Origin: Methanococcoides methylutens MM1
Lineage (GTDB): Archaea; Halobacteriota; Methanosarcinia; Methanosarcinales; Methanosarcinaceae
Assembly: GCF_000970325.1 (NCBI RefSeq)
Contig: NZ_CP009518.1
Location: 434,001-498,000, forward strand
Direction: 5' to 3'
Length of the DNA stretch: 64,000 nucleotides
A program made the translations under genes and the position numbers. Position 1 is the first letter of the stretch. Each line of letters opens with the position of its first letter. This document shows positions 1 to 64,000 of this stretch, piece after piece. The notes beneath the pieces were generated by a model that saw only the letters and a program-made list of their open reading frames with translations, searched no databases and was not told the origin of the DNA.

Positions 1-3000
1 TACTTTTAAGTGTTTTGATTTTACTGGTAGCTTCGCCAGTGGTATCGGCAGAAGAACAGAGAACAAAAATAACTTACATCGGTTATTCTGATGCTTATTC
101 TGAGAATGAATGTCTGGAGATTGCCAGTCAGACGAATGATCACAGCTGACTTGATAGAATACACTTTCATTGCATACGCTAACTCAACATATGGTGCAAG
201 CGAAGAGTTACTGGCAGCTGCAGAAACGGGATTCTTGGAAACACAGGATGTTATACTCTGTGATATGGTAGGAGCTGATGTGTATACAGCATATAACGGC
301 ACTATAAATGAAAGTCTGATAAGGGCACAAGAGAAAGGAACCGAATTGTATAGTATAAGTTCTAAAAACACCCCTTCATATTTTGATTATATATCAGAAA
401 ATACGGATGATTCAGACCCTATATGCACATACTATCAGGGAATAGATACCACTGAGAAAGGAATCGAAAATGCTGAGAACCTGCTGATGTATCTGGCAAT
501 GAGGACAAAAATAACTTACATCGGTTATTCTGATGCTTATTCTGAGAATGAATGTCTGGAGATTGCCAGTCAGACGAATGATCACAGTGACTTGATAGAA
601 TACACTTTCATTGCATACGCTAACTCAACATATGGTGCAAGCGAAGAGTTACTGGCAGCTGCAGAAACGGGATTCTTGGAAACACAGGATGTTATACTCT
701 GTGATATGGTAGGAGCTGATGTGTATACAGCATATAACGGCACTATAAATGAAAGTCTGATAAGGGCACAAGAGAAAGGAACCGAATTGTATAGTATAAG
801 TTCTAAAAACACCCCTTCATATTTTGATTATATATCAGAAAATACGGATGATTCAGACCCTATATGCACATACTATCAGGGAATAGATACCACTGAGGAA
901 GGAATCGAAAATGCCGAGAAGCTGCTGATGTATCTGGCAACAGGGTGCTCCACTTTTTCGGAAATAGCTATTCTTGGAAATGATGAGGTCGATTTCAATA
1001 AATTTATATTTATATTGGGCACAGAGTTTAATGAAGTTTCTCTAAATAATGCAACCCTTGATACAAACATCTCTGAGAACTTGAATGTTACCATATTCAC
1101 TCCTTCTAATCCTGTACCTGACGAATTTGATTTCTCAGGATATGGAGTTATCTTCATAGAGTCTCAGAATGAATCATTGGTAGATGGATGGACTTCCAGT
1201 ATAAAATCTGCCAAGTCAGGTGGTGCAATGGTAATAGGGTACAATCTTTCATCCAATGTAACGGTATCCAATGTTGACCTTTATTCTGAGGAATATACAG
1301 ATATAGAAAGGTATTGGATTCAGGGTGGGGATTCCAACATGGAATCCATGCTCAAATTCATGGGTCAAAAGTTCAGTGATCAATGGGTAAGTGAATCTAT
1401 CTCCAAACCTGAAGTAGTTCACCCAAAAATCAATGTGACTTATATTCTAAACGACTATGGAACCCTTTCCACTCTAAACAATGTTCTTTCAGAGAGGGCT
1501 GTTGTAACCGATCGTTTCAATGTATCTGTTATGAACGGTGAGTATGCGGTTGAAAACCTGGTTGATGTTTCTGATCAGGATGTCATAATACTTTACATGC
1601 TAAGGGGGACACAGATTACTGAATTAAAGGCAGTCTTCCAGGAAACTAAAGCTGAAGACACACAAATTGGAATGTTTGGTATAGATAATCCTGAGATCTA
1701 TGGCATTGCTACTTTTGATATGAACAGTTCTAGCTATAATTTTTTGCAAGAATACTTTTACAATAATGGCTACTCCAATATGGAACAGTGGATAAGGGCT
1801 ATCGGCTTCACTTTTGAAGGTGCATATATTGAATATTCAGAAGCAACGCAACCTTCTATACCTGATCATGGTATTTATCATCCTGATGCTTTCCCAAGAA
1901 TATTTGAGGATAGCGGCGAATATCTTGAGTGGTACAAAAACCACGGTTATAATGCATCCGCACCAACCATAGGCATAATAGCAAATTACAAGATTGGAAA
2001 AGATCCTCTCGTATTGACCGCGGATGATCAAATTATCAGGAACCTTGAATCAAAAGGTTGCAACGTAATTTATTCTACGTTTGAAGTAATTACGGATGAT
2101 GGCTCAGAATGTTTTGTAAATAATGATGAAGTTATTGTGGATTCTATAATCTCTCTGAAAGGTTTTAATTTTGAATATAAAGATCCTTCTGTTGGGGTTA
2201 AGTCTTTGAATGAATACAATGTTCCGGTGATAAAAGGTCTTCTTGACACATATCATACCCCAGATATGTACAATTCAAGTGTTCATGGACTGAACACTCT
2301 GTCTTTACCATCTCAGGTAACTATGCCTGAACTAGAAGGCTTGATTGATTATATATGGATAGCAGGAGGCTCAGAAGTCGAAGGTTATCACCAGCCTTTG
2401 ACATATCAGATCGATTGGATGTGCGATAGGGCTATATCCTGGGCAGAACTTAGTAAAATGTCCAATTCTGACAAAAAGGTCAGCATCATATACTACAACC
2501 ATGAAGGTGGTAAGAACAATATCGGTGCAAGTTATCTGGATATTGCTTCTAGTTTTGAAGTATTGCTTGATAGTATGAATGCCAGTGGTTACGATACAGG
2601 TAATGGTAGCATTCCAAACAGCAGTGAATTCATTGACCTATTCATAGAAAGCAGAAATGTAGGTTCATGGGCACCGGGTGAACTTGAAAAGGTTGTTGAA
2701 TCGGGCAATGTCACTCTTGTTCCGGTAGATGACTATCTGGAATGGTACAACACTCTTCCACAATCTGTAAGGGATGAAGTTGAAGCAAGGTGGGGTGAAG
2801 CACCAGGTAATATAATGGTCTATGAAGGTCAATTTGTTATCCCAACAATACAGTTAGGAAACATCAACTTCATACCACAGCCTACCAGAGGTGACCTCTC
2901 AGATGAGTTAGTGATGTATCATGACAAGGATCTTCCACCTACTCATCAGTATCTTGCAACATATTTCTGGATCAATCAGGTCTATGATGCCGATGCAATG

Positions 3001-5493
3001 ATTCATTTCGGTACTCACGGTACACAGGAATGGTTGCCGGGCAAAGAAGTAGGATTGTGGCGCTATGATTATCCATCAATTATGGTGGCTGATACTCCTG
3101 TAGTATATCCTTACATTATGGACAATGTAGGGGAAGGTACTCAGGCTAAGCGCCGTGGTAATGCGGTGATTATAGATCACTTGATACCTCCTATAACAGA
3201 TTCAGGTCTTTATGGTGAACTTGCAGAGATGCACGACAAGATACATGAATATGAAGAGGCTGCAGATGCTAATAACTCTGCAAGGATGGCTCTCTATCGA
3301 AATAGTACGATCGAGAAATATGAGAATCTTTCAATGGAGTACGACCTCGGTGTGAGTCCTGACCAAATGCGAGCCATGTCAGAAGTGGAATTTGAGGATT
3401 TTGTTACAAACGACGTCCATAATTACTTGCATGAGCTTCAGGGCACCCTTATGCCTCTTGGCCTCCATGTTTTTGGAGTTGCCCCTGCAGATAATAAACT
3501 TGTGTGTATGGTAAAGTCAATGCTTCATAATGATTTCATCCAGCACATAGCAACTGTTATTCAATATGAAAATACAAGCTGGGATGAAGAAGATCTGGAG
3601 AATGTATCCAATTATCGGGCCAGTGATTTGTTGAATGCCACCTTACTCAATGGAGCTAATGTATCTCAGGCTCAATTAGATGTTCTGGGAATCGTTGATT
3701 CTAATATTACAGCAGATCTTAATATGGCTCATGATTATTCTATACATCTAAAGAATACTACCCATGAAATTGATCAGACTCTTAATGCTTTGAACGGTGG
3801 CTATGTTGAACCCGGACCAGGTAATGATCCAATAAGGAACCCGGATACTCTACCTACAGGAAGAAACTTTTACAGTTTTGATCCAAGAACTATTCCGGAC
3901 GCAGAAACTGAAATTTTGGGTGCAGCACTGGCTGATCAAATGCTTGAACAATATAATTCAACGCATGGAACATATCCTAAAAAGGTGACGTATATCTTGT
4001 GGTCTGTTGAAACAATGCGCCATGAAGGTTTAATGGAAGCACAGATATATTCTCTTCTTGGGGTTAAATTGGAGAGGGATAGTAATGGCTATATTAGTGG
4101 ATACAAAGTAATTCCACAGGAAGACATGACTCATCCAAGAATAGATGTTGTTGTAACTCCTTCAGGACTTTACAGGGACACTTTCCCACATCATCTTCAG
4201 TGGATAGATCAAGCAGTTCGTGAAGTTGCTGCACTTGACGAAAGCAATGAGTCAAATTATGTCAGATGGAACTCTCTGATAATGGAGGAAGCATTGCTTG
4301 AACAGGGATATGACAATGATACTGCTCTTATACTCTCCCGTTCAAGAATTTTCAGTGAATCTCCTGGAGCTTATGGAACAGGTCTTCCGGGAGCTATAAC
4401 TGCAAGTGATACGTGGGAAAGTGAGGATGAACTGGCAGACCTGTACATGTCTCGTATGTCCAATATATACGGACAAGACATATGGGGTGAGAGTTATGAA
4501 GATGTCTTCAGGATGAACCTTCAGGATGTTGAAGTAGCTATGCACAGTGATTCTTCCAATCTTTATGGTATCATTGACAATGATGATTTCTACCAGTATC
4601 TGGGAGGACTCAGTCTTGCTGTGAGGTCACTTACAGGCGAGAATCCGGAAATGTATGTTGCTGATTTTAAGAATGCAGATAATCCGGAGATTATAACTTT
4701 TGAAGAAGCCTACAGGAAAGATATCCGTTCAACACTTTTCAATCCTAAATTCATATCCGGAATGATGGAATATGATTACGCAGGTGCCCGTGAATTTATG
4801 AATACTATAGAGCATATCTGGGGACTGGATGTAACAACGCCGGATATGGTCACTGATTCGGACTGGGATGAGATCTATGCTGTATATGTGGAAGACAAAT
4901 ATGATCTGGGTGTTGACGAGTTCATGAAATCGGATGACAATGTTTATGCCTATCAGGCTACGCTTAAGAGAATGATCGAAGCTGAGCGAAAAGGTTACTG
5001 GGATGCATCAGACGAGGTTCTCCGGAACCTGGTGGCTGAATACACAAAATCAGTTGTAGAGAATGGTGTAACATGCTGTCACCACACATGTGGAAATGCT
5101 CTGCTTGATGAGTATGTGCAGGGAATAATGTCTGTACCTGGTGTTGTCGACCAGACAACCATCGATGAGTACAACAAATTGATGCAGGATGCAACACAAC
5201 GTTATCCTGAAACCAGTTCCCACAAGAGCAGTTCGAACACTCCTTCGGCAAACGTAGTCAATAGCACAACAACCAATGTTGATGGAGGGTATGGAACTAC
5301 TACCGACCAGCCAACGGACGCTGCCCAGCAAAGCACACCAGATAATTATGTAGAAGGGTATGAAATGACTCGAGAGAGCACTCCTGAAGAGTCATCATCT
5401 TCATCTTTCTCAGGATCTGACATAATGGGAGCACTGTTAGTATTAGCAGCAGTGGGTGCTATATCTATCGGACTCAGAAGACGCCGACTTTAA
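1..5493 (+). CDS. Secreted, membrane-anchored CobN/BchH-like metal chelatase (5' end outside window; frameshift near 146)
   Basis: Large subunit of the CobN/magnesium-chelatase H family, which binds the tetrapyrrole during metal insertion. The family core is plain at about 2880-3230 (HFGTHGTQEW, then GEGTQAKRRG). The start lies left of the window: frame 3 from base 3 reads the end of a signal peptide (LLVASPVVSAEEQ) and runs to a TGA at 147-149. The main 1800-codon frame (open from 91) follows after a one-base insertion. Residues near the N-terminus are present twice (see repeat). The C-terminus has a Ser/Thr-rich stalk, one membrane segment (GALLVLAAVGAISIGL) and RRRR, so the chelatase domain is predicted outside the cell. 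Secreted CobN-like proteins are known in Methanosarcinales; their substrate is unknown. The frameshift separates signal peptide from body: either a young pseudogene or a sequence error. Confidence 0.85.
63..945 (+). repeat. Tandem duplication, two 441-bp units, inside the CobN-like gene
   Basis: Copy 1 (about 63-504) and copy 2 (about 505-945) are head to tail. Over about 440 bp I see three substitutions near the end (GAGAAA/GAGGAA, GCTGAG/GCCGAG, AACCTG/AAGCTG) and one indel: copy 1 reads CACAGCTGAC where copy 2 reads CACAGTGAC. The unit is 441 nt (147 codons), so the duplication itself is in frame; the extra C at 146 breaks the reading frame. Near identity implies a recent event. Confidence 0.95.
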
Positions 5494-5498
5494 GCTAT

Positions 5499-5530
5499 GA
5501 ACACCCATCCGGGTGTTCAATTCTTTTTTA
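5499..5530 (+). terminator. Hairpin terminator after the CobN-like gene
   Basis: Perfect 8-bp stem GAACACCC (5499-5506) / GGGTGTTC (5511-5518) with loop ATCC, six bases after the stop codon and followed by a T-rich tract (5520-5530). Confidence 0.7.
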
Positions 5531-5668
5531 TTTCTCTGTTTATTTTATTTCATTTGCTTTAGCATGTGATTTTCACTGAAAACAATTACAATTAAAAATA
5601 ATTAAAGTTTGTTTTATTACGAATGAGTTTTTACTACATCATTACCTGATCTTCTGGTGGTGATAAAA

Positions 5669-6829
5669 ATGATAACTGATCCGATCTGTAAAGCTCATGT
5701 AAACGAGGACACTGCCTATGTTACGGACTATGGCGGCAAAAAGTACTACTTCTGCTCCCCCGAATGCAAGAATAAATTCGACCAGCTTGAAAAGAGCGTA
5801 ATACGCCTGAAGCGTAACATTGGTGAGAAGGAGAGGATCTCTTTTGGAAAGCTCAAGAAGGAGATCATAAATCTGGGGATCTGTACTCTGTGCGGTGCCT
5901 GCGTCTCTTCCTGTGAGTCCATAGCCTTTGTGAACAGCCAGCCTAAACTGATTGATAAGTGCACTGCCTGTGGTGTCTGCTACAACCAGTGCCCGAGGAC
6001 CGTCACAAGAGAAGAGGACCTTGTGGGCAAGCTCAGGTTCGGCTATGCAGCCAGGTCTGCAATGCCCGGCTCTAAGGGTCAGGATGGTGGTGTTGTCACC
6101 TCTCTGCTTGCATACGGTCTTGAGGAGGGGCTTCTTGACTGTGCCATCGTTACAAGGAAGTCGGAAGATGATCCCTGGAGGCCTGAACCTTTTATTGCAA
6201 CGACCGCAGATGAGGTTCTTGAGTCGGCAGGAAGCATCTATTCCCACAGCATGACCATGGAGCCGCTAATGAGTGCTATCAAGCAGGGTATGAGGAGCAT
6301 TGCATTTGTGGGTCCGAGTTGTAATATAGATGCTGTTCACAAGATGCAGACAAGTCCATACGGATTCCTTCATCTGTTCCTCAGGGCAAAGGTCCTGAAG
6401 TTCGGTCTTTTCTGCATGGACGGTTTCGAGCATGAGGGTATCAGGGAATTTGTGCAAGCGAAAGGAATGGACCTCAATGACATCGAGTCCATGAAGATCC
6501 GTAAAGGTGTCTTTGAATTTGGTATGTCTGATGGCCTAAAAAGCTATGATCTCTCAGAACTGGACCGTTACAGGTCCACTTCCTGTAAGTTCTGTACCGA
6601 TATGGCTGCAGAGAATTCGGACATCTCTTTTGGAGGTGTGGGTACACCACAGGGCTGGAGCACTGTCCTGGCACGTTCATCCATTGGCTAGGAGATCCTC
6701 TGCGAGGCGATAGACAATGGCTATATTGATGCAAGGCGCCTTGAGAAGAAGGAAATGGATCGTGCCGTCAATCTTGCAAAGATGAAGAAGGTACAGATGT
6801 ATGGTCTGAACCGCAGGCAAAAGAAATGA
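5669..6829 (+). CDS. YHS domain-F420 dehydrogenase beta-subunit (FrhB-like) fusion with in-frame amber codon (probable pyrrolysine)
   Basis: The N-terminal 40 residues form a YHS metal-binding domain (DPICKAHV, then KYYFCSPECKNKF). Two 4Fe-4S motifs follow (CTLCGACVSSC; CTACGVCYNQCP), then the FrhB/FpoF N- and C-terminal domains that bind FAD and react with coenzyme F420. The frame meets TAG at 6689-6691 (codon 341) after ARSSIG and continues for 45 more family-like codons (EILCEAIDNGYID...) to TGA at 6827-6829. FrhB homologues normally continue at this point, so the amber is internal, not terminal. ATG 5669 is chosen over GTG 5657 because GGTGGTGAT (5656-5664) is a strong SD five bases upstream. 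The protein is about 386 residues. The redox partner is unknown; no hydrogenase or Fpo genes are adjacent. Confidence 0.8.
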
Positions 6830-7011
6830 TCTTTTGTAGTGTTGCTCTACCTACGAATCAGTAACAAAAATGGTGGGTCTATAGGTGGAGTAGCAACCAG
6901 TAAAAAGGGCAACTTTCGATAGCTCTTGCAGGTCCGGTGAATATCTAGAGTGAATATATGGATGTTCGTAGATGTTGAATTGATATCAGGTGATGGTAAT
7001 AGTCCTCAATG

Positions 7012-7075
7012 AAGAGGTTTTAACTTGAATTGCCTTTTAAGAAACTGTTTTCTGGTAAAGGAAGTAAAACCTCTT
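7012..7075. repeat. Inverted repeat between convergent genes
   Basis: AAGAGGTTTTA (7012-7022) is the exact reverse complement of TAAAACCTCTT (7065-7075), 42 bases apart. It lies between the convergent F420-family gene and the ferric-reductase-like gene, just past the latter's stop, so it may be part of a terminator. The remaining 6830-7011 shows no gene I can support. Confidence 0.4.
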
Positions 7076-7080
7076 TCGAT

Positions 7081-7659
7081 TTATGATCTTGAGTTGATCA
7101 GATGTTTATGAACAAAAACTCCGAAAACTATCAGTGCCATGGATATCCATAGTATTTTCATTATTGTATATTGAAGATCTGTTCCAATTAACCATGCATG
7201 CATGAAGATCATTATGAAAGCAAGGTAGTTCAAATAATGGAAGTTCTTCCATTTTTTGATAATATGCTTCCTGTATACGGCTGCTGCTACTGCTATTAAT
7301 ATAAGGTAAAATGCAGGTCTGCCTGCAAGTTCCAAAAAATCCTTTAGTGGATATAATACCGGTAAAAATACTGAGATACTTTTTTCTTCGAATGCGAATG
7401 CAATGGGATGTATGACCATGAGGGATATCCCTATTCTGGCGAGAAGATGGTGTATGGTGATAAATCCGGTTCCAAAAATTTTCATCATCTGCATCATGTA
7501 TTCAGAAGATAGTATTGCTAAAAAGATGAACAGATAAGCAAATAGTCCTGTTGCCCTGTCGACCATCCTTAATGGCATATCCTTTTCCTGTAAAAGTATG
7601 AAGATAATTATTGCTGAAACAAAAAACACAAAGGATATTGCTGTCGTCCGACGTTCCAT
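7081..7659 (-). CDS. Ferric-reductase-like transmembrane (b-type haem) protein
   Basis: A 192-residue protein with about six hydrophobic segments, in the size range of the ferric reductase-like transmembrane domain (YedZ/MsrQ-like) family. Candidate haem-ligand histidines lie in membrane segments: HHLLARIG, VIHPIAF and FMHAWLIG. No flavin or NAD domain is attached, so it would pass electrons across the membrane with a separate partner. It is convergent with the F420-family gene. The family call rests on topology and histidine spacing; donor and acceptor are unknown. Confidence 0.6.
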   Translation of the reverse strand: MERRTTAISFVFFVSAIIIFILLQEKDMPLRMVDRATGLFAYLFIFLAILSSEYMMQMMKIFGTGFITIHHLLARIGISLMVIHPIAFAFEEKSISVFLPVLYPLKDFLELAGRPAFYLILIAVAAAVYRKHIIKKWKNFHYLNYLAFIMIFMHAWLIGTDLQYTIMKILWISMALIVFGVFVHKHLINSRS

Positions 7660-7858
7660 CAGGCACCTCTAATTATATTAGGATGTAATTTCTATAAAGT
7701 TGTTTCCTGTTCCTTAATGAAAACCTGCACATCTATTCTGATTATCTGAGGTATAATTAGGTAAATAAGGTAAGTTTTTAGTTGTGGATATCAGATACTT
7801 CCAGTAAAGAATGAACTCAAGGATTCTGGCAGTTATATAATTTAAAAAAGAATAATGA

Positions 7859-7930
7859 TGGACCGGTCGGGAATTGAACCCGAGGCCTCTACCATGCCAA
7901 GGTAGCGATCTTCCCCTGATCTACCGGCCC
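7859..7930 (-). tRNA. tRNA-Ala (GGC)
   Basis: Minus-strand cloverleaf: acceptor GGGCCGG/CCGGTCC, anticodon stem CTACC/GGTAG around loop TTGGCAT (anticodon GGC), T-arm with GGTTCAATTCC. The G3:U70 pair, the alanine identity element, is present. Discriminator A at 7859; CCA is not encoded. Confidence 0.93.
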
Positions 7931-8106
7931 AATGTTTAGAACATACTTACCATTATCGGAAATAAACCTATCGCTGGATTATTCTATCATTTTCCAGCAC
8001 ACCTTCGATATTTGCAAAATGAAGTTGCAGCGAAACAAAACTATTATATACTAGGATGTGTATTGTGTAGCTCGTACGATGAACAACATCGTGCAAGAGA
8101 CGCATT

Positions 8107-8183
8107 GGGCCCGTAGCTTAGCCAGGTGGAGCGCACGGCTGATAACCGTGAGGTCCTGAGTTCGAACCTCAGCGGGCCCACCA
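8107..8183 (+). tRNA. tRNA-Ile (GAT)
   Basis: Acceptor GGGCCCG/CGGGCCC, anticodon stem around loop CTGATAA (anticodon GAT), T-arm GGTTCGAACC type; CCA is encoded (8181-8183). A TATA-like ATTATATACT lies near 8043-8052, the right distance upstream. Divergent from tRNA-Ala. Confidence 0.95.
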
Positions 8184-8353
8184 ATCTATCTTTTCTAAAT
8201 TTACTATCTTTAACTACTTATTTGTTAATTTCTAGTATTGTAGTATTAGCTATAAATTTCTCCTCTTTCCATTTACTCACTGTAGTTATGAATTCATCCA
8301 GCATAACTTTCCTGTTTTCCTCCACATAGCAACAGTAGCAAAAATTGGATTTA

Positions 8354-8416
8354 AGATGTTGAGCGAAGCCCAACATCTCGAACCGCGCTCCAGAAGCGAG
8401 ATCTGGCGCATCTGGC
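8354..8416. other. Two consecutive hairpins of unknown role
   Basis: Hairpin 1: AGATGTTG-A-GC / GC-C-CAACATCT with GAA loop (8354-8378). Hairpin 2: GC-T-CCAGA / TCTGG-C-GC (8387-8409), followed by a repeated ATCTGGC (8401-8407, 8410-8416). They lie in the 332-base gap between tRNA-Ile and the next gene and are much more GC-rich than their surroundings. They could be a structured RNA or the remnant of a small element. I see nothing else supportable in the gap; a minus-strand open frame over it (8218-8454) has no recognisable features. Confidence 0.4.
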
Positions 8417-8515
8417 TGTGTAACCTCACCGGGATAATATAATAAATAAAACATAAAATTTATAAATGAATAGATATTATCTCCTTTATAAAATACATAC
8501 TATAATGGTGGACGT

Positions 8516-8887
8516 ATGAATAATAGAGACTTCTATATGGATGACGAAGATAATGAAATGGTTCTGTTGCTTCAGAAACTAAATGTTTCAAAACCTGTGG
8601 CAAAGACACTTGCCTGCTTGCTGGGTTCTGAACAGGTAACCTCACGTGAAGTGGAGATGATGTCGCGACTGAGGCAGCCAGAGGTAAGTATTGCCATGAA
8701 CTATCTCCAGAAGAACAACTGGGTTGAGGTGGAGGAAGTAAAGAAAAAACAGGGCAAAGGCAGACCAATTAAAGTTTATACTCTCACTGTTCCAATGGAT
8801 GAGATCATTGACACCATCGAGCAGAAGGTGATCTCTGAGAACAGAATGATGCTGGAGAACATTGAAAGGCTTAAAGCCCTTTCATGA
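8516..8887 (+). CDS. Winged-helix transcriptional regulator (archaeal, ArsR/TrmB-like)
   Basis: A 123-residue protein with a winged helix-turn-helix. The recognition region is around residues 40-70 (VTSREVEMMSRLRQPEVSIAMNYLQ), then a basic wing (KKKQGKGRPIKVYTL) and a C-terminal helix that probably dimerises. GGTGGACGT directly precedes the ATG. Two TATA-like tracts lie upstream (near 8456 and 8482). It stands alone upstream of the aconitase-family gene, separated by about 200 bases; a regulatory link is only possible. Target unknown. Confidence 0.75.
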   Translation: MNNRDFYMDDEDNEMVLLLQKLNVSKPVAKTLACLLGSEQVTSREVEMMSRLRQPEVSIAMNYLQKNNWVEVEEVKKKQGKGRPIKVYTLTVPMDEIIDTIEQKVISENRMMLENIERLKALS

Positions 8888-9094
8888 TCCCTCATTCATT
8901 TTTCTTAATTCTTTTCTTTTTTACATTGATCTGTTCCATTTATCGGTGTCAAGGTATCTCTGAATCCTCTTTCTAACAACTGCTTTTTTATTCCTTAACG
9001 CTTTTCTTTGTCCGTTTCAGATCTTTCGGACAGATACACATATCTATCTGGTTACTGTAGTATTCAGTAAGCAAGTGATACAGGAGTTAGTCTT

Positions 9095-10336
9095 TTGAGT
9101 ACCATAAGCGAGAAAATATTTAGCAGGGCAAGCGGAAAAGAAGTAAAAGCAAATGAGTTTACGATGGCTAAAGTGGATTATGCAATGGCCCATGACGGCA
9201 CCAGTGTGCTTGCAGTAAGATCATTCAAGAAGATGGGTCTTGATAAGGTCTGGGATCCAAAACGTATTGTGATCCCATTCGATCATCTCACTCCGGCCAA
9301 CACGGAGACAACTGCTGATTTACATCATGATATCAGGGAGTGGATCGCAGAGCAGGGAATCCCCAATTTCTTTGATGTGGGTGAAGGTATCTGCCATCAG
9401 GTTCTTCCTGAGAACGGTTTTGCAATGCCTGGTAAACTTGTGGTTGGTGCTGATTCTCATTCATGTACATACGGCGCTTTCGGAGCATTCGGTACCGGTG
9501 TTGGGGCAACTGATATGTCCGAGATCTTTGCTTCTGGTAAGCTCTGGTTCAAAGTCCCTGAGACCATTAAAGTAACAGCCAGTGGGAAATTGAGTAAAAA
9601 TGTACTTGCCAAGGATGTTACTCTGAAGGTCATTGGTACAGTAGGTGCTGCTGGTGCTACTTACAAAGCAGCGGAGTTTTACGGTGACACAATTACAGAT
9701 CTTTCAATGTCTGGCAGGATGACCCTTTCTAACATGGCTATCGAGATGGGCGGCAAGGCTGGTATCGTACCGCCTGACAAGAAGACATTCGAATTCCTTG
9801 AGGGCAGGGCTGTTGAGGATTACGAGCCTGTCTATGCTGACGATGATGCTGAATACTGTGCTGAATATGAGATCGACGGAGCAAACCTTGAACCTCAGGT
9901 TGCCCGCCCTCATCAGGTTGACAATGTATGTGATGTCCCTGAAGTGGCCGGTACAAAGGTGGATCAGGTCTTCATCGGAACATGTACTAACGGAAGGCTT
10001 GAAGATCTCGAGGTTGCTGCTGATTTCCTTAAGGGCGAGAAAGTGGCAGTAAGAACCATCGTCATTCCTGCATCACGTTCGATAATGATCGAAGCTATCC
10101 GCAACGGCATTGCAGAAACATTGTTGGAGGCAGGTGCGACCCTTGCAACTCCCGGATGCGGTCCATGTCTTGGCGGACATATGGGTGTCATCGGTGATGG
10201 GGAAGTGTGTATCTCTACAGCAAACCGTAATTTCAGGGGCAGGATGGGTACTGGCGGACAGATATACCTGTCATCTCCTGCAACCGCTGCTGCATCTGCA
10301 CTTACCGGAGAGATCACTGATCCAAGGGAAGTTTGA
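9095..10336 (+). CDS. leuC: 3-isopropylmalate dehydratase / homoaconitase large subunit
   Basis: Aconitase-superfamily large subunit, 413 residues, archaeal LeuC/HacA type. It dehydrates and rehydrates isopropylmalate (leucine pathway) or homocitrate-type acids (coenzyme B pathway in methanogens). The three cluster cysteines are in the expected places: C297 (GTCTNGR), C355 and C358 (GCGPCLGG). The active-site region [20 protein letters not shown] is present. The start is TTG at 9095 with ACAGGAG upstream. The small subunit is not adjacent. Methanogens carry two paralogous pairs, and sequence alone by eye does not separate LeuC from HacA. Confidence 0.85.
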
Positions 10337-10361
10337 TAATTACTTAAGTGGAGGTAGTTAA

Positions 10362-10574
10362 ATGGTAGAAGAACTGGACGAAGGAAAACTGGAACATCTT
10401 CTGGAGCACTGGATAGAGCACAACGAAAATCACAGCAAGAGCTTCACTGACTGGATCGTCAGGCTGGAAGCCGCTGGCTTCAAGGAAGTAGCGGAAAACA
10501 TTCGTACTGCTGCAGTAAGAATGGATGAATGTACAGAATATTTAAAGCAGGCAAAAGAGGTCGTGAGGAAATAA
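10362..10574 (+). CDS. Small helical protein, conserved-type hypothetical (DUF8180-like)
   Basis: A 70-residue acidic, almost fully helical protein (HLLEHWIEHNENHSKSF..., then an Ala/Met-rich helix). It resembles a small methanogen family in which the pattern LLEHWIEHN is kept; the family name is from memory and tentative. TGGAGGT lies eight bases before the ATG. It starts 25 bases after leuC and ends in a terminator hairpin, so it is probably cotranscribed with leuC. Function unknown; the conserved His/Glu pattern could bind metal. Confidence 0.7.
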   Translation: MVEELDEGKLEHLLEHWIEHNENHSKSFTDWIVRLEAAGFKEVAENIRTAAVRMDECTEYLKQAKEVVRK

Positions 10575-10600
10575 GTTCCTCACGGACGACATTTTTTATC
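10562..10600 (+). terminator. Hairpin terminator overlapping the stop codon
   Basis: CGTGAGGAA (10562-10570) pairs with TTCCTCACG (10576-10584); the five-base loop holds the TAA stop. It is followed by ATTTTTTATC and more T. Confidence 0.65.
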
Positions 10601-10698
10601 TTGTTTTAGGCTTTGTTGAAAGCCGATCGTTTTTGAAGGTAAGTTGTGGCAAAGATATATTCTGAAGAAATATCAGTGCCTGAAAATAATTACAACTA

Positions 10699-10842
10699 TC
10701 ACTCAGCTGCTCTACGAGCGGAGCTTTCAATAACAGGATGTGCGGTGGTTTCTTCAACTGTTCCGTCGCTTAACCTGAAACCATGCAATGCATGTGGCAG
10801 AGGTGAAGCTGATACAACTCTAACTTCTATTTTATTTACCAT
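10699..10842 (-). CDS. Possible 47-residue protein, unrecognised
   Basis: ATG at 10842 on the minus strand has AAGGAG eight bases upstream, and a TATA-like TTTATATA lies further upstream near 10935-10944. The peptide (MVNKIEVRVVSASPLPHALHGF...) is not low complexity and ends in ARRAAE. I do not recognise it. A longer reading from TTG 10914 is possible. It may be the 5' remnant of a longer gene, since the AT-rich desert begins next to it. Confidence 0.4.
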   Translation of the reverse strand: MVNKIEVRVVSASPLPHALHGFRLSDGTVEETTAHPVIESSARRAAE

Positions 10843-10914
10843 AGGTGTTTCTCCTTGATTTAGTATAGTTTTTGACTCCTTTGTTTTGCCCTTTGCTCCT
10901 GTTGCAGTAGGCAA

Positions 10915-12159
10915 TCTAAGTCTAATATTCTCATATATAAAGATTTCTTTTTTATTTATATGTGATCTATTTTTTCGGATGAAATATTGATTTTATTTAT
11001 TAATTATTTTATAAACAAAAAAACTAGTTCTTTTTTGTCTGATTATAAACTTTTCTACAATTAATGATTGATACTTAAAAAAGGTTGTTCTTTAAAAAAA
11101 CAATAGGAGTAGGCGTATTTTGATTTTATTTTTTAAGACTGTTTGTGTAAATAGCTTTAATAAACATTCTTATTTATACAGTGCAATAATCCAAAAAAGA
11201 TATCAATAACACTTATTTGAAAATATGATTTGGTTAGTTCAATTAATTTCTAATCAATAATAGAATCTTATTCTTCACAGATCTACAATATTATTCATTA
11301 TTTAATCTAATATCGTGATCAAAAGGAACTTTTTCTGAAATGAAGTCTCGAATTCTATTAAAAAATCTATATTTTTAATTATTTAAAATCAGCTTTTTTA
11401 GCACATTTCTGATATCAGTATGTCTGATTCCTACTTGCTCTGCTTTTATTTTTATAATGCCTGTTGATGGCTTTTTTTATAGAACAAGCGTATTTGTTTT
11501 CTTTTCAAAATTCAGTTGCTCACGTATATGTCTTTAAAATAGGATGCAGAAGGAACGATTATGTGGGTTGTAGGAGCTGCCCCATTTATGCATCTTTATT
11601 TTGGACTATCTATGCAGAAATAGTTCTTTGACTCAACTTCCTACAAGATTACCTCTGCGCGCACTATCTTGAAAAGTTTGTGTATTTTATAATTATAGAG
11701 GTATTGTCATCTCTTATTATTGATTTTTATTTTTGAGCATTTAGTATGAAGTCCATACCTAAACACAAAACCATGATATTGCGATCATCAATTGCAGCCA
11801 TATAAAAAGGATAATGTGGTCGATATAAGTCTTTAATGCTTTCTACATTTTAATTATGGCTCCAAGCGGTTTTATGCTGTTAGTCTCTTCTTATTTTTTT
11901 AGCTTTTTATTTAAATTAATTGCTTTATTAAGTAAAATTATGCATATATGTAAATTTTATCTTATATTTCAATATAATTAATCTTAAATCTCTTTTTCTA
12001 TGAGGGCAAAAATTAGCAATCTTATTCGGGAGTTACTATTAAATAAAAAATGCAAACAATAATACTGAAATTGATGTTTAGTGAGATAGAATATTTTATC
12101 TTTTTGATAACTATGTGAAACTAATCCTATCGAATTTAAAGTCAAATACTGGTTTTTAC
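10915..12159. other. 1.2-kb AT-rich region with almost no coding capacity
   Basis: Very AT-rich, with stops in all frames. The one less AT-rich patch is 11530-11680. There ATG 11561, preceded by GAAGGA, opens a 43-codon frame (MWVVGAAPFMHLYFGLSMQK, then TAG at 11621, then 22 more codons to TAA at 11690-11692). If the amber is read through this is a tiny pyrrolysine-type ORF; otherwise a 20-residue ORF or decay. I see no tRNA, CRISPR or transposase. Confidence 0.5.
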
Positions 12160-13350
12160 TCAAAATCCTCTGAAGATTTTCCACGCGCGCTCCTCTGCGC
12201 GGCGCATGACCTCTTTCAAAGGCAACCCACTAACGTCACTTATCCGGCGGCAGTCCTCATATTCCGCAGATATGTGAAGTATCTCTCCGCTTTTGTCCTG
12301 CGCGATCTTAACAGAAACCTCATACTCATGCTCTGCTATAATGATGGTAATTTTCCCAATTCTGCGGTCAGCTATGAACCGGTGCTTTGTTGGGATCACG
12401 CGTACTCCCAGAGTGCCTGTCTGGCGCATAAGTTCGCCTGCGATACGTGTACTATCCTCAGGTCTTGCTATTACCTGTATTATGTGGCCACTTCGGCTTT
12501 TTTTCATAGTGGTGGGTGTTATGGCAACATCCTTTGCTCCGACTTCCATGAGTTTGTCGAACAGGCTTCCCAGCACTTCTCCTGTCACATCATCAACGTT
12601 CGTTTCAAGGACTTCTATAGTATCGCGGGATAGCTCTCCTCCAACTTCCATGAGCATTGCACGCAGAACGTTTGGCATTTCAGTATCTGCATCTCCGGCA
12701 CCATATCCGGTCTCAATTATCTTTCCCATGGGCAGCCTGTCCACAGGTTCTGCAAAATATGCAAGGATCGCTGCACCTGTGGGAGTAAGCAGTTCCCTGT
12801 CGCCGGAACTGTATATGTCCAAGCCGCTCTTGTTGAGTATCTCCAGAGTGGCTGGTGCAGGGACCGGGAATATTCCATGTGATGCTTTTACAGAGCCTCC
12901 TCCTACATTTACAGGAGTACAGAATATGGTATCAACTTCCATCTTGTATATCGCATAGCAGGCACCGATCACATCTGCAATTGCATCATCCTGACCCACC
13001 TCGTGGAAATGAAGTTCTTCGAGGTTCTTCCCGTGCACCTTTGACTCTGCTTCTCCGATGAGTTTGAAGATCCCAAAAGCGCTTTCCCTGACCTCGGGGG
13101 GCAGTTGTGCTTTTCTGACGGCATCGATAACATCTTTGTATGTCCTGCTGTTCTGATCATTTTCAGTGAGGATGTGCACATCGGTGGCCTCGATACCACA
13201 TTTGTTTGCTGTCCCGAGTGAAACAGTAACATCGACCACGGACTCGATGATCTCTCTAAGTTCGGAACTGTCCATCCCAAGTCCCACCATTCCTCCCAGG
13301 ACCATGTCCCCGGATGCGCCTGAAAAGGGTTCGAAGATAAGTGCTCTCAT
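12160..13350 (-). CDS. larC: Nickel-pincer cofactor nickel-insertion protein LarC
   Basis: LarC (former DUF111), about 396 residues. In bacteria it inserts nickel into the pyridinium-bisthiocarboxylate cofactor of lactate racemase. Family marks: MRALIFEPFSGASGDM at the N-terminus, the His-rich HFHEVGQDDAIADV, and the C-terminal ETNVDDVTGE / TPTTMKKSRSGH region. The start ATG 13350 is set by LarC homology; it lies four bases after the larB stop, so the pair is an operon. In methanogens, which have no obvious lactate racemase, the cofactor's user is unknown. No larA or larE is nearby. Confidence 0.9.
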   Translation of the reverse strand: MRALIFEPFSGASGDMVLGGMVGLGMDSSELREIIESVVDVTVSLGTANKCGIEATDVHILTENDQNSRTYKDVIDAVRKAQLPPEVRESAFGIFKLIGEAESKVHGKNLEELHFHEVGQDDAIADVIGACYAIYKMEVDTIFCTPVNVGGGSVKASHGIFPVPAPATLEILNKSGLDIYSSGDRELLTPTGAAILAYFAEPVDRLPMGKIIETGYGAGDADTEMPNVLRAMLMEVGGELSRDTIEVLETNVDDVTGEVLGSLFDKLMEVGAKDVAITPTTMKKSRSGHIIQVIARPEDSTRIAGELMRQTGTLGVRVIPTKHRFIADRRIGKITIIIAEHEYEVSVKIAQDKSGEILHISAEYEDCRRISDVSGLPLKEVMRRAEERAWKIFRGF

Positions 13351-13354
13351 CTGA

Positions 13355-14152
13355 TCAGCAACCTTTTTCGGAATTAGTATTACGTGCCTCAGCCACTTCA
13401 TTTGCAATTCTTGCAGCAAATGATCCGGCAACGAATCCGGCATCGATGTTAACCACCGACAGGACAGAGCATGACTGGAGCATGGATAACAATGCAGCTT
13501 CTCCTTTCGCACCGGCACCATATCCGATGGATACCGGCAATCCAATGACCGGTGCATCAACAAGTCCTGAAACGACCGTTGGGAGTGTCCCTTCCCTTCC
13601 GGCAGCAACGACAATGGCATCCGGTTTATAGTCTTCTATGTTTTTCAGTTGAGAGACAAGTCTGTGGAATCCTGCCACTCCAACATCGTATATTGTAAGG
13701 GTCTCACATCCCATTTCTGAAGCTGTCATTCTGGCTTCCTCGGCCACAGGTATGTCTGCGGTACCTGCTGAAATTATAGCAACCCTCCCTCCGGTTCTCG
13801 GAACAGGGGTGCTGTTGTGAACGACAGCTGTTATTGAATTTTTGCTGAATTCGATATTATCATTTCCAAAAGACCTTTCCAAAACGGCAGATTTTTCCCC
13901 GTCAAGACGTGTAATGAGCACTCTTCCTGTAGCTTTGACCTGTGCTTTTGCGATCTCAACAATGTCCTCTGCTTCCTTTCCCTCGGCAAGTATGGCTTCC
14001 ATTATTCCTGTCCGGCATTTACGGAAGGTGTCCAGCCTGGCAATGTCCGATATTTGCACATAACCCATTGACCTTATCTGGTTTTCTGCCTCTTCAAGGT
14101 CAGTTTCGTTGTTCTTTACCTGACTTAATATCTTTTTTAGCTCCATGTTCAA
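13355..14152 (-). CDS. larB: LarB, pyridinium-3,5-biscarboxylate mononucleotide synthase
   Basis: LarB carboxylates and hydrolyses nicotinic acid adenine dinucleotide, the first step of the nickel-pincer nucleotide cofactor. About 265 residues: a helical N-terminal part, then a PurE-like domain (VAIISAGTADIPVAEEA, YDVGVAGFHRL, VVAAGREGTLPTVVSGL, GLPVSIGYGAGAKGEAALLSML). Starts TTG 14152 or ATG 14146; a TATA box (TTATATTTATAAG near 14175-14190 on this strand) puts the transcript start close to either, so the mRNA has little or no leader. larC follows after four bases. Confidence 0.9.
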   Translation of the reverse strand: MNMELKKILSQVKNNETDLEEAENQIRSMGYVQISDIARLDTFRKCRTGIMEAILAEGKEAEDIVEIAKAQVKATGRVLITRLDGEKSAVLERSFGNDNIEFSKNSITAVVHNSTPVPRTGGRVAIISAGTADIPVAEEARMTASEMGCETLTIYDVGVAGFHRLVSQLKNIEDYKPDAIVVAAGREGTLPTVVSGLVDAPVIGLPVSIGYGAGAKGEAALLSMLQSCSVLSVVNIDAGFVAGSFAARIANEVAEARNTNSEKGC

Positions 14153-14371
14153 CCTTTATAATAATGAAATGTACCTTATAAATATAAGTTCCTTCCAGGC
14201 AAAGAATTATAACAATAAGAACCCTAGAATGTAGGCAGAAGAAAGCGAAATGATATGACTTTCTTATTTCACTCATGTGAATAATCGATCGTCTTACTCT
14301 ATGTCCCGTCATTATCGCAATGGCAGGATGTCCGGGTTTAGGGATCAAGGTACAAAAACAGGTTTACGATA

Positions 14372-16051
14372 ATGTCCAGAAGATCAAATGATATGGCACT
14401 TCGAAATTTCAACAAGGGTATGTCCCTCCTTTACGATGGTCAGCAGGAGGAGGCCCTTGGGTGTTTGATGAATGCAGAAGCAGATGCAAGGGATGCAGGA
14501 TCTCCGGAATTGCTTGTCAACGTATTGCAGGCTATCGGAGGCATAATGGAGTCAGATGGCAGGATAGAGGAAGCCATTGACATGTATGCGGAAGCATCAG
14601 GAATGCTTGAGAGCATCGCAAATTCCGACTCTTCGTTCATGGAGCACAAGGCTCTTGTCATGAGCAAGACCGCTTCCCTCCTTACAGAGCAGGGTGACAA
14701 CCTTAAAGCGGTCCCCTTCTTTGAGGAAGCTGTTAGTTCTTATGATCGGCTCCTTGACAAAGAACCTGAGAACGATGGCTACTGTTCAAGTGCTGCATCT
14801 GTGGCAAATGACCTGGCCACCATACTGGCATCCGATGGTTGCAATGAAAAAGCAAAAGAGATGTTCGAAAAAGCTCTCAGGCTTTCCGGAAAACTTGTGG
14901 TCCTTGACCCTGTGAATATGGAGAACACCGCAAAGGCTCTTACCGTCCAGACCAATCTGGCCAATCTTCTCTATGAGATGGGCTTGATGCATGAAGCAAG
15001 GGAGAGCCTTGAACACGCATATGATGGCTGCTCAGGCGCCATGAAGGACGATCCATCGAATAGCATCTTACAGGAGCAGTCACTGAAATTGCTTGAGAGG
15101 CTTGTTAATGCACTGATGTTTACCGGTGAATATGACCTGGGAAAAGAGCGCATCTATGAGATGGTGGAGATGCTCCCGAGAGCTACAACCTATGATTCCT
15201 CCTTCTCAGATAAGTTCTCTGATCTCTTCCACGGATTGATCAAACTGGCATCCCGACGTGTTGATGAAGGTCTGCTTGATGATACACGTTCTATCTATGA
15301 GACCTCTCTGATCGTGATACTTAAGCTGCTTTGGGAAGAACCCGGTAATATTGTCTATCAGGATATGTTCAGGAACATACTGGTCAATATGGAAAAACTG
15401 CTCGTGATCGATTCTCCGGAAGCTGACAAGGAAGCGGATTACAATGTCCTTATCTCAATGTATGAAAAGCTCGCTCATATGGTCCCCAGGGATCTTTCAT
15501 ACCGCACAAAGATGGCAAAGCTTCATGACGATAAGGCCAGGTTCCTGATGAATGCAGGCAGGTCGGAAGATGCACGTCAATATTTCAACATGTCACTGGC
15601 TATCAGGGACGAACTGATCAGGGCCGGGGAATCCCCTCTGTTGCATGAGTTCGGGATCGCTTCCATTAAGAACAACCTTGCTACCATACTTGCAAAGGAA
15701 GGTCACTCTGCAGATGCAAAGACAATGTTCGAGGAATCGCTTAAAGCTTACATGGACCTTCTGGACCGTTTTCCTGACGAGCCCGTATACGAGGACGGTG
15801 CTGCAGTTACATTGAACAATCTTGCAAAGCTGCTTGCTGACCTTGATCGCTACGAGGATGCAAAGAGCATCTATGAATCTTCACTTGAGATATACGCAGG
15901 ACTTATTAAGGGCGATCCTGATAAGGCCAGTTATAAGATGCATGCTGCCAGGACGCTTGACAACCTTGCTTCACTGCTTGCTAATATGGGACGTACGGAT
16001 GATTCGGTCCGCATGCACGAGAGTGCAAAGGAATTACTTGAGGAGATCTAA
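14372..16051 (+). CDS. Tetratricopeptide-repeat protein
   Basis: A 559-residue soluble protein made almost wholly of TPR-like helical pairs. The clearest units are near the end (NNLATILAKEGHSADAKTMFEESL; NNLAKLLADLDRYEDAKSIYESSL; DNLASLLANMGRTDDSVRMHESA), with degenerate copies towards the N-terminus. TPR arrays are protein-binding scaffolds. No catalytic domain or signal peptide is visible. No convincing SD precedes ATG 14372; ATG 14393 is an alternative. It is divergent from larBC and followed at 38-70 bases by the U32 gene. Partner unknown. Confidence 0.8.
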   Translation: MSRRSNDMALRNFNKGMSLLYDGQQEEALGCLMNAEADARDAGSPELLVNVLQAIGGIMESDGRIEEAIDMYAEASGMLESIANSDSSFMEHKALVMSKTASLLTEQGDNLKAVPFFEEAVSSYDRLLDKEPENDGYCSSAASVANDLATILASDGCNEKAKEMFEKALRLSGKLVVLDPVNMENTAKALTVQTNLANLLYEMGLMHEARESLEHAYDGCSGAMKDDPSNSILQEQSLKLLERLVNALMFTGEYDLGKERIYEMVEMLPRATTYDSSFSDKFSDLFHGLIKLASRRVDEGLLDDTRSIYETSLIVILKLLWEEPGNIVYQDMFRNILVNMEKLLVIDSPEADKEADYNVLISMYEKLAHMVPRDLSYRTKMAKLHDDKARFLMNAGRSEDARQYFNMSLAIRDELIRAGESPLLHEFGIASIKNNLATILAKEGHSADAKTMFEESLKAYMDLLDRFPDEPVYEDGAAVTLNNLAKLLADLDRYEDAKSIYESSLEIYAGLIKGDPDKASYKMHAARTLDNLASLLANMGRTDDSVRMHESAKELLEEI

Positions 16052-16121
16052 CCAGAGGTTGTTTTGATCATAGGGAGTCGTTCTGTCTATGGTCTTATCC
16101 TTTCCACAAGAATGTGATCTG

Positions 16122-18605
16122 ATGATATTGAAAAATGAAAAAAAGGTCTGTGATATCCCTCCTGAGGTACTTGCCCCGGCAGGAGATATGGATGCTTTGA
16201 TAGGTGCCATTAAAGGAGGTGCCGATGCTGTCTATTTCGGTGTGACTGACCTTAATGCGAGAAAAGGCGCGAAGAACTTTTCCATGGATGACCTTGAGGA
16301 TGCAATTGACATGCTGCATTCCCATGGGGTCAAAGCATTTCTGGCTTTGAACATACCGATCAAACAGAAGGAGCTCCAGCATGCGCTGGATGTTGTTGAT
16401 AAGGCATATTCTTTCGGAGTTGATGCCATTATCCTCCAGGACCTGGGACTTCTTAGTATCCTTCATGAGAGCTATCCTGACCTAGCTCTTCATGCAAGTA
16501 CACAGATGACGGTTCACAGCATGGAAGGGGTTGACTTTGTTGCCAACGAAGGTGCTGTCCGTGTCATAGTTTCAAGGGAACTTACGGTGCGCGAGATCAC
16601 TGATATAGTAGATCATTCTGATACTGAGATCGAGATCTTCGTACATGGCGCACTTTGCTATTCATATTCCGGAAAATGCCTTTTCAGTAGTTTCCTGAGC
16701 GACAGGAGTGCAAATCGTGGTGCCTGTGCACAACCCTGCAGAAGACCATATGAGTTTGTTGTGAACGGTCGAAAGGTAAATGTAAAAGGCATGGGCAGGT
16801 TCCCGATAAGCTGTGCTGAGTTGTGCACCCTTTCAGATCTTGACGAGATCGTTGGCACCGGTCTTCGAAGCCTGAAGATCGAAGGAAGGATGAAGAAACC
16901 TGAGTACGTTACAGAAAGTGCAAGTGTCTACAAGCGTGCAGTAGAAGCGGTCTGTAAAAAAGAAAAGCTTGATGAGGTTAAGGTCATGGAGCTTGAAACG
17001 GACCTTGCGAAGCTGTTCTACCGCGGTTTCACAAAGGGTTTCGTCCTTGGTGAGAGGGATGTTGTCCATTCCAAATACAGTTCCAGTTATGGTGTTTTTC
17101 TTGGAAAGATCAGGGATATTTCCACTTACAGGTATACTACCAGCCTTACTATCACCCTGAAAGAAGACATACAGGTGAAGGATGGTGTGGGCATCCACAC
17201 AAAGGTTGGTGTATTGGGTTCTGCCATCAACAAGCTTCTGGACAAGGATGGCAACGAGATCAAGACTGCAAAGAAAGGTGACAAGGTCATCCTTGAGATC
17301 AGTTCAAAGACCGGCAAGGCTGTTGCCAGGGGCAATGAGGTCTATCTTACGACAGACCAGAGACTTCTGGAAAGCCTCCAGAGGACAAAGGAGCAGGGTC
17401 TTCCTGTGAATATCGAAGTGACTGCTGAAGTAGGCCAAAAGCTGAAGGTACGGATGAGGTCAGATGACCTTAGTGTTGAAGTGGTCGATGATTTTGAGGT
17501 ACAGGAAGCCAAAAAGGCTCCGACTTCCGAAGAGCAGATCGTCTCAGCAATGGAAAAGTTAGGCGACACTTCATTCACAGCATCATCCGTTGATGTGAAG
17601 GTTGCCGGTAACATCTTCATTCCTATCGGAGTGCTCACTGGTGCAAGAAGGGTGGCTGCTGAAAGGTTGCTTGAGAAGGTCCTTCAGCAATATAGGAAGG
17701 AAGAAAAGCACCCTCTATTATCGGATATCTCACACTTCTGTGTTGACTCCGGATGTGGTAGTATAGTTCGAACTCCTGTTCTCAGCGTGGAAGTGAAGAA
17801 CTCAGGTGCTCTGTTCGATGCTGTGGAAATGGGTGCTGATTGCGTCTATTTGCCTGTAAGGAAGCTCCCTGAACTGACATCGGAGCAGAATGCAGAGAAA
17901 CTGGAGGTTGCAAGGAAAAGTGCTGAAATAGTTCTCCTGCTCCCACGCATAAGTCACGAATCCGAGCTTATGCAGCTTTTACCTCTGATCGAGAAAGCGA
18001 AGGAATCTGATTTCCGCATCGCCTGCTATACACTTGGTCAGGTTGAAATTGCTAAACAGGCAGGAGTTCCGTTCGTGGTCCAAAAGGAATTCAACACATT
18101 CAACTCCTATACTGCAGATGAGTTCTACAAAGCGGGAGCATGCCGTGTTACATTGTCTACTGAACTGAACCTTGATGAGATCAATGACGTGTGCAATGAT
18201 ATTTCCTGCCGTGGCAGTGAAAACCAGCTGGAAATCGTTGTTCACGGAAGGGAACTGATGCTCATCACCGAGCATGATCTGCTAAAACCTCTGCTTGAGC
18301 AGGGAATAGCTACTGATGGCAGTGAAGTGCTTATGGTGGATTCAAAGGGAGTGGAGTATCCTGTAAAACGCGTGGATGAAAGGACGTTGATCTATGATTC
18401 CAAAGTGCTGGACATGAGCGATAAGATGGACCAGCTGAAAAGGGCCGGTGTGGATGTAATGCGTCTGGACCTGTCCCTTTATGGTAAGAGGGATGTGAAA
18501 GAGATCACTTCAGCATACCGGAGACTACTTGACGGCAAGCCTGCTGAACTCCGTCCCCGAAGAGGTGCGAAGTTCTCAAGAGGACATTACTTCAAGGGCG
18601 TATGA
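16122..18605 (+). CDS. U32-family protein (peptidase U32 / RlhA-like hydroxylase family) with DUF3656-type C-terminus
   Basis: About 827 residues. The N-terminal TIM-barrel carries U32 marks: [25 protein letters not shown], then the signature region ([17 protein letters not shown]..., cysteines in [11 protein letters not shown] and ISCAELC), followed by [13 protein letters not shown] second barrel-like half follows after residue 550. U32 proteins include collagenase-annotated enzymes and the RNA hydroxylases RlhA/TrhP; the cysteines suggest an Fe-S cluster and favour RNA modification over peptidase activity (inference). ATG 16122 is preferred for the GTGATC just upstream; ATG 16089 is possible. 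It overlaps maf by four bases. Confidence 0.8.
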
Positions 18606-19198
18606 TCATAATGCGCAGGATAGTTCTTGCATCAGCTTCCCCGCGCAGGAAGGAGCTGTTAAGACAGCTCATCGGGGACAACTTCGAGGTTTGTGTGAGC
18701 TCATACGATGAAGCTCCACAACCGGGGATGGATGCAACAGAACTGGTTGTCCATCATTCTCTTTCCAAGGCAAGGGACGTTGCCTCTAAATTTGATTCAG
18801 GCATCATTATTTCTGCAGATACAGTTGTCCTCTGTGAAGGTCATATCCTTGAAAAACCACACTCTACTGAAAGGGCAAAGGAGATGCTTGAAAGTATCAA
18901 TGGGAAGGTCGTAAAGGCAATTACAGGCATGACAGTTCTGGACATTGATTCGGGGAATGAGGTAAGCATATCCGAAATCACGGATGTGAAAATGAAGGAT
19001 ATGTCCGTGGATGAGATAACATCCTATGTGGAGTCAGGTGAACCTCTTGATAAGGCCGGAGCATTTGCGATACAGGGAAAAGGAGCCATACTCGTGGAGA
19101 GCATTAGTGGCGATTTCTTCAATGTCGTTGGCTTGCCGCTGTTCAGATTGGGCATGATCCTTGAGGATATGGGCGTTCACATCTTCGAAATCGAATGA
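18602..19198 (+). CDS. maf: Maf-like nucleoside triphosphate pyrophosphatase
   Basis: Maf/YhdE family, about 198 residues, hydrolysing modified or non-canonical nucleoside triphosphates to monophosphates. Family motifs: [11 protein letters not shown] near the N-terminus, SADTVV in the middle, [11 protein letters not shown] and [11 protein letters not shown] near the C-terminus. Start at the ATGA overlap with the U32 stop (18602-18605); ATG 18611 (MRRIVLAS) fits the family N-terminus equally well. Coupled to the U32 gene. Confidence 0.88.
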
Positions 19199-19316
19199 TT
19201 GTATCTATCTTTTACAGTTTCGGGATCATATCGTTTCACTACTTTTCATCTGACCACAATCCACATAAACGATGCTTTACAACTTCTTTTTACCAGTTAT
19301 TCAGGAGTGGATATAA

Positions 19317-19601
19317 ATGGCAGTAGCAAAATGGAATGGCGTCATACTTGCAGAAAGTGATGCAGTAAAAGAAATCGAAGGGAATCTGTACTTCCCGCCT
19401 GACTCGGTGAACAGGGAATACCTGCGCGAATCGGATACGCGTTCGACCTGTCCCTGGAAAGGTCTGGGATATTACTATGACATCGTTGTAGGGGATGAAG
19501 TAAATGAAGATGCAGCCTGGTATTATCCGGAACCAAAACCGGCTGCAAAAGAGATCACAGGTTATGTTGCATTCTGGAAGGGTGTGGAGGTAACTCCTTA
19601 A
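19317..19601 (+). CDS. DUF427 domain protein
   Basis: A 94-residue single DUF427 domain: A..NG..LAES near the N-terminus, then YFPP, STCPWKGLGYYYD, AAWYYPEP and GYVAFWKGV. The cysteine in STCPWKG is characteristic. Biochemical role unknown. CAGGAGTGG precedes the ATG at normal spacing. Its stop overlaps the stop of the convergent ThDP-enzyme gene. Confidence 0.88.
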   Translation: MAVAKWNGVILAESDAVKEIEGNLYFPPDSVNREYLRESDTRSTCPWKGLGYYYDIVVGDEVNEDAAWYYPEPKPAAKEITGYVAFWKGVEVTP

Positions 19602-21382
19602 TCCACCCTCTTTGTACTGGCAGCTGTCTTGTCGGGGTCAACGACCACGTCAATGAGTGCTGCTTTCTCTGAAGTGAATGCTTTTTCCAATGCTTCGTCC
19701 AGTTGTGTCGGGTCTTCTATCCTGAATCCTTCCCCGCCGGTAGATCGTGCAAATGCTGCGAAATTGGGGTTCGGGAAACTGACTCCGTATTCTGGATAGT
19801 TGTCCCTTAACTGCTCTTTCTTTATGTTCTTGAGCTTACCGTCGTTAAAGACAATGACATTGATATCAAGTCCTTCCCTGACAGCCGTTGTGAAATCTCC
19901 CATGAGCATCCCGAAGCCGCCGTCCCCTGTCACACAGATGACCTGTTTATCAGGATAGTTCAGCTTTGCTGAAAGGGATGCAGGAAGTGCGAAACCCATA
20001 CTGGCGATGTTAGCTGACATGAATGTCCTCTGGCCTTCACAGACGAACTTTTTGTAGAACCAATAGGTATGGTCGCCCACATCAATGCAGATGATGGCAT
20101 CCTTGTCTGCATGACGTTTGATAGCCTGCACTACATATCCGGGATTTATCGGGATGGACAGGTCATTGGCTTCGGTTTGCAGTTCTTCACGATGGCTTGC
20201 TTTCATCTGGTCAATGTGTTCAAGGAATTCCCTATTCTCTTCCTTTTCATCTACCAGAGGCAACAGTGCCTTGAGTACAAGATCCGCATCTCCAACAATG
20301 CCAACATCCACATCGAATGTCTTTCCTATCTTTGTGGGGTCGATGTCTGTCTGGACGATCTTCACTCCCGCAGGCACGAGGTTGGCTTGTCTGAATCCGG
20401 AACCAATTATGACTATCAGGTCAGAATTCTTTATCGCTTGTGCCGCATGTTTTGATCCGATGGAGCCCAGAACCCCTACGCTGAAGCGCTCGGTCTCGTG
20501 GATAACACCTTTGGCCCTTGATGTGGTTGCTATAGGAGCTTTCAGTTTTCTCGCCATCTCAAGCAGCTGTTCTCCGCTGTGGCGGGAACCCCAGCCCGCA
20601 AAGAGGGTGACCTTTTCACAACCGTTGATAAGTTCCGCTGCCTTTAGTACGTCCTCGTCCTTCGGTGCGGTCTTGTTCATGAAAACTCTCTTATCAGGCG
20701 AGTAGATTTCCTCACCAAGCTTTTCGGCAAGAATATCCGTGGGGGTGCTGAGGACCGAAACACCAGGTTTCCTGTATGCATATTTAACTGCCATGGTGAG
20801 CAGCTTCAATGCCTGATTGTCTCTTGCAATTGTCTCGGAGAACTCGGTGAAAGGCTTAAAAAGTTCGATCTGGTCTATCTCCTGGAATGCCTCGCTTCCA
20901 AGGTATACTTCCGGTACCTGGCCTGCAAAAGCAAGCACGCTGCTTCTGTCGGTTGCAGCATCCATGAGTCCGGTAATAAGGTTGGTACAACCCGGGCCGG
21001 CAATGGAAATGCAGACTCCCAGCTCGGATGTCATCTTACCGTGTGCTGATGCCATGAAGGCAGCTGTTTCCTCATGACGGGTGAGAATAAAACGTATCTT
21101 ATTGCTTTTTCGAATAGCGTCAATAAGAGGGAGGTTCGAATCCCCTGGTATGCCATAGACATACTTTACACCAAAAGCTTCCAGCTGTTCGACGATCTTG
21201 TCAGCAACAGTGGTTTCTATTCCCTCTTCTTCCTTTATGCCACCTTCCTGGACGAATGCAGATTTTGGTGCACCGCAGACAGGACATGTATAGCTATCAG
21301 GCAGGGAGTCGAAATCCTGCCCTTCTGCTTTTTCATCGTATGTCCAGTTGCAGACCGAACATCTGTATTTTCCCAATTTCAT
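19598..21382 (-). CDS. Rubredoxin-ThDP enzyme fusion (pyruvate oxidase/acetolactate synthase family)
   Basis: 594 residues. Residues 1-45 are a rubredoxin with iron ligands C8, C11, C33 and C36 (YRCSVC; YTCPVCGAPKS) and a shortened central loop. The rest is a thiamine-diphosphate enzyme of the PoxB/IlvB family: YGIPGDSNLPL, catalytic Glu in RHEETAAFMA, and the ThDP-Mg motif GDGGFGM...NDGKLKN. PoxB-like enzymes oxidatively decarboxylate pyruvate using FAD; the fused rubredoxin would be a built-in electron acceptor (inference). The start ATG 21382 is set by the rubredoxin fold. The CDGSH/Fer4 gene lies 17 bases upstream on the same strand, so the two are probably an operon. Confidence 0.85.
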   Translation of the reverse strand: MKLGKYRCSVCNWTYDEKAEGQDFDSLPDSYTCPVCGAPKSAFVQEGGIKEEEGIETTVADKIVEQLEAFGVKYVYGIPGDSNLPLIDAIRKSNKIRFILTRHEETAAFMASAHGKMTSELGVCISIAGPGCTNLITGLMDAATDRSSVLAFAGQVPEVYLGSEAFQEIDQIELFKPFTEFSETIARDNQALKLLTMAVKYAYRKPGVSVLSTPTDILAEKLGEEIYSPDKRVFMNKTAPKDEDVLKAAELINGCEKVTLFAGWGSRHSGEQLLEMARKLKAPIATTSRAKGVIHETERFSVGVLGSIGSKHAAQAIKNSDLIVIIGSGFRQANLVPAGVKIVQTDIDPTKIGKTFDVDVGIVGDADLVLKALLPLVDEKEENREFLEHIDQMKASHREELQTEANDLSIPINPGYVVQAIKRHADKDAIICIDVGDHTYWFYKKFVCEGQRTFMSANIASMGFALPASLSAKLNYPDKQVICVTGDGGFGMLMGDFTTAVREGLDINVIVFNDGKLKNIKKEQLRDNYPEYGVSFPNPNFAAFARSTGGEGFRIEDPTQLDEALEKAFTSEKAALIDVVVDPDKTAASTKRVD

Positions 21383-21399
21383 CCCTCACGGCTTTCGGA

Positions 21400-22035
21400 T
21401 CAGTTCTTGTCATCTTTGAACTCAACATGCCAGTGCTGGCCACTGCAGAATGGCTTGTTCTTCGAAGCACCACACCTGCAGAGGGTGTAGTGTTCTTTGG
21501 ATTCGGGGGTATTTCCGTCAGGATCGTCAAGTTCGATCCCACCGACAACGTCGTGTGGTCCGTCCTTTGTGACAGTAATTCCCGGTTCCCTGTCAAGTTC
21601 CTTGTGCAGCACTCCGTCCTTCGTGTAGCTTAAAGCACCTGAGGGGCACATTTCGATAACCTTTATGATCTCTTCCGCACTGGCTCCATCAGGATCGATC
21701 CATGGTTCCTGTCTCATCCTGAAGACATTTGGTAGATTGTCGGTGCAGTATCCTCTGTGCGAACAAACTCCCCGGTTGTCATGGATCGTGATATCCTTTC
21801 CAACATAGTCATCCACCCTGTCGGGTTGCCTGTTCTCGGATTTCTCCCCTGTAAATCCTACTTTTAAATGTGTACCATCACAGAATGGTTTGTTCGATGA
21901 TTGTCCACAACGACAAAGGGCCATCATAGGCTGTGGTTCAAAGGTCTCTCCCTTTGAGTTCTTAAGGTTCTTCAGGTCCTTTACAAGGTTTGGTCCGTTC
22001 TCTGATGGCTGGATGCTTGGCTTGTTGTCTGTCAT
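21400..22035 (-). CDS. CDGSH-Fer4-CDGSH iron-sulfur protein
   Basis: A 211-residue soluble protein with three metal sites. First CDGSH site: C41, C43, C52, H56 (CRCGQSSNKPFCDGTH). Middle: a Fer4_19-type divergent mono-cluster domain (VCSHRGYC...CPSGAL). Second CDGSH site: C186, C188, C197, H201 (CRCGASKNKPFCSGQH). CDGSH domains bind redox-active 2Fe-2S clusters with 3Cys-1His ligation. The gene is just upstream of the rubredoxin-ThDP fusion and may exchange electrons with it. GGGGGGAGATCAG precedes the ATG, a strong SD. Confidence 0.88.
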   Translation of the reverse strand: MTDNKPSIQPSENGPNLVKDLKNLKNSKGETFEPQPMMALCRCGQSSNKPFCDGTHLKVGFTGEKSENRQPDRVDDYVGKDITIHDNRGVCSHRGYCTDNLPNVFRMRQEPWIDPDGASAEEIIKVIEMCPSGALSYTKDGVLHKELDREPGITVTKDGPHDVVGGIELDDPDGNTPESKEHYTLCRCGASKNKPFCSGQHWHVEFKDDKN

Positions 22036-22065
22036 TTCTGATCTCCCCCCTAAATATCAAATGTC

Positions 22066-22866
22066 TCATTCTTTGTCCATATGGACATCCAGTTGTGGGA
22101 ATGGTATCTCGATATCTGCTTCCTTGTATGCGTTCAGGATGCCGTTGGTGAGATCTCCTTTGACTCCCCAGTAATCTGCAGTATTTGCCCATGCGCGAAG
22201 CTGGAGGTTCACGGATGAATCTGCAAGTTCAGTTGTTACCACTGCAGGTGCAGGATCAGCAAGTACCATGGAGTGATTCTTCATGAGTTCCATTGCAACC
22301 TGGACTGCCTGGTCAACTTTTGTGTCATAGCTGATTCCGACGTTGACGTCAACCCTTCTTGTGGGCATTCTGGTAGCATTTTCAATGGCACTTCCCCAGA
22401 TGACCTTGTTTGGGATGGTAATGACCTTGTTGTCCGGTGTGAGCAGTTCGGTTGCCATGAATCCTACAGCGCTTACACTTCCGGAGTAGCCTGTGACTGA
22501 TACATACTCTCCTTTATCGAATGGTCTGAGTGTGGCAAGCCATACGCCTGCTGCAATGTTCGTCAATGTGTCCTGCATTCCAAAGCCAAGTACTAAACCG
22601 ATGACTGCTGAAAGACCGACAACCACTGAACTTATGTCGGCACCCAGGGTTGATACTGTTGCAAGGATGACTGCAACGTACAGCAGTGCCAGGGCGAATC
22701 TGGACAGGAATTCTGCAACCAGTTCTGGCAGTTCCGTCTTCTTCAGTCCGTTCTTGAAGATGCCTGCTAAGATCTTTGCTACAATTATACCTGCAACGAG
22801 GACTATCAATGCCGATAACAGGTTAAAATATGTCATATTCATGTATGGTAGATTGTCTGATAACAT
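22066..22866 (-). CDS. mscS: MscS-family mechanosensitive channel
   Basis: About 266 residues. Three membrane segments in the N-terminal 100 residues, with the Gly/Ala-rich pore helix GLSAVIGLVLGFGMQDTLTNIAAG, then the MscS beta domain (RPFDKGEYVSVTGYSGSV, TPDNKVITIPN) and a C-terminal alpha/beta domain (VDVNVGISYDTK). It opens under membrane tension to release solutes in osmotic downshock. It lies 30 bases upstream of the CDGSH gene on the same strand, so it may head the operon. Confidence 0.92.
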   Translation of the reverse strand: MLSDNLPYMNMTYFNLLSALIVLVAGIIVAKILAGIFKNGLKKTELPELVAEFLSRFALALLYVAVILATVSTLGADISSVVVGLSAVIGLVLGFGMQDTLTNIAAGVWLATLRPFDKGEYVSVTGYSGSVSAVGFMATELLTPDNKVITIPNKVIWGSAIENATRMPTRRVDVNVGISYDTKVDQAVQVAMELMKNHSMVLADPAPAVVTTELADSSVNLQLRAWANTADYWGVKGDLTNGILNAYKEADIEIPFPQLDVHMDKE

Positions 22867-23145
22867 GTTTTTAACTCCCTTAAATTTAAAACAATACCCA
22901 TTATTATTTCGCGTTGGTAGGTATATAATACTATTGTAAAATTCTCACACCTAAATGTTTTCGGTGTGCTATGTCATGTTCTGGAATTTCTGACTTCTGA
23001 TATTTTCAATTTTTAATTCAATTGAAGTTTTGATAGGTTATGCAAAAATTAGGTTAATTTGTCGTCTTATTCAATCTTCGTCTTTGTTGATTTTATAATC
23101 TCTTCTTATGAATTCTGAGATATGTTATGAATAATCGTGGACATT

Positions 23146-23230
23146 AAATATATATAGTATAAATTCTTCTAAGGGCTGACTCCAAACGGGGAGGCGTGTC
23201 CAATGACGCTCCTCCTCCAACTCTTTTATA
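23146..23230 (+). ncRNA. Candidate small RNA with TATA box and GC-rich hairpin
   Basis: A TATA-like AAATATATATAG (23146-23157) is followed at about 25 bases by GGGCTGACTCC and a hairpin: GGGGAGG-CGT (23188-23197) pairing with ACG-(CT)-CCTCCTC (23206-23217), then CAACTCTTTT. No open frame fits. The 3' arm is rich in CCTCC, which could pair with SD sequences if exposed. Found in the 642-base gap 22867-23508, which is otherwise AT-rich and empty apart from the marR operator. Confidence 0.35.
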
Positions 23231-23397
23231 CATGTTCTTTATGTTTTCCTCTACTTGTAACACGTCACTAGTTGCTCTTTTTTGCAGGCAACTTTCATTA
23301 ATACTTTTATATTATTTTAAAAATAATCTTGTATTGAACCTGCGCATTTATCGACAGGAACCTGGTTAATTTGGAAAACTCTTCGGTATGCACGGAA

Positions 23398-23442
23398 GGT
23401 TTATATATTGCTTGGAATATTAGGAAATCTAATAGTTAGATT
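23398..23442 (+). promoter_or_regulatory. Promoter and probable autoregulatory operator of the first MarR gene
   Basis: A TATA box (TTTATATATTG, about 23400-23411) is followed by a perfect 17-base palindrome AATCTAA-TAG-TTAGATT (23426-23442) covering the expected transcript start, a usual MarR-type position. Confidence 0.6.
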
Positions 23443-23508
23443 ATCGAATCATGAGATCTTCTAACCTTTACAGTTTCAAAACGATGTACTGGATTCAGGA
23501 GGTACAAT

Positions 23509-24024
23509 TTGGATAAGATCGAACAACTCATCAAATCACATTTCAAAATGGAACATCTCAAAAGGAAACTGGAAGGCAACATGGCTGAATGCATCCTGAA
23601 AGAAGAAGAAGAAGGAGGGTGTACCAGTACACATAAAACTATGGGTAAGGCTCTTCTTCTCATACGGGAGGAAGGTGAGATCATGCCATCTACACTTGCA
23701 AGATACCTTGATCTTAAAAAAAGCAGTGTTACAAGTCTTATTGACACCCTTGAGAAAGATGGTCTTGTCTGCCGGAAGAATGATCCTTCTGATCGCAGGA
23801 AAGTCCTGGTTTCTGTTACAAAAAAAGGCATCGAACACATTAATTTGATGTGGAGTAAAGCAATTTCAATAGGTGAAAAATGTTTGGTTGGCATAGATGA
23901 TGAACTGCTTGACAGGGCTATTGAAGCACAGCTTACCTTGATCGAACTACATCAGCAAATGTATGAACGATCGGTTAAAGTGGCTGAACAAAAATGTTCT
24001 CCTGAAAGCCAGACTAAAAAATAA
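23509..24024 (+). CDS. MarR-family regulator of the RND pump locus
   Basis: A 171-residue winged-helix regulator: helical dimer region at both ends, HTH around residues 60-90 (MPSTLARYLDLKKSSVTSLIDTLEKDGLV), wing with NDPSDRRKVLVSVTKKG, the MarR signature. Start is TTG 23509 with AGGAGGT five bases upstream. It is followed by an RND-type transporter and two secreted proteins, so it probably represses that unit and itself through the palindrome at 23426-23442. The effector is unknown. Confidence 0.88.
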   Translation: MDKIEQLIKSHFKMEHLKRKLEGNMAECILKEEEEGGCTSTHKTMGKALLLIREEGEIMPSTLARYLDLKKSSVTSLIDTLEKDGLVCRKNDPSDRRKVLVSVTKKGIEHINLMWSKAISIGEKCLVGIDDELLDRAIEAQLTLIELHQQMYERSVKVAEQKCSPESQTKK

Positions 24025-24041
24025 AAGATGAGGAGGCAACC

Positions 24042-26426
24042 ATCATAAAAAATGTATTTGAAAAACTGGGAGTCTTTATTGAGAACAATACTATCCCTAT
24101 AATATTAGTAGCATTTTTGCTTATCCTTGTCTCTGTTCAGGGTGCACAGAGCATAAGCATGGCATCCGGGACAGAAACCTTTGTAGAGAAGAGCTCCCAG
24201 CTCTACCAGGATTTTGATCACCTCTACATGAACATCTTTGGTACGGAAGCCATTGTCATTATAATAGAGGATGGGCAGGTAAATGATCCTGCTGTGTTGC
24301 AGGCGATGGATCGACTTGATCATATGTCTTCATCGCTACCAGGTGTGGTAGGTGTCCAGAGTGCTGCAACAATTGTCAAGGATGCGAATTATGGTCTTAC
24401 CGGTGATGCATCCCTTCCTGAAGACAAAGCAGAATTGCAATCCCTTATTGATAATTATGTTCCCGGATATCTGATGCCGGACGACACTCATACACTTATC
24501 TATGTCGAAACTTCAGGTTCACTAAGCGACGAACAGAAACAGGAGATCCTTAGGGAGATCGAGACATCGGTATCCCTTGCAGAATTCCCTCCTGACTATA
24601 ATATAGTAGTTACAGGAGACCCGGCTTTCATGGTCTCCATGAACAACGCAATGATGTCAAGTATGGGTGTACTGCTTGGGCTGTCAGTGGTCCTGATGAT
24701 CGTTGTGTTGTTCCTTGTATTCGGTCATGTCAGGTGGAGGCTCATGCCACTTGCTATTGTACTGCTGGGTATCATTTACACGTTCGGTGCAATGGGTTAC
24801 CTGGAGATCCCGTTGAGTATGGTGTCAATGGCAGCATTCCCCGTACTGATAGGTTTGGGGATAGATTATGCCATTCAGTTCCATAATCGTATAGAAGAGG
24901 AGCTTGAACGGGGTGAGAGTCCTGCAGAGGCGGTGGTTGATACTATCAAGCACACCGGTCCTGCTGTCCTGATAGCACTTATAATCACAGCGCTGGGATT
25001 CTTTTCCCTCCTTACATCAAGTGTGCCTATGATACAGGACTTTGCAAAGCTGCTCCTCATAGGTATCGTTATGTGCTTCCTTGCTTCCCTGTTCGTCGGT
25101 GTTACCGTGATATATGGTCTTGACAACATGCAGTCCATACGCAAGGAGAGGTTCGGTCACATATCCCTGAGAAACAGGAAAAACTCCGAAGCATCATCTC
25201 CGGTGGAGCCGCAGCCGGATATTCTGGACAGGTTCCTGGGTCGTACAACCCATTTCACCATAAAGCATCCTTTTATGATATTGTCCATTGCCGTGCTTCT
25301 CTGTGCTGGTGGGCTGGCAGCTGATACGCAGGTCCCGATCCAGACAGATACTGAGACCTTTGTCCCGCAGGACCTGCCGGCATTGATCGATCTGACGCAT
25401 CTTTCTGATATCACAGGTGGTGAGGAGCAGCTGAACATTATCATCAAGACCGATAATGTTGCTGATCCTGAGGTTCTGGGGTGGATGGATGAGTTCAGCG
25501 CTCACGAGGTGAATAGTCGAAATAATATACAAGGGGCAGAAAGTATGGCCAGCGTCATCAAATCGATGAATGGCGGTGTGATCCCTGCCAGTGAGTCTGA
25601 GATCAGGACATTGTATGAACAGATGCCTGATCAGCAGAAGGACCGTCTAATGTATGGTGAGAATATGCTCCTTCTCAACCTGAATATAGGTGATGCAACG
25701 GCTACCCTTGGCATGGAAGGACTCGAAGTTCTTACGGATATCGTCAGGGAGGATATGCTGTGGATGTCCCCGCCTCCGGGTATGACAGCTACAATCACCG
25801 GAAGCAGTGTTGTGTTCATTGAGGTCATCGGAGCCCTTACGTCAGGCCGTATCTTTATGACATATCTGGGACTTAGTATGGTATTTGGAGGACTGCTTCT
25901 GATCTATCGTGATATCCTCAAGGCTCTTGTTCCGGTAGTGACCATGTTCATGGTCGTCGGCTGGTCCGGGGGGTTGATGTATGTGATGGGTATGGAATAC
26001 ACTCCAATGACAGCGACACTGGGTGCACTTATCCTTGGTGTGGGTTCCGAGTATGCCGTACTTATGATGGAGCGATACTTCGAGGAAAAGGAAAAAGGAG
26101 CCACTCCTGAAGAGGCAATGACCGAGGCAGGGGTCAAGATCGGAAAGGCGATAGTGACTTCCGGCCTTACAACGCTGTTTGGTTTTTGTGCACTGGTGGC
26201 ATCCGATTTTGTAATTATAAGCAGCTTTGGTATGATCACTGTGATCGATGTGGCACTTGCCCTGTTCGCAACATTTGTGGTCTTCCCTCCTGTGATGGTC
26301 CTGCTTGATAATTTCCGTGAAAAGAGGAAAGCACAAAAGATAATAACTGCTGGATCATTCGAAGATAATATAGAAACTATAGAATTAGCAAAACATAACA
26401 CTGAACCGGAGGCTGATGCCTTTTGA
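24042..26426 (+). CDS. RND-superfamily transporter (HAE3/MMPL type), probable non-canonical start
   Basis: About 794 residues in two similar halves. Each half has a large extracytoplasmic domain followed by a membrane bundle (first half: GVLLGLSVVLMIVVLFLVFG, PVLIGLGIDYAIQF; second half: TLGALILGVGSEYAVLMMERYFEEK). The GIDYA/GSEYA motifs and missing inner loop fit the archaeal HAE3 family. No ATG, GTG or TTG in this frame precedes TTG 24117, which would cut into the first membrane helix. AGGAGG (24031-24036) sits five bases before ATC 24042 and eight before ATA 24045, giving an N-terminus M/I-I-K-N-V-F-E-K-L typical of the family. Substrate unknown; cotranscribed with the two COG1361 genes. 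Confidence 0.85.
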   Translation: MIKNVFEKLGVFIENNTIPIILVAFLLILVSVQGAQSISMASGTETFVEKSSQLYQDFDHLYMNIFGTEAIVIIIEDGQVNDPAVLQAMDRLDHMSSSLPGVVGVQSAATIVKDANYGLTGDASLPEDKAELQSLIDNYVPGYLMPDDTHTLIYVETSGSLSDEQKQEILREIETSVSLAEFPPDYNIVVTGDPAFMVSMNNAMMSSMGVLLGLSVVLMIVVLFLVFGHVRWRLMPLAIVLLGIIYTFGAMGYLEIPLSMVSMAAFPVLIGLGIDYAIQFHNRIEEELERGESPAEAVVDTIKHTGPAVLIALIITALGFFSLLTSSVPMIQDFAKLLLIGIVMCFLASLFVGVTVIYGLDNMQSIRKERFGHISLRNRKNSEASSPVEPQPDILDRFLGRTTHFTIKHPFMILSIAVLLCAGGLAADTQVPIQTDTETFVPQDLPALIDLTHLSDITGGEEQLNIIIKTDNVADPEVLGWMDEFSAHEVNSRNNIQGAESMASVIKSMNGGVIPASESEIRTLYEQMPDQQKDRLMYGENMLLLNLNIGDATATLGMEGLEVLTDIVREDMLWMSPPPGMTATITGSSVVFIEVIGALTSGRIFMTYLGLSMVFGGLLLIYRDILKALVPVVTMFMVVGWSGGLMYVMGMEYTPMTATLGALILGVGSEYAVLMMERYFEEKEKGATPEEAMTEAGVKIGKAIVTSGLTTLFGFCALVASDFVIISSFGMITVIDVALALFATFVVFPPVMVLLDNFREKRKAQKIITAGSFEDNIETIELAKHNTEPEADAF

Positions 26427-27529
26427 TGAACTGTAAAAACAAACAAAAAAACAGATATGTGAATTCAGTGGTCATGGTGTCTGTCCTGCTGATTGCAACG
26501 TTGTTCGCAACCACTGCAGTTCCTTTAGCAGGAGCAAAAGAGTTCGTACAGCCGACCTATGAGTTCTCTACCAATTATTATGATGCCTACGGTGAACCGG
26601 ATCTCTATGCTTCCGTTCTAGGTGATACTGAGTTCGAGAGGGGCGAGACCGCGCAGGTCCGCGTTATCCTTTCGAACCGGGGCGTATTGTATGGTTTCAA
26701 GGCCAAGACCAATGTGGATACAGAGAATGGGGATCACGCAAAGTCCCTGCAGGAGCTTGAATATGAGTCATTGAGGACAACTGCTTTTGGTCTGAAGGCT
26801 GAGATGGTTTCGACCACAGATTATATAGAGGTCGATCCGACCACAAGTATCCAGACGCTCGACAGTTTGTATCCGGGAGTATTGCCGGAAGATCCGATGT
26901 CTTTTACCATCACAATCTCCGATAATGCTCCGGCTGGAGTTTACATGCTCTTACTGCCTGTAGATTATGAGTTCCAGAGCCAGGTCGAGATGACAGATGG
27001 AAGCACTGTGAGGCTTGGTTTGCCTGACCTTGACCACACCAAATTCTACAAGACCAGGAACACGACTCTGCAAATTCCGGTTATCATTGAACCGGCTGCA
27101 AGGTTTGTGGTATCTGATGTGGAAGGCAATCTGACATCCGGGCAGTCAGGTATAATCAATGTTACTTACACAAATGTGGGTGAAGTGGAAGCAACCGATG
27201 CTTTTGCCAGGATAGTTGTGATGAAACCACTGAGCTCGGACAGGTCAGTCGTGAACCTTGGTAATATTGCACCGGGGGAGGGCAAGACTGCATCATTCAG
27301 CCTTGCTGCAGAGATCTCTGCTTTGGAGAAGGATTACGGTATTGACAGTGAGATCAAGTATCGTGATGAGGACGGTGATCTGCAGTTCTCGGACAACATT
27401 ATTGTTGAGGTCCCGCTCAAGTCTAGAGATGCAGGCATAAGCATCACTACACTGGCGCTTGTAGGAATTGTCCTGGTGGCAGCTTACATGGGATTCAACA
27501 CGATACGCAGGAAGGATGACAAAAAGTAA
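26426..27529 (+). CDS. Secreted, membrane-anchored COG1361 (S-layer-domain-like) protein, first of a pair
   Basis: About 367 residues. Signal peptide (VSVLLIATLFATTAVPLAGA), an extracellular beta-rich region with CARDB/NEW3-like folds (FERGETAQVRVILSNRG; GIINVTYTNVGEVEATDAFARI), C-terminal membrane helix (ISITTLALVGIVLVAAYMGF) and a basic tail. ATG 26426 overlaps the transporter's stop (TGATG), so translation is coupled. Similar throughout to the next gene. Role unknown; position suggests an external accessory of the pump. Confidence 0.82.
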   Translation: MNCKNKQKNRYVNSVVMVSVLLIATLFATTAVPLAGAKEFVQPTYEFSTNYYDAYGEPDLYASVLGDTEFERGETAQVRVILSNRGVLYGFKAKTNVDTENGDHAKSLQELEYESLRTTAFGLKAEMVSTTDYIEVDPTTSIQTLDSLYPGVLPEDPMSFTITISDNAPAGVYMLLLPVDYEFQSQVEMTDGSTVRLGLPDLDHTKFYKTRNTTLQIPVIIEPAARFVVSDVEGNLTSGQSGIINVTYTNVGEVEATDAFARIVVMKPLSSDRSVVNLGNIAPGEGKTASFSLAAEISALEKDYGIDSEIKYRDEDGDLQFSDNIIVEVPLKSRDAGISITTLALVGIVLVAAYMGFNTIRRKDDKK

Positions 27530-27578
27530 TACTTTAACTGAATAATTTATCAAATTAACACTATGAAGAGGACTAATT

Positions 27579-28718
27579 ATGATTAAAATGACCGATTCCA
27601 GATACGCTTTGCCAATAATGGCTTCCCTTGCTGTATTGCTGCTTTTTGTAGCACCTGTACATGCATCTTCCACACTGCCATCGAATGGTGCGTTCACGGC
27701 AGCCAATGCAGAACTACCTGAATTCTTCAATTTTGATGAGAACTATTATACTGTATTTGGTGGTCCTGATGTGACTGCAACTCTCCTTGGTGATAATGAG
27801 TTCGAACGTGGTGAGACTGTAACATTGCACCTTGATCTTATGAACAAGGGTCTGATCACAGGTTTCAGGTCTGAAGAGGATGACTTTTATCTTACTCAGC
27901 TTGAGCAGAAACTGCAAAGCACCGAGATGTCCTACGAGTCCCAGCGAACGACAGCAATTGGTATTGTTGCTATCCTGACTCCTCTTGATCCTGCTGTCAA
28001 TGTAAAGTCCGGTCCTCAGGAAGCAGGAACTCTTGTTTCAGGCCAGAAGACCGACTCTCCTGTCAGTTTCAATGTTGAGATCTCGAACAATGCAGAGGCG
28101 GGTAGCTATCCGATGCGTCTTGATCTGTATTACGGGTACCAGAAGAACGTTCAGATAAACGGAGACAATGAGACCGATCTTGGTATTACCAACATGGAAG
28201 TAGGTCTGTGGTACGACATGGGTACACAGAACACTACTTTTGACATATACGTGAAGGATGAGGCAAGGTTTGAAGTTACCAATGTGACCGGTGAGCTGTA
28301 TCCTGATTCCGAAAGTCTGTTGTATGTTACCTTTGAGAACGTTGGTGACCTTCCTGCAAAGGATGCTACTGTGAGGATCAGTGCTGCAGATCCGTTCAGT
28401 ACTACGGATGACCAGGCGTTCCTTGGTACACTTGATGCCGGGGAGAACACTACTGCAGTGTTCAAGTTAAAGGTCGATGACCTTGCAGTACCAAAGGCTT
28501 ATGCACTTAACAGTGAGATCAAGTATGAGGATACCGATGGTCATGACATGATCTCCGATACTGTGAAGATCAAGACTGAGGTTCTTCCTGCATCTGCAAA
28601 TGACAGTGGTTCCGGCATGACTGGCATCATCATTGGCGCAGTGATACTCATAGTTATCGCGGGTGGTGCTTATTTTGTGTACCGCAGCAGGGGTTCAGGT
28701 AACAGCAAGGATGAGTGA
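27579..28718 (+). CDS. Secreted, membrane-anchored COG1361 protein, second of a pair
   Basis: About 379 residues, paralogue of the preceding gene: both share NYY-(D/T)-AYG/VFG-x-PD, LGDxEFERGET, the YES-RTTA block, a NVG-(E/D)-ATDA/PAKDA beta domain, ALNSEIKYED-DG and a C-terminal membrane helix (GIIIGAVILIVIAGGAYFVY). Signal peptide ends near VAPVHASS. Starts 49 bases after the first paralogue; AAGAGGAC precedes the ATG. Ends in a terminator, closing the marR-RND-COG1361-COG1361 unit. Confidence 0.82.
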   Translation: MIKMTDSRYALPIMASLAVLLLFVAPVHASSTLPSNGAFTAANAELPEFFNFDENYYTVFGGPDVTATLLGDNEFERGETVTLHLDLMNKGLITGFRSEEDDFYLTQLEQKLQSTEMSYESQRTTAIGIVAILTPLDPAVNVKSGPQEAGTLVSGQKTDSPVSFNVEISNNAEAGSYPMRLDLYYGYQKNVQINGDNETDLGITNMEVGLWYDMGTQNTTFDIYVKDEARFEVTNVTGELYPDSESLLYVTFENVGDLPAKDATVRISAADPFSTTDDQAFLGTLDAGENTTAVFKLKVDDLAVPKAYALNSEIKYEDTDGHDMISDTVKIKTEVLPASANDSGSGMTGIIIGAVILIVIAGGAYFVYRSRGSGNSKDE

Positions 28719-28745
28719 ATTCTTCACTCATCATTTTCTTTTTAT
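28711..28745 (+). terminator. Hairpin terminator overlapping the last COG1361 stop
   Basis: ATGAGTGAA (28711-28719) pairs with TTCACTCAT (28723-28731) around a TTC loop; the stop codon is inside the stem. CATTTTCTTTTTATT follows. Confidence 0.7.
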
Positions 28746-28943
28746 TACCGGTTCCACATTGTTATCTGATTGTTTCAAGGCTTTTTTCATCACTATTAAG
28801 TATGGTGGAATATTGTAACGGTTGAAATCACTTATATATTAGGAATGACATGGTATCACAAACTTCAGAGTAGTTACGTTGAACTTATGTAATTATATTA
28901 GATCACACTTTTACTTTAGCCCGATAGGGAGGGAAATCAAAAA

Positions 28944-30176
28944 TTGAGTCAGCCTTGTGTTAATATTGGCATGGTAGGTCATGTCGATCATGGGAAAACG
29001 ACGCTTGTAAGCGCGTTATCAGGAGTATGGACCGATACTCATAGTGAAGAGTTGAAGCGTGGTATTTCTATCAGGTTAGGGTATGCAGATACTACCTTCA
29101 GGAAGTGTCCAACTTGCCCCGAACCTCAGTGTTATACTGTAGCCAAGAAATGTGAGCACTGCGGTGAAAAGACCGAGGAGGTCAGGACCGTATCCTTTGT
29201 GGATTCCCCTGGTCACGAGACTCTTATGGCTACAATGCTTTCAGGTGCTGCTATCATGGATGGTGCTATCCTTGTTATCGCTGCGAATGAGGAATGCCCG
29301 CAGCCACAGACAAAAGAGCATCTTATGGCCCTGAATATCATTGGTATTGAGAACATCGTCATTGTCCAGAACAAGATCGATCTCGTTCCAAAAGAGAAGG
29401 TCATTGAACACTATCACCAGATCAAGGAGTTCGTAAAGGGAACTGTTGCCGAGAACGCACCTATAATTCCTATCTCAGCACAGCAGAACATCAACATCGA
29501 TGTGCTTATCGATGCGATGAACGAAATGATACCAACACCTGTGCAGAAAATTGATAAGCCTGCACATATGCTTATTGCAAGGTCTTTTGATATCAACAAG
29601 CCCGGAACACCTATCGATAAGATCGCAGGTGGTGTTATTGGCGGAACACTTACAGAAGGTTCATTGCATTCAGGCGATGATCTTGAGATCCGTCCGGGGC
29701 GCAAGGTGGAGAGTGAGAATGCCATTCACTGGGAGCCTATATATACTAATATCAATATGATCGCAGCCGGCAAGGACAAGGTCGAAGAGGCAACTCCGGG
29801 CGGACTGCTTGCATTGGGTACCGGACTTGACCCAAGTATCACAAAGAGTGATTCCCTTACAGGTCAGGTTGCAGGTGCACCGGGCACATTACCACCAACA
29901 CACGATTCATTTACTCTGGAGCTAAAGCTTCTTGAGCGTGTTGTCGGTATTTCAGATGATGAACCGATTGAGATCGGTAAGATCAAGACCAGTGAACCAT
30001 TGATGCTCAATGTTGGAACTGCTACTACTGTTGGTATTGTGACAAGTGCCAGGGAAGATGTCGCAGAGGCAAAGCTCAAGAGGCCGGTTTGTGCAGAGCC
30101 TGGTTCCATGGTTGCTATTAGCAGGCGTGTTGGCTCACGCTGGAGACTTATAGGCGTGGGAGTCATTAAGGCTTGA
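28944..30176 (+). CDS. eif2g: Translation initiation factor aIF2 gamma subunit
   Basis: 410-residue GTPase that, with aIF2 alpha and beta, delivers initiator tRNA to the small ribosomal subunit. G motifs: [10 protein letters not shown] (12-21), DSPGHE, and NKIDLV; a zinc knuckle ([20 protein letters not shown]) lies between G2 and G3 as in archaeal and eukaryal IF2-gamma. Beta-barrel domains 2 and 3 follow. Start TTG 28944; GGGAGGG lies about ten bases upstream. Overlaps the PIN gene by four bases. Confidence 0.95.
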
Positions 30177-30538
30177 ATGTTATAATTGATACAAATGGTT
30201 TGATGATCCCGGTTCAGTTCAGAGTTGATATCTTCTCGGAACTGAAGCGTCTGGGCTATGATGAGCTTATTGTTCCTCAGGCGGTCATAAATGAGATAGG
30301 GATCCTGATCAAAAGATACAGGGGTGAGAACAAAACAGCGGCAAAGGTTGCACTTTCATTGGCTGACAGATGTACTATTGTTGACCGCACAGGAAGTGCG
30401 GATGATGTCATTCTCCAGCTTGCTCTTGATACAGGGGCAGCGGTCCTGACGAATGATGTCGGCTTGATAGGACGTCTCAAGGAAGTGGATGTGACCGTTG
30501 TACGTTTGCGCCAGAAGAACCATTTGGATATTGTATGA
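30173..30538 (+). CDS. PIN-domain protein (Fcf1/Utp24-like, rRNA-processing type)
   Basis: A 121-residue PIN nuclease domain with the acidic residues of the family: IIDTNGLM at the N-terminus, a conserved Glu in [15 protein letters not shown], and [11 protein letters not shown] near the C-terminus. Its fixed place after aIF2-gamma and before RNA polymerase genes matches the archaeal Fcf1/Utp24-like group rather than VapC toxins, and no antitoxin gene is beside it. Start ATG 30173 overlaps the previous stop. Confidence 0.85.
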
Positions 30539-30604
30539 TCATCATTCATATTTACAATAATAGTGGCAGTTTAGATTAATGCAGGGCATATTGGAGATCG
30601 AGAT

Positions 30605-31174
30605 ATGTATAAAAGGATGAAACTTGCGGACACTGTCCGTGTGGCTCCCCGCCTTTTAGGTGAGGATGTAGGAGTCAGTGTAAAGGACGCACTCAAGGAA
30701 AAACTTGAGGGCAGGGTCGATAAGACACTTGGTGCAATTGTTGCGGTCACGAATATTGAGGAAGTTGGAGAAGGCCACATCCTTGTTGGTGACGGAGCAG
30801 TCTATTATGATGCGGTTTTCGAGGCAATTGTATTCATCCCACAGCTTCAGGAGGTCATTGAAGGACTGGTAGTTGAGACCGTTGAGTTCGGCGCGTTCGT
30901 CAGCATAGGTGCCATGGACGGCCTGTTGCACGTAAGCCAGGTCACTGATGACTTCATGTCATATGACGGCAAGAACGGAAGGCTTCTGAGCAAGACCGGT
31001 GGACGTACCCTTTCAGAAGGTGACAAGGTGCGTGCCCGTATCGTTGCTGTGAGCACAAATGAAAGAGAGCCAAGGGATAGTAAGATCGGTCTGACCATGC
31101 GTCAGCATGCTCTTGGTAAGCTGGAATGGCTCGAAGAGGCTCGCAAGCCTAAATCTGAAGAATCTAAAGAGTGA
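30605..31174 (+). CDS. rpo7: RNA polymerase subunit Rpo7 (E')
   Basis: 189 residues: N-terminal tip domain (MYKRMKLADTVRVAPRLLG) and a C-terminal S1/OB RNA-binding domain (VEGLVVETVEFGAFVSIGAMDGLLHVSQVTDDFM). With Rpo4 it forms the polymerase stalk that binds emerging RNA and aids promoter opening. The charged tail (RKPKSEESKE) is an extension. Neighbours are the expected PIN protein and Spt4. Confidence 0.95.
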   Translation: MYKRMKLADTVRVAPRLLGEDVGVSVKDALKEKLEGRVDKTLGAIVAVTNIEEVGEGHILVGDGAVYYDAVFEAIVFIPQLQEVIEGLVVETVEFGAFVSIGAMDGLLHVSQVTDDFMSYDGKNGRLLSKTGGRTLSEGDKVRARIVAVSTNEREPRDSKIGLTMRQHALGKLEWLEEARKPKSEESKE

Positions 31175-31191
31175 ACCGGAGTGTATCTATC

Positions 31192-31377
31192 ATGGTAGAA
31201 CAGGTATGTCGTGAATGTCACAGGCTTGTAACAGGCCAGACCTGTCCGGTATGTGGTTCAAGCAATTTGAGCGACGACTGGACCGGACTTGTTATTATTG
31301 TTGATCCCCAGCGATCAAAGATCGCAGAGATGATCGGTGTGACAGTCGCCGATAAGTATGCTTTGAAGGTGCGTTAA
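31192..31377 (+). CDS. spt4: Transcription elongation factor Spt4 (RpoE'')
   Basis: A 61-residue zinc-ribbon protein: CRECHRL...CPVCGSSNLSDDWTG, then the strand IIVDPQRSKIAEMIG. It pairs with Spt5 to clamp RNA polymerase. ATG 31192 has CGGAGTG upstream; the frame is open from GTG 31171, but that would add residues unusual for the family. Confidence 0.93.
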   Translation: MVEQVCRECHRLVTGQTCPVCGSSNLSDDWTGLVIIVDPQRSKIAEMIGVTVADKYALKVR

Positions 31378-31379
31378 TC

Positions 31380-31961
31380 TTGGTTTGCGAGATCGTTTTG
31401 CCGGAGAGTCTTCGACCTCTTTTCCGGAAACCTTTTGGTATCCTGTATGAGGGTGTTGGCGGTGATGCCGTCAGAAGCTCGGTGAAGGATCTCGGTAATC
31501 CCACAAAACTTATATCTGTGGGTGATGTTACTACTTTCCACTTGCTCGAATCAAACATCATTCCGGATATACTGATCGTGGATGACAGGACGAAAAGGGC
31601 ACCGGCATCCTCACAGGTTGTCTATGGTACAAAACATCAGGGTTTTGTTGAAGTTACAGTCGATAATCCTGCTGGTGTGATTACCGAAGACTTGATATCT
31701 GTGATCGGAGATGCGTTAGTGTCTGATCGGAATGTCCGGATCTTCGTAAATGGTGAAGAGGATCTTGCGGCTTTACCTGCGATGATGATGGCGCCCATCG
31801 GGTCGGTTATAATGTATGGCCAGCCTGATAAAGGTGTAATGCTTGTAAGGATGACAGAATCCAAAAAAGCAGAAATTAAAGATCTATTTGATAAAATTCT
31901 TGAAAAACAAGATCATAAAGAACAGTTCAATAATGTGCGGAGGATATTACATGGACATTAA
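31380..31961 (+). CDS. GTP-dependent dephospho-CoA kinase (DUF359)
   Basis: 193-residue archaeal enzyme for the last step of coenzyme A synthesis, using GTP. Family marks: [42 protein letters not shown] and [12 protein letters not shown]. Start TTG 31380, two bases after the spt4 stop; the end overlaps the S24e start (ATG 31951), so the cluster is tightly coupled. Confidence 0.93.
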
Positions 31962-32286
31962 TATTACAGAAGACAAAAACAACGCACTTCTCAACAGAAG
32001 GGAAGTGAAGTTCGCTGCGACCTTCGAGGGTGCAACACCTTCAAGGATCGATGTAAAGAACAGACTGGCTGCAATGCTTAACGTGCCACTTGAGCTCGTC
32101 ATTCTCCAGAAGTTCGACAACAGCTACGGAATGTCCGCAGCTGAGGGTTACGCAAAGATCTATGAAGATGCAGATCGCATGAAGGTAGTCGAGAAGGAAT
32201 ACGTTCTTAAAAGGAACGAACTTCCAGAGCCTGAAGTCGAAGAGGAAGCATCCGAAGAAGCTGAAGCAGCAGAAGACAGTGAGTGA
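31951..32286 (+). CDS. rps24e: Small ribosomal subunit protein eS24
   Basis: 111 residues. Family marks: [37 protein letters not shown], and [20 protein letters not shown]. An acidic tail ([15 protein letters not shown]) extends the usual archaeal length, as in some halophilic or marine archaea. ATG 31951 lies inside the end of the previous gene with GCGGAGG upstream. Confidence 0.95.
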
Positions 32287-32291
32287 GTACA

Positions 32292-32441
32292 ATGGCAGTT
32301 AAAGACTACTACAAGGTAAATGGCGATTCCATCGAAAGGCTGAGGCAGTTCTGCCCACGCTGTGGCGATGGCGTATACCTCGCAGACCACAAGGACAGAC
32401 TTACCTGTGGCAAGTGCGGATACACTGAGTTCAAGAAATAA
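32292..32441 (+). CDS. rps27ae: Small ribosomal subunit protein eS31 (S27ae)
   Basis: 49-residue zinc-ribbon ribosomal protein: [24 protein letters not shown] with ligand pairs CxxC...CxxC. It starts five bases after the eS24 stop, the standard archaeal order, and is closed by a terminator hairpin. Confidence 0.95.
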
Positions 32442-32453
32442 TTTTGATATTTT

Positions 32454-32484
32454 GCATCGCAACTCTATGTTGTGATGCTTTTCC
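32454..32484 (+). terminator. Hairpin terminator after S27ae
   Basis: GCATCGCAA (32454-32462) pairs with TTGTGATGC (32470-32478) with one internal mismatch; TTTTCCCTTTT follows. Confidence 0.65.
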
Positions 32485-32584
32485 CTTTTAATTTATTTTA
32501 CATTATTTGTCGTTTCTAGTTTGTTCTACCTGATCTACTATTGGTCATTCCACTCTTATTTATATTCTCCAATAGCGTGTAGTA

Positions 32585-32989
32585 TCATTCTTCCGGTTCT
32601 TCAAGTCCTTTTTCCACTCTGTAATTGTGGAGTGCAAGCTCTATGGTGGTATGAAGACTGTTTTCCTCGAAAGGCTTTATGATATAACCATAAGGTTTTG
32701 TCCTTTTAGCCCGGGCCAGTATCTTTTCATCAGAATATGCCGTAAGGTAAACTACCGGGACATCGAAACGCTCTCGTATCTGTTGAGCGGCTTCGACACC
32801 ATCCATATCGCCTTTTAGCATGATGTCCATCAATACGAGATCCGGAAATGTGATCTCTGCTTTACTGATGGCTTCTTTTCCGGAAGATGCGATGCTGGGA
32901 ACAAGGTATCCCATATTCTTCAGCATCTTCTTGATACCAAGGGCAACGATCTTTTCATCTTCTACGACCAGTATTTTAGTTTGAGTCAT
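32585..32989 (-). CDS. Stand-alone response-regulator receiver
   Basis: 134 residues, one REC domain: acidic pair in VVEDEK, phospho-acceptor Asp in LVLMDIMLKG, Thr in YLTAYSD, Lys in YIIKPFEE. No output domain, so it acts by protein contact. ATG 32989 is chosen over 33010 because GAGGGAATTG precedes it. It begins 10 bases after the histidine-kinase stop, so the two form a two-component pair. Very similar to, and the same length as, the receiver at 41440. Confidence 0.88.
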   Translation of the reverse strand: MTQTKILVVEDEKIVALGIKKMLKNMGYLVPSIASSGKEAISKAEITFPDLVLMDIMLKGDMDGVEAAQQIRERFDVPVVYLTAYSDEKILARAKRTKPYGYIIKPFEENSLHTTIELALHNYRVEKGLEEPEE

Positions 32990-32999
32990 CAATTCCCTC

Positions 33000-35519
33000 T
33001 CATATCTCATATTTTTCTTCTGTGAATTGTATCATGAACTTCGTTCCTTTTTGCTTGTTAAGTTTGATCGTTCCATCGATCTGTTCTACCAGGTTCGTCA
33101 CAAGCTGGAGGCCAAGGGATTCGGTCTCCCTGAAGTCGATATCTTCAGGTATTCCACATCCGTTATCACAGACAGTTAATGTGAAGTTATCTCCTGAGTG
33201 TTTAATGTCCACAGATATGACTCCCTTCTCCTTATGATCCTTGAAAGCATACTTTAGTGAGTTCGAAACAAGTTCGTTTATAATGATTCCAAGAGGCACT
33301 GCTGTATCCATGTTCAGGAAAATATCCTCAACGTTGAGAACGATCTCTATGTCGCGGTTTCCCACGACGTATGACTGTGACAGGTAGCTGATAAGGTTCT
33401 TTGAATAATCTGCAAAATCAATGCTTTCCATATCCTCTGACTGGTAGAGTTTTTCGTGGACCAGTGCCATTGTCCTTACCCTGTCCTGACTGTCCCTGAA
33501 TGCTTCTTTTACTTTCTTGTCCTTGAACTTATCCGACTCAAGGTACAATAATGTGGATATTACCTGGAGGTTGTTCTTAATGCGGTGGTGGATCTCCTTC
33601 TTGCGTATATCCTCTATCTTGATGAGAGCTTCTTCAGCACGTTTTCTTTCATCGATGTTCACAAGGATTCCCTGCAAGTAGTGTACGTTTCTTTCTTCGT
33701 CACGGCGTATGAATGTCCTTTCGTCCACCCAGACTGCATTTCCGTTTTTAGTCAGGAGCCTGTATTCTATGTTGAACTCATTGTAACCTTCATCACATCT
33801 TCTCTGAAGTTCGTCTTCAACTCTCGAAAGGTCCTGGGGGTGGACAATATCTCCATATTTCACTTTCTCGGATGAAAAATCCTCCATTGAATAGCCAAAC
33901 TGTGATATGTTCTTGGATACGAATTCAATAGGCCAGCCTTTTTCTGCTCTCCACTTGAATACTACGACAGGACTGCTTTCGATGACCCTTTCCATCTCTT
34001 CTTTTATCTGGTTGGAATGTTCAAGCTCTTCTGCATATTTGATCAGGTCCTGTTTGGCCTTTTTCTGCTCACTGGTTATCTTGTAAAGGGCCTGCCTTGT
34101 TTCTTCGATACCATCCGTGAGTATTCTGAAGTCGCCTTCTCCTTTGATCTGTATTTCTCTTGTGAAGTCCTCTTTCTGGAAAGCTATCAATACTGAATTT
34201 GATTCGTCAATAATGCTGTTGAGCTTTTCAGCAAATATATTAAGGCTGTCTCCAAGATCCTTGAAATCACCTTTAAGGCCGGAGTTGACTCTTGTTTCAA
34301 GCTCTCCCTTTGAGAGGCCGTTGGCTACGCGCATGGTCTCGGCCATGGGTTTTGTGAACGCATCAAGGATCTCGTTCAAACCCGAAGGTATATCCTTGAA
34401 ATCGATGTCCACATCGGTGTCAGCACGGGCATATATCTTACCTCCTACTGCTGCATCTGATACGTCTTTAAAGCTTGCTACGATCTCATTGATCGGTCTT
34501 GTAACAAAACCTGCAATAATGGCTGCAAGACCGGTCATGAATATGATAGATATTGCGGATATGACAATGAGGTTATTACGGAGCTCAACAACACCTGCTA
34601 ACATTTCCTCTTTTGGGACCACAAGTATGAATGAGAAATCTCCTGTCTTGATAGGCTCATAGAACATCACAACCTCTTTTCCTGTAGTTGGGTCGATTGT
34701 ATCTATATATCCGCCCTTTCCTTCCTTGATATCATGTGCCATATCGGTGATTTCAGGTACGTTGAAGTCATAGAGTGTCTTGTAACCGATCCAGTCCTTC
34801 TGTTCCGGTTGTGATATCAGTATACCTGTATTTCCTGTCATGAAGGCATAACCTGTATCGAATGCCTTGACCTCGCTTACCACTTCATCAAGGTATGTGA
34901 GGGATACATCCACTCCGCCTATGCCGATGAACTCTTCGTCTTTAATTATGGGTGTTACATAACTGACTATGAACACACCCTCATAGAAATAAGGGTCAAT
35001 GATCTGGTCTTCAAGCGTTTGTTTTGGTAGCTGGTAATAATCCGAGGTATCATATTCCAGCAGTGGGTCGAGCTGAAGGTTCCCGTTGATCCGATTCCAG
35101 TATGGGATAAACCTCCCGGTTGAGTCGTGTCCCGGTGCATTTACAAAAGCGATGTCTTTGCCATCAAAGGCATTCGGCTCATAGCAAACGTATGTTCCGA
35201 GCAGGTCCGGGTTTTCTTCAGCCAGCTCTTTTAGTATAGCGTTCACTTCATCCCTGTCAGCGGTCTCATATGCAACCAGGGAATTTGCTATGGTCTGGCC
35301 TATTGCATGGTTCTTCCGCATATCAACGTCGAAATGGTTTGCATAACCCCTGGCTTGTTCTATGGATTGGTCATAGGCCAGGTCTACTTCCTGATTCGTA
35401 ACAGTGGATATGATCACTGCAGTTGATGTTACCAGTACCAGCAGTACACCTATTACAATAAAAAGGATAAGTTTTGACCTTAAGGGTACGTTTTTCCATT
35501 CTATTTTTCTCAAAGCCAT
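33000..35519 (-). CDS. Cache-PAS sensor histidine kinase (HisKA_2 type)
   Basis: 839 residues. Membrane helix 17-40, an extracellular dCache sensor (about 45-310, with FIGIGGVDVSL and DTGYAFM), a second helix (about 314-337), HAMP and helical linkers, a PAS domain (about 515-625), then HisKA_2 with the phospho-acceptor His in EIHHRIKNNLQVISTLL (about 642) and an ATPase domain (INELVSNSLKYAF; DNGCGIPEDIDF). dCache domains bind small extracellular ligands such as amines or acids; a methylamine ligand is inferred only from location. Upstream on the same strand is the Msr-like regulator, 17 bases away; downstream is its receiver. Confidence 0.9.
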   Translation of the reverse strand: MALRKIEWKNVPLRSKLILFIVIGVLLVLVTSTAVIISTVTNQEVDLAYDQSIEQARGYANHFDVDMRKNHAIGQTIANSLVAYETADRDEVNAILKELAEENPDLLGTYVCYEPNAFDGKDIAFVNAPGHDSTGRFIPYWNRINGNLQLDPLLEYDTSDYYQLPKQTLEDQIIDPYFYEGVFIVSYVTPIIKDEEFIGIGGVDVSLTYLDEVVSEVKAFDTGYAFMTGNTGILISQPEQKDWIGYKTLYDFNVPEITDMAHDIKEGKGGYIDTIDPTTGKEVVMFYEPIKTGDFSFILVVPKEEMLAGVVELRNNLIVISAISIIFMTGLAAIIAGFVTRPINEIVASFKDVSDAAVGGKIYARADTDVDIDFKDIPSGLNEILDAFTKPMAETMRVANGLSKGELETRVNSGLKGDFKDLGDSLNIFAEKLNSIIDESNSVLIAFQKEDFTREIQIKGEGDFRILTDGIEETRQALYKITSEQKKAKQDLIKYAEELEHSNQIKEEMERVIESSPVVVFKWRAEKGWPIEFVSKNISQFGYSMEDFSSEKVKYGDIVHPQDLSRVEDELQRRCDEGYNEFNIEYRLLTKNGNAVWVDERTFIRRDEERNVHYLQGILVNIDERKRAEEALIKIEDIRKKEIHHRIKNNLQVISTLLYLESDKFKDKKVKEAFRDSQDRVRTMALVHEKLYQSEDMESIDFADYSKNLISYLSQSYVVGNRDIEIVLNVEDIFLNMDTAVPLGIIINELVSNSLKYAFKDHKEKGVISVDIKHSGDNFTLTVCDNGCGIPEDIDFRETESLGLQLVTNLVEQIDGTIKLNKQKGTKFMIQFTEEKYEI

Positions 35520-35536
35520 GTTGCAATGTTCCTTTT

Positions 35537-36325
35537 TTAGATGTCTTCCAGCAGGCTTGACCTTTCCTGGTAGTATGAGAATAACTCTTCGCCCCAGATG
35601 CGGGCACTATCATCAAAGCTCATTATCTTTCTGTGATCGTATCTGCCATCCTTGTTGAAGAGGGATATATATGTAAAACGTTCAGTTACGGAGACTGTGG
35701 TAAGTTTGATGCTATCATCACACACATAGAGTTGTGTATTTTCGGATGACATGAGAAGTTGAAGATTGTCAAGGCAATCGTTCTTCATTCGATCAAGGAC
35801 CGAATCTGTTAGAATTAGCTCGAACCTGATATCTTTTTCAACGATCTCTGAAAACAGTTCCGGATATAGTGGGTGGAAATATGATGCAAACATCTTCACA
35901 TCCTTTGACCTTATCAGGTTCTCTGTGAATTCCACCGGAAGGTCGAACATGTGGTTAAGGTCAGGTTCAATATGCATGCATTGGCCCAGTTCTCCCAGCC
36001 GGTATGCAAGAGGTTCTGGTATTGCTGTAAGGTCACGGGTCGCCCAGTACTCCCGATTTTCTTCTATTACTTCGAGAGTTTTCAATAAAGGGCTCATGTT
36101 CATTACTATTATCTTTCCGACATCAGAAAGTTCATAATCATCATTTTCATTCTGGATGATCATGTCCTGCTCTTTCAGTATCTTTATCTGTGGCATCATG
36201 GCCTTTGATGTGACATTCAGGGACGTTTTGATCTGGTCGATGTTCCTTGGTCCCTCTACGAGCAGTAAAAGAAGGTTTTTCCTTTTTTCAGAAAGCCATA
36301 TTGTATCACTTAATGAGGATTTCAT
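35537..36325 (-). CDS. Winged-helix regulator with DUF1724 (Msr-like), divergent from mtbC
   Basis: 262 residues: winged-helix DNA-binding domain (about 10-75; SEKRKNLLLLLVEGPRNIDQIKTSLNV...) and a C-terminal DUF1724 domain (HPLYPELFSEIVEKDIRFELILT; ISLFNKDGRYDHRKIMSFD). Methanosarcina Msr proteins of this architecture control methyltransferase operons and are often encoded next to them. Here it lies head to head with the dimethylamine genes across a 355-base gap and is followed by a sensor kinase. I infer it regulates mtbCB. Sign (activator or repressor) not visible. Confidence 0.85.
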   Translation of the reverse strand: MKSSLSDTIWLSEKRKNLLLLLVEGPRNIDQIKTSLNVTSKAMMPQIKILKEQDMIIQNENDDYELSDVGKIIVMNMSPLLKTLEVIEENREYWATRDLTAIPEPLAYRLGELGQCMHIEPDLNHMFDLPVEFTENLIRSKDVKMFASYFHPLYPELFSEIVEKDIRFELILTDSVLDRMKNDCLDNLQLLMSSENTQLYVCDDSIKLTTVSVTERFTYISLFNKDGRYDHRKIMSFDDSARIWGEELFSYYQERSSLLEDI

Positions 36326-36463
36326 CGAGACTCCTCTATAAAATCAAGTATTAATGTTAATGATTCTTTCGGTTGTTCTTTTTGGCAGAATTGGTTCTGA
36401 GGTCTCGCTCTGCTTTTCTTTATAATTATGTCTCTTGATATTGTTTACTTCTTATCGTTCGAT

Positions 36464-36592
36464 TTACTATATATACCAAAGCCTTTGGAAATTCTCATGC
36501 CTTTGGAATATCCAATACCCCTCGCTATTTCTCATTAGGTTTTCCGTTTCCCATGGCAGTCGAACTTCCAAAGCAAATTATGCTATATATAA
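36464..36592 (+). promoter_or_regulatory. Promoter region of mtbC: two TATA boxes, a palindrome and CTTTGGAA repeats
   Basis: TATA box 1 ACTATATATA (36466-36475) touches a perfect palindrome CCAAAG-C-CTTTGG (36476-36488). GCCTTTGGAA occurs twice directly (36481-36490, 36499-36508) and once inverted as TTCCAAAG (36566-36573). TATA box 2 CTATATATAATC lies at about 36582-36592, giving a leader of about 70 bases; box 1 would give about 180. Good binding sites for the divergent Msr-like regulator. The rest of the 36326-36680 gap is T-rich and empty. Confidence 0.6.
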
Positions 36593-36680
36593 TCCTGTTT
36601 TTTCATCTTATGGTGGTGAGGAGAATATCCTGACCATAATTACGTGGTAAATATTCCACAAATTTATTGGAGGTTGTAAC

Positions 36681-37325
36681 ACGACAAACGAAGAATTATT
36701 CAAAACACTATCCGATGCGGTAGTAAGTTGCAAAAAAGATGATGTAGTGGCTGCAGTAGAGAAGGCAAAGGGCCAGGCTCCAGCAGTAGAACTTATTGAC
36801 AACGGTCTTGCAGCAGGCATGAACGAAGTCGGTGTACTCTTCGAGAGAGGAAAACTCTTCCTTCCACACGTTATGATGGCAGCTGACGCAATGACAGCTG
36901 GTGTAGATTTACTTCAGGACGAGCTTGCATCCGGCGAAGGCGCAGGATCTAAACTCGGTGTAATCGTCAACGGTACCGTCGAGGGTGACGTTCACGACAT
37001 CGGTAAGGCAATCGTCTCAACAATGCTTCAGGCAGCAGGTTTCGAAGTCCACGATATTGGAAGGGATGTCCCACTCCAGAACTTCATCGACAAGTGCAAG
37101 GAAGTAGATGCTGACCTGGTCGGTCTTTCCGCACTTATGACAACCACACTTCAGGGCCAGAAAGATGTTATCGAGCTTCTCAAAGAGAACGGCATGAGGG
37201 ATGGAATTAAGGTCATGGTCGGTGGCGCACCAGCAACAGATGCATGGGCAAAGAAGATCGGTGCAGACTGCTATGCAGAAAACGCAAGTGAAGCAGTTGC
37301 AAAAGCAAAAGAGTTACTTCTTTAA
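36681..37325 (+). CDS. mtbC: Dimethylamine corrinoid protein MtbC, probable ACG start
   Basis: Carries the methyl group from MtbB on cob(I)alamin to the coenzyme M methyltransferase. Helical N-terminal cap, then the B12-binding domain with the ligand motif DVHDIGK (in GTVEGDVHDIG), GFEVHDIGRDV and GGAPATDAWA. The conventional start (GTG 36747) would remove 22 residues of the cap. The frame continues upstream to ACG 36681, reading TNEELFKTLSDAVV, which matches family N-termini (M-T-N/K-E-E-L-F), with TTGGAGG ending seven bases before it. No ATG, GTG or TTG exists between. With ACG the length is 214, the family norm. 18 bases before mtbB. Confidence 0.9.
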   Translation, partial: TTNEELFKTLSDAVVSCKKDDVVAAVEKAKGQAPAVELIDNGLAAGMNEVGVLFERGKLFLPHVMMAADAMTAGVDLLQDELASGEGAGSKLGVIVNGTVEGDVHDIGKAIVSTMLQAAGFEVHDIGRDVPLQNFIDKCKEVDADLVGLSALMTTTLQGQKDVIELLKENGMRDGIKVMVGGAPATDAWAKKIGADCYAENASEAVAKAKELLL

Positions 37326-37343
37326 TTTCACGGGGTTATTAAA

Positions 37344-38747
37344 ATGGCAACAGAATATTTCTTAAGAATGGGTGACGGTGCAAGGATCTTCATGACAAAG
37401 GAAGACATTCTTGCTGACATCGAGGCAGGTTCCGCAGATGCAGCAGACCTTGGTGACATCCCAGCACTTACCGAAGACCAGATGGACAAGATGCTTGAGA
37501 TCATCATCAATCCTAACAGGATCGTTGGTGTTGAGCCAGGTATGGAAGTTCCTGTAACACACGACATCGGTACAATCAGGATCGATGGTGACCAGGGTAA
37601 CAGTGGTGTAGGTATCCCTGCAAGCAGACTCACCGGTGCAATGATGCACGAGCGTGCATTTGGTGCAGACACAATGGAACTCGGTCACATCGATTACAGT
37701 TTCAAGCCTGTCAAGCCAGTCATCGCACAGGAACAGCAGACAATGGAAGTCTGCCAGCAGAACATGGTCGTACCTCTTCTCTACGGTGCAATGCCAAACA
37801 TGGGTCTCTACTACACCCCTGATGGTCCATTCGAGAACCCAGGTGACCTCATGAAGGCTTTCAAGATCTCCGAAGCTCAGGAATCCATCCAGAAAGCTGG
37901 TGACCACGGAATCCGTGACATGGTCTGGATCATGCAGAGACTCCAGCATGTTGGTGGCGACGGTGTCAACTTCGATACCATCGGTGCAGCCGGTGACGGT
38001 GACATGTATGCATCCCTTAACGCTATCGAAGCATTGAGGAAAGAATTCCCAGGTATCTACATTGAAGCAGGTATGGCAGGAGAACTCGTTCTTGGTATGC
38101 ACGGACAACTTGAGTACGATGGTACAACACTTGCAGGTCTGTGGCCACACCAGCAGGCACCACTTGTAGCAAAGGCAGGAGCAAACGTCTTCGGTCCGGT
38201 ATGTAACACCAACACCAGCAAGTCATCCGCATGGAACCTTGGTCGCTCAGTTACATTCATGAAGGCAGCTGTTGAGGCATCAACAATTCCATGTCACGTA
38301 GATATGGGTATGGGTGTCGGTGGTATCCCAATGCTTGAGACCCCACCAATAGATGCAGTAACAAGGGCAAGCAAGGCAATGGTCGAGATCGCAGGCGTCG
38401 ATGGTATATAGATCGGTGTCGGTGACCCACTCGGTATGCCAATTTCACACATTATGGCATCCGGTATGACCGGTATGAGGGCTGCTGGTGACCTTGTTGC
38501 AAGGATGCAGTTCGACAAGAACATGAGAATCGGTGAAGCAAAGGACTATGTTGCAAAGAAACTTGGTGTTTCAACCGTGGATCTCTCTGATGAGTATGTC
38601 ATGAGGGAGCTTAGGGAAGAACTCGACGTCGGTGTAATTACCTCTGTACCAGGATGTGCAAAGGGTATTGCAGCTAAGATGAACATCGAGAAACTCCTCG
38701 GCATCAACATCAACAGCTGTGACAAGTTCAGGGAAACCACTGCTTAA
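37344..38747 (+). CDS. mtbB: Dimethylamine methyltransferase MtbB (pyrrolysine at codon 356)
   Basis: Transfers a methyl group from dimethylamine to MtbC. 467 residues when TAG 38409-38411 is read as pyrrolysine; the codon lies in the family-conserved context VEIAGVDGI[16 protein letters not shown] and the frame continues to TAA 38745-38747. Other family marks: [37 protein letters not shown]. Codon use is strongly biased, as expected for a highly expressed catabolic enzyme, and produces a long spurious antisense frame. A hairpin follows before the permease. Confidence 0.97.
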
Positions 38748-38775
38748 ACCTTCCGGGTTTAATCGTACATTATTG

Positions 38776-38820
38776 TCGATATGGGCACGGCAGATGTCGG
38801 TCCCATTTCGATTTTATCTT
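38776..38820 (+). terminator. Hairpin between mtbB and the permease
   Basis: TCGATATGGG (38776-38785) pairs with CCCATTTCGA (38802-38811) with one mismatch; TTTTATCTTTATT follows. It probably terminates or attenuates, so the permease may be expressed less than mtbCB. Confidence 0.55.
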
Positions 38821-38865
38821 TATTGCTGATTTAAGCAAACATTATTAAAAGGAGTGTGATGGAAT

Positions 38866-40365
38866 ATGTCTGAAGAAAAACCAGCCGGTGTAGACTGGCA
38901 ACATGCGGAACAGTGTTCCAAGGTTGTCTGTGAAGCCGGTGAACTCGAACGATCGATCGACTGGAAACAGGGACTGGCTATTGCTATTGGTGTACCATTA
39001 TTGATCTTGCCATCCATTGGTTATTTTGCTAGTTATCTATGGTCATTTGCTATTATTGTATGGGGTCTCTCCGTTTTCCAGGGATTTATGCAGAACCTCG
39101 CTTATGGTGAACTTGCAACAACTTTCCCTAATGCATCCGGTCTGCCTGGATTTGCGCAGAACGTTTTCAAGTCACCTAACCACGAAGGTAAATACGACAA
39201 GGGTAAATTGATTGGTGGATTCAGTGCATGGAGTTACTGGTTCGCATGGAACCCTGTACTTGCAATCTTTGCAATTCTTGTAGGTTTCTATCTCCACAGT
39301 CTCTTCCCATCCCTTGCAGCATCTTTCAGCCAGTACCAGCTCTCACTTGCAGCAGGTATTGTGATCTTCGGTGGACTTATACTCGTAAACTACCGTGGTC
39401 TTTCAAGTGGTGCACTTGTGGGCTACATCCTTGCAGCATTCTCACTTATCCCAATGGCAATCATTGTACTGGCACCTTATGCAACAGGTGACTTCTCAAT
39501 GGCTAATGTCACCGGCACATGGCTTCCAACTGACTGGGCATGGGATGTGAACCACATATTGATCCTGCTCGGTATCTTTGCAATGGCACAGTGGAGTGCT
39601 TGTGCATGGGAAACTGCAGCTATCTATGGTCCTGAATACAAGAACCCAGGTTCCGATGTACCAAAGGCACTGTTCTCCTGTGGTGCTATCTGTCTGGTAG
39701 CTTACATCCTTGTACAGATGACCGTTACAGGTGTAATTGGTATCGATGGAATTGCCGCTGCACCAATTGACCCAATGCTCCCTGTCGCTCAGGCAGCACT
39801 TGGTGATGTCGGTTCAACAATCGCTATTGTAATGCTCATTGCAGCAATGGTCCTGATCATCCAGACTGCATACCTTGGTTCCTCAAGGGCAATGCACTCA
39901 ATGGCAACTGAAGGAAACCTTCCTAAAGTACTGGCAAAGACAAACGCACACGGAACTCCAATACTCGCAATGGTCATTATCGGTGTATTCAACCTGATCC
40001 TGATCTCAATGGGTACTCCATCAGCTATCCTTGCTGCATCAGCAATCGGATATGTTTGTGCAAACGGTATCAGCCTTTTCGCATACGTCAAGGCAAAATC
40101 AAGGCCTGACCTTGCTGGTCTCGAGAGGCCATTCAAGGCACCAGCCGGATGGAAGAACGTCGCACTGCTCTTCGGTCTCTTCAATATCCCACTTTGTCTG
40201 GTAGGTATCATCTACCTCAACAGTGTCGAAGGAAGCTGGTTCTCAACCATTGTCGGTATTTGTGTACTCGGTCTGTACGTGCCACTATGGTTCTACTCAC
40301 AGCACGAGGCTCATGTCGATAAGATCGCTGCTGTAGGTCTGGTATCCAGTATCGAGAAGAAGTAA
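38866..40365 (+). CDS. APC-superfamily permease, probable methylamine transporter
   Basis: 499 residues, about twelve membrane helices, amino acid/polyamine permease type (first helices: GLAIAIGVPLLILPSIGYF; later NYRGLSSGALVGYILAAFSLIPMAII). Methanosarcina MtmP/MttP, encoded with methylamine methyltransferases, belong to this type, and the position after mtbB points to dimethylamine or general methylamine uptake (inference). The N-terminal soluble stretch is Cys/His-containing (QHAEQCSKVVCEAGE). AAAGGAGTGTGATGG precedes ATG 38866, a full-length SD. Confidence 0.82.
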   Translation: MSEEKPAGVDWQHAEQCSKVVCEAGELERSIDWKQGLAIAIGVPLLILPSIGYFASYLWSFAIIVWGLSVFQGFMQNLAYGELATTFPNASGLPGFAQNVFKSPNHEGKYDKGKLIGGFSAWSYWFAWNPVLAIFAILVGFYLHSLFPSLAASFSQYQLSLAAGIVIFGGLILVNYRGLSSGALVGYILAAFSLIPMAIIVLAPYATGDFSMANVTGTWLPTDWAWDVNHILILLGIFAMAQWSACAWETAAIYGPEYKNPGSDVPKALFSCGAICLVAYILVQMTVTGVIGIDGIAAAPIDPMLPVAQAALGDVGSTIAIVMLIAAMVLIIQTAYLGSSRAMHSMATEGNLPKVLAKTNAHGTPILAMVIIGVFNLILISMGTPSAILAASAIGYVCANGISLFAYVKAKSRPDLAGLERPFKAPAGWKNVALLFGLFNIPLCLVGIIYLNSVEGSWFSTIVGICVLGLYVPLWFYSQHEAHVDKIAAVGLVSSIEKK

Positions 40366-40387
40366 ATGGAAAACAACTCCTCTATTT

Positions 40388-40422
40388 GAAAGGTTCCCGG
40401 ATGTCGGGTTCCTTTCTTTTTT
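40388..40422 (+). terminator. Hairpin terminator after the permease
   Basis: AAAGG-TT-CCCG pairs with CGGG-TT-CCTTT around GATGT (40389-40415), followed by CTTTTTT. Confidence 0.7.
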
Positions 40423-40483
40423 GGTTTAAAAATATAAGACTTTTATTTAAAATTTAATTAGTATTCATAATGGGGTAGGCGCT

Positions 40484-41380
40484 ATGCAAGGGATCATTAA
40501 TTTACCGGGTCAACAGGGGGAAATGCCCGAGGTGACATTTGTCTGGAGGTCTGAATATGGGTGGCCACTGGACTCTGTATCTGATAATGTCTCCACTTTT
40601 GGTTATGAGCCTGATGATTTTCTGGTCTATGGTCTGTCCTATGAAGATATAATTCATCCTGCTGACCTTGAGAAGGTCAGGAAGGTCCTTCAGGAGTATT
40701 CAGGAACTCCCGGGGAAGATCTTGTACAGGAATACAGGATATTGAATGCAGATGGTGATGCCAGGTGGGTACGTGAAAATACGCAGATCATCTATGGTGA
40801 AGATGGTCTTATGCAATGCCTGAGGGCAAAGATCGTTGATATCAACGATGAGAAAAAACATGATGATTTTATGTTCATTCAGGACGAGTTGGGCAGTCAT
40901 CTCAGCTGGCCTGTTAATCTGGAGGACTCAACGGATGTCCTTCTTGAGCTGACAACTCAACTTGATGCAATAGATATATGTGCTCTGTATGTGGTTGACG
41001 AGGTTACCGGTGGTCTGGTACTTGTGAACCATAAGGGACTTTCAAGTGAGTTTGTGAAAAGTGTCTCCTATTTTGGTGCTGATTCAAGCCAGGTGAACTT
41101 TGCGAAGAGGGGTTTCCCTGTTTATAAGCACTATTCGGAGATCTATCCATTCATTACGGGTCCCGTTATGCAGGATGAGGGCCTGCAGGGGACAGCTATC
41201 ATTCCGGTTCACCATGAACGCCACTTTGTGGGATTGCTGATCGCATCTTCATCTTCGGAATTTATTATCCCTGAGGGTGATCGTGACAGTCTTGAGGTCA
41301 TAAAATCTCTGGCAGGTCTTATGATCAGTAATATGACCATGTCTGTGATGAGTGACAGTATGCATTACAGTATGGCATAA
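40484..41380 (+). CDS. PAS-GAF protein without kinase domain
   Basis: 298 residues. PAS domain (about 15-125; VTFVWRSEYGWPLDSVSDNVSTFGY, EDIIHPADLEKVRKVL, EYRILNADGDARWVRE) and a GAF domain (about 140-285; ALYVVDEVTGGLVLVNHKG, VGLLIASSSSEF). No histidine-kinase, HTH or cyclase part. The PAS closely resembles that of the Cache kinase at 33000-35519 (WR.E.GWP...VS.N.S.FGY; D-I-x-HP-x-DL). With the receiver encoded 59 bases downstream it may form a sensory module needing a kinase in trans. Confidence 0.82.
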   Translation: MQGIINLPGQQGEMPEVTFVWRSEYGWPLDSVSDNVSTFGYEPDDFLVYGLSYEDIIHPADLEKVRKVLQEYSGTPGEDLVQEYRILNADGDARWVRENTQIIYGEDGLMQCLRAKIVDINDEKKHDDFMFIQDELGSHLSWPVNLEDSTDVLLELTTQLDAIDICALYVVDEVTGGLVLVNHKGLSSEFVKSVSYFGADSSQVNFAKRGFPVYKHYSEIYPFITGPVMQDEGLQGTAIIPVHHERHFVGLLIASSSSEFIIPEGDRDSLEVIKSLAGLMISNMTMSVMSDSMHYSMA

Positions 41381-41439
41381 ATGATATTTGGGGAACGGGT
41401 ACGAGAACATGTCCTTTGGGGATGATCTGGATAATTAAT

Positions 41440-41844
41440 ATGAAAAACAAAAAGATAGTCGTTGTTGAAGATGAACTGATCGTCGGAATGATGATCAAAC
41501 TAAAGCTTGAGAAAATGGGTTATACTGTAGCAGGTATCGCTTCAAGGGGGAAGGATGCCATTTCCATGGTGAAGTCGATCCAGCCTAGCCTTATTCTTAT
41601 GGATATAAGGTTAAAAGGCGGCATCGATGGCATTGATACTGCTAAGATGATCCGCAAGGCATACAGCATTCCAATAGTGTTCATTACAGCGGACTCCTCC
41701 AAAGAGACCCGCGAGAGGGCGGATCTGGTAGGGCATCAGGGTTACCTGACAAAGCCCTTTATGGATGAGGATCTGGGAAATATCGTTCATTCTGTGTTTT
41801 ACAACTCCGTGGGGAAAGCAAGAGAGGTCAATGTTCTGGCTTGA
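41440..41844 (+). CDS. Stand-alone response-regulator receiver, paralogue of 32585-32989
   Basis: 134 residues, one REC domain: VVEDEL, phospho-acceptor in LILMDIRLKG, FITADSS, YLTKPFMD. No output domain. Same length as the receiver next to the Cache kinase and clearly related (GY.V..IAS.GK.AIS; P.L.LMDI.LKG..DG...A..IR). ATG 41440 chosen by alignment with that receiver; the frame is open from TTG 41416. Confidence 0.87.
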   Translation: MKNKKIVVVEDELIVGMMIKLKLEKMGYTVAGIASRGKDAISMVKSIQPSLILMDIRLKGGIDGIDTAKMIRKAYSIPIVFITADSSKETRERADLVGHQGYLTKPFMDEDLGNIVHSVFYNSVGKAREVNVLA

Positions 41845-42171
41845 TCTGGGTTCAAGTCATATTATGCCTTCTCTTTCTTTTTCTGCAACCTTTTTTTATT
41901 TTTTACATCTCTTCTCATTTTCTGCACATATGGGGGTGCAAATCGTTTTTGTTGTATTTTTCCCAATAGTGACATTTGCCTTTCGGGTCTTCTTTTTTTT
42001 GGTCTTTAAAGGTATTGTCCTCACGTTCTATGGTAATCTATATATACTACCTCATCTTTTAGGAAAAAACACTTACAATTAAGAAAAACGAGTCGCGGTT
42101 TGTGTATATACGATACCGGTTGACTTCTCAACCTCTATCGCATGCTTAACCCCCTCATTGAGCGTGAAAAT

Positions 42172-42348
42172 ATGGTAGAAATGGAAGATGTTATTATCGG
42201 AGCTTTTGCATTTGCAGGAATTGCAACACTTATGCTTTATGTGATCACCAATCCTGGTGGCATGATCCCCTTCAACCTTCATGATGTTGCAGTTGGTTCT
42301 TTCGTAGTCTTTGCACTGAGCAAAGTGTCATTCCTTTCAAGTCTTTGA
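42172..42348 (+). CDS. Small two-helix membrane protein, unrecognised
   Basis: 58 residues from ATG 42172 (68 from ATG 42142). Two hydrophobic helices (VIIGAFAFAGIATLMLYVI and VAVGSFVVFALSKVSFL) around a short NPGGMIPFN loop. A TATA-like CTATATATACT lies near 42038-42048. No family recognised. The gap 41845-42141 before it is T-rich and otherwise empty. Confidence 0.55.
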   Translation: MVEMEDVIIGAFAFAGIATLMLYVITNPGGMIPFNLHDVAVGSFVVFALSKVSFLSSL

Positions 42349-42552
42349 TGGTGATGTGTTTTCTCCATATTTTTAGTATGGGTGCAAGGCTAAACCATCA
42401 TATATTTTCTTCTTTTGACAATATTAAAATTAATTCTCTTTATGCAATGATTCTTCTTTTTGTTCGTTCTTTATCTTGACCGTTATTATGAACGTTAAAT
42501 TTAAGTTCTATTTTCTTATTGTGTTGAATAGTCAGTTTCTGGAGGTTTTGTT

Positions 42553-42705
42553 GTGAGTATGAATTGTTGTGATGTCTGCAAGGTCTATGATGAATGTTCA
42601 AAGCTAGGGCTCAAGGATACTGTGGATGACCTGAAGGATAAGAGGCTGGCAGCTTGTTTATATGCCTGTGAGCGGCAATATCAGAAGGTTGTTGACGAGG
42701 AATAA
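42553..42705 (+). CDS. 50-residue Cys-rich protein
   Basis: GTG 42553 has GGAGG (42541-42545) seven bases upstream; ATG 42559 is an alternative. The peptide has CCDVC...DEC near the start and CLYAC near the end, a cysteine spacing suited to a zinc or Fe-S site, around a charged helix (LKDTVDDLKDKRLAA). It is too ordered and SD-positioned to be chance, but I do not recognise the family. Confidence 0.65.
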   Translation: MSMNCCDVCKVYDECSKLGLKDTVDDLKDKRLAACLYACERQYQKVVDEE

Positions 42706-42873
42706 CAATTTCTGTTGTGGGACTTCAGGTTTGTTTTTATCCTCTTCTTGATTTGTCTTGTTCAACAACTGCAGTCTATTTTCTTGGGGTTTTTCTCATA
42801 ACGACTAGGATGCGGTCGCCCCTTCCCCGCCTCCTCGTAGTATCAATTGGCTTATTGTATCTTATCTGCCCGT

Positions 42874-43128
42874 TTAATCACTCATATGCCAGAAGATCGC
42901 AATTCCAATTATTGCTCCGATTACTGCACCTATGACCACGTAATTGAAAGATGCTTGTGCTATTGATATTATAGCTTCGTCTGCGCCGGCTAGGTCTGAT
43001 CCTCTTGTCATGACTGTGCCTAATGGCAGTTTACCCATTCCTGGAGCTTCCGGTCTTAAAATATATCCAATTATTGCGCCTATCATTGTTCCTGCTGTAG
43101 GCAGGTATTTTGCTTTCTTTTCATCCAT
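42874..43128 (-). CDS. Small membrane protein with glycine-zipper helices
   Basis: 84 residues, two hydrophobic Gly-rich helices (AGTMIGAIIGYIL; YVVIGAVIGAIIGIAIFW) joined by a polar loop. The GxxxG spacing suggests helix packing or oligomerisation. AGAGAG precedes ATG 43128. No family recognised. Confidence 0.6.
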   Translation of the reverse strand: MDEKKAKYLPTAGTMIGAIIGYILRPEAPGMGKLPLGTVMTRGSDLAGADEAIISIAQASFNYVVIGAVIGAIIGIAIFWHMSD

Positions 43129-43322
43129 TGTATCTCTCTTTCGATCCCGTATTTCTATAAGTTCCTTTGCAAATATCGTACTTGTGCGTTAAATAGATTT
43201 TTGCTATTGTGATGGCCTGGGTAAATGTCTGGGTGGATTGCCTTCACAAAGGAATGGTCCAAACCGAAACGAAGCTAGATTGTTTTAATTACGTCAAAAA
43301 TAGATGATTATATTAGAAGAAT

Positions 43323-43400
43323 TGGTGCTCCGATGGGGATTCGAACCCCAGTCACAGGAGTGAGAGTCCTGTATGATTGGCCGTGCTACACTATCGGAGC
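43323..43400 (-). tRNA. tRNA-Glu (CTC)
   Basis: Minus strand: acceptor GCTCCGA/TCGGAGC, anticodon stem CAGGA/TCCTG around CTCTCAC (anticodon CTC), T-arm GGGGTTCGAATCCCC. ACCA is encoded (43323-43326 on the plus strand read TGGT). Confidence 0.95.
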
Positions 43401-43486
43401 ACACGGTTTTAGTGCTTTTCAGCACCCCCTAAAAGCAATCGATTATATTTATACCTATCGTTTAAAAAAGTAGTTGGAAGTTCGTT

Positions 43487-44734
43487 TTAAACGAACATTC
43501 CAAACGGTGAATTTACTTCTTCGTTCGATACGACCTTTTCGAACGCATCAAGAAGGTCTTTCATAGTGATCTTGTCGCCTCTTCTTCTGAGGACGAACAT
43601 GCCGGCTTCCTTAACTATTACGTTCAGGTCTGCGCCACTCAGGCCATCGGTCATGTTTGCGATCCTGGCAAGGTCGAGGTCTTCTTCAAGGTTCATCTTC
43701 CTTGTGTGGATCTTCAGGATCTCTTCCCTTGCTTTCTCATCAGGTAGTGGTACTTCGATGATACGGTCGAACCTTCCTGGTCTCAGGAGCGCGGGGTCAA
43801 GCAGGTCGATCCTGTTGGTGGCTGCAATTATCTTTACATTGCCACTGGGGTCGAATCCGTCCATCTCTGCCAGAAGTTGCAACATTGTTCTGTTGACTTC
43901 TGCAGATCCTGTTGTGCCGTCATGGGTACGCATTCCTCCCACTGCATCGATCTCATCTATGAACAATATTGATGGGGATTTCTCCCTTGCGAGCTGGAAT
44001 ACATCTTTGACAAGTCTTGCGCCTTCTCCGATGAATTTCTGCACAAGGTCGGATCCTGACATGCGAATAAATGTGGCGTTTGCCCTTGATGCAACTGCCT
44101 TTGCGATAAGTGTCTTTCCTGTTCCCGGGTTGCCGTACATGAGAACTCCGCTTGGGGGTTCTATTCCTATGTTCTCGAATAGTTCCGGTTCTGTCAGTGG
44201 CAGTTCAACTGACTCGATGACTTCCTTGAGGACTTCATCAAGACCGCCGATCATGTCATAGTCGATGCCAGGTGAATTAATAAGTTCCATGACCTGGGCG
44301 CGTACGTCAGCTGCCTTGCTGATCGTGGATATAATTGAAAATGCTGCATTAATGCTCACGCGCATGCCAGGTTCAACGGTACCTTCCATTCCTGGTGGCA
44401 TCCTTGTCATAACTTCCTGGTTGTTTCCATGCTGTCGCAGAAGCACCATGTCATCTTCCACTTCCATAACAGTTGCAATGAACAGTGGTGGTGTGGTGAG
44501 GTGGTCCAGCTGCTCTTTTAGTTTGTCTATCTCTGTAAGGTACTTGTTTGCCATCATGTTGGCTTCAAGTAACTTTGCCTTCATTGTTTCATTCTGGACC
44601 TTCAGGACCTCGTTCTCGTTGAGGATCGACTGGATGTCCATGTCTTCAACTTCTTCTGCCTCGCGGGTTATTTTATCGGAATTCATATCCGGTACATTGT
44701 TTCCCGTTGATGATCCTGCACTTACGTCGGTCAT
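43487..44734 (-). CDS. pan: Proteasome-activating nucleotidase PAN
   Basis: 415-residue AAA ATPase that unfolds substrates for the 20S proteasome. N-terminal coiled coil (about 30-80), OB domain (PPLFIATVMEVEDDMVLLRQHG), Walker A GNPGTGKT, Walker B in LFIDEIDAVGG, sensor/arginine-finger region RPGRFDRIIEVPLP. It ends in GMFV, so the proteasome-docking HbYX tail (usually with Tyr) reads M-F-V. Confidence 0.95.
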   Translation of the reverse strand: MTDVSAGSSTGNNVPDMNSDKITREAEEVEDMDIQSILNENEVLKVQNETMKAKLLEANMMANKYLTEIDKLKEQLDHLTTPPLFIATVMEVEDDMVLLRQHGNNQEVMTRMPPGMEGTVEPGMRVSINAAFSIISTISKAADVRAQVMELINSPGIDYDMIGGLDEVLKEVIESVELPLTEPELFENIGIEPPSGVLMYGNPGTGKTLIAKAVASRANATFIRMSGSDLVQKFIGEGARLVKDVFQLAREKSPSILFIDEIDAVGGMRTHDGTTGSAEVNRTMLQLLAEMDGFDPSGNVKIIAATNRIDLLDPALLRPGRFDRIIEVPLPDEKAREEILKIHTRKMNLEEDLDLARIANMTDGLSGADLNVIVKEAGMFVLRRRGDKITMKDLLDAFEKVVSNEEVNSPFGMFV

Positions 44735-45366
44735 GTTTCGTCCTTATAAACATCATGTGATATAAACTCAACTGAATGCGGCAAAAGATTTTCGTGCGGC
44801 AGTTATATTGTTCTCATTCTGTGGTTTGGTGGATGGTGATCCTTCTGTAAATACGCCGTTAATATTTGTCTGAAATTAATTAAAAGCTATATTTGCTGTT
44901 TTATTATAATTAAATCAATTATTATAAGATATTAAGCTATTTAATTGTATAAATACACTTTATTCTTGTTTTAATCTGATAATTACAAGAAAATAGGTCT
45001 GAAAACAAACCCCTTTGCTTCCACTGGAGTTTTTCATACGAAACACAATTTTCATTGTATTTCCTGTTTTTAGGTTGCAAATATGGCTAAAAAATTAAGC
45101 ATATATATCTGTTTGTTTCTAAAAAAAAGTGTTTTAAAGTCTTTATTTTTGAATAATACAGATAATGACATGTATTTAATAAAAACATTTATATATCATT
45201 AAGGATAATGGATGTATTGCAGTTCAAAGCAATTGTATGATACAAGAGCATATCAGTTGCATGAAGCTGTATTCACATAAAAGCTGAGCCATTATCTGAG
45301 GGGATGAATGGTTTGTGAATCCACCGATCTGAGGGGATGGATGGATCCGCTGCAGAGGCGCAAAAG
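44735..45366. other. 632-base AT-rich gap with promoter elements and a direct repeat
   Basis: No gene seen. It holds the divergent pan promoter and a TATA-like ATTTATATATC (about 45187-45197) that would give the next gene a leader of about 150 bases. Within that leader ATCTGAGGGGATG(A/G)ATGG occurs twice (45294-45311 and 45327-45344), 33 bases apart, one mismatch; each copy contains an SD-like GAGGGG followed by ATG. Confidence 0.5.
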
Positions 45367-46233
45367 ATGAAGATTCGGCTCGAAATAATCGATGACGAAG
45401 GAAAAGAGAACACCAGCATTGAATTTGCTGGTGAGAATGTAAAAGAACGGGTTATCAAGTTTATTGATACTTTGGAAGAGGTGCAACCTCGTTCGACCGG
45501 ATCTTCATCCGCAGCCCTGCGATCTGAGCAAAATGCTCAGCAATCTTTTTTACAACAGACTTCCGCGACAACAACTGTAAGTCCTGTTTCACAACCACAA
45601 CAGGTTGTACCACCACAGTATCCACCACAATACTGTTCTGTTCCTGTGATGCCAGTTCAACAGCAGGCGCAGCCAATCTACCAGTCCGTACAGGTGCCGG
45701 TACAGCAAACACAACAGTATCCGCAATACTATGTACCTGTGAATCAGCAAACGGTGAATCCGGCTGTGAATCCTGTGGTGAACCAGCCAGATGTCTATCA
45801 ACAAACTGCACAACCGCAACAGTCGCCGGTGTCTTCCGGAATGGTCTCTCCGTCAGTTCCTTCTCAGGGAGCTGTGACACAACAACAGGTTCCACAGGTT
45901 AACAACAACAATGTTTCTAATGTACCACTTCGCGACAAGGTAAGTAATTCAAAACTTACTATCAGTGAAAGGCTTGAACTTTTCCTGAAGTATGAACATC
46001 CTCGTGAATGGTCCACTTCACAGCAGATCCAGCAGAACTATGAGCGTGTCTATGGTGAGATCAAGCTAAGCACAGTTTCTACATATCTCTCCCGTATGTA
46101 TCGCAAGAACCTTCTGGAACGCCGTGGTAACCGCACACAGAGGGAGTATATCTATATCGCTGACATGGAAGATGTTGCCGGTCAGGCAGCTCCGCAGGGA
46201 TATGCACCTGTATGGCAGACGCAGAGGGTATGA
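45367..46233 (+). CDS. DNA-binding protein with long Q/P/N-rich linker and C-terminal winged helix
   Basis: 288 residues from ATG 45367 (GAGG at 45353-45356 upstream); ATG 45337 is an alternative. N-terminal 40 residues form a small alpha/beta region (KIRLEIIDDEGKENTSIEF). Residues about 50-195 are low complexity, dominated by Gln, Pro, Val, Asn and Tyr (QQTQQYPQYY, NPAVNPVVNQ). The C-terminal 80 residues are a winged helix (LTISERLELFLKYEHPREW, STVSTYLSRMYRKNLLERRG). Looks like a regulator with a prion-like disordered linker. Target unknown. Confidence 0.75.
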   Translation: MKIRLEIIDDEGKENTSIEFAGENVKERVIKFIDTLEEVQPRSTGSSSAALRSEQNAQQSFLQQTSATTTVSPVSQPQQVVPPQYPPQYCSVPVMPVQQQAQPIYQSVQVPVQQTQQYPQYYVPVNQQTVNPAVNPVVNQPDVYQQTAQPQQSPVSSGMVSPSVPSQGAVTQQQVPQVNNNNVSNVPLRDKVSNSKLTISERLELFLKYEHPREWSTSQQIQQNYERVYGEIKLSTVSTYLSRMYRKNLLERRGNRTQREYIYIADMEDVAGQAAPQGYAPVWQTQRV

Positions 46234-46263
46234 CTTTTAATTGTTCTGTGAGAATTGTTTCCT

Positions 46264-46474
46264 ATGGGATCGGGGAATGATGACCTTCAACTTGGTTCTC
46301 TATTGATCTTCATTGGTTCGTTTTCTTGTTTTTACAGGTATGGTAGTGACTGCCATGACCTCATCCGGATCCAGTGAGTTCGGAGGTCTTGTGATGATCG
46401 GTCTTATACCGTTCGCATTCGGCTCTTCTTCAGGGATTGCCAGTATCATGATGTGGTTCTTGCTGTTCTGGTGA
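46264..46474 (+). pseudogene. Frameshifted DUF131/TIGR00304-type small membrane protein
   Basis: Frame 1 from ATG 46264 reads LQLGSLLIFIGSF; frame 2 then continues FLVFTGMVVTAM...FGGLVMIGLIPFAFGSSSG...MMWFLLFW to TGA 46472-46474. Together they match the short archaeal DUF131 family (two helices joined by a GG-V-IGPIP-FG turn). The join falls in a T-rich stretch (TCGTTTTCTTGTTTTT): removing one T from the TTTT restores one frame. Real lesion or homopolymer sequence error. Confidence 0.55.
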
Positions 46475-46580
46475 TGGTGTGGATATGTGATCCTGTTTTT
46501 ATGTCCTGTTGTTCTGTGAAATGAGCCTCTGGTGCCGCACACATACGTTTATAGGTGTTCACAGACATATTCACAATTTG

Positions 46581-48563
46581 ATGGGCAGTTTTAAGCTTGT
46601 ATCTGAATATGAACCAAAAGGTGACCAGCCGGAAGCTATCCGGAAGCTGGTCGAGGGGCTTGATAATGGGTTGAAACATCAGGTCCTGCTTGGTGTAACC
46701 GGCTCCGGTAAGACATTCACAGTAGCCAATGTCATACAGAAGGTCCAGAAACCCACACTTGTGATCGCTCACAACAAGACTCTTGCAGCCCAGCTGTTCT
46801 CTGAGTTCAGGGAGTTCTTTCCTGATAACGCCGTTGAATATTTTGTCAGTTATTATGATTACTACCAGCCTGAGGCCTATATTCCCACTACTGATACGTA
46901 TATCGAGAAGGATTCCTCTGTGAACGAGGAGATCGACAGGCTCAGGCTTTCTGCCACAAAGTCACTTATAGAGCGCAGAGATGTTATTGTTGTTTCCAGT
47001 GTTTCAAGTATCTACAACATCGGTTCTCCTGAAGAATGGAGAAAAATGTCTGTAGTGTTGAAGCAGGGTGAGCAGATCGGTAGAAGTGAGTTGTTCGCAA
47101 GTCTCATCGACATCCAGTATGAGCGCAACGAAATGGATTATGCGAAAGGTACTTTCCGATCCAAGGGTGACACTGTGGAAGTGTTTCCTGCACAGGAGAA
47201 TCATGGAATACGCATTGAGCTGTTCGGGGATGAGATCGACAGGATCTCCTCTTTTGATCCGTTGACAGGCAAGACCCTGGGTGTTGTGAAAGAGGACAAC
47301 AGCATTGTCATCTATCCTGCAAAACATTTCATCATGCCTCAGGAAGAGATGGTAAAGGCACTCAATTCCATTGAGGAAGAGCTTGATGAGCAGGTCTCAA
47401 AGCTTGAGGCGGATAACAGGGTGCTTGAGGCCCAGCGGTTGTTGCAGCGTACGAACTTTGATATGGAGATGATCCGTGAGCTTGGATACTGCAGTGGTAT
47501 TGAGAACTATTCCCGTCACTTCGATGGTAGGAGTCCCGGAGATCCTCCGTCTTCCCTGCTTGAGTTCTTCCCTGATGATTTCCTGCTGGTCATCGATGAA
47601 TCTCATGTGACCATCCCGCAGATACGGGGTATGCACAATGGTGACCGCGCCAGGAAGGAATCCCTTATCAATTACGGTTTCAGGTTGCCTTCAGCTTTTG
47701 ACAACCGTCCTCTGAAGTATGATGAGTTCCATCGTTTGATAAACCAGGCGATATATGTGTCCGCAACACCTGCGGAATATGAGCTTGGCATAAGCAGTGC
47801 TGTCGTTGAGCAGATCATCAGGCCTACAGGTCTTGTGGATCCGGAGGTCTACGTACGCCCTGTTGAAGGGCAGATCGATGATCTTATCGGTGAGGTCAAT
47901 AAGGTCACAGAACGTGGCTATCGTACTCTTGTGACAACGCTGACCAAGCGCATGGCAGAGGACCTGACGGACTACTTGCTGGAGATGGGCATCCGGGTTC
48001 GTTACATGCATTCTGATATTGACACTCTCATGCGGGCGGAGATCATCCGTGACCTAAGGAAGGGTGAGTTCGATGTGCTTGTGGGTATCAACCTCCTGAG
48101 GGAAGGTCTTGACATCCCGGAGGTTGCTTTTGTTGCTATTCTTGATGCGGACAAGGAAGGTTTCCTGCGTTCGGAGAGGTCCCTGATACAGACCATCGGA
48201 AGGGCTTCCAGGAACTCTGAAGGATATGTTATCCTGTATGCCGACAATATGACCGGTTCCATGGCTGGTGCTCTTAAGGAATCTAACAGGAGGCGTGAGA
48301 TGCAGCTTGCGTATAACAGGGAGCACAATATAATTCCACAGACCATCAGGAAGGCTTTGCAGAAGGAACTTGTCGAGGCAGAGTATGAGGAAGTGAAGTC
48401 CGAGATCCTTGAGGTTGCCGAGGACCTATCTGATATGGAGCTTGCGGACATGATAATTGACCTTGAGGCGGAGATGCATTCTGCGGCTGCAAATCTCGAA
48501 TTTGAGAGGGCAGCGGCACTCCGGGATGAAATAAAGGAACTTCGAAGTACCTATTCTTTATAA
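46581..48563 (+). CDS. uvrB: Excinuclease ABC subunit B
   Basis: 660-residue nucleotide excision repair helicase-like damage verifier. Walker A GVTGSGKT (38-45), beta-hairpin [12 protein letters not shown] (about 95-105), helicase motifs ([23 protein letters not shown]) and the C-terminal UVR motif ([20 protein letters not shown]) that binds UvrC. ATG 46581 is set by the family N-terminus ([16 protein letters not shown]); a TATA box TTTATAGG about 27 bases upstream suggests a leaderless transcript. UvrB is of bacterial origin and shared by mesophilic methanogens. uvrA and uvrC are not in the window. Confidence 0.97.
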
Positions 48564-48675
48564 GTGCTTATCATGGTTCCCGGATTCGTATTGGACTCGT
48601 TGCAATACTTCCACCACGTAGTTCATTTTAAGCGAAAGGATTATATTCTAAAAATGCAAGTTAGGGGATGTAAGT

Positions 48676-48747
48676 GCGCTGATGGTCTAGTGGCTATGAC
48701 TGTGGCCTTCCAAGCCATAAACCCGGGTTCAAATCCCGGTCGGCGCA
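48676..48747 (+). tRNA. tRNA-Gly (TCC)
   Basis: Acceptor GCGCTGA/TCGGCGC (one T-G pair), anticodon loop CTTCCAA (TCC), T-arm GGGTTCAAATCCC; discriminator A, CCA not encoded. Located between uvrB and the UV endonuclease gene. Confidence 0.94.
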
Positions 48748-48896
48748 TCTTTCTTCTCTTTTAATATAACTACAACCTTTAGTTCACTCTTTGTTGATTC
48801 GTTTCACACTTAATTTTTGTCATTTCCTCTTTCAAAAGAATTAAATCATTCTGGATTCAAACCAATTATGGGCTTTCTTTAAGGAGTGATCATTCT

Positions 48897-49784
48897 ATGA
48901 AATTGGGTTATCCCTGTATTAACAGGAGCATTGGGTGTGCTGCCAACAGGAAGTTCAGGCTTGCTTCCTATTCTGAAGATAAACTGGTAGATACTGTAAC
49001 TAACAATCTGGATTGCATGCATAAGATACTGAAATATAATCTGGATTACGATCTTTTTTTCTTCAGGCTAAGTTCTGATACTGTTCCATTTGCTTCCCAT
49101 CCGATTTGTGATTTTGACTGGGTGGACCACTTCAGGTCTGAGCTGCATGAGATTGGAAGGTTCATAATAGGGAACGACATGAGGATCTCCATGCACCCGG
49201 ACCAGTTCATTCTTCTGAACTCTCCTGATGAGGGCATTACTCAGAGAAGCATTGCAGAACTTGAGTACCACTGCAAACTCCTGGATGCTATGGGGTTGGA
49301 TAGTACTGCGAAGGTACAGATACATGCCGGAGGTGTCTACAAGGACCGGGAACTGGCAGTTGAGAGGTTTGTTGAGAGGTACGAGAGCCTTGATTCGGGA
49401 CTTAGGAAGAGGCTTGTTGTTGAAAATGATGACCGGTTGTACAGCCTCAGGGATTGTCTCCTGATTAATGAGCTCTGCGGGATTCCTGTTCTTTTTGATA
49501 GCTTCCATCATGAATGTCTCAACAACAGGGAAAGTTTTTCCAGTGCTATGGGTGATGCTGCTTCAACATGGGGTAAGGGGGATGGTGTTCCAATGATCGA
49601 TTACAGCAACCAACAGCCCGGTGCAAGGAAGGGAAAACATGCAACATCTCTGGATATTGGTCATTTTCGGGATTTTCTTGAAGAGGTCAGGGAATTCGAT
49701 CTTGATATAATGCTGGAGATCAAGGACAAAGAGAAGAGTGCATTAGAGGCTATTGTAATTATGAAGGAACTTGGTCTGGCATGA
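48897..49784 (+). CDS. uvsE: UV DNA damage endonuclease (UvsE/UVDE)
   Basis: 295-residue TIM-barrel endonuclease that nicks 5' to UV photoproducts. Family marks: MKLGYPCINRSIG at the N-terminus, FFFRLSSDTVPFASHP, metal-binding histidines and acids in ISMHPDQF, KVQIHAGGVYKD, VVENDDRLYSL, LFDSFHHEC and LDIMLEIKDKE. AAGGAGTGATC precedes the ATG. Provides a repair route independent of UvrB. Confidence 0.95.
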   Translation: MKLGYPCINRSIGCAANRKFRLASYSEDKLVDTVTNNLDCMHKILKYNLDYDLFFFRLSSDTVPFASHPICDFDWVDHFRSELHEIGRFIIGNDMRISMHPDQFILLNSPDEGITQRSIAELEYHCKLLDAMGLDSTAKVQIHAGGVYKDRELAVERFVERYESLDSGLRKRLVVENDDRLYSLRDCLLINELCGIPVLFDSFHHECLNNRESFSSAMGDAASTWGKGDGVPMIDYSNQQPGARKGKHATSLDIGHFRDFLEEVREFDLDIMLEIKDKEKSALEAIVIMKELGLA

Positions 49785-49854
49785 TCTGGAAGTTTTCAGC
49801 ATTTTGCTAACCTCATTCTAAAGATTTATTAACTTCTCACCCCCATATATTATC

Positions 49855-50439
49855 ATGGAAAATAAGGGGGCATTAATTGTGATAGTGGCAACATTGTTGG
49901 TCCTTGTTGCAATATGGTTCCTGGTGGGGGTCAGGATATCTATGAGTACTGAACAGGTTAATTATACGGTGATCGAAGAGCTCGGCGATGGTGTTGAGAT
50001 AAGGCAGTATGAAGAGAATACTTTCATATCTGCAGATGCAGGTGGCTCGAACTCCGGTTTCAGGATACTCTCCGGTTACATATTTGGAAAGAACGAACAA
50101 AATACAAAGATAGCGATGACCGCTCCTGTGATATCAAGGCAGGAGGGGGATGTGATACATATGTCCTTCGTCCTGCCGGAAGGTTATGATTCTAAAAATG
50201 CACCTGCACCGCTGGAAGAAGGTGTGATGATACACGATGTAGCTCCGAGAAAGGTTGTGGCGATCAAATTCTCCGGCTATGTCACAGATTCCAAAATTGA
50301 ATCTCACCGGACAATACTTGAAGAGAAGATATCAGAGAATGGTCTGAATACAAAAGGCGAGATCTTCCTGATGCGCTACAATCCTCCGTGGGTGCCACCT
50401 ATGCTGATGAAGAATGAACTTGCAGTGGAGATCGAGTGA
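49855..50439 (+). CDS. Membrane-anchored SOUL haem-binding-family protein
   Basis: 194 residues: one N-terminal membrane helix (LIVIVATLLVLVAIWFLVGV) then a SOUL domain (YTVIEELGDGVEIRQYEE, GYIFGKNEQNTKIAMTAPV, EIFLMRYNPPWVPPMLMKNEL). Some SOUL proteins bind haem or porphyrins. Stop overlaps the photolyase start, so they are translated together; the pairing hints at a link to light or porphyrin photodamage (inference). Confidence 0.9.
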   Translation: MENKGALIVIVATLLVLVAIWFLVGVRISMSTEQVNYTVIEELGDGVEIRQYEENTFISADAGGSNSGFRILSGYIFGKNEQNTKIAMTAPVISRQEGDVIHMSFVLPEGYDSKNAPAPLEEGVMIHDVAPRKVVAIKFSGYVTDSKIESHRTILEEKISENGLNTKGEIFLMRYNPPWVPPMLMKNELAVEIE

Positions 50440-51869
50440 TGTCCCGCTTCCAGAGGTCTCTCTTTGTTTTCAGGAGGGACCTGCGGGTCGATGACAACAC
50501 TGCTCTTCTCGCAGCTCTTGAGATGTCCGACGAGGTTATTCCTTGTTTCATATTCGACCCGCGCCTGAGCGATCCTTCAAGGAAGAACTTCAACAGCAAT
50601 TCCTTTCAGTTCCTTCTGGAATCCCTTGACGACCTCCGGGGGCAACTGGAAGCTGTGGATGGCAGATTGTACCTCTTTTCAGGTCTTCCGGAAGATGTGA
50701 TAGGTAACCTTCTGGAAAAGGGTGGGATCAATGCAGTCTTCATAAATCGTGATTACACTCCTTTCAGTCTCAAAAGGGATGATTTGATCGTAGGTTTGTG
50801 CAACAACAGAGGCATTGATCTGCTTCAGTTCCACGACTGTCTGCTCACTGAGCCCGGTACTATACGCACTAAACAGGGTACTCCGTATAAGGTATTCACA
50901 CAGTTCTTCCGGGAGGCCTCTAAAAGGGATGTTCCCATTCCTTCAATGTTTGCCGGTGTGAGTGAAGACGTTGCTGACCGTTTTTTCACCGGAGATCTCG
51001 AGGCAGGTGAGGTCGACGGGGTTTCAGATGTAGATTTTCTGAAAGGCTTGCTTCCTGAGAGTAATGAACATCTGTTTACACACGGCGGGAGAAGCAATGC
51101 CCTGTCCGTTCTTAAGTTTCTATCAGAGTTCTCAAACTACGATCATGAACGTGATCTACCCTCTATCAGGGGTACTACCGGCCTTTCTGCACACAATAAG
51201 CTGGGTACGATCTCCATAAGGGAGTTCTATTATTCTGTTCTACATGAGCTTGGAAGGGATCATACACTAATCAGTGAACTGTACTGGCGGGATTTTTTCA
51301 CACAACTTGCTTTTGAGTTTCCGGAGGTCTTCAGGCATGCATTCAAGAGCAAGTTCGATGATCTTGATTGGGGCAATGACTGGAAGCTATTCGAGGCCTG
51401 GTGTTCGGGAAACACAGGTTTTCCCATTGTGGATGCCGGTATGAGGGAGTTGAACACGACAGGATATATGCACAATCGTGTCAGGATGATAGTGGCATCC
51501 TTCCTTGTGAAGGACCTGCACATAGACTGGAGGTGGGGTGAGCGCTACTTCGCAGGTAAACTGGTGGATTATGATCCTTGTGTGAACAATGGGAATTGGC
51601 AATGGGCTGCGTCAACAGGTGCAGATTCCCAGCCATATTTCAGGATATTCAACCCCTGGCGTCAGCAGAAGAAGTTCGACAGTGATTGTGACTACATAAA
51701 AAGATGGGTGCCTGAACTGCGGGACCTCGAATCTTCTGTAATCCATAAACTCGAAAAAGATTCGGATATCAACATTCTGAATTATCCAAAGCCTCTAGTT
51801 GATCATGGCCGGGAACGGGAAATTGCTTTGTTAATGTTCAAGTCGGCAAGTCTGATCGAAGATTTATGA
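50439..51869 (+). CDS. phr: Class I deoxyribodipyrimidine photolyase
   Basis: 476-residue FAD enzyme that splits cyclobutane pyrimidine dimers with blue light. N-terminal antenna-binding alpha/beta domain (LFVFRRDLRVDDNTALL); C-terminal FAD domain (LSAHNKLGTISIREFYY, LYWRDFFTQLAF, VDAGMRELNTTGYMHNRVRM, DYDPCVNNGNWQW). ATG 50439 overlaps the TGA of the SOUL gene by one base. Closes the UV-repair group. Confidence 0.95.
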   Translation: MSRFQRSLFVFRRDLRVDDNTALLAALEMSDEVIPCFIFDPRLSDPSRKNFNSNSFQFLLESLDDLRGQLEAVDGRLYLFSGLPEDVIGNLLEKGGINAVFINRDYTPFSLKRDDLIVGLCNNRGIDLLQFHDCLLTEPGTIRTKQGTPYKVFTQFFREASKRDVPIPSMFAGVSEDVADRFFTGDLEAGEVDGVSDVDFLKGLLPESNEHLFTHGGRSNALSVLKFLSEFSNYDHERDLPSIRGTTGLSAHNKLGTISIREFYYSVLHELGRDHTLISELYWRDFFTQLAFEFPEVFRHAFKSKFDDLDWGNDWKLFEAWCSGNTGFPIVDAGMRELNTTGYMHNRVRMIVASFLVKDLHIDWRWGERYFAGKLVDYDPCVNNGNWQWAASTGADSQPYFRIFNPWRQQKKFDSDCDYIKRWVPELRDLESSVIHKLEKDSDINILNYPKPLVDHGREREIALLMFKSASLIEDL

Positions 51870-51930
51870 GTTTGTCTTGTTTGTTTTTCTGTCCGCTCCT
51901 TTTTCCTTGTAAATCTGCTTTTCGTCAGCA

Positions 51931-51955
51931 TTAAATATTAGTTAGCCGAACTAAC
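51931..51955 (+). promoter_or_regulatory. Promoter/operator of the second MarR gene
   Basis: TATA-like TTAAATATTA (51931-51940) merges into overlapping inverted repeats TAGTT-AGCCG-AACTA (51939-51953) and GTTAG-CCGAA-CTAAC (51941-51955). They end five bases before ATG 51960, which is 25 bases from the TATA box, so the mRNA is probably leaderless and autorepressed. Confidence 0.6.
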
Positions 51956-51959
51956 CATC

Positions 51960-52382
51960 ATGCGTAAACAATTATCGTTTGAAAAGGTCGATCAATATTT
52001 TCATAGTATATTGAAAGACAACACCAATTTTGATCAGTTTTCAGATATCAACATAAGTTCCCTTTCCTATCTTCAGGAAATAGGAAGACTTGAAAATCCT
52101 GCTATTTCAGAGCTTGCCAGGGCGATGGATGTAAAAAAACCATCTGCCAGCGCGATGGTTAAAAAACTGGTGACTGGGGGATATGTTGAGGTCTTCCGAT
52201 CTGATGAGGACAGAAGGGTGTATCGTGTGAAGTTGTCTGAAAAGGGAATTGATTTCCTTGCAATGACCAAAACGGCTGATGATGTGTTCTTTGACAGGAT
52301 CGAAGATATCCTTGAGAAAAGTGAATTCAAAGAATTTTCGAAATTATGGGAGAAGATTTCTTCCAATTTGTGTGGAGACTAA
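51960..52382 (+). CDS. MarR-family regulator of a MATE transporter
   Basis: 140 residues: helical dimer parts plus winged helix (ENPAISELARAMDVKKPSASAMVKKLVTGGYVEV; wing SDEDRRVYRVKLSEKG). Four bases upstream of the MATE gene, so it probably controls that pump through the operator at 51939-51955. Leaderless start at ATG 51960. Effector unknown. Confidence 0.9.
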   Translation: MRKQLSFEKVDQYFHSILKDNTNFDQFSDINISSLSYLQEIGRLENPAISELARAMDVKKPSASAMVKKLVTGGYVEVFRSDEDRRVYRVKLSEKGIDFLAMTKTADDVFFDRIEDILEKSEFKEFSKLWEKISSNLCGD

Positions 52383-52386
52383 GTAA

Positions 52387-53745
52387 ATGAGTGAAGAAGA
52401 ATTAGCAGTTGAAAGTGTAGGCAAATTATTCAGAAAATTCACCCTTCCTGCAGTTGCAGGATTTATTATCGGTGGAATACAGATCATTATTGATGGTCTG
52501 TTCATCGGAAACGGTGTAGGCAGCCTTGGGCTTGCATCAGTGACCCTTACATATCCGTTGCTTATCGTTATGATGTCAATTGCGTTGATGGCAGGTATAG
52601 GCTGTGCTACGCTTGTAGCGCTCGAACTTGGAAAAGGTGACCGCGTACGTGCTCATAGGGTTGCATCAGACCTGCTTCCGATAATGGTTGTGATCGGTGC
52701 TATCTTTGCAATTGTCGGTGCATTCTTTACAGAGCCATTGCTCAATTTTATAGGTGCAAAAGGTGAAGTGTTCACCCTGGCTAATGAATATCTCAGGATC
52801 ATGTACATTGGTGGCATCTTTTTCATGATTGGCATGGGTCTTGATCCACTGGTTCGCAATGATGGCAGGCCAATGTTCGCAATGAAAATGGCATTGGTAT
52901 CTGCGGTGACGAATATCGTCCTTGACTACCTGTTTGTCATGCGCTGGGAACTTGGAATGCAGGGTGCGGCTTTTGCAACAGTTATTGCTTTTGCAGTATC
53001 TGCAATAGTTTTCACTGCATATTTTTTCAGCAGTCATGCAAGGCTCAGGTTGCACCTGTCTGATATAAGTCCTGACTTGAAAATAATTTCCGGGATATTG
53101 AAGGCGGGTTTCCCTTCGTTTGTGATGCAGATGTCACTTGCGATACTGGTAATGAGCTATAATTTCATGCTCCTTAAGTATGGTTCAGAGATTGCTGTGT
53201 CCTCTTATGGTGTCATCGAGTACTCGTTCTCGATATTCTATATGATATTTGAGGGTGTATCAGCAGGTGTACAGCCGATCATTGGTTTCAACTATGGCGC
53301 AAAACTATACGGCAGGGTTTACACTGCAGTAAGAATGGCAATAGGATCCTGTCTGGCTGTAGGTATCCTCGGATTTGTAATAATGTCAACTTTCCCGGAG
53401 ACCATCATTCAGCTCTTTAACAGGAACGACCCTGAACTTCTGGTAACCGCAGTTGAAGGTATGAGGATATTCATGTTCGGCCTTATGGCAGAAGGTGTCA
53501 TCATTTCAGCAGGAGTGTACTTTCAGTCAGTGAACAAGGTAAGATCTTCTCTGTTCATCCACTTTGGCAAGTTCATTGTTTTCGTCCTGCCTCTGCTGGT
53601 GATACTGCCAATGTATTATGGCCTTACTGGTGTCTGGATGGCAAATCCTCTCGGACAATACATGATGTTTGTCTTCGTGGCATTCATGCTTGTAAAAGAA
53701 AGAAAATTCCTGTTGCATCCTCCGGTTAGTAGTGCAGCAAATTAA
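52387..53745 (+). CDS. MATE-family efflux transporter
   Basis: 452 residues, twelve membrane helices in two MATE halves (FTLPAVAGFIIGGIQIIIDGLFIGNGVG; GLDPLVRNDGRPMFAMKMALVSAVTNIVLDYLFV; EGVSAGVQPIIGFNYGAK). Exports cationic or drug-like compounds using ion gradients. Cotranscribed with the MarR regulator. Confidence 0.93.
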   Translation: MSEEELAVESVGKLFRKFTLPAVAGFIIGGIQIIIDGLFIGNGVGSLGLASVTLTYPLLIVMMSIALMAGIGCATLVALELGKGDRVRAHRVASDLLPIMVVIGAIFAIVGAFFTEPLLNFIGAKGEVFTLANEYLRIMYIGGIFFMIGMGLDPLVRNDGRPMFAMKMALVSAVTNIVLDYLFVMRWELGMQGAAFATVIAFAVSAIVFTAYFFSSHARLRLHLSDISPDLKIISGILKAGFPSFVMQMSLAILVMSYNFMLLKYGSEIAVSSYGVIEYSFSIFYMIFEGVSAGVQPIIGFNYGAKLYGRVYTAVRMAIGSCLAVGILGFVIMSTFPETIIQLFNRNDPELLVTAVEGMRIFMFGLMAEGVIISAGVYFQSVNKVRSSLFIHFGKFIVFVLPLLVILPMYYGLTGVWMANPLGQYMMFVFVAFMLVKERKFLLHPPVSSAAN

Positions 53746-53835
53746 ACGATTGTAGGGTCGGTGTGGCTTTAATGCCACATCTTCCCATTGCATAAGATTA
53801 AATACAAAAAATGAGTTTACAGATTGTTTCTGTTT

Positions 53836-53884
53836 GCGGGGGTTGCCCAGCCAGGCCAAAGGCGCAGGGCTTAGGACTTTGTTT
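53836..53884 (+). pseudogene. Degenerate 5' part of tRNA-Leu (TAG)
   Basis: GCGGGGG, then a 24-base identity with the real tRNA-Leu (D-arm region, 53841-53864) and loop CTTAGGA with anticodon TAG. The anticodon stem is weakened (CAGGG/CTTTG), and no T-arm or 3' acceptor strand follows. A partial duplication of the intact gene 136 bases downstream. The rest of 53746-53971 is AT-rich and empty. Confidence 0.7.
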
Positions 53885-53971
53885 AAAGGGCTTCGCAATA
53901 TTCCAGAAACGATTACAAAATAAAAGGCATAACGTTAATATGCAAAAGAACAGTTAACCATATCTCCCAAT

Positions 53972-54056
53972 GCGAGGGTTGCCCAGCCAGGCCAAAGGCG
54001 ATGGGCTTAGGACCCATTCTCGTAGGAGTTCGTGCGTTCGAATCGCACCCCTCGCA
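53972..54056 (+). tRNA. tRNA-Leu (TAG)
   Basis: Acceptor GCGAGGG/CCCTCGC, D-arm, anticodon stem TGGG/CCCA around CTTAGGA (anticodon TAG), long variable arm (TCTCGTAGGAGT), T-arm GTGCGTTCGAATCGCAC; discriminator A, CCA not encoded. Marks the left end of the region of unusual genes. Confidence 0.95.
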
Positions 54057-54112
54057 CTACTTTTAACAGGTATCTGTTTGGTCATGTCGTTTTTCCCCGC
54101 GGTGTGTCTTGT

Positions 54113-54361
54113 TTAATATATGGCCCCTAATTCCTCAGTTTCATCTCCTGGGGTATATTTGGTTATTCTGCAGCCAGGAATCCTCTCTTCGGCCAACTTG
54201 GCCATGCTGTACGCCTGGTCCGGGGTGTATCCTTCAATCTGATTACGGCTGGCTAGGGTGTTCAGTTGTTCCTCAAATTGTGGTGGCGTGGCTTCCCACA
54301 TCCCATCTGGCCTAGTCTTCCCTTCCCAGCCCCCACATTTTACCGTTGCTTTGCTTTCCAT
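54113..54361 (-). CDS. Small orphan protein, third gene of a mini-operon
   Basis: 82 residues, hydrophilic (MESKATVKCGGWEGK..., TPDQAYSMAKLAEERIPGCRITKY). Two cysteines; the middle is probably helical. No SD visible at ATG 54361; it starts 17 bases after the 14-codon ORF, so reinitiation is possible. No family recognised; composition and context suggest a mobile-element or virus origin. Confidence 0.55.
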   Translation of the reverse strand: MESKATVKCGGWEGKTRPDGMWEATPPQFEEQLNTLASRNQIEGYTPDQAYSMAKLAEERIPGCRITKYTPGDETEELGAIY

Positions 54362-54378
54362 GCTAACAACGCACTATT

Positions 54379-54423
54379 TTAGGGGTATTCTTCCAGGATT
54401 TCGGTCTGGTTATTCTCGGTCAT
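54379..54423 (-). CDS. Possible 14-residue peptide ORF
   Basis: ATG 54423 is preceded by GTGGAGGAC (SD) at good spacing and encodes MTENNQTEILEEYP before TAA. The strong SD directly after the 48-residue gene suggests real initiation. It may be a leader peptide for the 82-residue gene. Confidence 0.35.
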   Translation of the reverse strand: MTENNQTEILEEYP

Positions 54424-54443
54424 GTTGTTGTGTCCTCCACAGG

Positions 54444-54590
54444 TCATTTCCTATCGGTGATCGTGTCCCAGACTTTTTGTGCTTTCTTCCGGTCCTCGTC
54501 TGTGATGGGGCCCGGGTTGTCGTATATTTGACCTTCCACAATCTCGGCAACGAACCGAGACTGGAGTGGGTTCTTTTTCTCATTGCTCAT
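54444..54590 (-). CDS. Small orphan protein, first gene of a mini-operon
   Basis: 48 residues (MSNEKKNPLQSRFVAEIVEGQ..., TDEDRKKAQKVWDTITDRK), hydrophilic and mostly helical. A TATA-like ACATATATTG (54625-54636 on this strand) lies about 40 bases upstream of ATG 54590, giving a short leader. No family recognised. Confidence 0.5.
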   Translation of the reverse strand: MSNEKKNPLQSRFVAEIVEGQIYDNPGPITDEDRKKAQKVWDTITDRK

Positions 54591-54772
54591 GGTGTTCTTA
54601 CAATTATTAGGGCTACTTCCTAGCAATATATGTCATGGAATCGATGGTTTTGTATAACTGTTGCAAATGCATATGACTTAAATCGACAAAGCTTGTAGTC
54701 AAAAAGAAACGAATCATATCATTGCAGGGAGTTTTCATCGTCTATTTCTAGCGATAAATACAAAAGCAACAA

Positions 54773-55018
54773 TTATCTATGGTTTTTGTCCGTGTCCCTC
54801 ACAGCCAGTATCAATTGAGCCTTTTTTAAAAGTTCTTCGCCATCATTATACAACACTTCATCAACGCACCACCGGAGAGCTTCAGAATCATTATATCCGT
54901 ATATTACTTTTAACGAATCAAGTAACCTAATTTGCTCTTTGTTCAATTTTGTAGATTTGATTTTAATCAGTTCAGATGTTTTTGTTGTTGTGTGAACTTT
55001 ACTTTCATTATATTCCAT
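54773..55018 (-). CDS. Small ribbon-helix-helix-like protein
   Basis: 81 residues: polar N-terminus, a basic strand (ELIKIKSTKLN), then two helices (KEQIRLLDSLKVIYG; DSEALRWCVDEVLYN) in the order of CopG/RHH DNA-binding proteins. AAAGGATGG lies upstream of ATG 55018. Could be an orphan antitoxin or a regulator of the island; no toxin gene is adjacent. Confidence 0.55.
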   Translation of the reverse strand: MEYNESKVHTTTKTSELIKIKSTKLNKEQIRLLDSLKVIYGYNDSEALRWCVDEVLYNDGEELLKKAQLILAVRDTDKNHR

Positions 55019-55187
55019 TGTTTATTCCATCCTTTTATTTCAATAAATTCTTGACATTCACACACACAAAATGCCGAATAATGTTGGATACGTTTATAGG
55101 TTACACTTCAAAATTGAACTTCTCCTTATATATATACAACGCAGAATTTTCTGTGGGTGTATGTTTGTAGTCTATTATATTGACATT

Positions 55188-55392
55188 TCCTTATTCAGAA
55201 GCAAAATGAGGATGAAGATTGCTTATAGCCTAAAAAAAGAAAAATGGTTTCAAGTATCTTTGGTGCTTGATTCACATAATCCAATGTTAGAAGTGCTATT
55301 GTTGAACCAGAAACTAAAGAATTCATAATATGCTTGGATTCAAATAAAAAAGGAACAGACTCTAACACGATAGCTGATCTGGGTGTAAGAAA
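55188..55392 (+). other. Broken coding remnant
   Basis: Short protein-like stretches in shifting frames: LKKEKWFQVSLVLDSHNPML, then, in another frame, SAIVEPETKEFIICLDSN and DSNTIADLGVRKLL. No single frame joins them. Suggests a decayed gene beside the HEPN gene; family unknown. The rest of 55019-55393 is AT-rich and empty. Confidence 0.25.
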
Positions 55393-55393
55393 G

Positions 55394-56293
55394 TTATTGA
55401 TATATTAATAAGTCTGATTCGAAATCCTCTTTTACTGAATCTTTAATTTCTTCAGTTAATGTAAGTAATCTATTGAAACATTGAACTATCCCAAGAGATT
55501 CATTATAACCAAATTTTTTGTCGGTGGCATCATTATATCGTGTACTATTCCAATGTGGATAAGTTACCAGAGAAAGTGGATATAATAATGGTACGTATTT
55601 GAAGTGACTATTTTTAAGAAAGGTATCAACGTTTTCAAGCTTGCTATTTATTAGCTTTATAACATCTGTCCATTGTTCAGAGTCATCATTTTCTAATTCT
55701 TGTTTGATGTCTTCTAGGAAGTCTAGTGTAAGATTTTCTATTGACTCAGTCATTTTTGAACTGGATATTGTTTCACTATATTTTTCGTATAAGCTCAACA
55801 TACTATCAATATCCTCTGAGGATATTGTTGCTAACAGATCAGAGCTTTTCTTGAATTCTTTGGTATATCGATTATACTCAAATATTTTAGGATCAAAACA
55901 ATCGTAATCAAGCACACCCTCATGTTTTAGAATATTATTTAGAGACAAGAAAAAGCCCCTATGATTGTTAAGAGCTTTTAAGAACACAGCAGGGGATATA
56001 TGCCCTGGTTTCCTAGCTTCAGTTTGACTAATCTGAAAACTTCCTACTGCATATGCTTTTGAGACCTTTTCAACAGCTTGTTGCAAATGATAAACTGCTT
56101 GAGAATATAGCGGAACCGAATACAAGACATTTGCAGCAACTATGTCTTCTTCAGATTTTTTAATTAATCCCAATGAATAATCCAGCATTTTTCTTTTTTC
56201 TTCACCAGATAGGTTCAATCCCCATATATCAAAGATACCAGTATCTTCAGGATCAAGATTTTCTATAAAATATTGGATGCGATCTACCTTCAT
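55394..56293 (-). CDS. HEPN-domain protein downstream of the restriction operon
   Basis: 299 residues. N-terminal HEPN-like helical bundle (about 40-160; SLGLIKKSEEDIVAANVLYSVPLYSQAVYHLQQAVEKVSKAYAV), then an acidic helical C-terminal half. HEPN proteins act as RNases or nucleotide-binding partners in toxin-antitoxin and defence systems. The catalytic RxxxxH motif is not obvious, so it may be non-catalytic. More AT-rich than the genome core. Same strand as hsdR but 222 bases away. No MNT partner adjacent. Confidence 0.65.
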   Translation of the reverse strand: MKVDRIQYFIENLDPEDTGIFDIWGLNLSGEEKRKMLDYSLGLIKKSEEDIVAANVLYSVPLYSQAVYHLQQAVEKVSKAYAVGSFQISQTEARKPGHISPAVFLKALNNHRGFFLSLNNILKHEGVLDYDCFDPKIFEYNRYTKEFKKSSDLLATISSEDIDSMLSLYEKYSETISSSKMTESIENLTLDFLEDIKQELENDDSEQWTDVIKLINSKLENVDTFLKNSHFKYVPLLYPLSLVTYPHWNSTRYNDATDKKFGYNESLGIVQCFNRLLTLTEEIKDSVKEDFESDLLIYQ

Positions 56294-56515
56294 GAAATCC
56301 CCACGTTCTTTTTACGTCCAATATATAAAAATTTTGAGTATTACAATGATTTTTATCAAAGCTAATCTATTCTCTCAGTTCAAAATAAATTGGTTGAAAG
56401 ACATTGCATCAATAGATCCAGCTATCATGGGTTACCGCCAATTGATTTAGTTTGTCCCGAAGAATTGCCATAGTCCAATGAATACAGTTCATTTTTAGTA
56501 GTAAACAGTTTAAAC

Positions 56516-59500
56516 TCAGGCAGCTACGGGAGGTGTGCTTGCTACTGACTGCTCCCATATGTGTTGATAGACATGTACTGCAACTTCGTTTTTTTCTTCC
56601 TCTGTGAATGGAGGGGTTGGCAATAGTTCGTACAATTTGTCCAGAACCAGTACTTCCACTTCTGCTTGTGTCTGTTCTTTGGCAGTCCATCCTTGGAGGG
56701 GATCGATATGTTCATGAATGGATGCAAGCAAATCCTTACTAGCCTGTTTTATCGTTTCCAGTTCCTTACTGCTCAATTTGTCCTTCTTCAATAGGTCGAA
56801 GATAGCAAGCTCTTCCTCACTTAAACCTTCATTGATGGCACGGTGAGCTTCATTATCCAAACTGTTTACCAGTTCTATCAACCTTGCAAATGTATCTTCG
56901 ATGGTGACACGATCTTTCTCGTTGTTGTAGTCAGCTATTATCTCGGAATATTTCTTGTAGTAATCCATCCTCTGTGGATTTTGTTTGAGCATGAGTGCAA
57001 GCTTTTCTTCAACCAAATCCCGGATATCTTTTATAACGAGAGTTTTGTGAGTAACCTTTTTGGCGAATTCGTCTCTGAGCTTTTCCAGGTCTATCTTGCT
57101 CAAATCAAAAGTTATTGATTCATTGGAATCGGTGCCTGGACTCTGTGTGCTTATTGCTTCGTTGACGATTTTATGAAGTTCCTTTATGAGGTCTGTGACA
57201 TCAGAATTGTCACGGCGTTCCTGAAGTTTCTTATATATAGCTTCTATGTTGTCATGCTGTATGGCATATTTGTAGACTGATTTTTCCATGATTAATGACT
57301 TAAAACGGATGAATACCTGACGTGCCAATATCTCGAAACGACGTTTAGATTCATCATTTGTGTATAGTTTTGTCACTGCATCTCTGAATAACCTGATTTT
57401 CTCAAAATTTTTTGCTGTATGTAAATCATCTGGTTCGAAGCCAAGAGAACGCAAGTGATTCTCGGTTTCATCTATTGCTTCGATCAAGGCCTGTAACCTT
57501 TCTTCAATAGGGGCTACTATTTCCTCTTCTCCTGAGGAATCTTCACCATCACCCAGAGCATATAGCGCCAGTGCTGCTCTTAAGCTCTTAAGCATTCCAT
57601 TATAATCCACTATCAAGCCAAAGTCCTTGCCAGGATAACGACGATTGGCACGGGCTATAGCCTGCATAAGTGTATGTGCTTTCATTGATTTATCGATATA
57701 GAGTGTAGAAAGGCTTTCAACATCAAAACCTGTGAGCCACATGGCACAAACTATAGCCACACGGAATGGATGTTTTGGGTCTTTGAAGGCAGATTCCACG
57801 TCCACACGTTTGTCTCCCACTTCAAAGCCCTGTTTCATCAATGTGCGGTGAGGAATTATATCGAACTTCCATTTCTGGAACTCGGAGACTTCGTTCTGTT
57901 CTTCACTTATGATGATCTGTATCAGGGTTTCTTCCATCCAATCTGCCTGTCCTTTCAACCATTCCAGCTTTTTAGAAATCTCGGCAAATTTTTCTTCATC
58001 GCTCTCGGCAGAAAGTTCGGTTTGGGTTTGCGATATATCTGCTTTAACTTTGGCTATCTTAGCTTCCCATAGAGGGATTATTCGCTGATACATACGGGCA
58101 CAGGTTACTTTATCTATACAAACGAGCATGGCCTTACCTGATTCCCAACGTGTTGAACAGTGTTCTACAAAGTCAACAGCTATCTTGTCCAATCTATCGT
58201 CTGCTGTGATTATCTCATAGTCTTTTCCGAGCAATTTCTCAAGGTGAGCCTGTTTGTCAGGGTCAAGACTGGCCTTAGCAACAGCATTTGCTATGCGGTC
58301 GTTCAGATCAGGACGACTTATCCCGAGTTTTTCACCCCGGCTCTCATAGACCAATTTCACTGTTGAGCCGTCCTCTTCTGAACGTTTGAAATCATAACGA
58401 GAGACATAGCCTCCAAAGATACGTTTTGTCAACTGATCGTGTTTGAAAAGGGGTGTGCCCGTGAAACCGATGAAGGATGCATTTGGCAGTGCCAAGCGCA
58501 TGTTACGTGCAAGTTTTCCAGCCTGCGTACGGTGGGCTTCATCTGAGATAACTATGATATCGTCCCGCTTGCTGTATGGATGGAAGGGGTCTACGTCTTT
58601 GTTGAACTTGTGAATCAGACTGAAGATATAGCGGTGGTTTTGCTCTAAGTACATTTTCAGATCATCACCGCTGCCTGCACGGGGTGTTTGTTTGGTTGCT
58701 GCACCACAGCCTATGAAAGTACGATATATCTGACTGTCCAGGTCTTTGCGGTCTGTCATTAAAAGGAAGGTGAATTTTGCGGATATTTTCCTGCGTACCT
58801 TTTCTGTAAAAAAGATCATGGAGTAAGATTTGCCACTTCCCTGTGTGTGCCAGAAAACACCGAGCTTACCCAAGTCAGGATGTGCAGATTCTACGATCTC
58901 CAGGACATTTTTACCTTTTTGGTCATCGATTTCTTCGGATATTTCAAGCATGTCAGCATCTATCAAGTCCTTTTTCTGCATCTCGACAACACGATACTGT
59001 AGCCTTTCTTCCGGTGGGAATTGTTCTTTTAATTGTTCTTGTTTCCATACTGATGCCACAGCCAGATTGACACCCATGACCTGATGGTTCCTTGCCACTA
59101 TCTTGCGTGTCGAGCCTGCTTTACTGGAATCGAAAAGAATGAAATTCTCGATTATATCCAGTAACCTTTCATGGTCAAACATACCGTTGAGCAAAACCTC
59201 TGCGTCCAAGCTTCCCTTATCTTTCTCATCATTCCTCTTCCAGTCGGAAAAATGTTCCCACGGGCTTGTGATTGAACCGTATTTGGCGCTGTCACCGTTG
59301 CTTACTACGACGAAGGCATTGTGATGGAATGCATGTACTATGCTGTTCTCATTAAGATAATCACGTAAGTTCCCATCGAAGCCTGCACGTATGTTTTTGT
59401 GAACAGCTTTAAGCTCGATGACGACCACAGGAAGGCCATTCACAAAGCAGATAAGGTCAATGCGACGATTATAATTAGGAGCGCGTAGGCCGGTCACCTC

Positions 59501-59926
59501 TAGCTCCCGGACTGCCAGGAAACGGTTGTTTGAAGGAATGTTAAAATCAATTACCTTTGCTTTGTCGTGGATCTTTTGTTTCTTTTCGTTAAGGTAGCTG
59601 ACAGGGACACCATCTCGTATATATCGGTAAAATTCCTGGTTATGCTGTATCAGTGATCGAGATACATCATGGCGTGTCATTTTACTGATGGCATCATCTA
59701 TGGCTTCTGGGGGGAGTTTTGGATTCAGGCGTTTAAGGGCCGAGCGCAGATCACGGGTTAGGACAACCTCTTGCTTGTCCTTTCTTCCCAACGTACCGTT
59801 GGGACCAAAAGTTTCTTTCTTCCATGCATACTCGCTGTCCCAATTTAGCTCATTCTCCAGATGCTCTGCAAATGGTTCTTGTACGAGCCGGTCTTCACTG
59901 TTAATGCCTGTATACGCCATTCTCAA
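56516..59926 (-). CDS. hsdR: Type I restriction enzyme R subunit
   Basis: 1136 residues. N-terminal nuclease domain with PD-ExK-type residues (RIDLICFVNGLPVVVIELKAV), then the SF2 translocase: Walker A HTQGSGKSYSM, ISDEAHRTQ, FIGFTGTP, and ARANRRYPGK; a C-terminal DUF3387-type region follows. It cuts DNA after ATP-driven translocation together with HsdM and HsdS. Starts 15 bases after the DUF262 gene, last gene of the operon. Confidence 0.95.
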   Translation of the reverse strand: MRMAYTGINSEDRLVQEPFAEHLENELNWDSEYAWKKETFGPNGTLGRKDKQEVVLTRDLRSALKRLNPKLPPEAIDDAISKMTRHDVSRSLIQHNQEFYRYIRDGVPVSYLNEKKQKIHDKAKVIDFNIPSNNRFLAVRELEVTGLRAPNYNRRIDLICFVNGLPVVVIELKAVHKNIRAGFDGNLRDYLNENSIVHAFHHNAFVVVSNGDSAKYGSITSPWEHFSDWKRNDEKDKGSLDAEVLLNGMFDHERLLDIIENFILFDSSKAGSTRKIVARNHQVMGVNLAVASVWKQEQLKEQFPPEERLQYRVVEMQKKDLIDADMLEISEEIDDQKGKNVLEIVESAHPDLGKLGVFWHTQGSGKSYSMIFFTEKVRRKISAKFTFLLMTDRKDLDSQIYRTFIGCGAATKQTPRAGSGDDLKMYLEQNHRYIFSLIHKFNKDVDPFHPYSKRDDIIVISDEAHRTQAGKLARNMRLALPNASFIGFTGTPLFKHDQLTKRIFGGYVSRYDFKRSEEDGSTVKLVYESRGEKLGISRPDLNDRIANAVAKASLDPDKQAHLEKLLGKDYEIITADDRLDKIAVDFVEHCSTRWESGKAMLVCIDKVTCARMYQRIIPLWEAKIAKVKADISQTQTELSAESDEEKFAEISKKLEWLKGQADWMEETLIQIIISEEQNEVSEFQKWKFDIIPHRTLMKQGFEVGDKRVDVESAFKDPKHPFRVAIVCAMWLTGFDVESLSTLYIDKSMKAHTLMQAIARANRRYPGKDFGLIVDYNGMLKSLRAALALYALGDGEDSSGEEEIVAPIEERLQALIEAIDETENHLRSLGFEPDDLHTAKNFEKIRLFRDAVTKLYTNDESKRRFEILARQVFIRFKSLIMEKSVYKYAIQHDNIEAIYKKLQERRDNSDVTDLIKELHKIVNEAISTQSPGTDSNESITFDLSKIDLEKLRDEFAKKVTHKTLVIKDIRDLVEEKLALMLKQNPQRMDYYKKYSEIIADYNNEKDRVTIEDTFARLIELVNSLDNEAHRAINEGLSEEELAIFDLLKKDKLSSKELETIKQASKDLLASIHEHIDPLQGWTAKEQTQAEVEVLVLDKLYELLPTPPFTEEEKNEVAVHVYQHIWEQSVASTPPVAA

Positions 59927-59941
59927 TCACCATATAACAAA

Positions 59942-62032
59942 TCAAATATCTTCTCCGTTACCCAGCTGTTTTTCAAGTGCCTGTCTCACCAATCCCATGA
60001 CATAGGGCATCTGATCAAGGGATGATAAACCAACTTCCACCTCACCGTTTCCCCAGCGTCCTACATCAGAGACATCCCGGCATATCTCCCTAGGGTCATC
60101 TATGTCAGGGAATGGTACGTTAAGAGAAAGCAAGAGTCGTTTGGTTTGAGGGATTATGTCCACAAAGTTGGTTTCTGCCTTGTAGGCAACATAGAGCTTT
60201 TTGAACTCTTCTGAGACACAGGGGTCAAGTGCTAAGACCTCTTTACGGAACGCTTCGAAAAGCTCACGCATTTGACCTGTCTTGAGATTTGGGTGGTCAT
60301 CGAGGCTATACTCATTGTTCGTTGCCTTTGGCCTGTAGGCTTCCAGTACAGAGCTTTCAAGATGGGGAATTGGCCAGACCTCCACTGCATGTTCTGCAAG
60401 TCTTTCTGCACGCTTTTGAATGACTTCCAAGTTCCAGTGCTCAAGTTGTCCCAGCCCCTGGTTCATGCGTAGAGGGCTTTCCCTGAAACCACCTTCCATG
60501 TCACGTTTCTCGAAGAAGGGACGGTCGCTGTACTCGGAGTTATAGCCTGTAAGGGTGAGGTTGCCGAGTGTGTGTTTGTAGGTACTCTGGATGTCCTCCC
60601 AGTCTTCACCAAGTTCATTTATCCATGCATCCGAAAGGTCAGTGTTCTGAGGCAAGATGTGCTCTATGGTATAATCGGCCAAGGAAACCCTTTCCTTGCG
60701 TTCGAAATTCTCCAGACGCCGTAACCAATAGCTACGACTACGGAAGTTATAGAGGTCCCTAGTCTGGATCGCCCTTTTAAATTCATCGTTTAGGGGGAAG
60801 TGGCGATAAGACGGAAGAGAAAGGAAATGTGCCTTGAGACTTTCAAGATACCTGTCCTTTTTCAGTTCCCGTGAGAAGGTTGCAAAGGTCTTGTTCATTG
60901 AGTTTGTGGGGATGGCACAAACCGCACGTCTGAACACGTAGCTTTCCAGCAGGCGTACCGATTCAAGCATTTCGCCCTTACTTAGCACCTCGTTTACATA
61001 ATCATGATAAAGTTCCAGGAGAAGGGGATATGCTACATCCACCTTGAGCTCACGGAGGTCTTGGAAGGCGTATTTAAGCTCTTTGTCGGGTTCTGTCCCC
61101 AATGCCATGGAGCAATAGTAATTGGAATAAGTATTGATGTCGCTGACCAGTGATTCAACTCCATCGATCTCTGGAGAATTAGCATATTGTTTGAAGGCTT
61201 CGTAAACCCCACGTATGTTTGGAATATCCCCTGTCTTCACGGTGAGATAGTGTCTCATGAAGCCATCGAAGTAACTGGAATATGCCTCCTGCCCGAAGTT
61301 TAATTCCATGGGTCTCCAGTATCTTGTATAGAGTCGAGCCTGCTCCTCCGGCTCCAGTCCCATGAGGATGAAGTTGCGGATAAGGTCCGCCTGGCTGAGG
61401 TCAAGTCCAGTAGAGTTGAGGCTTTCGAATATGAGCTGAGGGTTATCCTGATCCCTGTCGAGGGAGATATCAACGATCATTAGCTTGGCCAGACCCTTGC
61501 AAATGGTCTCAAGTTCATCTTTTGATTTGCTTATCTGATCATCGAAGAAATCGAAGTTTTCCTTTACTCTGATTGAGTGGTCCGTTGCCATTGGCTGCTG
61601 ATCCATCAAGGCGATAAGGGACGCCTTATCTGTCTGGGAGAGTAGTAGTTTGTATTTGAGCTCCCCTTCCTCTCTGGGGTCGAGAAGGTAGTGATTGCGT
61701 AGATACTTAGTAGAAAATCCCTTAATAGGTTCTGAATCGCCCAAATGCCGAGAAAGTGCCTCGATTATCAACATCACTGTGGTTAGTCGCTGTTGTCCAT
61801 CTATCACCAATAAGGGAGACTGACTCGATACCGAATAAAGTCCCTTTTCTACATAGACTATAGAGCCTACAAAATGAGCAGATACATGGTCATTTCGCCC
61901 TGCGCGCAGTATATCCTCCCACAGTTGGCGACATTCCCTCTCTCCCCAGCTATATGCACGCTGGTAGATGGGAATCACTAACTGTGAAGACCTGTCAAGA
62001 AAACCCAAAAGTTTAGATTCTACTGCTTTCAT
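59942..62032 (-). CDS. DUF262/DUF1524 (GmrSD-like) protein inside the type I operon
   Basis: 696 residues. N-terminal DUF262 ParB-like domain with the marks VIPIYQRAYSWGERECRQLW and VIDGQQRLTT (DGQQR); C-terminal DUF1524 His-Me/HNH nuclease (YTIEHILPQNTDLS, TLGNLTLTGYNSEYS, FFEKR). GmrSD proteins of this architecture are type IV enzymes that use nucleotides to cut glucosylated or otherwise modified DNA. ATG 62032 overlaps the hsdS stop (ATGA), so it is translated as part of the type I operon. Confidence 0.9.
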   Translation of the reverse strand: MKAVESKLLGFLDRSSQLVIPIYQRAYSWGERECRQLWEDILRAGRNDHVSAHFVGSIVYVEKGLYSVSSQSPLLVIDGQQRLTTVMLIIEALSRHLGDSEPIKGFSTKYLRNHYLLDPREEGELKYKLLLSQTDKASLIALMDQQPMATDHSIRVKENFDFFDDQISKSKDELETICKGLAKLMIVDISLDRDQDNPQLIFESLNSTGLDLSQADLIRNFILMGLEPEEQARLYTRYWRPMELNFGQEAYSSYFDGFMRHYLTVKTGDIPNIRGVYEAFKQYANSPEIDGVESLVSDINTYSNYYCSMALGTEPDKELKYAFQDLRELKVDVAYPLLLELYHDYVNEVLSKGEMLESVRLLESYVFRRAVCAIPTNSMNKTFATFSRELKKDRYLESLKAHFLSLPSYRHFPLNDEFKRAIQTRDLYNFRSRSYWLRRLENFERKERVSLADYTIEHILPQNTDLSDAWINELGEDWEDIQSTYKHTLGNLTLTGYNSEYSDRPFFEKRDMEGGFRESPLRMNQGLGQLEHWNLEVIQKRAERLAEHAVEVWPIPHLESSVLEAYRPKATNNEYSLDDHPNLKTGQMRELFEAFRKEVLALDPCVSEEFKKLYVAYKAETNFVDIIPQTKRLLLSLNVPFPDIDDPREICRDVSDVGRWGNGEVEVGLSSLDQMPYVMGLVRQALEKQLGNGEDI

Positions 62033-63234
62033 ACGATAATCTCCCCACTCATTAATTTAGGAAGCAAAATATCACGAGCTTCCTGAAGTTTTTGGTTTTG
62101 AATATAAAGATTTAACCATTGATCAAATACAGGAGTTAATGCATCATTAAAAATATAGATTAGTTGTGATGGTGGCATCAACATTGGAAAAGAACGTATA
62201 ATTTGTTGATTGATGTTGTTTTGAGCTGCTCCCATTGAAAGGCCAACAAGTGTTTGCTTGTTTTCTAGGAAAAAAAGAAATGAATGCATAAAGCTAGCCC
62301 TTGGGTCCTTTGCCATAATTGCACAACAAGCTTGATTAGAAGCTGCTGGACTTGCAATTATCCCTACCTGACCAATTGTTGCCCCGTACATTGCAACAAG
62401 AACCGTTTTTTCAGGAAATAACTTTGCAGAAGACTTTTTTATGGCCTCTTGAGTAATCTTTTCTTCAGTATCTGTTATGAATCTATTAAGAAGCTCTTGT
62501 GTCTTCACCCACTTTATCTCACCTGTAAAGAAATCTGGATTTTTTCTACTTGGAGTACCACCAGATGATGTGTCATAAAAATCAGAAACACATCCATTAT
62601 CCCATCCCTCAGGCACCCCATCCATAACCTTGACGTGCTCATGGCCTGGGAAACGCAGGTTGACGAACCATTCCCTATATAGCAACCTTGCTGACTGTTC
62701 GAGTAACTCAATACGACGCTGGTTGTTTTTAATAAGATTCTCATAGGCAGAGAGAATAGAAACAATACGGTGCTGAGTTGACATGTCGGGAATTGGAAAC
62801 TGAAAAGAAGAGAGAACTTTAGCATTTGCATTTGGCTGTGCCGCTCCACTAACACGTGAAAGAACAAAACGCTTATAAATGTTTGATTCGACAACTCGTC
62901 CAACATAACCAGGATCGGCCTTTTTTGGATCAATTCGAATCCTAACGAGATAAGAAGCAAATACCGATTGTTCATCTTCTCGAATCAATTTGGCATATCC
63001 CACCGTTGCACCTGTTCGGGCAATTACAATATCACCTGGTTGGAGAGAAAACTTGGAGATATCTTTTTCTTCAATTTTACAATATGGCACGCTATCCCAA
63101 TCAATATTGAGAGGTACGATATCGGTAATTCTTAGAAACTTTGGTCCCACCTTTTTGTTAGAAGCTGAAGCAGTATATCCATATCGGGTTGACTCTGCAA
63201 TGTCAGCCAGAGAGACGAGGGGCATATTTCTCAT
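62029..63234 (-). CDS. hsdS: Type I restriction specificity subunit
   Basis: 401 residues, two target-recognition domains with conserved helices. First half: FLRITDIVPLNIDWDSVPYC..., SLQPGDIVIARTGATVGYAKL, FPIPDMSTQHRIVSIL; second half: VKTQELLNRFITDTEEKIT, LFPEKTVLVAMYGATIGQVGI, LMPPSQLIYIF. Sets the DNA sequence recognised by the complex. Start ATGA-overlaps the hsdM stop. Confidence 0.93.
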   Translation of the reverse strand: MRNMPLVSLADIAESTRYGYTASASNKKVGPKFLRITDIVPLNIDWDSVPYCKIEEKDISKFSLQPGDIVIARTGATVGYAKLIREDEQSVFASYLVRIRIDPKKADPGYVGRVVESNIYKRFVLSRVSGAAQPNANAKVLSSFQFPIPDMSTQHRIVSILSAYENLIKNNQRRIELLEQSARLLYREWFVNLRFPGHEHVKVMDGVPEGWDNGCVSDFYDTSSGGTPSRKNPDFFTGEIKWVKTQELLNRFITDTEEKITQEAIKKSSAKLFPEKTVLVAMYGATIGQVGIIASPAASNQACCAIMAKDPRASFMHSFLFFLENKQTLVGLSMGAAQNNINQQIIRSFPMLMPPSQLIYIFNDALTPVFDQWLNLYIQNQKLQEARDILLPKLMSGEIIV

Positions 63235-64000
63235 ATCCCTAACTCCTCAAAATTACTTTTTATGATTGCTGCCAATTCAACTGCTTCCTCATTGAGTTCC
63301 TCGAGTTCGATGTGGATATCTCTCAATGCTTCCTCAAAATCAAAATCCCCATCCACTTCTTCAGGAGCTATACCAACATATCTTCCAGGAGTAAGACTCC
63401 AATCTGATTCCTTAATCTTGTCCTTGGTAACAATGCTACACAAACCAGGCACATCAACAAACTGTGCGTCAGGGAAACGGGATAAGAGCCACAGGATCTG
63501 GCGGTAGAAGTAAACCGTAAGCTTGAGCTGCTCGACCACATCCTTGCGCTTAGCATCCAGCTCTTTGACCAGTTTACCAACAGCACGCTTTTCCCATATA
63601 TTTCGAGTACCGGCATTTGCCTCTTTCTCGACGGAATCCACAAGTCTGGATGCAAGCTTGTAGACCAGGTCCACATCCTTTATGAGATCATGGCAGGATG
63701 TTGCAAGCTCCTCGAGTTTCCCGAACAACTTTTTCTGGTCCTCAAAGTCCTGTTCACAGGATTCGCTCCAATCCGTTGCAATACGAGATTCCAGTTGTTC
63801 CACTGTCTGGAAATAGGCAGATGATACATCTTCATACTCTTTCAACAATTCAAAAGATGGAGATTCTTCTGATATTTCCCCAAGGAATGGTGTGGTGGCT
63901 GTTTTCAATTTATCATAAGCATCTTGGAAAGGTGCGGCTACTTCGGTTATGGATGCAGCCTCTGTGAGCGTGCGGTCGAGATAGCTTTGTACCAAGGCGA
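63231..64000 (-). CDS. hsdM: Type I restriction methylase subunit, C-terminal part (cut by window edge)
   Basis: About 254 C-terminal residues of HsdM: long helices (coiled-coil-like, about 63400-63950) and the typical end SLTPGRYVGIAPEEVDGDFDFEEALRDIHIELEELNEEAVELAAIIKSNFEEL. The catalytic N6-adenine methylase motifs (NPPF and SAM site) lie beyond the window. First known gene of the hsdM-hsdS-DUF262-hsdR operon. Confidence 0.92.
   Translation of the reverse strand, partial: ALVQSYLDRTLTEAASITEVAAPFQDAYDKLKTATTPFLGEISEESPSFELLKEYEDVSSAYFQTVEQLESRIATDWSESCEQDFEDQKKLFGKLEELATSCHDLIKDVDLVYKLASRLVDSVEKEANAGTRNIWEKRAVGKLVKELDAKRKDVVEQLKLTVYFYRQILWLLSRFPDAQFVDVPGLCSIVTKDKIKESDWSLTPGRYVGIAPEEVDGDFDFEEALRDIHIELEELNEEAVELAAIIKSNFEELGI

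Follow-up and report, generated by a model that had tools for sequence, protein, structure and literature searches.

The window analysed here is a 64,000-nucleotide stretch of the Methanococcoides methylutens MM1 genome. Its forward strand carries, at positions 5669 to 6829, a gene for a YHS-ferredoxin-FrhB protein (YHS-FrhB), a predicted F420-dependent oxidoreductase subunit. The gene runs from the ATG at 5669 to the TGA at 6827-6829 and has 386 codons when the TAG found in frame at codon 341 (6689-6691) is read as pyrrolysine, while standard annotation would end it at codon 340. The presence of GGTGGTGAT immediately 5' of the ATG at 5669 and the starts of the orthologs favoured this start codon over the GTG at 5657. 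Pfam models placed a YHS domain at residues 2-39 (5672-5785), a two-cluster 4Fe-4S ferredoxin domain at residues 66-109 (5864-5995) and the FrhB N- and C-terminal domains, which by homology form an FAD-containing F420 reductase module, at residues 126-360 (6044-6748), all on the forward strand. The cysteines C72, C75, C78 and C82 and C98, C101, C104 and C108 of the ferredoxin domain were invariant in the ortholog alignment, as were C218, C249, C306 and C309 in the FrhB part. The CobN-like gene at 91-5493 has an extra N-terminal repeat, seen as a near-perfect 441-bp tandem duplication at positions 59-940 of the window (98% matches).

Both FrhB_N (residues 126-200, 95.5 bits) and FrhB_C (residues 209-360, 135.6 bits) exceeded the Pfam cut-offs, and given its span the FrhB_C match crosses the TAG at codon 341. 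When the protein was truncated in silico at codon 340, the FrhB_C score dropped from 135.6 to 116.4 bits and the match reached no further than profile position 129 of 150; the codons past the TAG supply 19 bits and the final 20 profile positions of the match. These 45 codons (6692-6826) encode the remainder of a helix at residues 338-349, a strand at 353-357 and a helix at 360-372 in the predicted structure. The initial annotation had described an in-frame TAG at codon 341 followed by 45 codons continuing the fold to a TGA, a description that proved exact.

We then searched for orthologs in 60 related genomes and in GTDB contigs. Full-length orthologs of YHS-FrhB were found throughout the Methanosarcinaceae, in a second family of the order, in Methanoperedens and in some Asgard archaea. 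Every genome sampled from one Methanococcoides subclade, six in total and including Methanococcoides vulcani SLH 33 (locus L095), had the TAG at codon 341 and no further internal stop, and the window protein was 91-96% identical to the other five orthologs of this subclade. Four further Methanococcoides genomes yielded an ortholog, 75-78% identical to the window protein, and have TAT at codon 341; all other Methanosarcinaceae orthologs examined have TAT or TAC, both encoding tyrosine, while the position is occupied by leucine in Methanoperedens and by methionine or asparagine in Asgard archaea. Comparison of the orthologous codon and a search for homologues ending at codon 340 had both been proposed with the initial annotation; none of the orthologs not cut by a contig end, in the 60 genomes and the GTDB contigs, stops at codon 340. 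The N-terminal YHS fusion, which had been called unusual, turned out to be shared by dozens of orthologs across the Methanosarcinaceae and Methanoperedens; as most orthologs have the YHS domain, M. methylutens is not exceptional in having the fusion.

Comparison of the two parts of the gene among the six TAG genomes showed a pN/pS of 0.070 before the TAG and of 0.075 after it, with a pS of about 0.46 in both parts. The codons downstream of the TAG vary almost solely synonymously, and the TAG itself is invariant (6/6). Purifying selection after the TAG is thus the same as on the rest of the gene and far beyond chance, and the decay of downstream codons that would have spoken against the initial annotation did not appear. 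A genuine nonsense mutation, in a gene that is decaying or that produces a functional truncated protein, is hardly conceivable as the explanation of the TAG. The standard code does read TAG as a stop, but six species have retained the codon while fourfold sites accumulated about 1.6 substitutions each, and the downstream pN/pS is 0.075 whereas a pseudogene tail would drift toward a ratio of 1. Sequencing error as the source of the TAG was ruled out by the six-genome conservation and the selection on the tail. Since the FrhB_C match and the alignment run through the TAG, which is subclade-wide and followed by a constrained tail, truncation and decay were rejected together with sequencing error, and we conclude that the TAG is translated.

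In the genome, the machinery for pyrrolysine maps to around 300-306 kb, where pylS, pylB, pylC, a pylD-like gene and a tRNA-Pyl with a CUA anticodon are clustered (the assignment of pylC and the pylD-like gene relies on location and sequence rather than on a family model). The pylS gene was present in the 11 Methanococcoides genomes searched (11/11), and the window itself contains the canonical pyrrolysine gene mtbB, for the dimethylamine methyltransferase, located as the initial annotation had it with an in-frame TAG (37344-38747, forward strand). The gene thus combines an in-frame TAG and a conserved, constrained tail, in a host that has PylS, tRNA-Pyl and the biosynthesis genes. Reading of the TAG by a near-cognate tRNA (e.g. 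tRNA-Tyr or tRNA-Gln) is known for UAG elsewhere, and tyrosine is the ancestral residue at position 341. However, a dedicated tRNA-Pyl (CUA) and PylS are present, and no second CUA tRNA was found in an 821-kb sample of the genome, which makes near-cognate reading in place of pyrrolysine extremely unlikely.

The same sample, taken in stretches that cover 34% of the genome, was used to determine stop usage, with ORFs scored by codon usage. The 511 predicted genes ended in 268 TGA, 237 TAA and 6 TAG. The six genes reaching a TAG were mtbB, mttB, YHS-FrhB, a gene for a CcmF-like protein, one for a delta-60-repeat protein and pylB, and five of the six have an extension with a positive coding score, the exception being pylB. 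TAG terminators are therefore nearly absent from the sample and most ORFs that reach a TAG continue into coding sequence, a stop usage that fits TAG as a general sense codon for pyrrolysine in this genome. Of 81 predicted genes in a Methanolobus-like genome, 9 terminate at TAG and their extensions are short or non-coding; TAG thus seems to serve as a normal stop in that genome. None of the 71 predicted genes sampled from a Methanosarcina-like genome had a TAG stop; the rarity of TAG is therefore not unique to Methanococcoides, and scarcity alone is no proof of reassignment. The pylB gene (L057:5489-6601, minus strand) ends at a TAG whose non-coding extension overlaps pylC, and this TAG is possibly either the sole true TAG stop of the sample or a feedback site. 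For M. mazei, M. acetivorans and M. burtonii, the literature treats the pylB TAG as a terminator (PMC2933860). As pylB seemingly ends at its TAG, the codon may not be sense everywhere.

The TAG of YHS-FrhB is not unique in the genome. The CcmF_C-like membrane protein has an in-frame TAG at codon 181 (L069:6429-7424, minus strand; genome positions 1666432-1667424), which is common to the six Methanococcoides genomes and to genome G006 and is replaced by histidine in three others. The delta-60-repeat protein (L038:1820-3151, plus strand) has one at codon 324, retained in two further genomes (L202 and L203). A HerA-like ATPase of genome G006 (L079:7748-9034, plus strand) has a TAG at codon 350 in that genome only, with serine in nine relatives. 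The HerA-like ortholog of genome G002 (L192) has a different in-frame stop, also TAG, at about query residue 82, which is absent from the other genomes. The patterns of the CcmF-like and HerA-like genes indicate that in-frame TAGs come and go between relatives like sense codons, as would be predicted of a reassigned code, and make the TAG of YHS-FrhB one of several.

The initial annotation had also suggested that the protein is produced in two lengths depending on readthrough. Termination at the TAG would give 340 residues and readthrough 386, the supply of pyrrolysine setting the ratio and tying F420 redox flow to methylamine metabolism. In Methanosarcina, UAG can have either meaning, sense or stop (PMC2933860), and every invariant cysteine lies upstream of codon 341, so the short form could still bind its cofactors. 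However, none of the orthologs found is naturally short, the 340-residue form would be without the C-terminal end of the FrhB fold (most of one helix, a strand and a further helix), TAG terminators are nearly absent from 34% of the genome, the tail is as strongly constrained as the body, and no PYLIS-like stimulatory RNA structure was detected 3' of the TAG (z 0.16; changes on both sides in 1 of 33 pairs). We therefore regard regulation by two lengths as very unlikely. A duplicated release factor was rejected as only one aRF1 scored over the cut-off. UAG is presumably still recognised by aRF1, and some truncated YHS-FrhB product may therefore exist.

Very probably, TAG341 is instead a sense codon at which pyrrolysine is inserted, giving one 386-residue F420 electron-transfer protein, with a single origin from tyrosine in the ancestor of the subclade. 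The tRNA-Pyl (CUA), charged by PylS, would insert pyrrolysine at TAG341, and the ribosome would proceed to the TGA at 6827 to make a single full-length product. The TAG would go back to a single change of a conserved tyrosine codon (TAT/TAC to TAG) in the common ancestor of this Methanococcoides subclade, where the new codon would have been tolerable because TAG in the genus appears largely vacated as a stop and generally read as pyrrolysine. The proposal that an F420-linked Fe-S flavoprotein carries pyrrolysine outside the methylamine methyltransferases almost certainly stands, given the conserved TAG, the constrained tail and the pyrrolysine machinery, while the two lengths and the unusual fusion that accompanied it do not. 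This would extend the use of pyrrolysine to an F420 electron-transfer protein, with a conservation strong enough to exclude an accident.

Kivenson et al., in Science in 2025, reportedly described a "Pyl code" in which TAG is a pyrrolysine sense codon across many genes in related archaea, and are said to have done proteomics on M. burtonii. The archaea using this code are reportedly likewise methanogens of the Methanococcoides type, in which few genes or none end at TAG. Since other in-frame TAGs of the genome also seem to be read in this way, YHS-FrhB is in all likelihood a new, well-conserved example of this recently described code variant and not a one-off. Genome G006, which we take to be M. 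burtonii, has TAT (tyrosine) at site 341, so that YHS-FrhB would not be among its confirmed pyrrolysine proteins. Thg1 of Methanosarcina acetivorans, likewise no methyltransferase, also contains pyrrolysine, at a site where relatives have a sense codon, and this residue is not essential for activity (PMC2933860). However, the pyrrolysine of Thg1 was reported in M. acetivorans only, whereas the TAG of YHS-FrhB is kept in six species and has a constrained tail.

Orthologs with tyrosine and with presumed pyrrolysine at one position within the same genus constitute a natural experiment on whether pyrrolysine outside the methyltransferases is neutral or useful. Neutral evolution would predict about 4.2 sense changes at the TAG codon over the clade tree, and the probability of observing none was 0.015, but the probability of no reversion to tyrosine alone was 0.36. 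Residue 341 is thus constrained, but these tests did not establish a preference for pyrrolysine over tyrosine. In the structure model of YHS-FrhB (mean pLDDT of 74, about 91 near residue 341), residue 341 lies within helix 338-349, after strand 331-335, and its role would be structural rather than catalytic. The TAG clade has the changes F344L and N345C, one helical turn from residue 341, and T331S, at otherwise conserved columns, and such changes cluster within 10 residues of position 341 (P of about 0.009 in a post hoc test). The presence of F344L and N345C in the same helix and the same clade hints at an accommodation of residue 341. That pyrrolysine was selected there, its long imine-bearing side chain giving a property that tyrosine lacks and F344L and N345C being co-adaptations on the same face, seems unlikely; if true, it would be a case of functional pyrrolysine outside methyl transfer.

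The best match to YHS-FrhB, by sequence (E 4.9e-54) and by fold, was chain B of PDB 8RIU, the F420-reducing zeta subunit of a CODH subcomplex of the ethanotroph Ca. Ethanoperedens (PMC11493965). Both proteins combine a ferredoxin domain with an FrhB-type F420 reductase domain with FAD, but the zeta subunit has no YHS domain and has lysine where YHS-FrhB would have pyrrolysine 341. No CODH gene was recognised at the locus. The F420 modules of FrhB, FpoF and Fsr share FrhB_N, FrhB_C and the invariant cysteines with YHS-FrhB, and in all of them FAD presumably mediates electron transfer between F420 and FeS clusters. YHS-FrhB differs from FrhB and FpoF by its added YHS domain and by scores below the NCBIfam equivalog cut-offs (186.8 of 331.5 for frhB and 120.8 of 475 for FpoF). 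From its domains, YHS-FrhB would pass electrons from F420 to FAD and on to the 4Fe-4S clusters, as the F420H2/F420 subunit for a putative redox partner. The gene stands alone and its neighbours vary between genera, with no conserved operon partner to name that redox partner. Eleven loci have a radical SAM gene upstream, and three have a siroheme-type NIR_SIR gene. In L109, L111 and L112, two of which belong to Methanolobus, YHS-FrhB lies near genes for a divergent siroheme-type sulfite/nitrite reductase and a radical SAM protein. The siroheme-type reductase neighbourhood is a possible lead to the redox partner.
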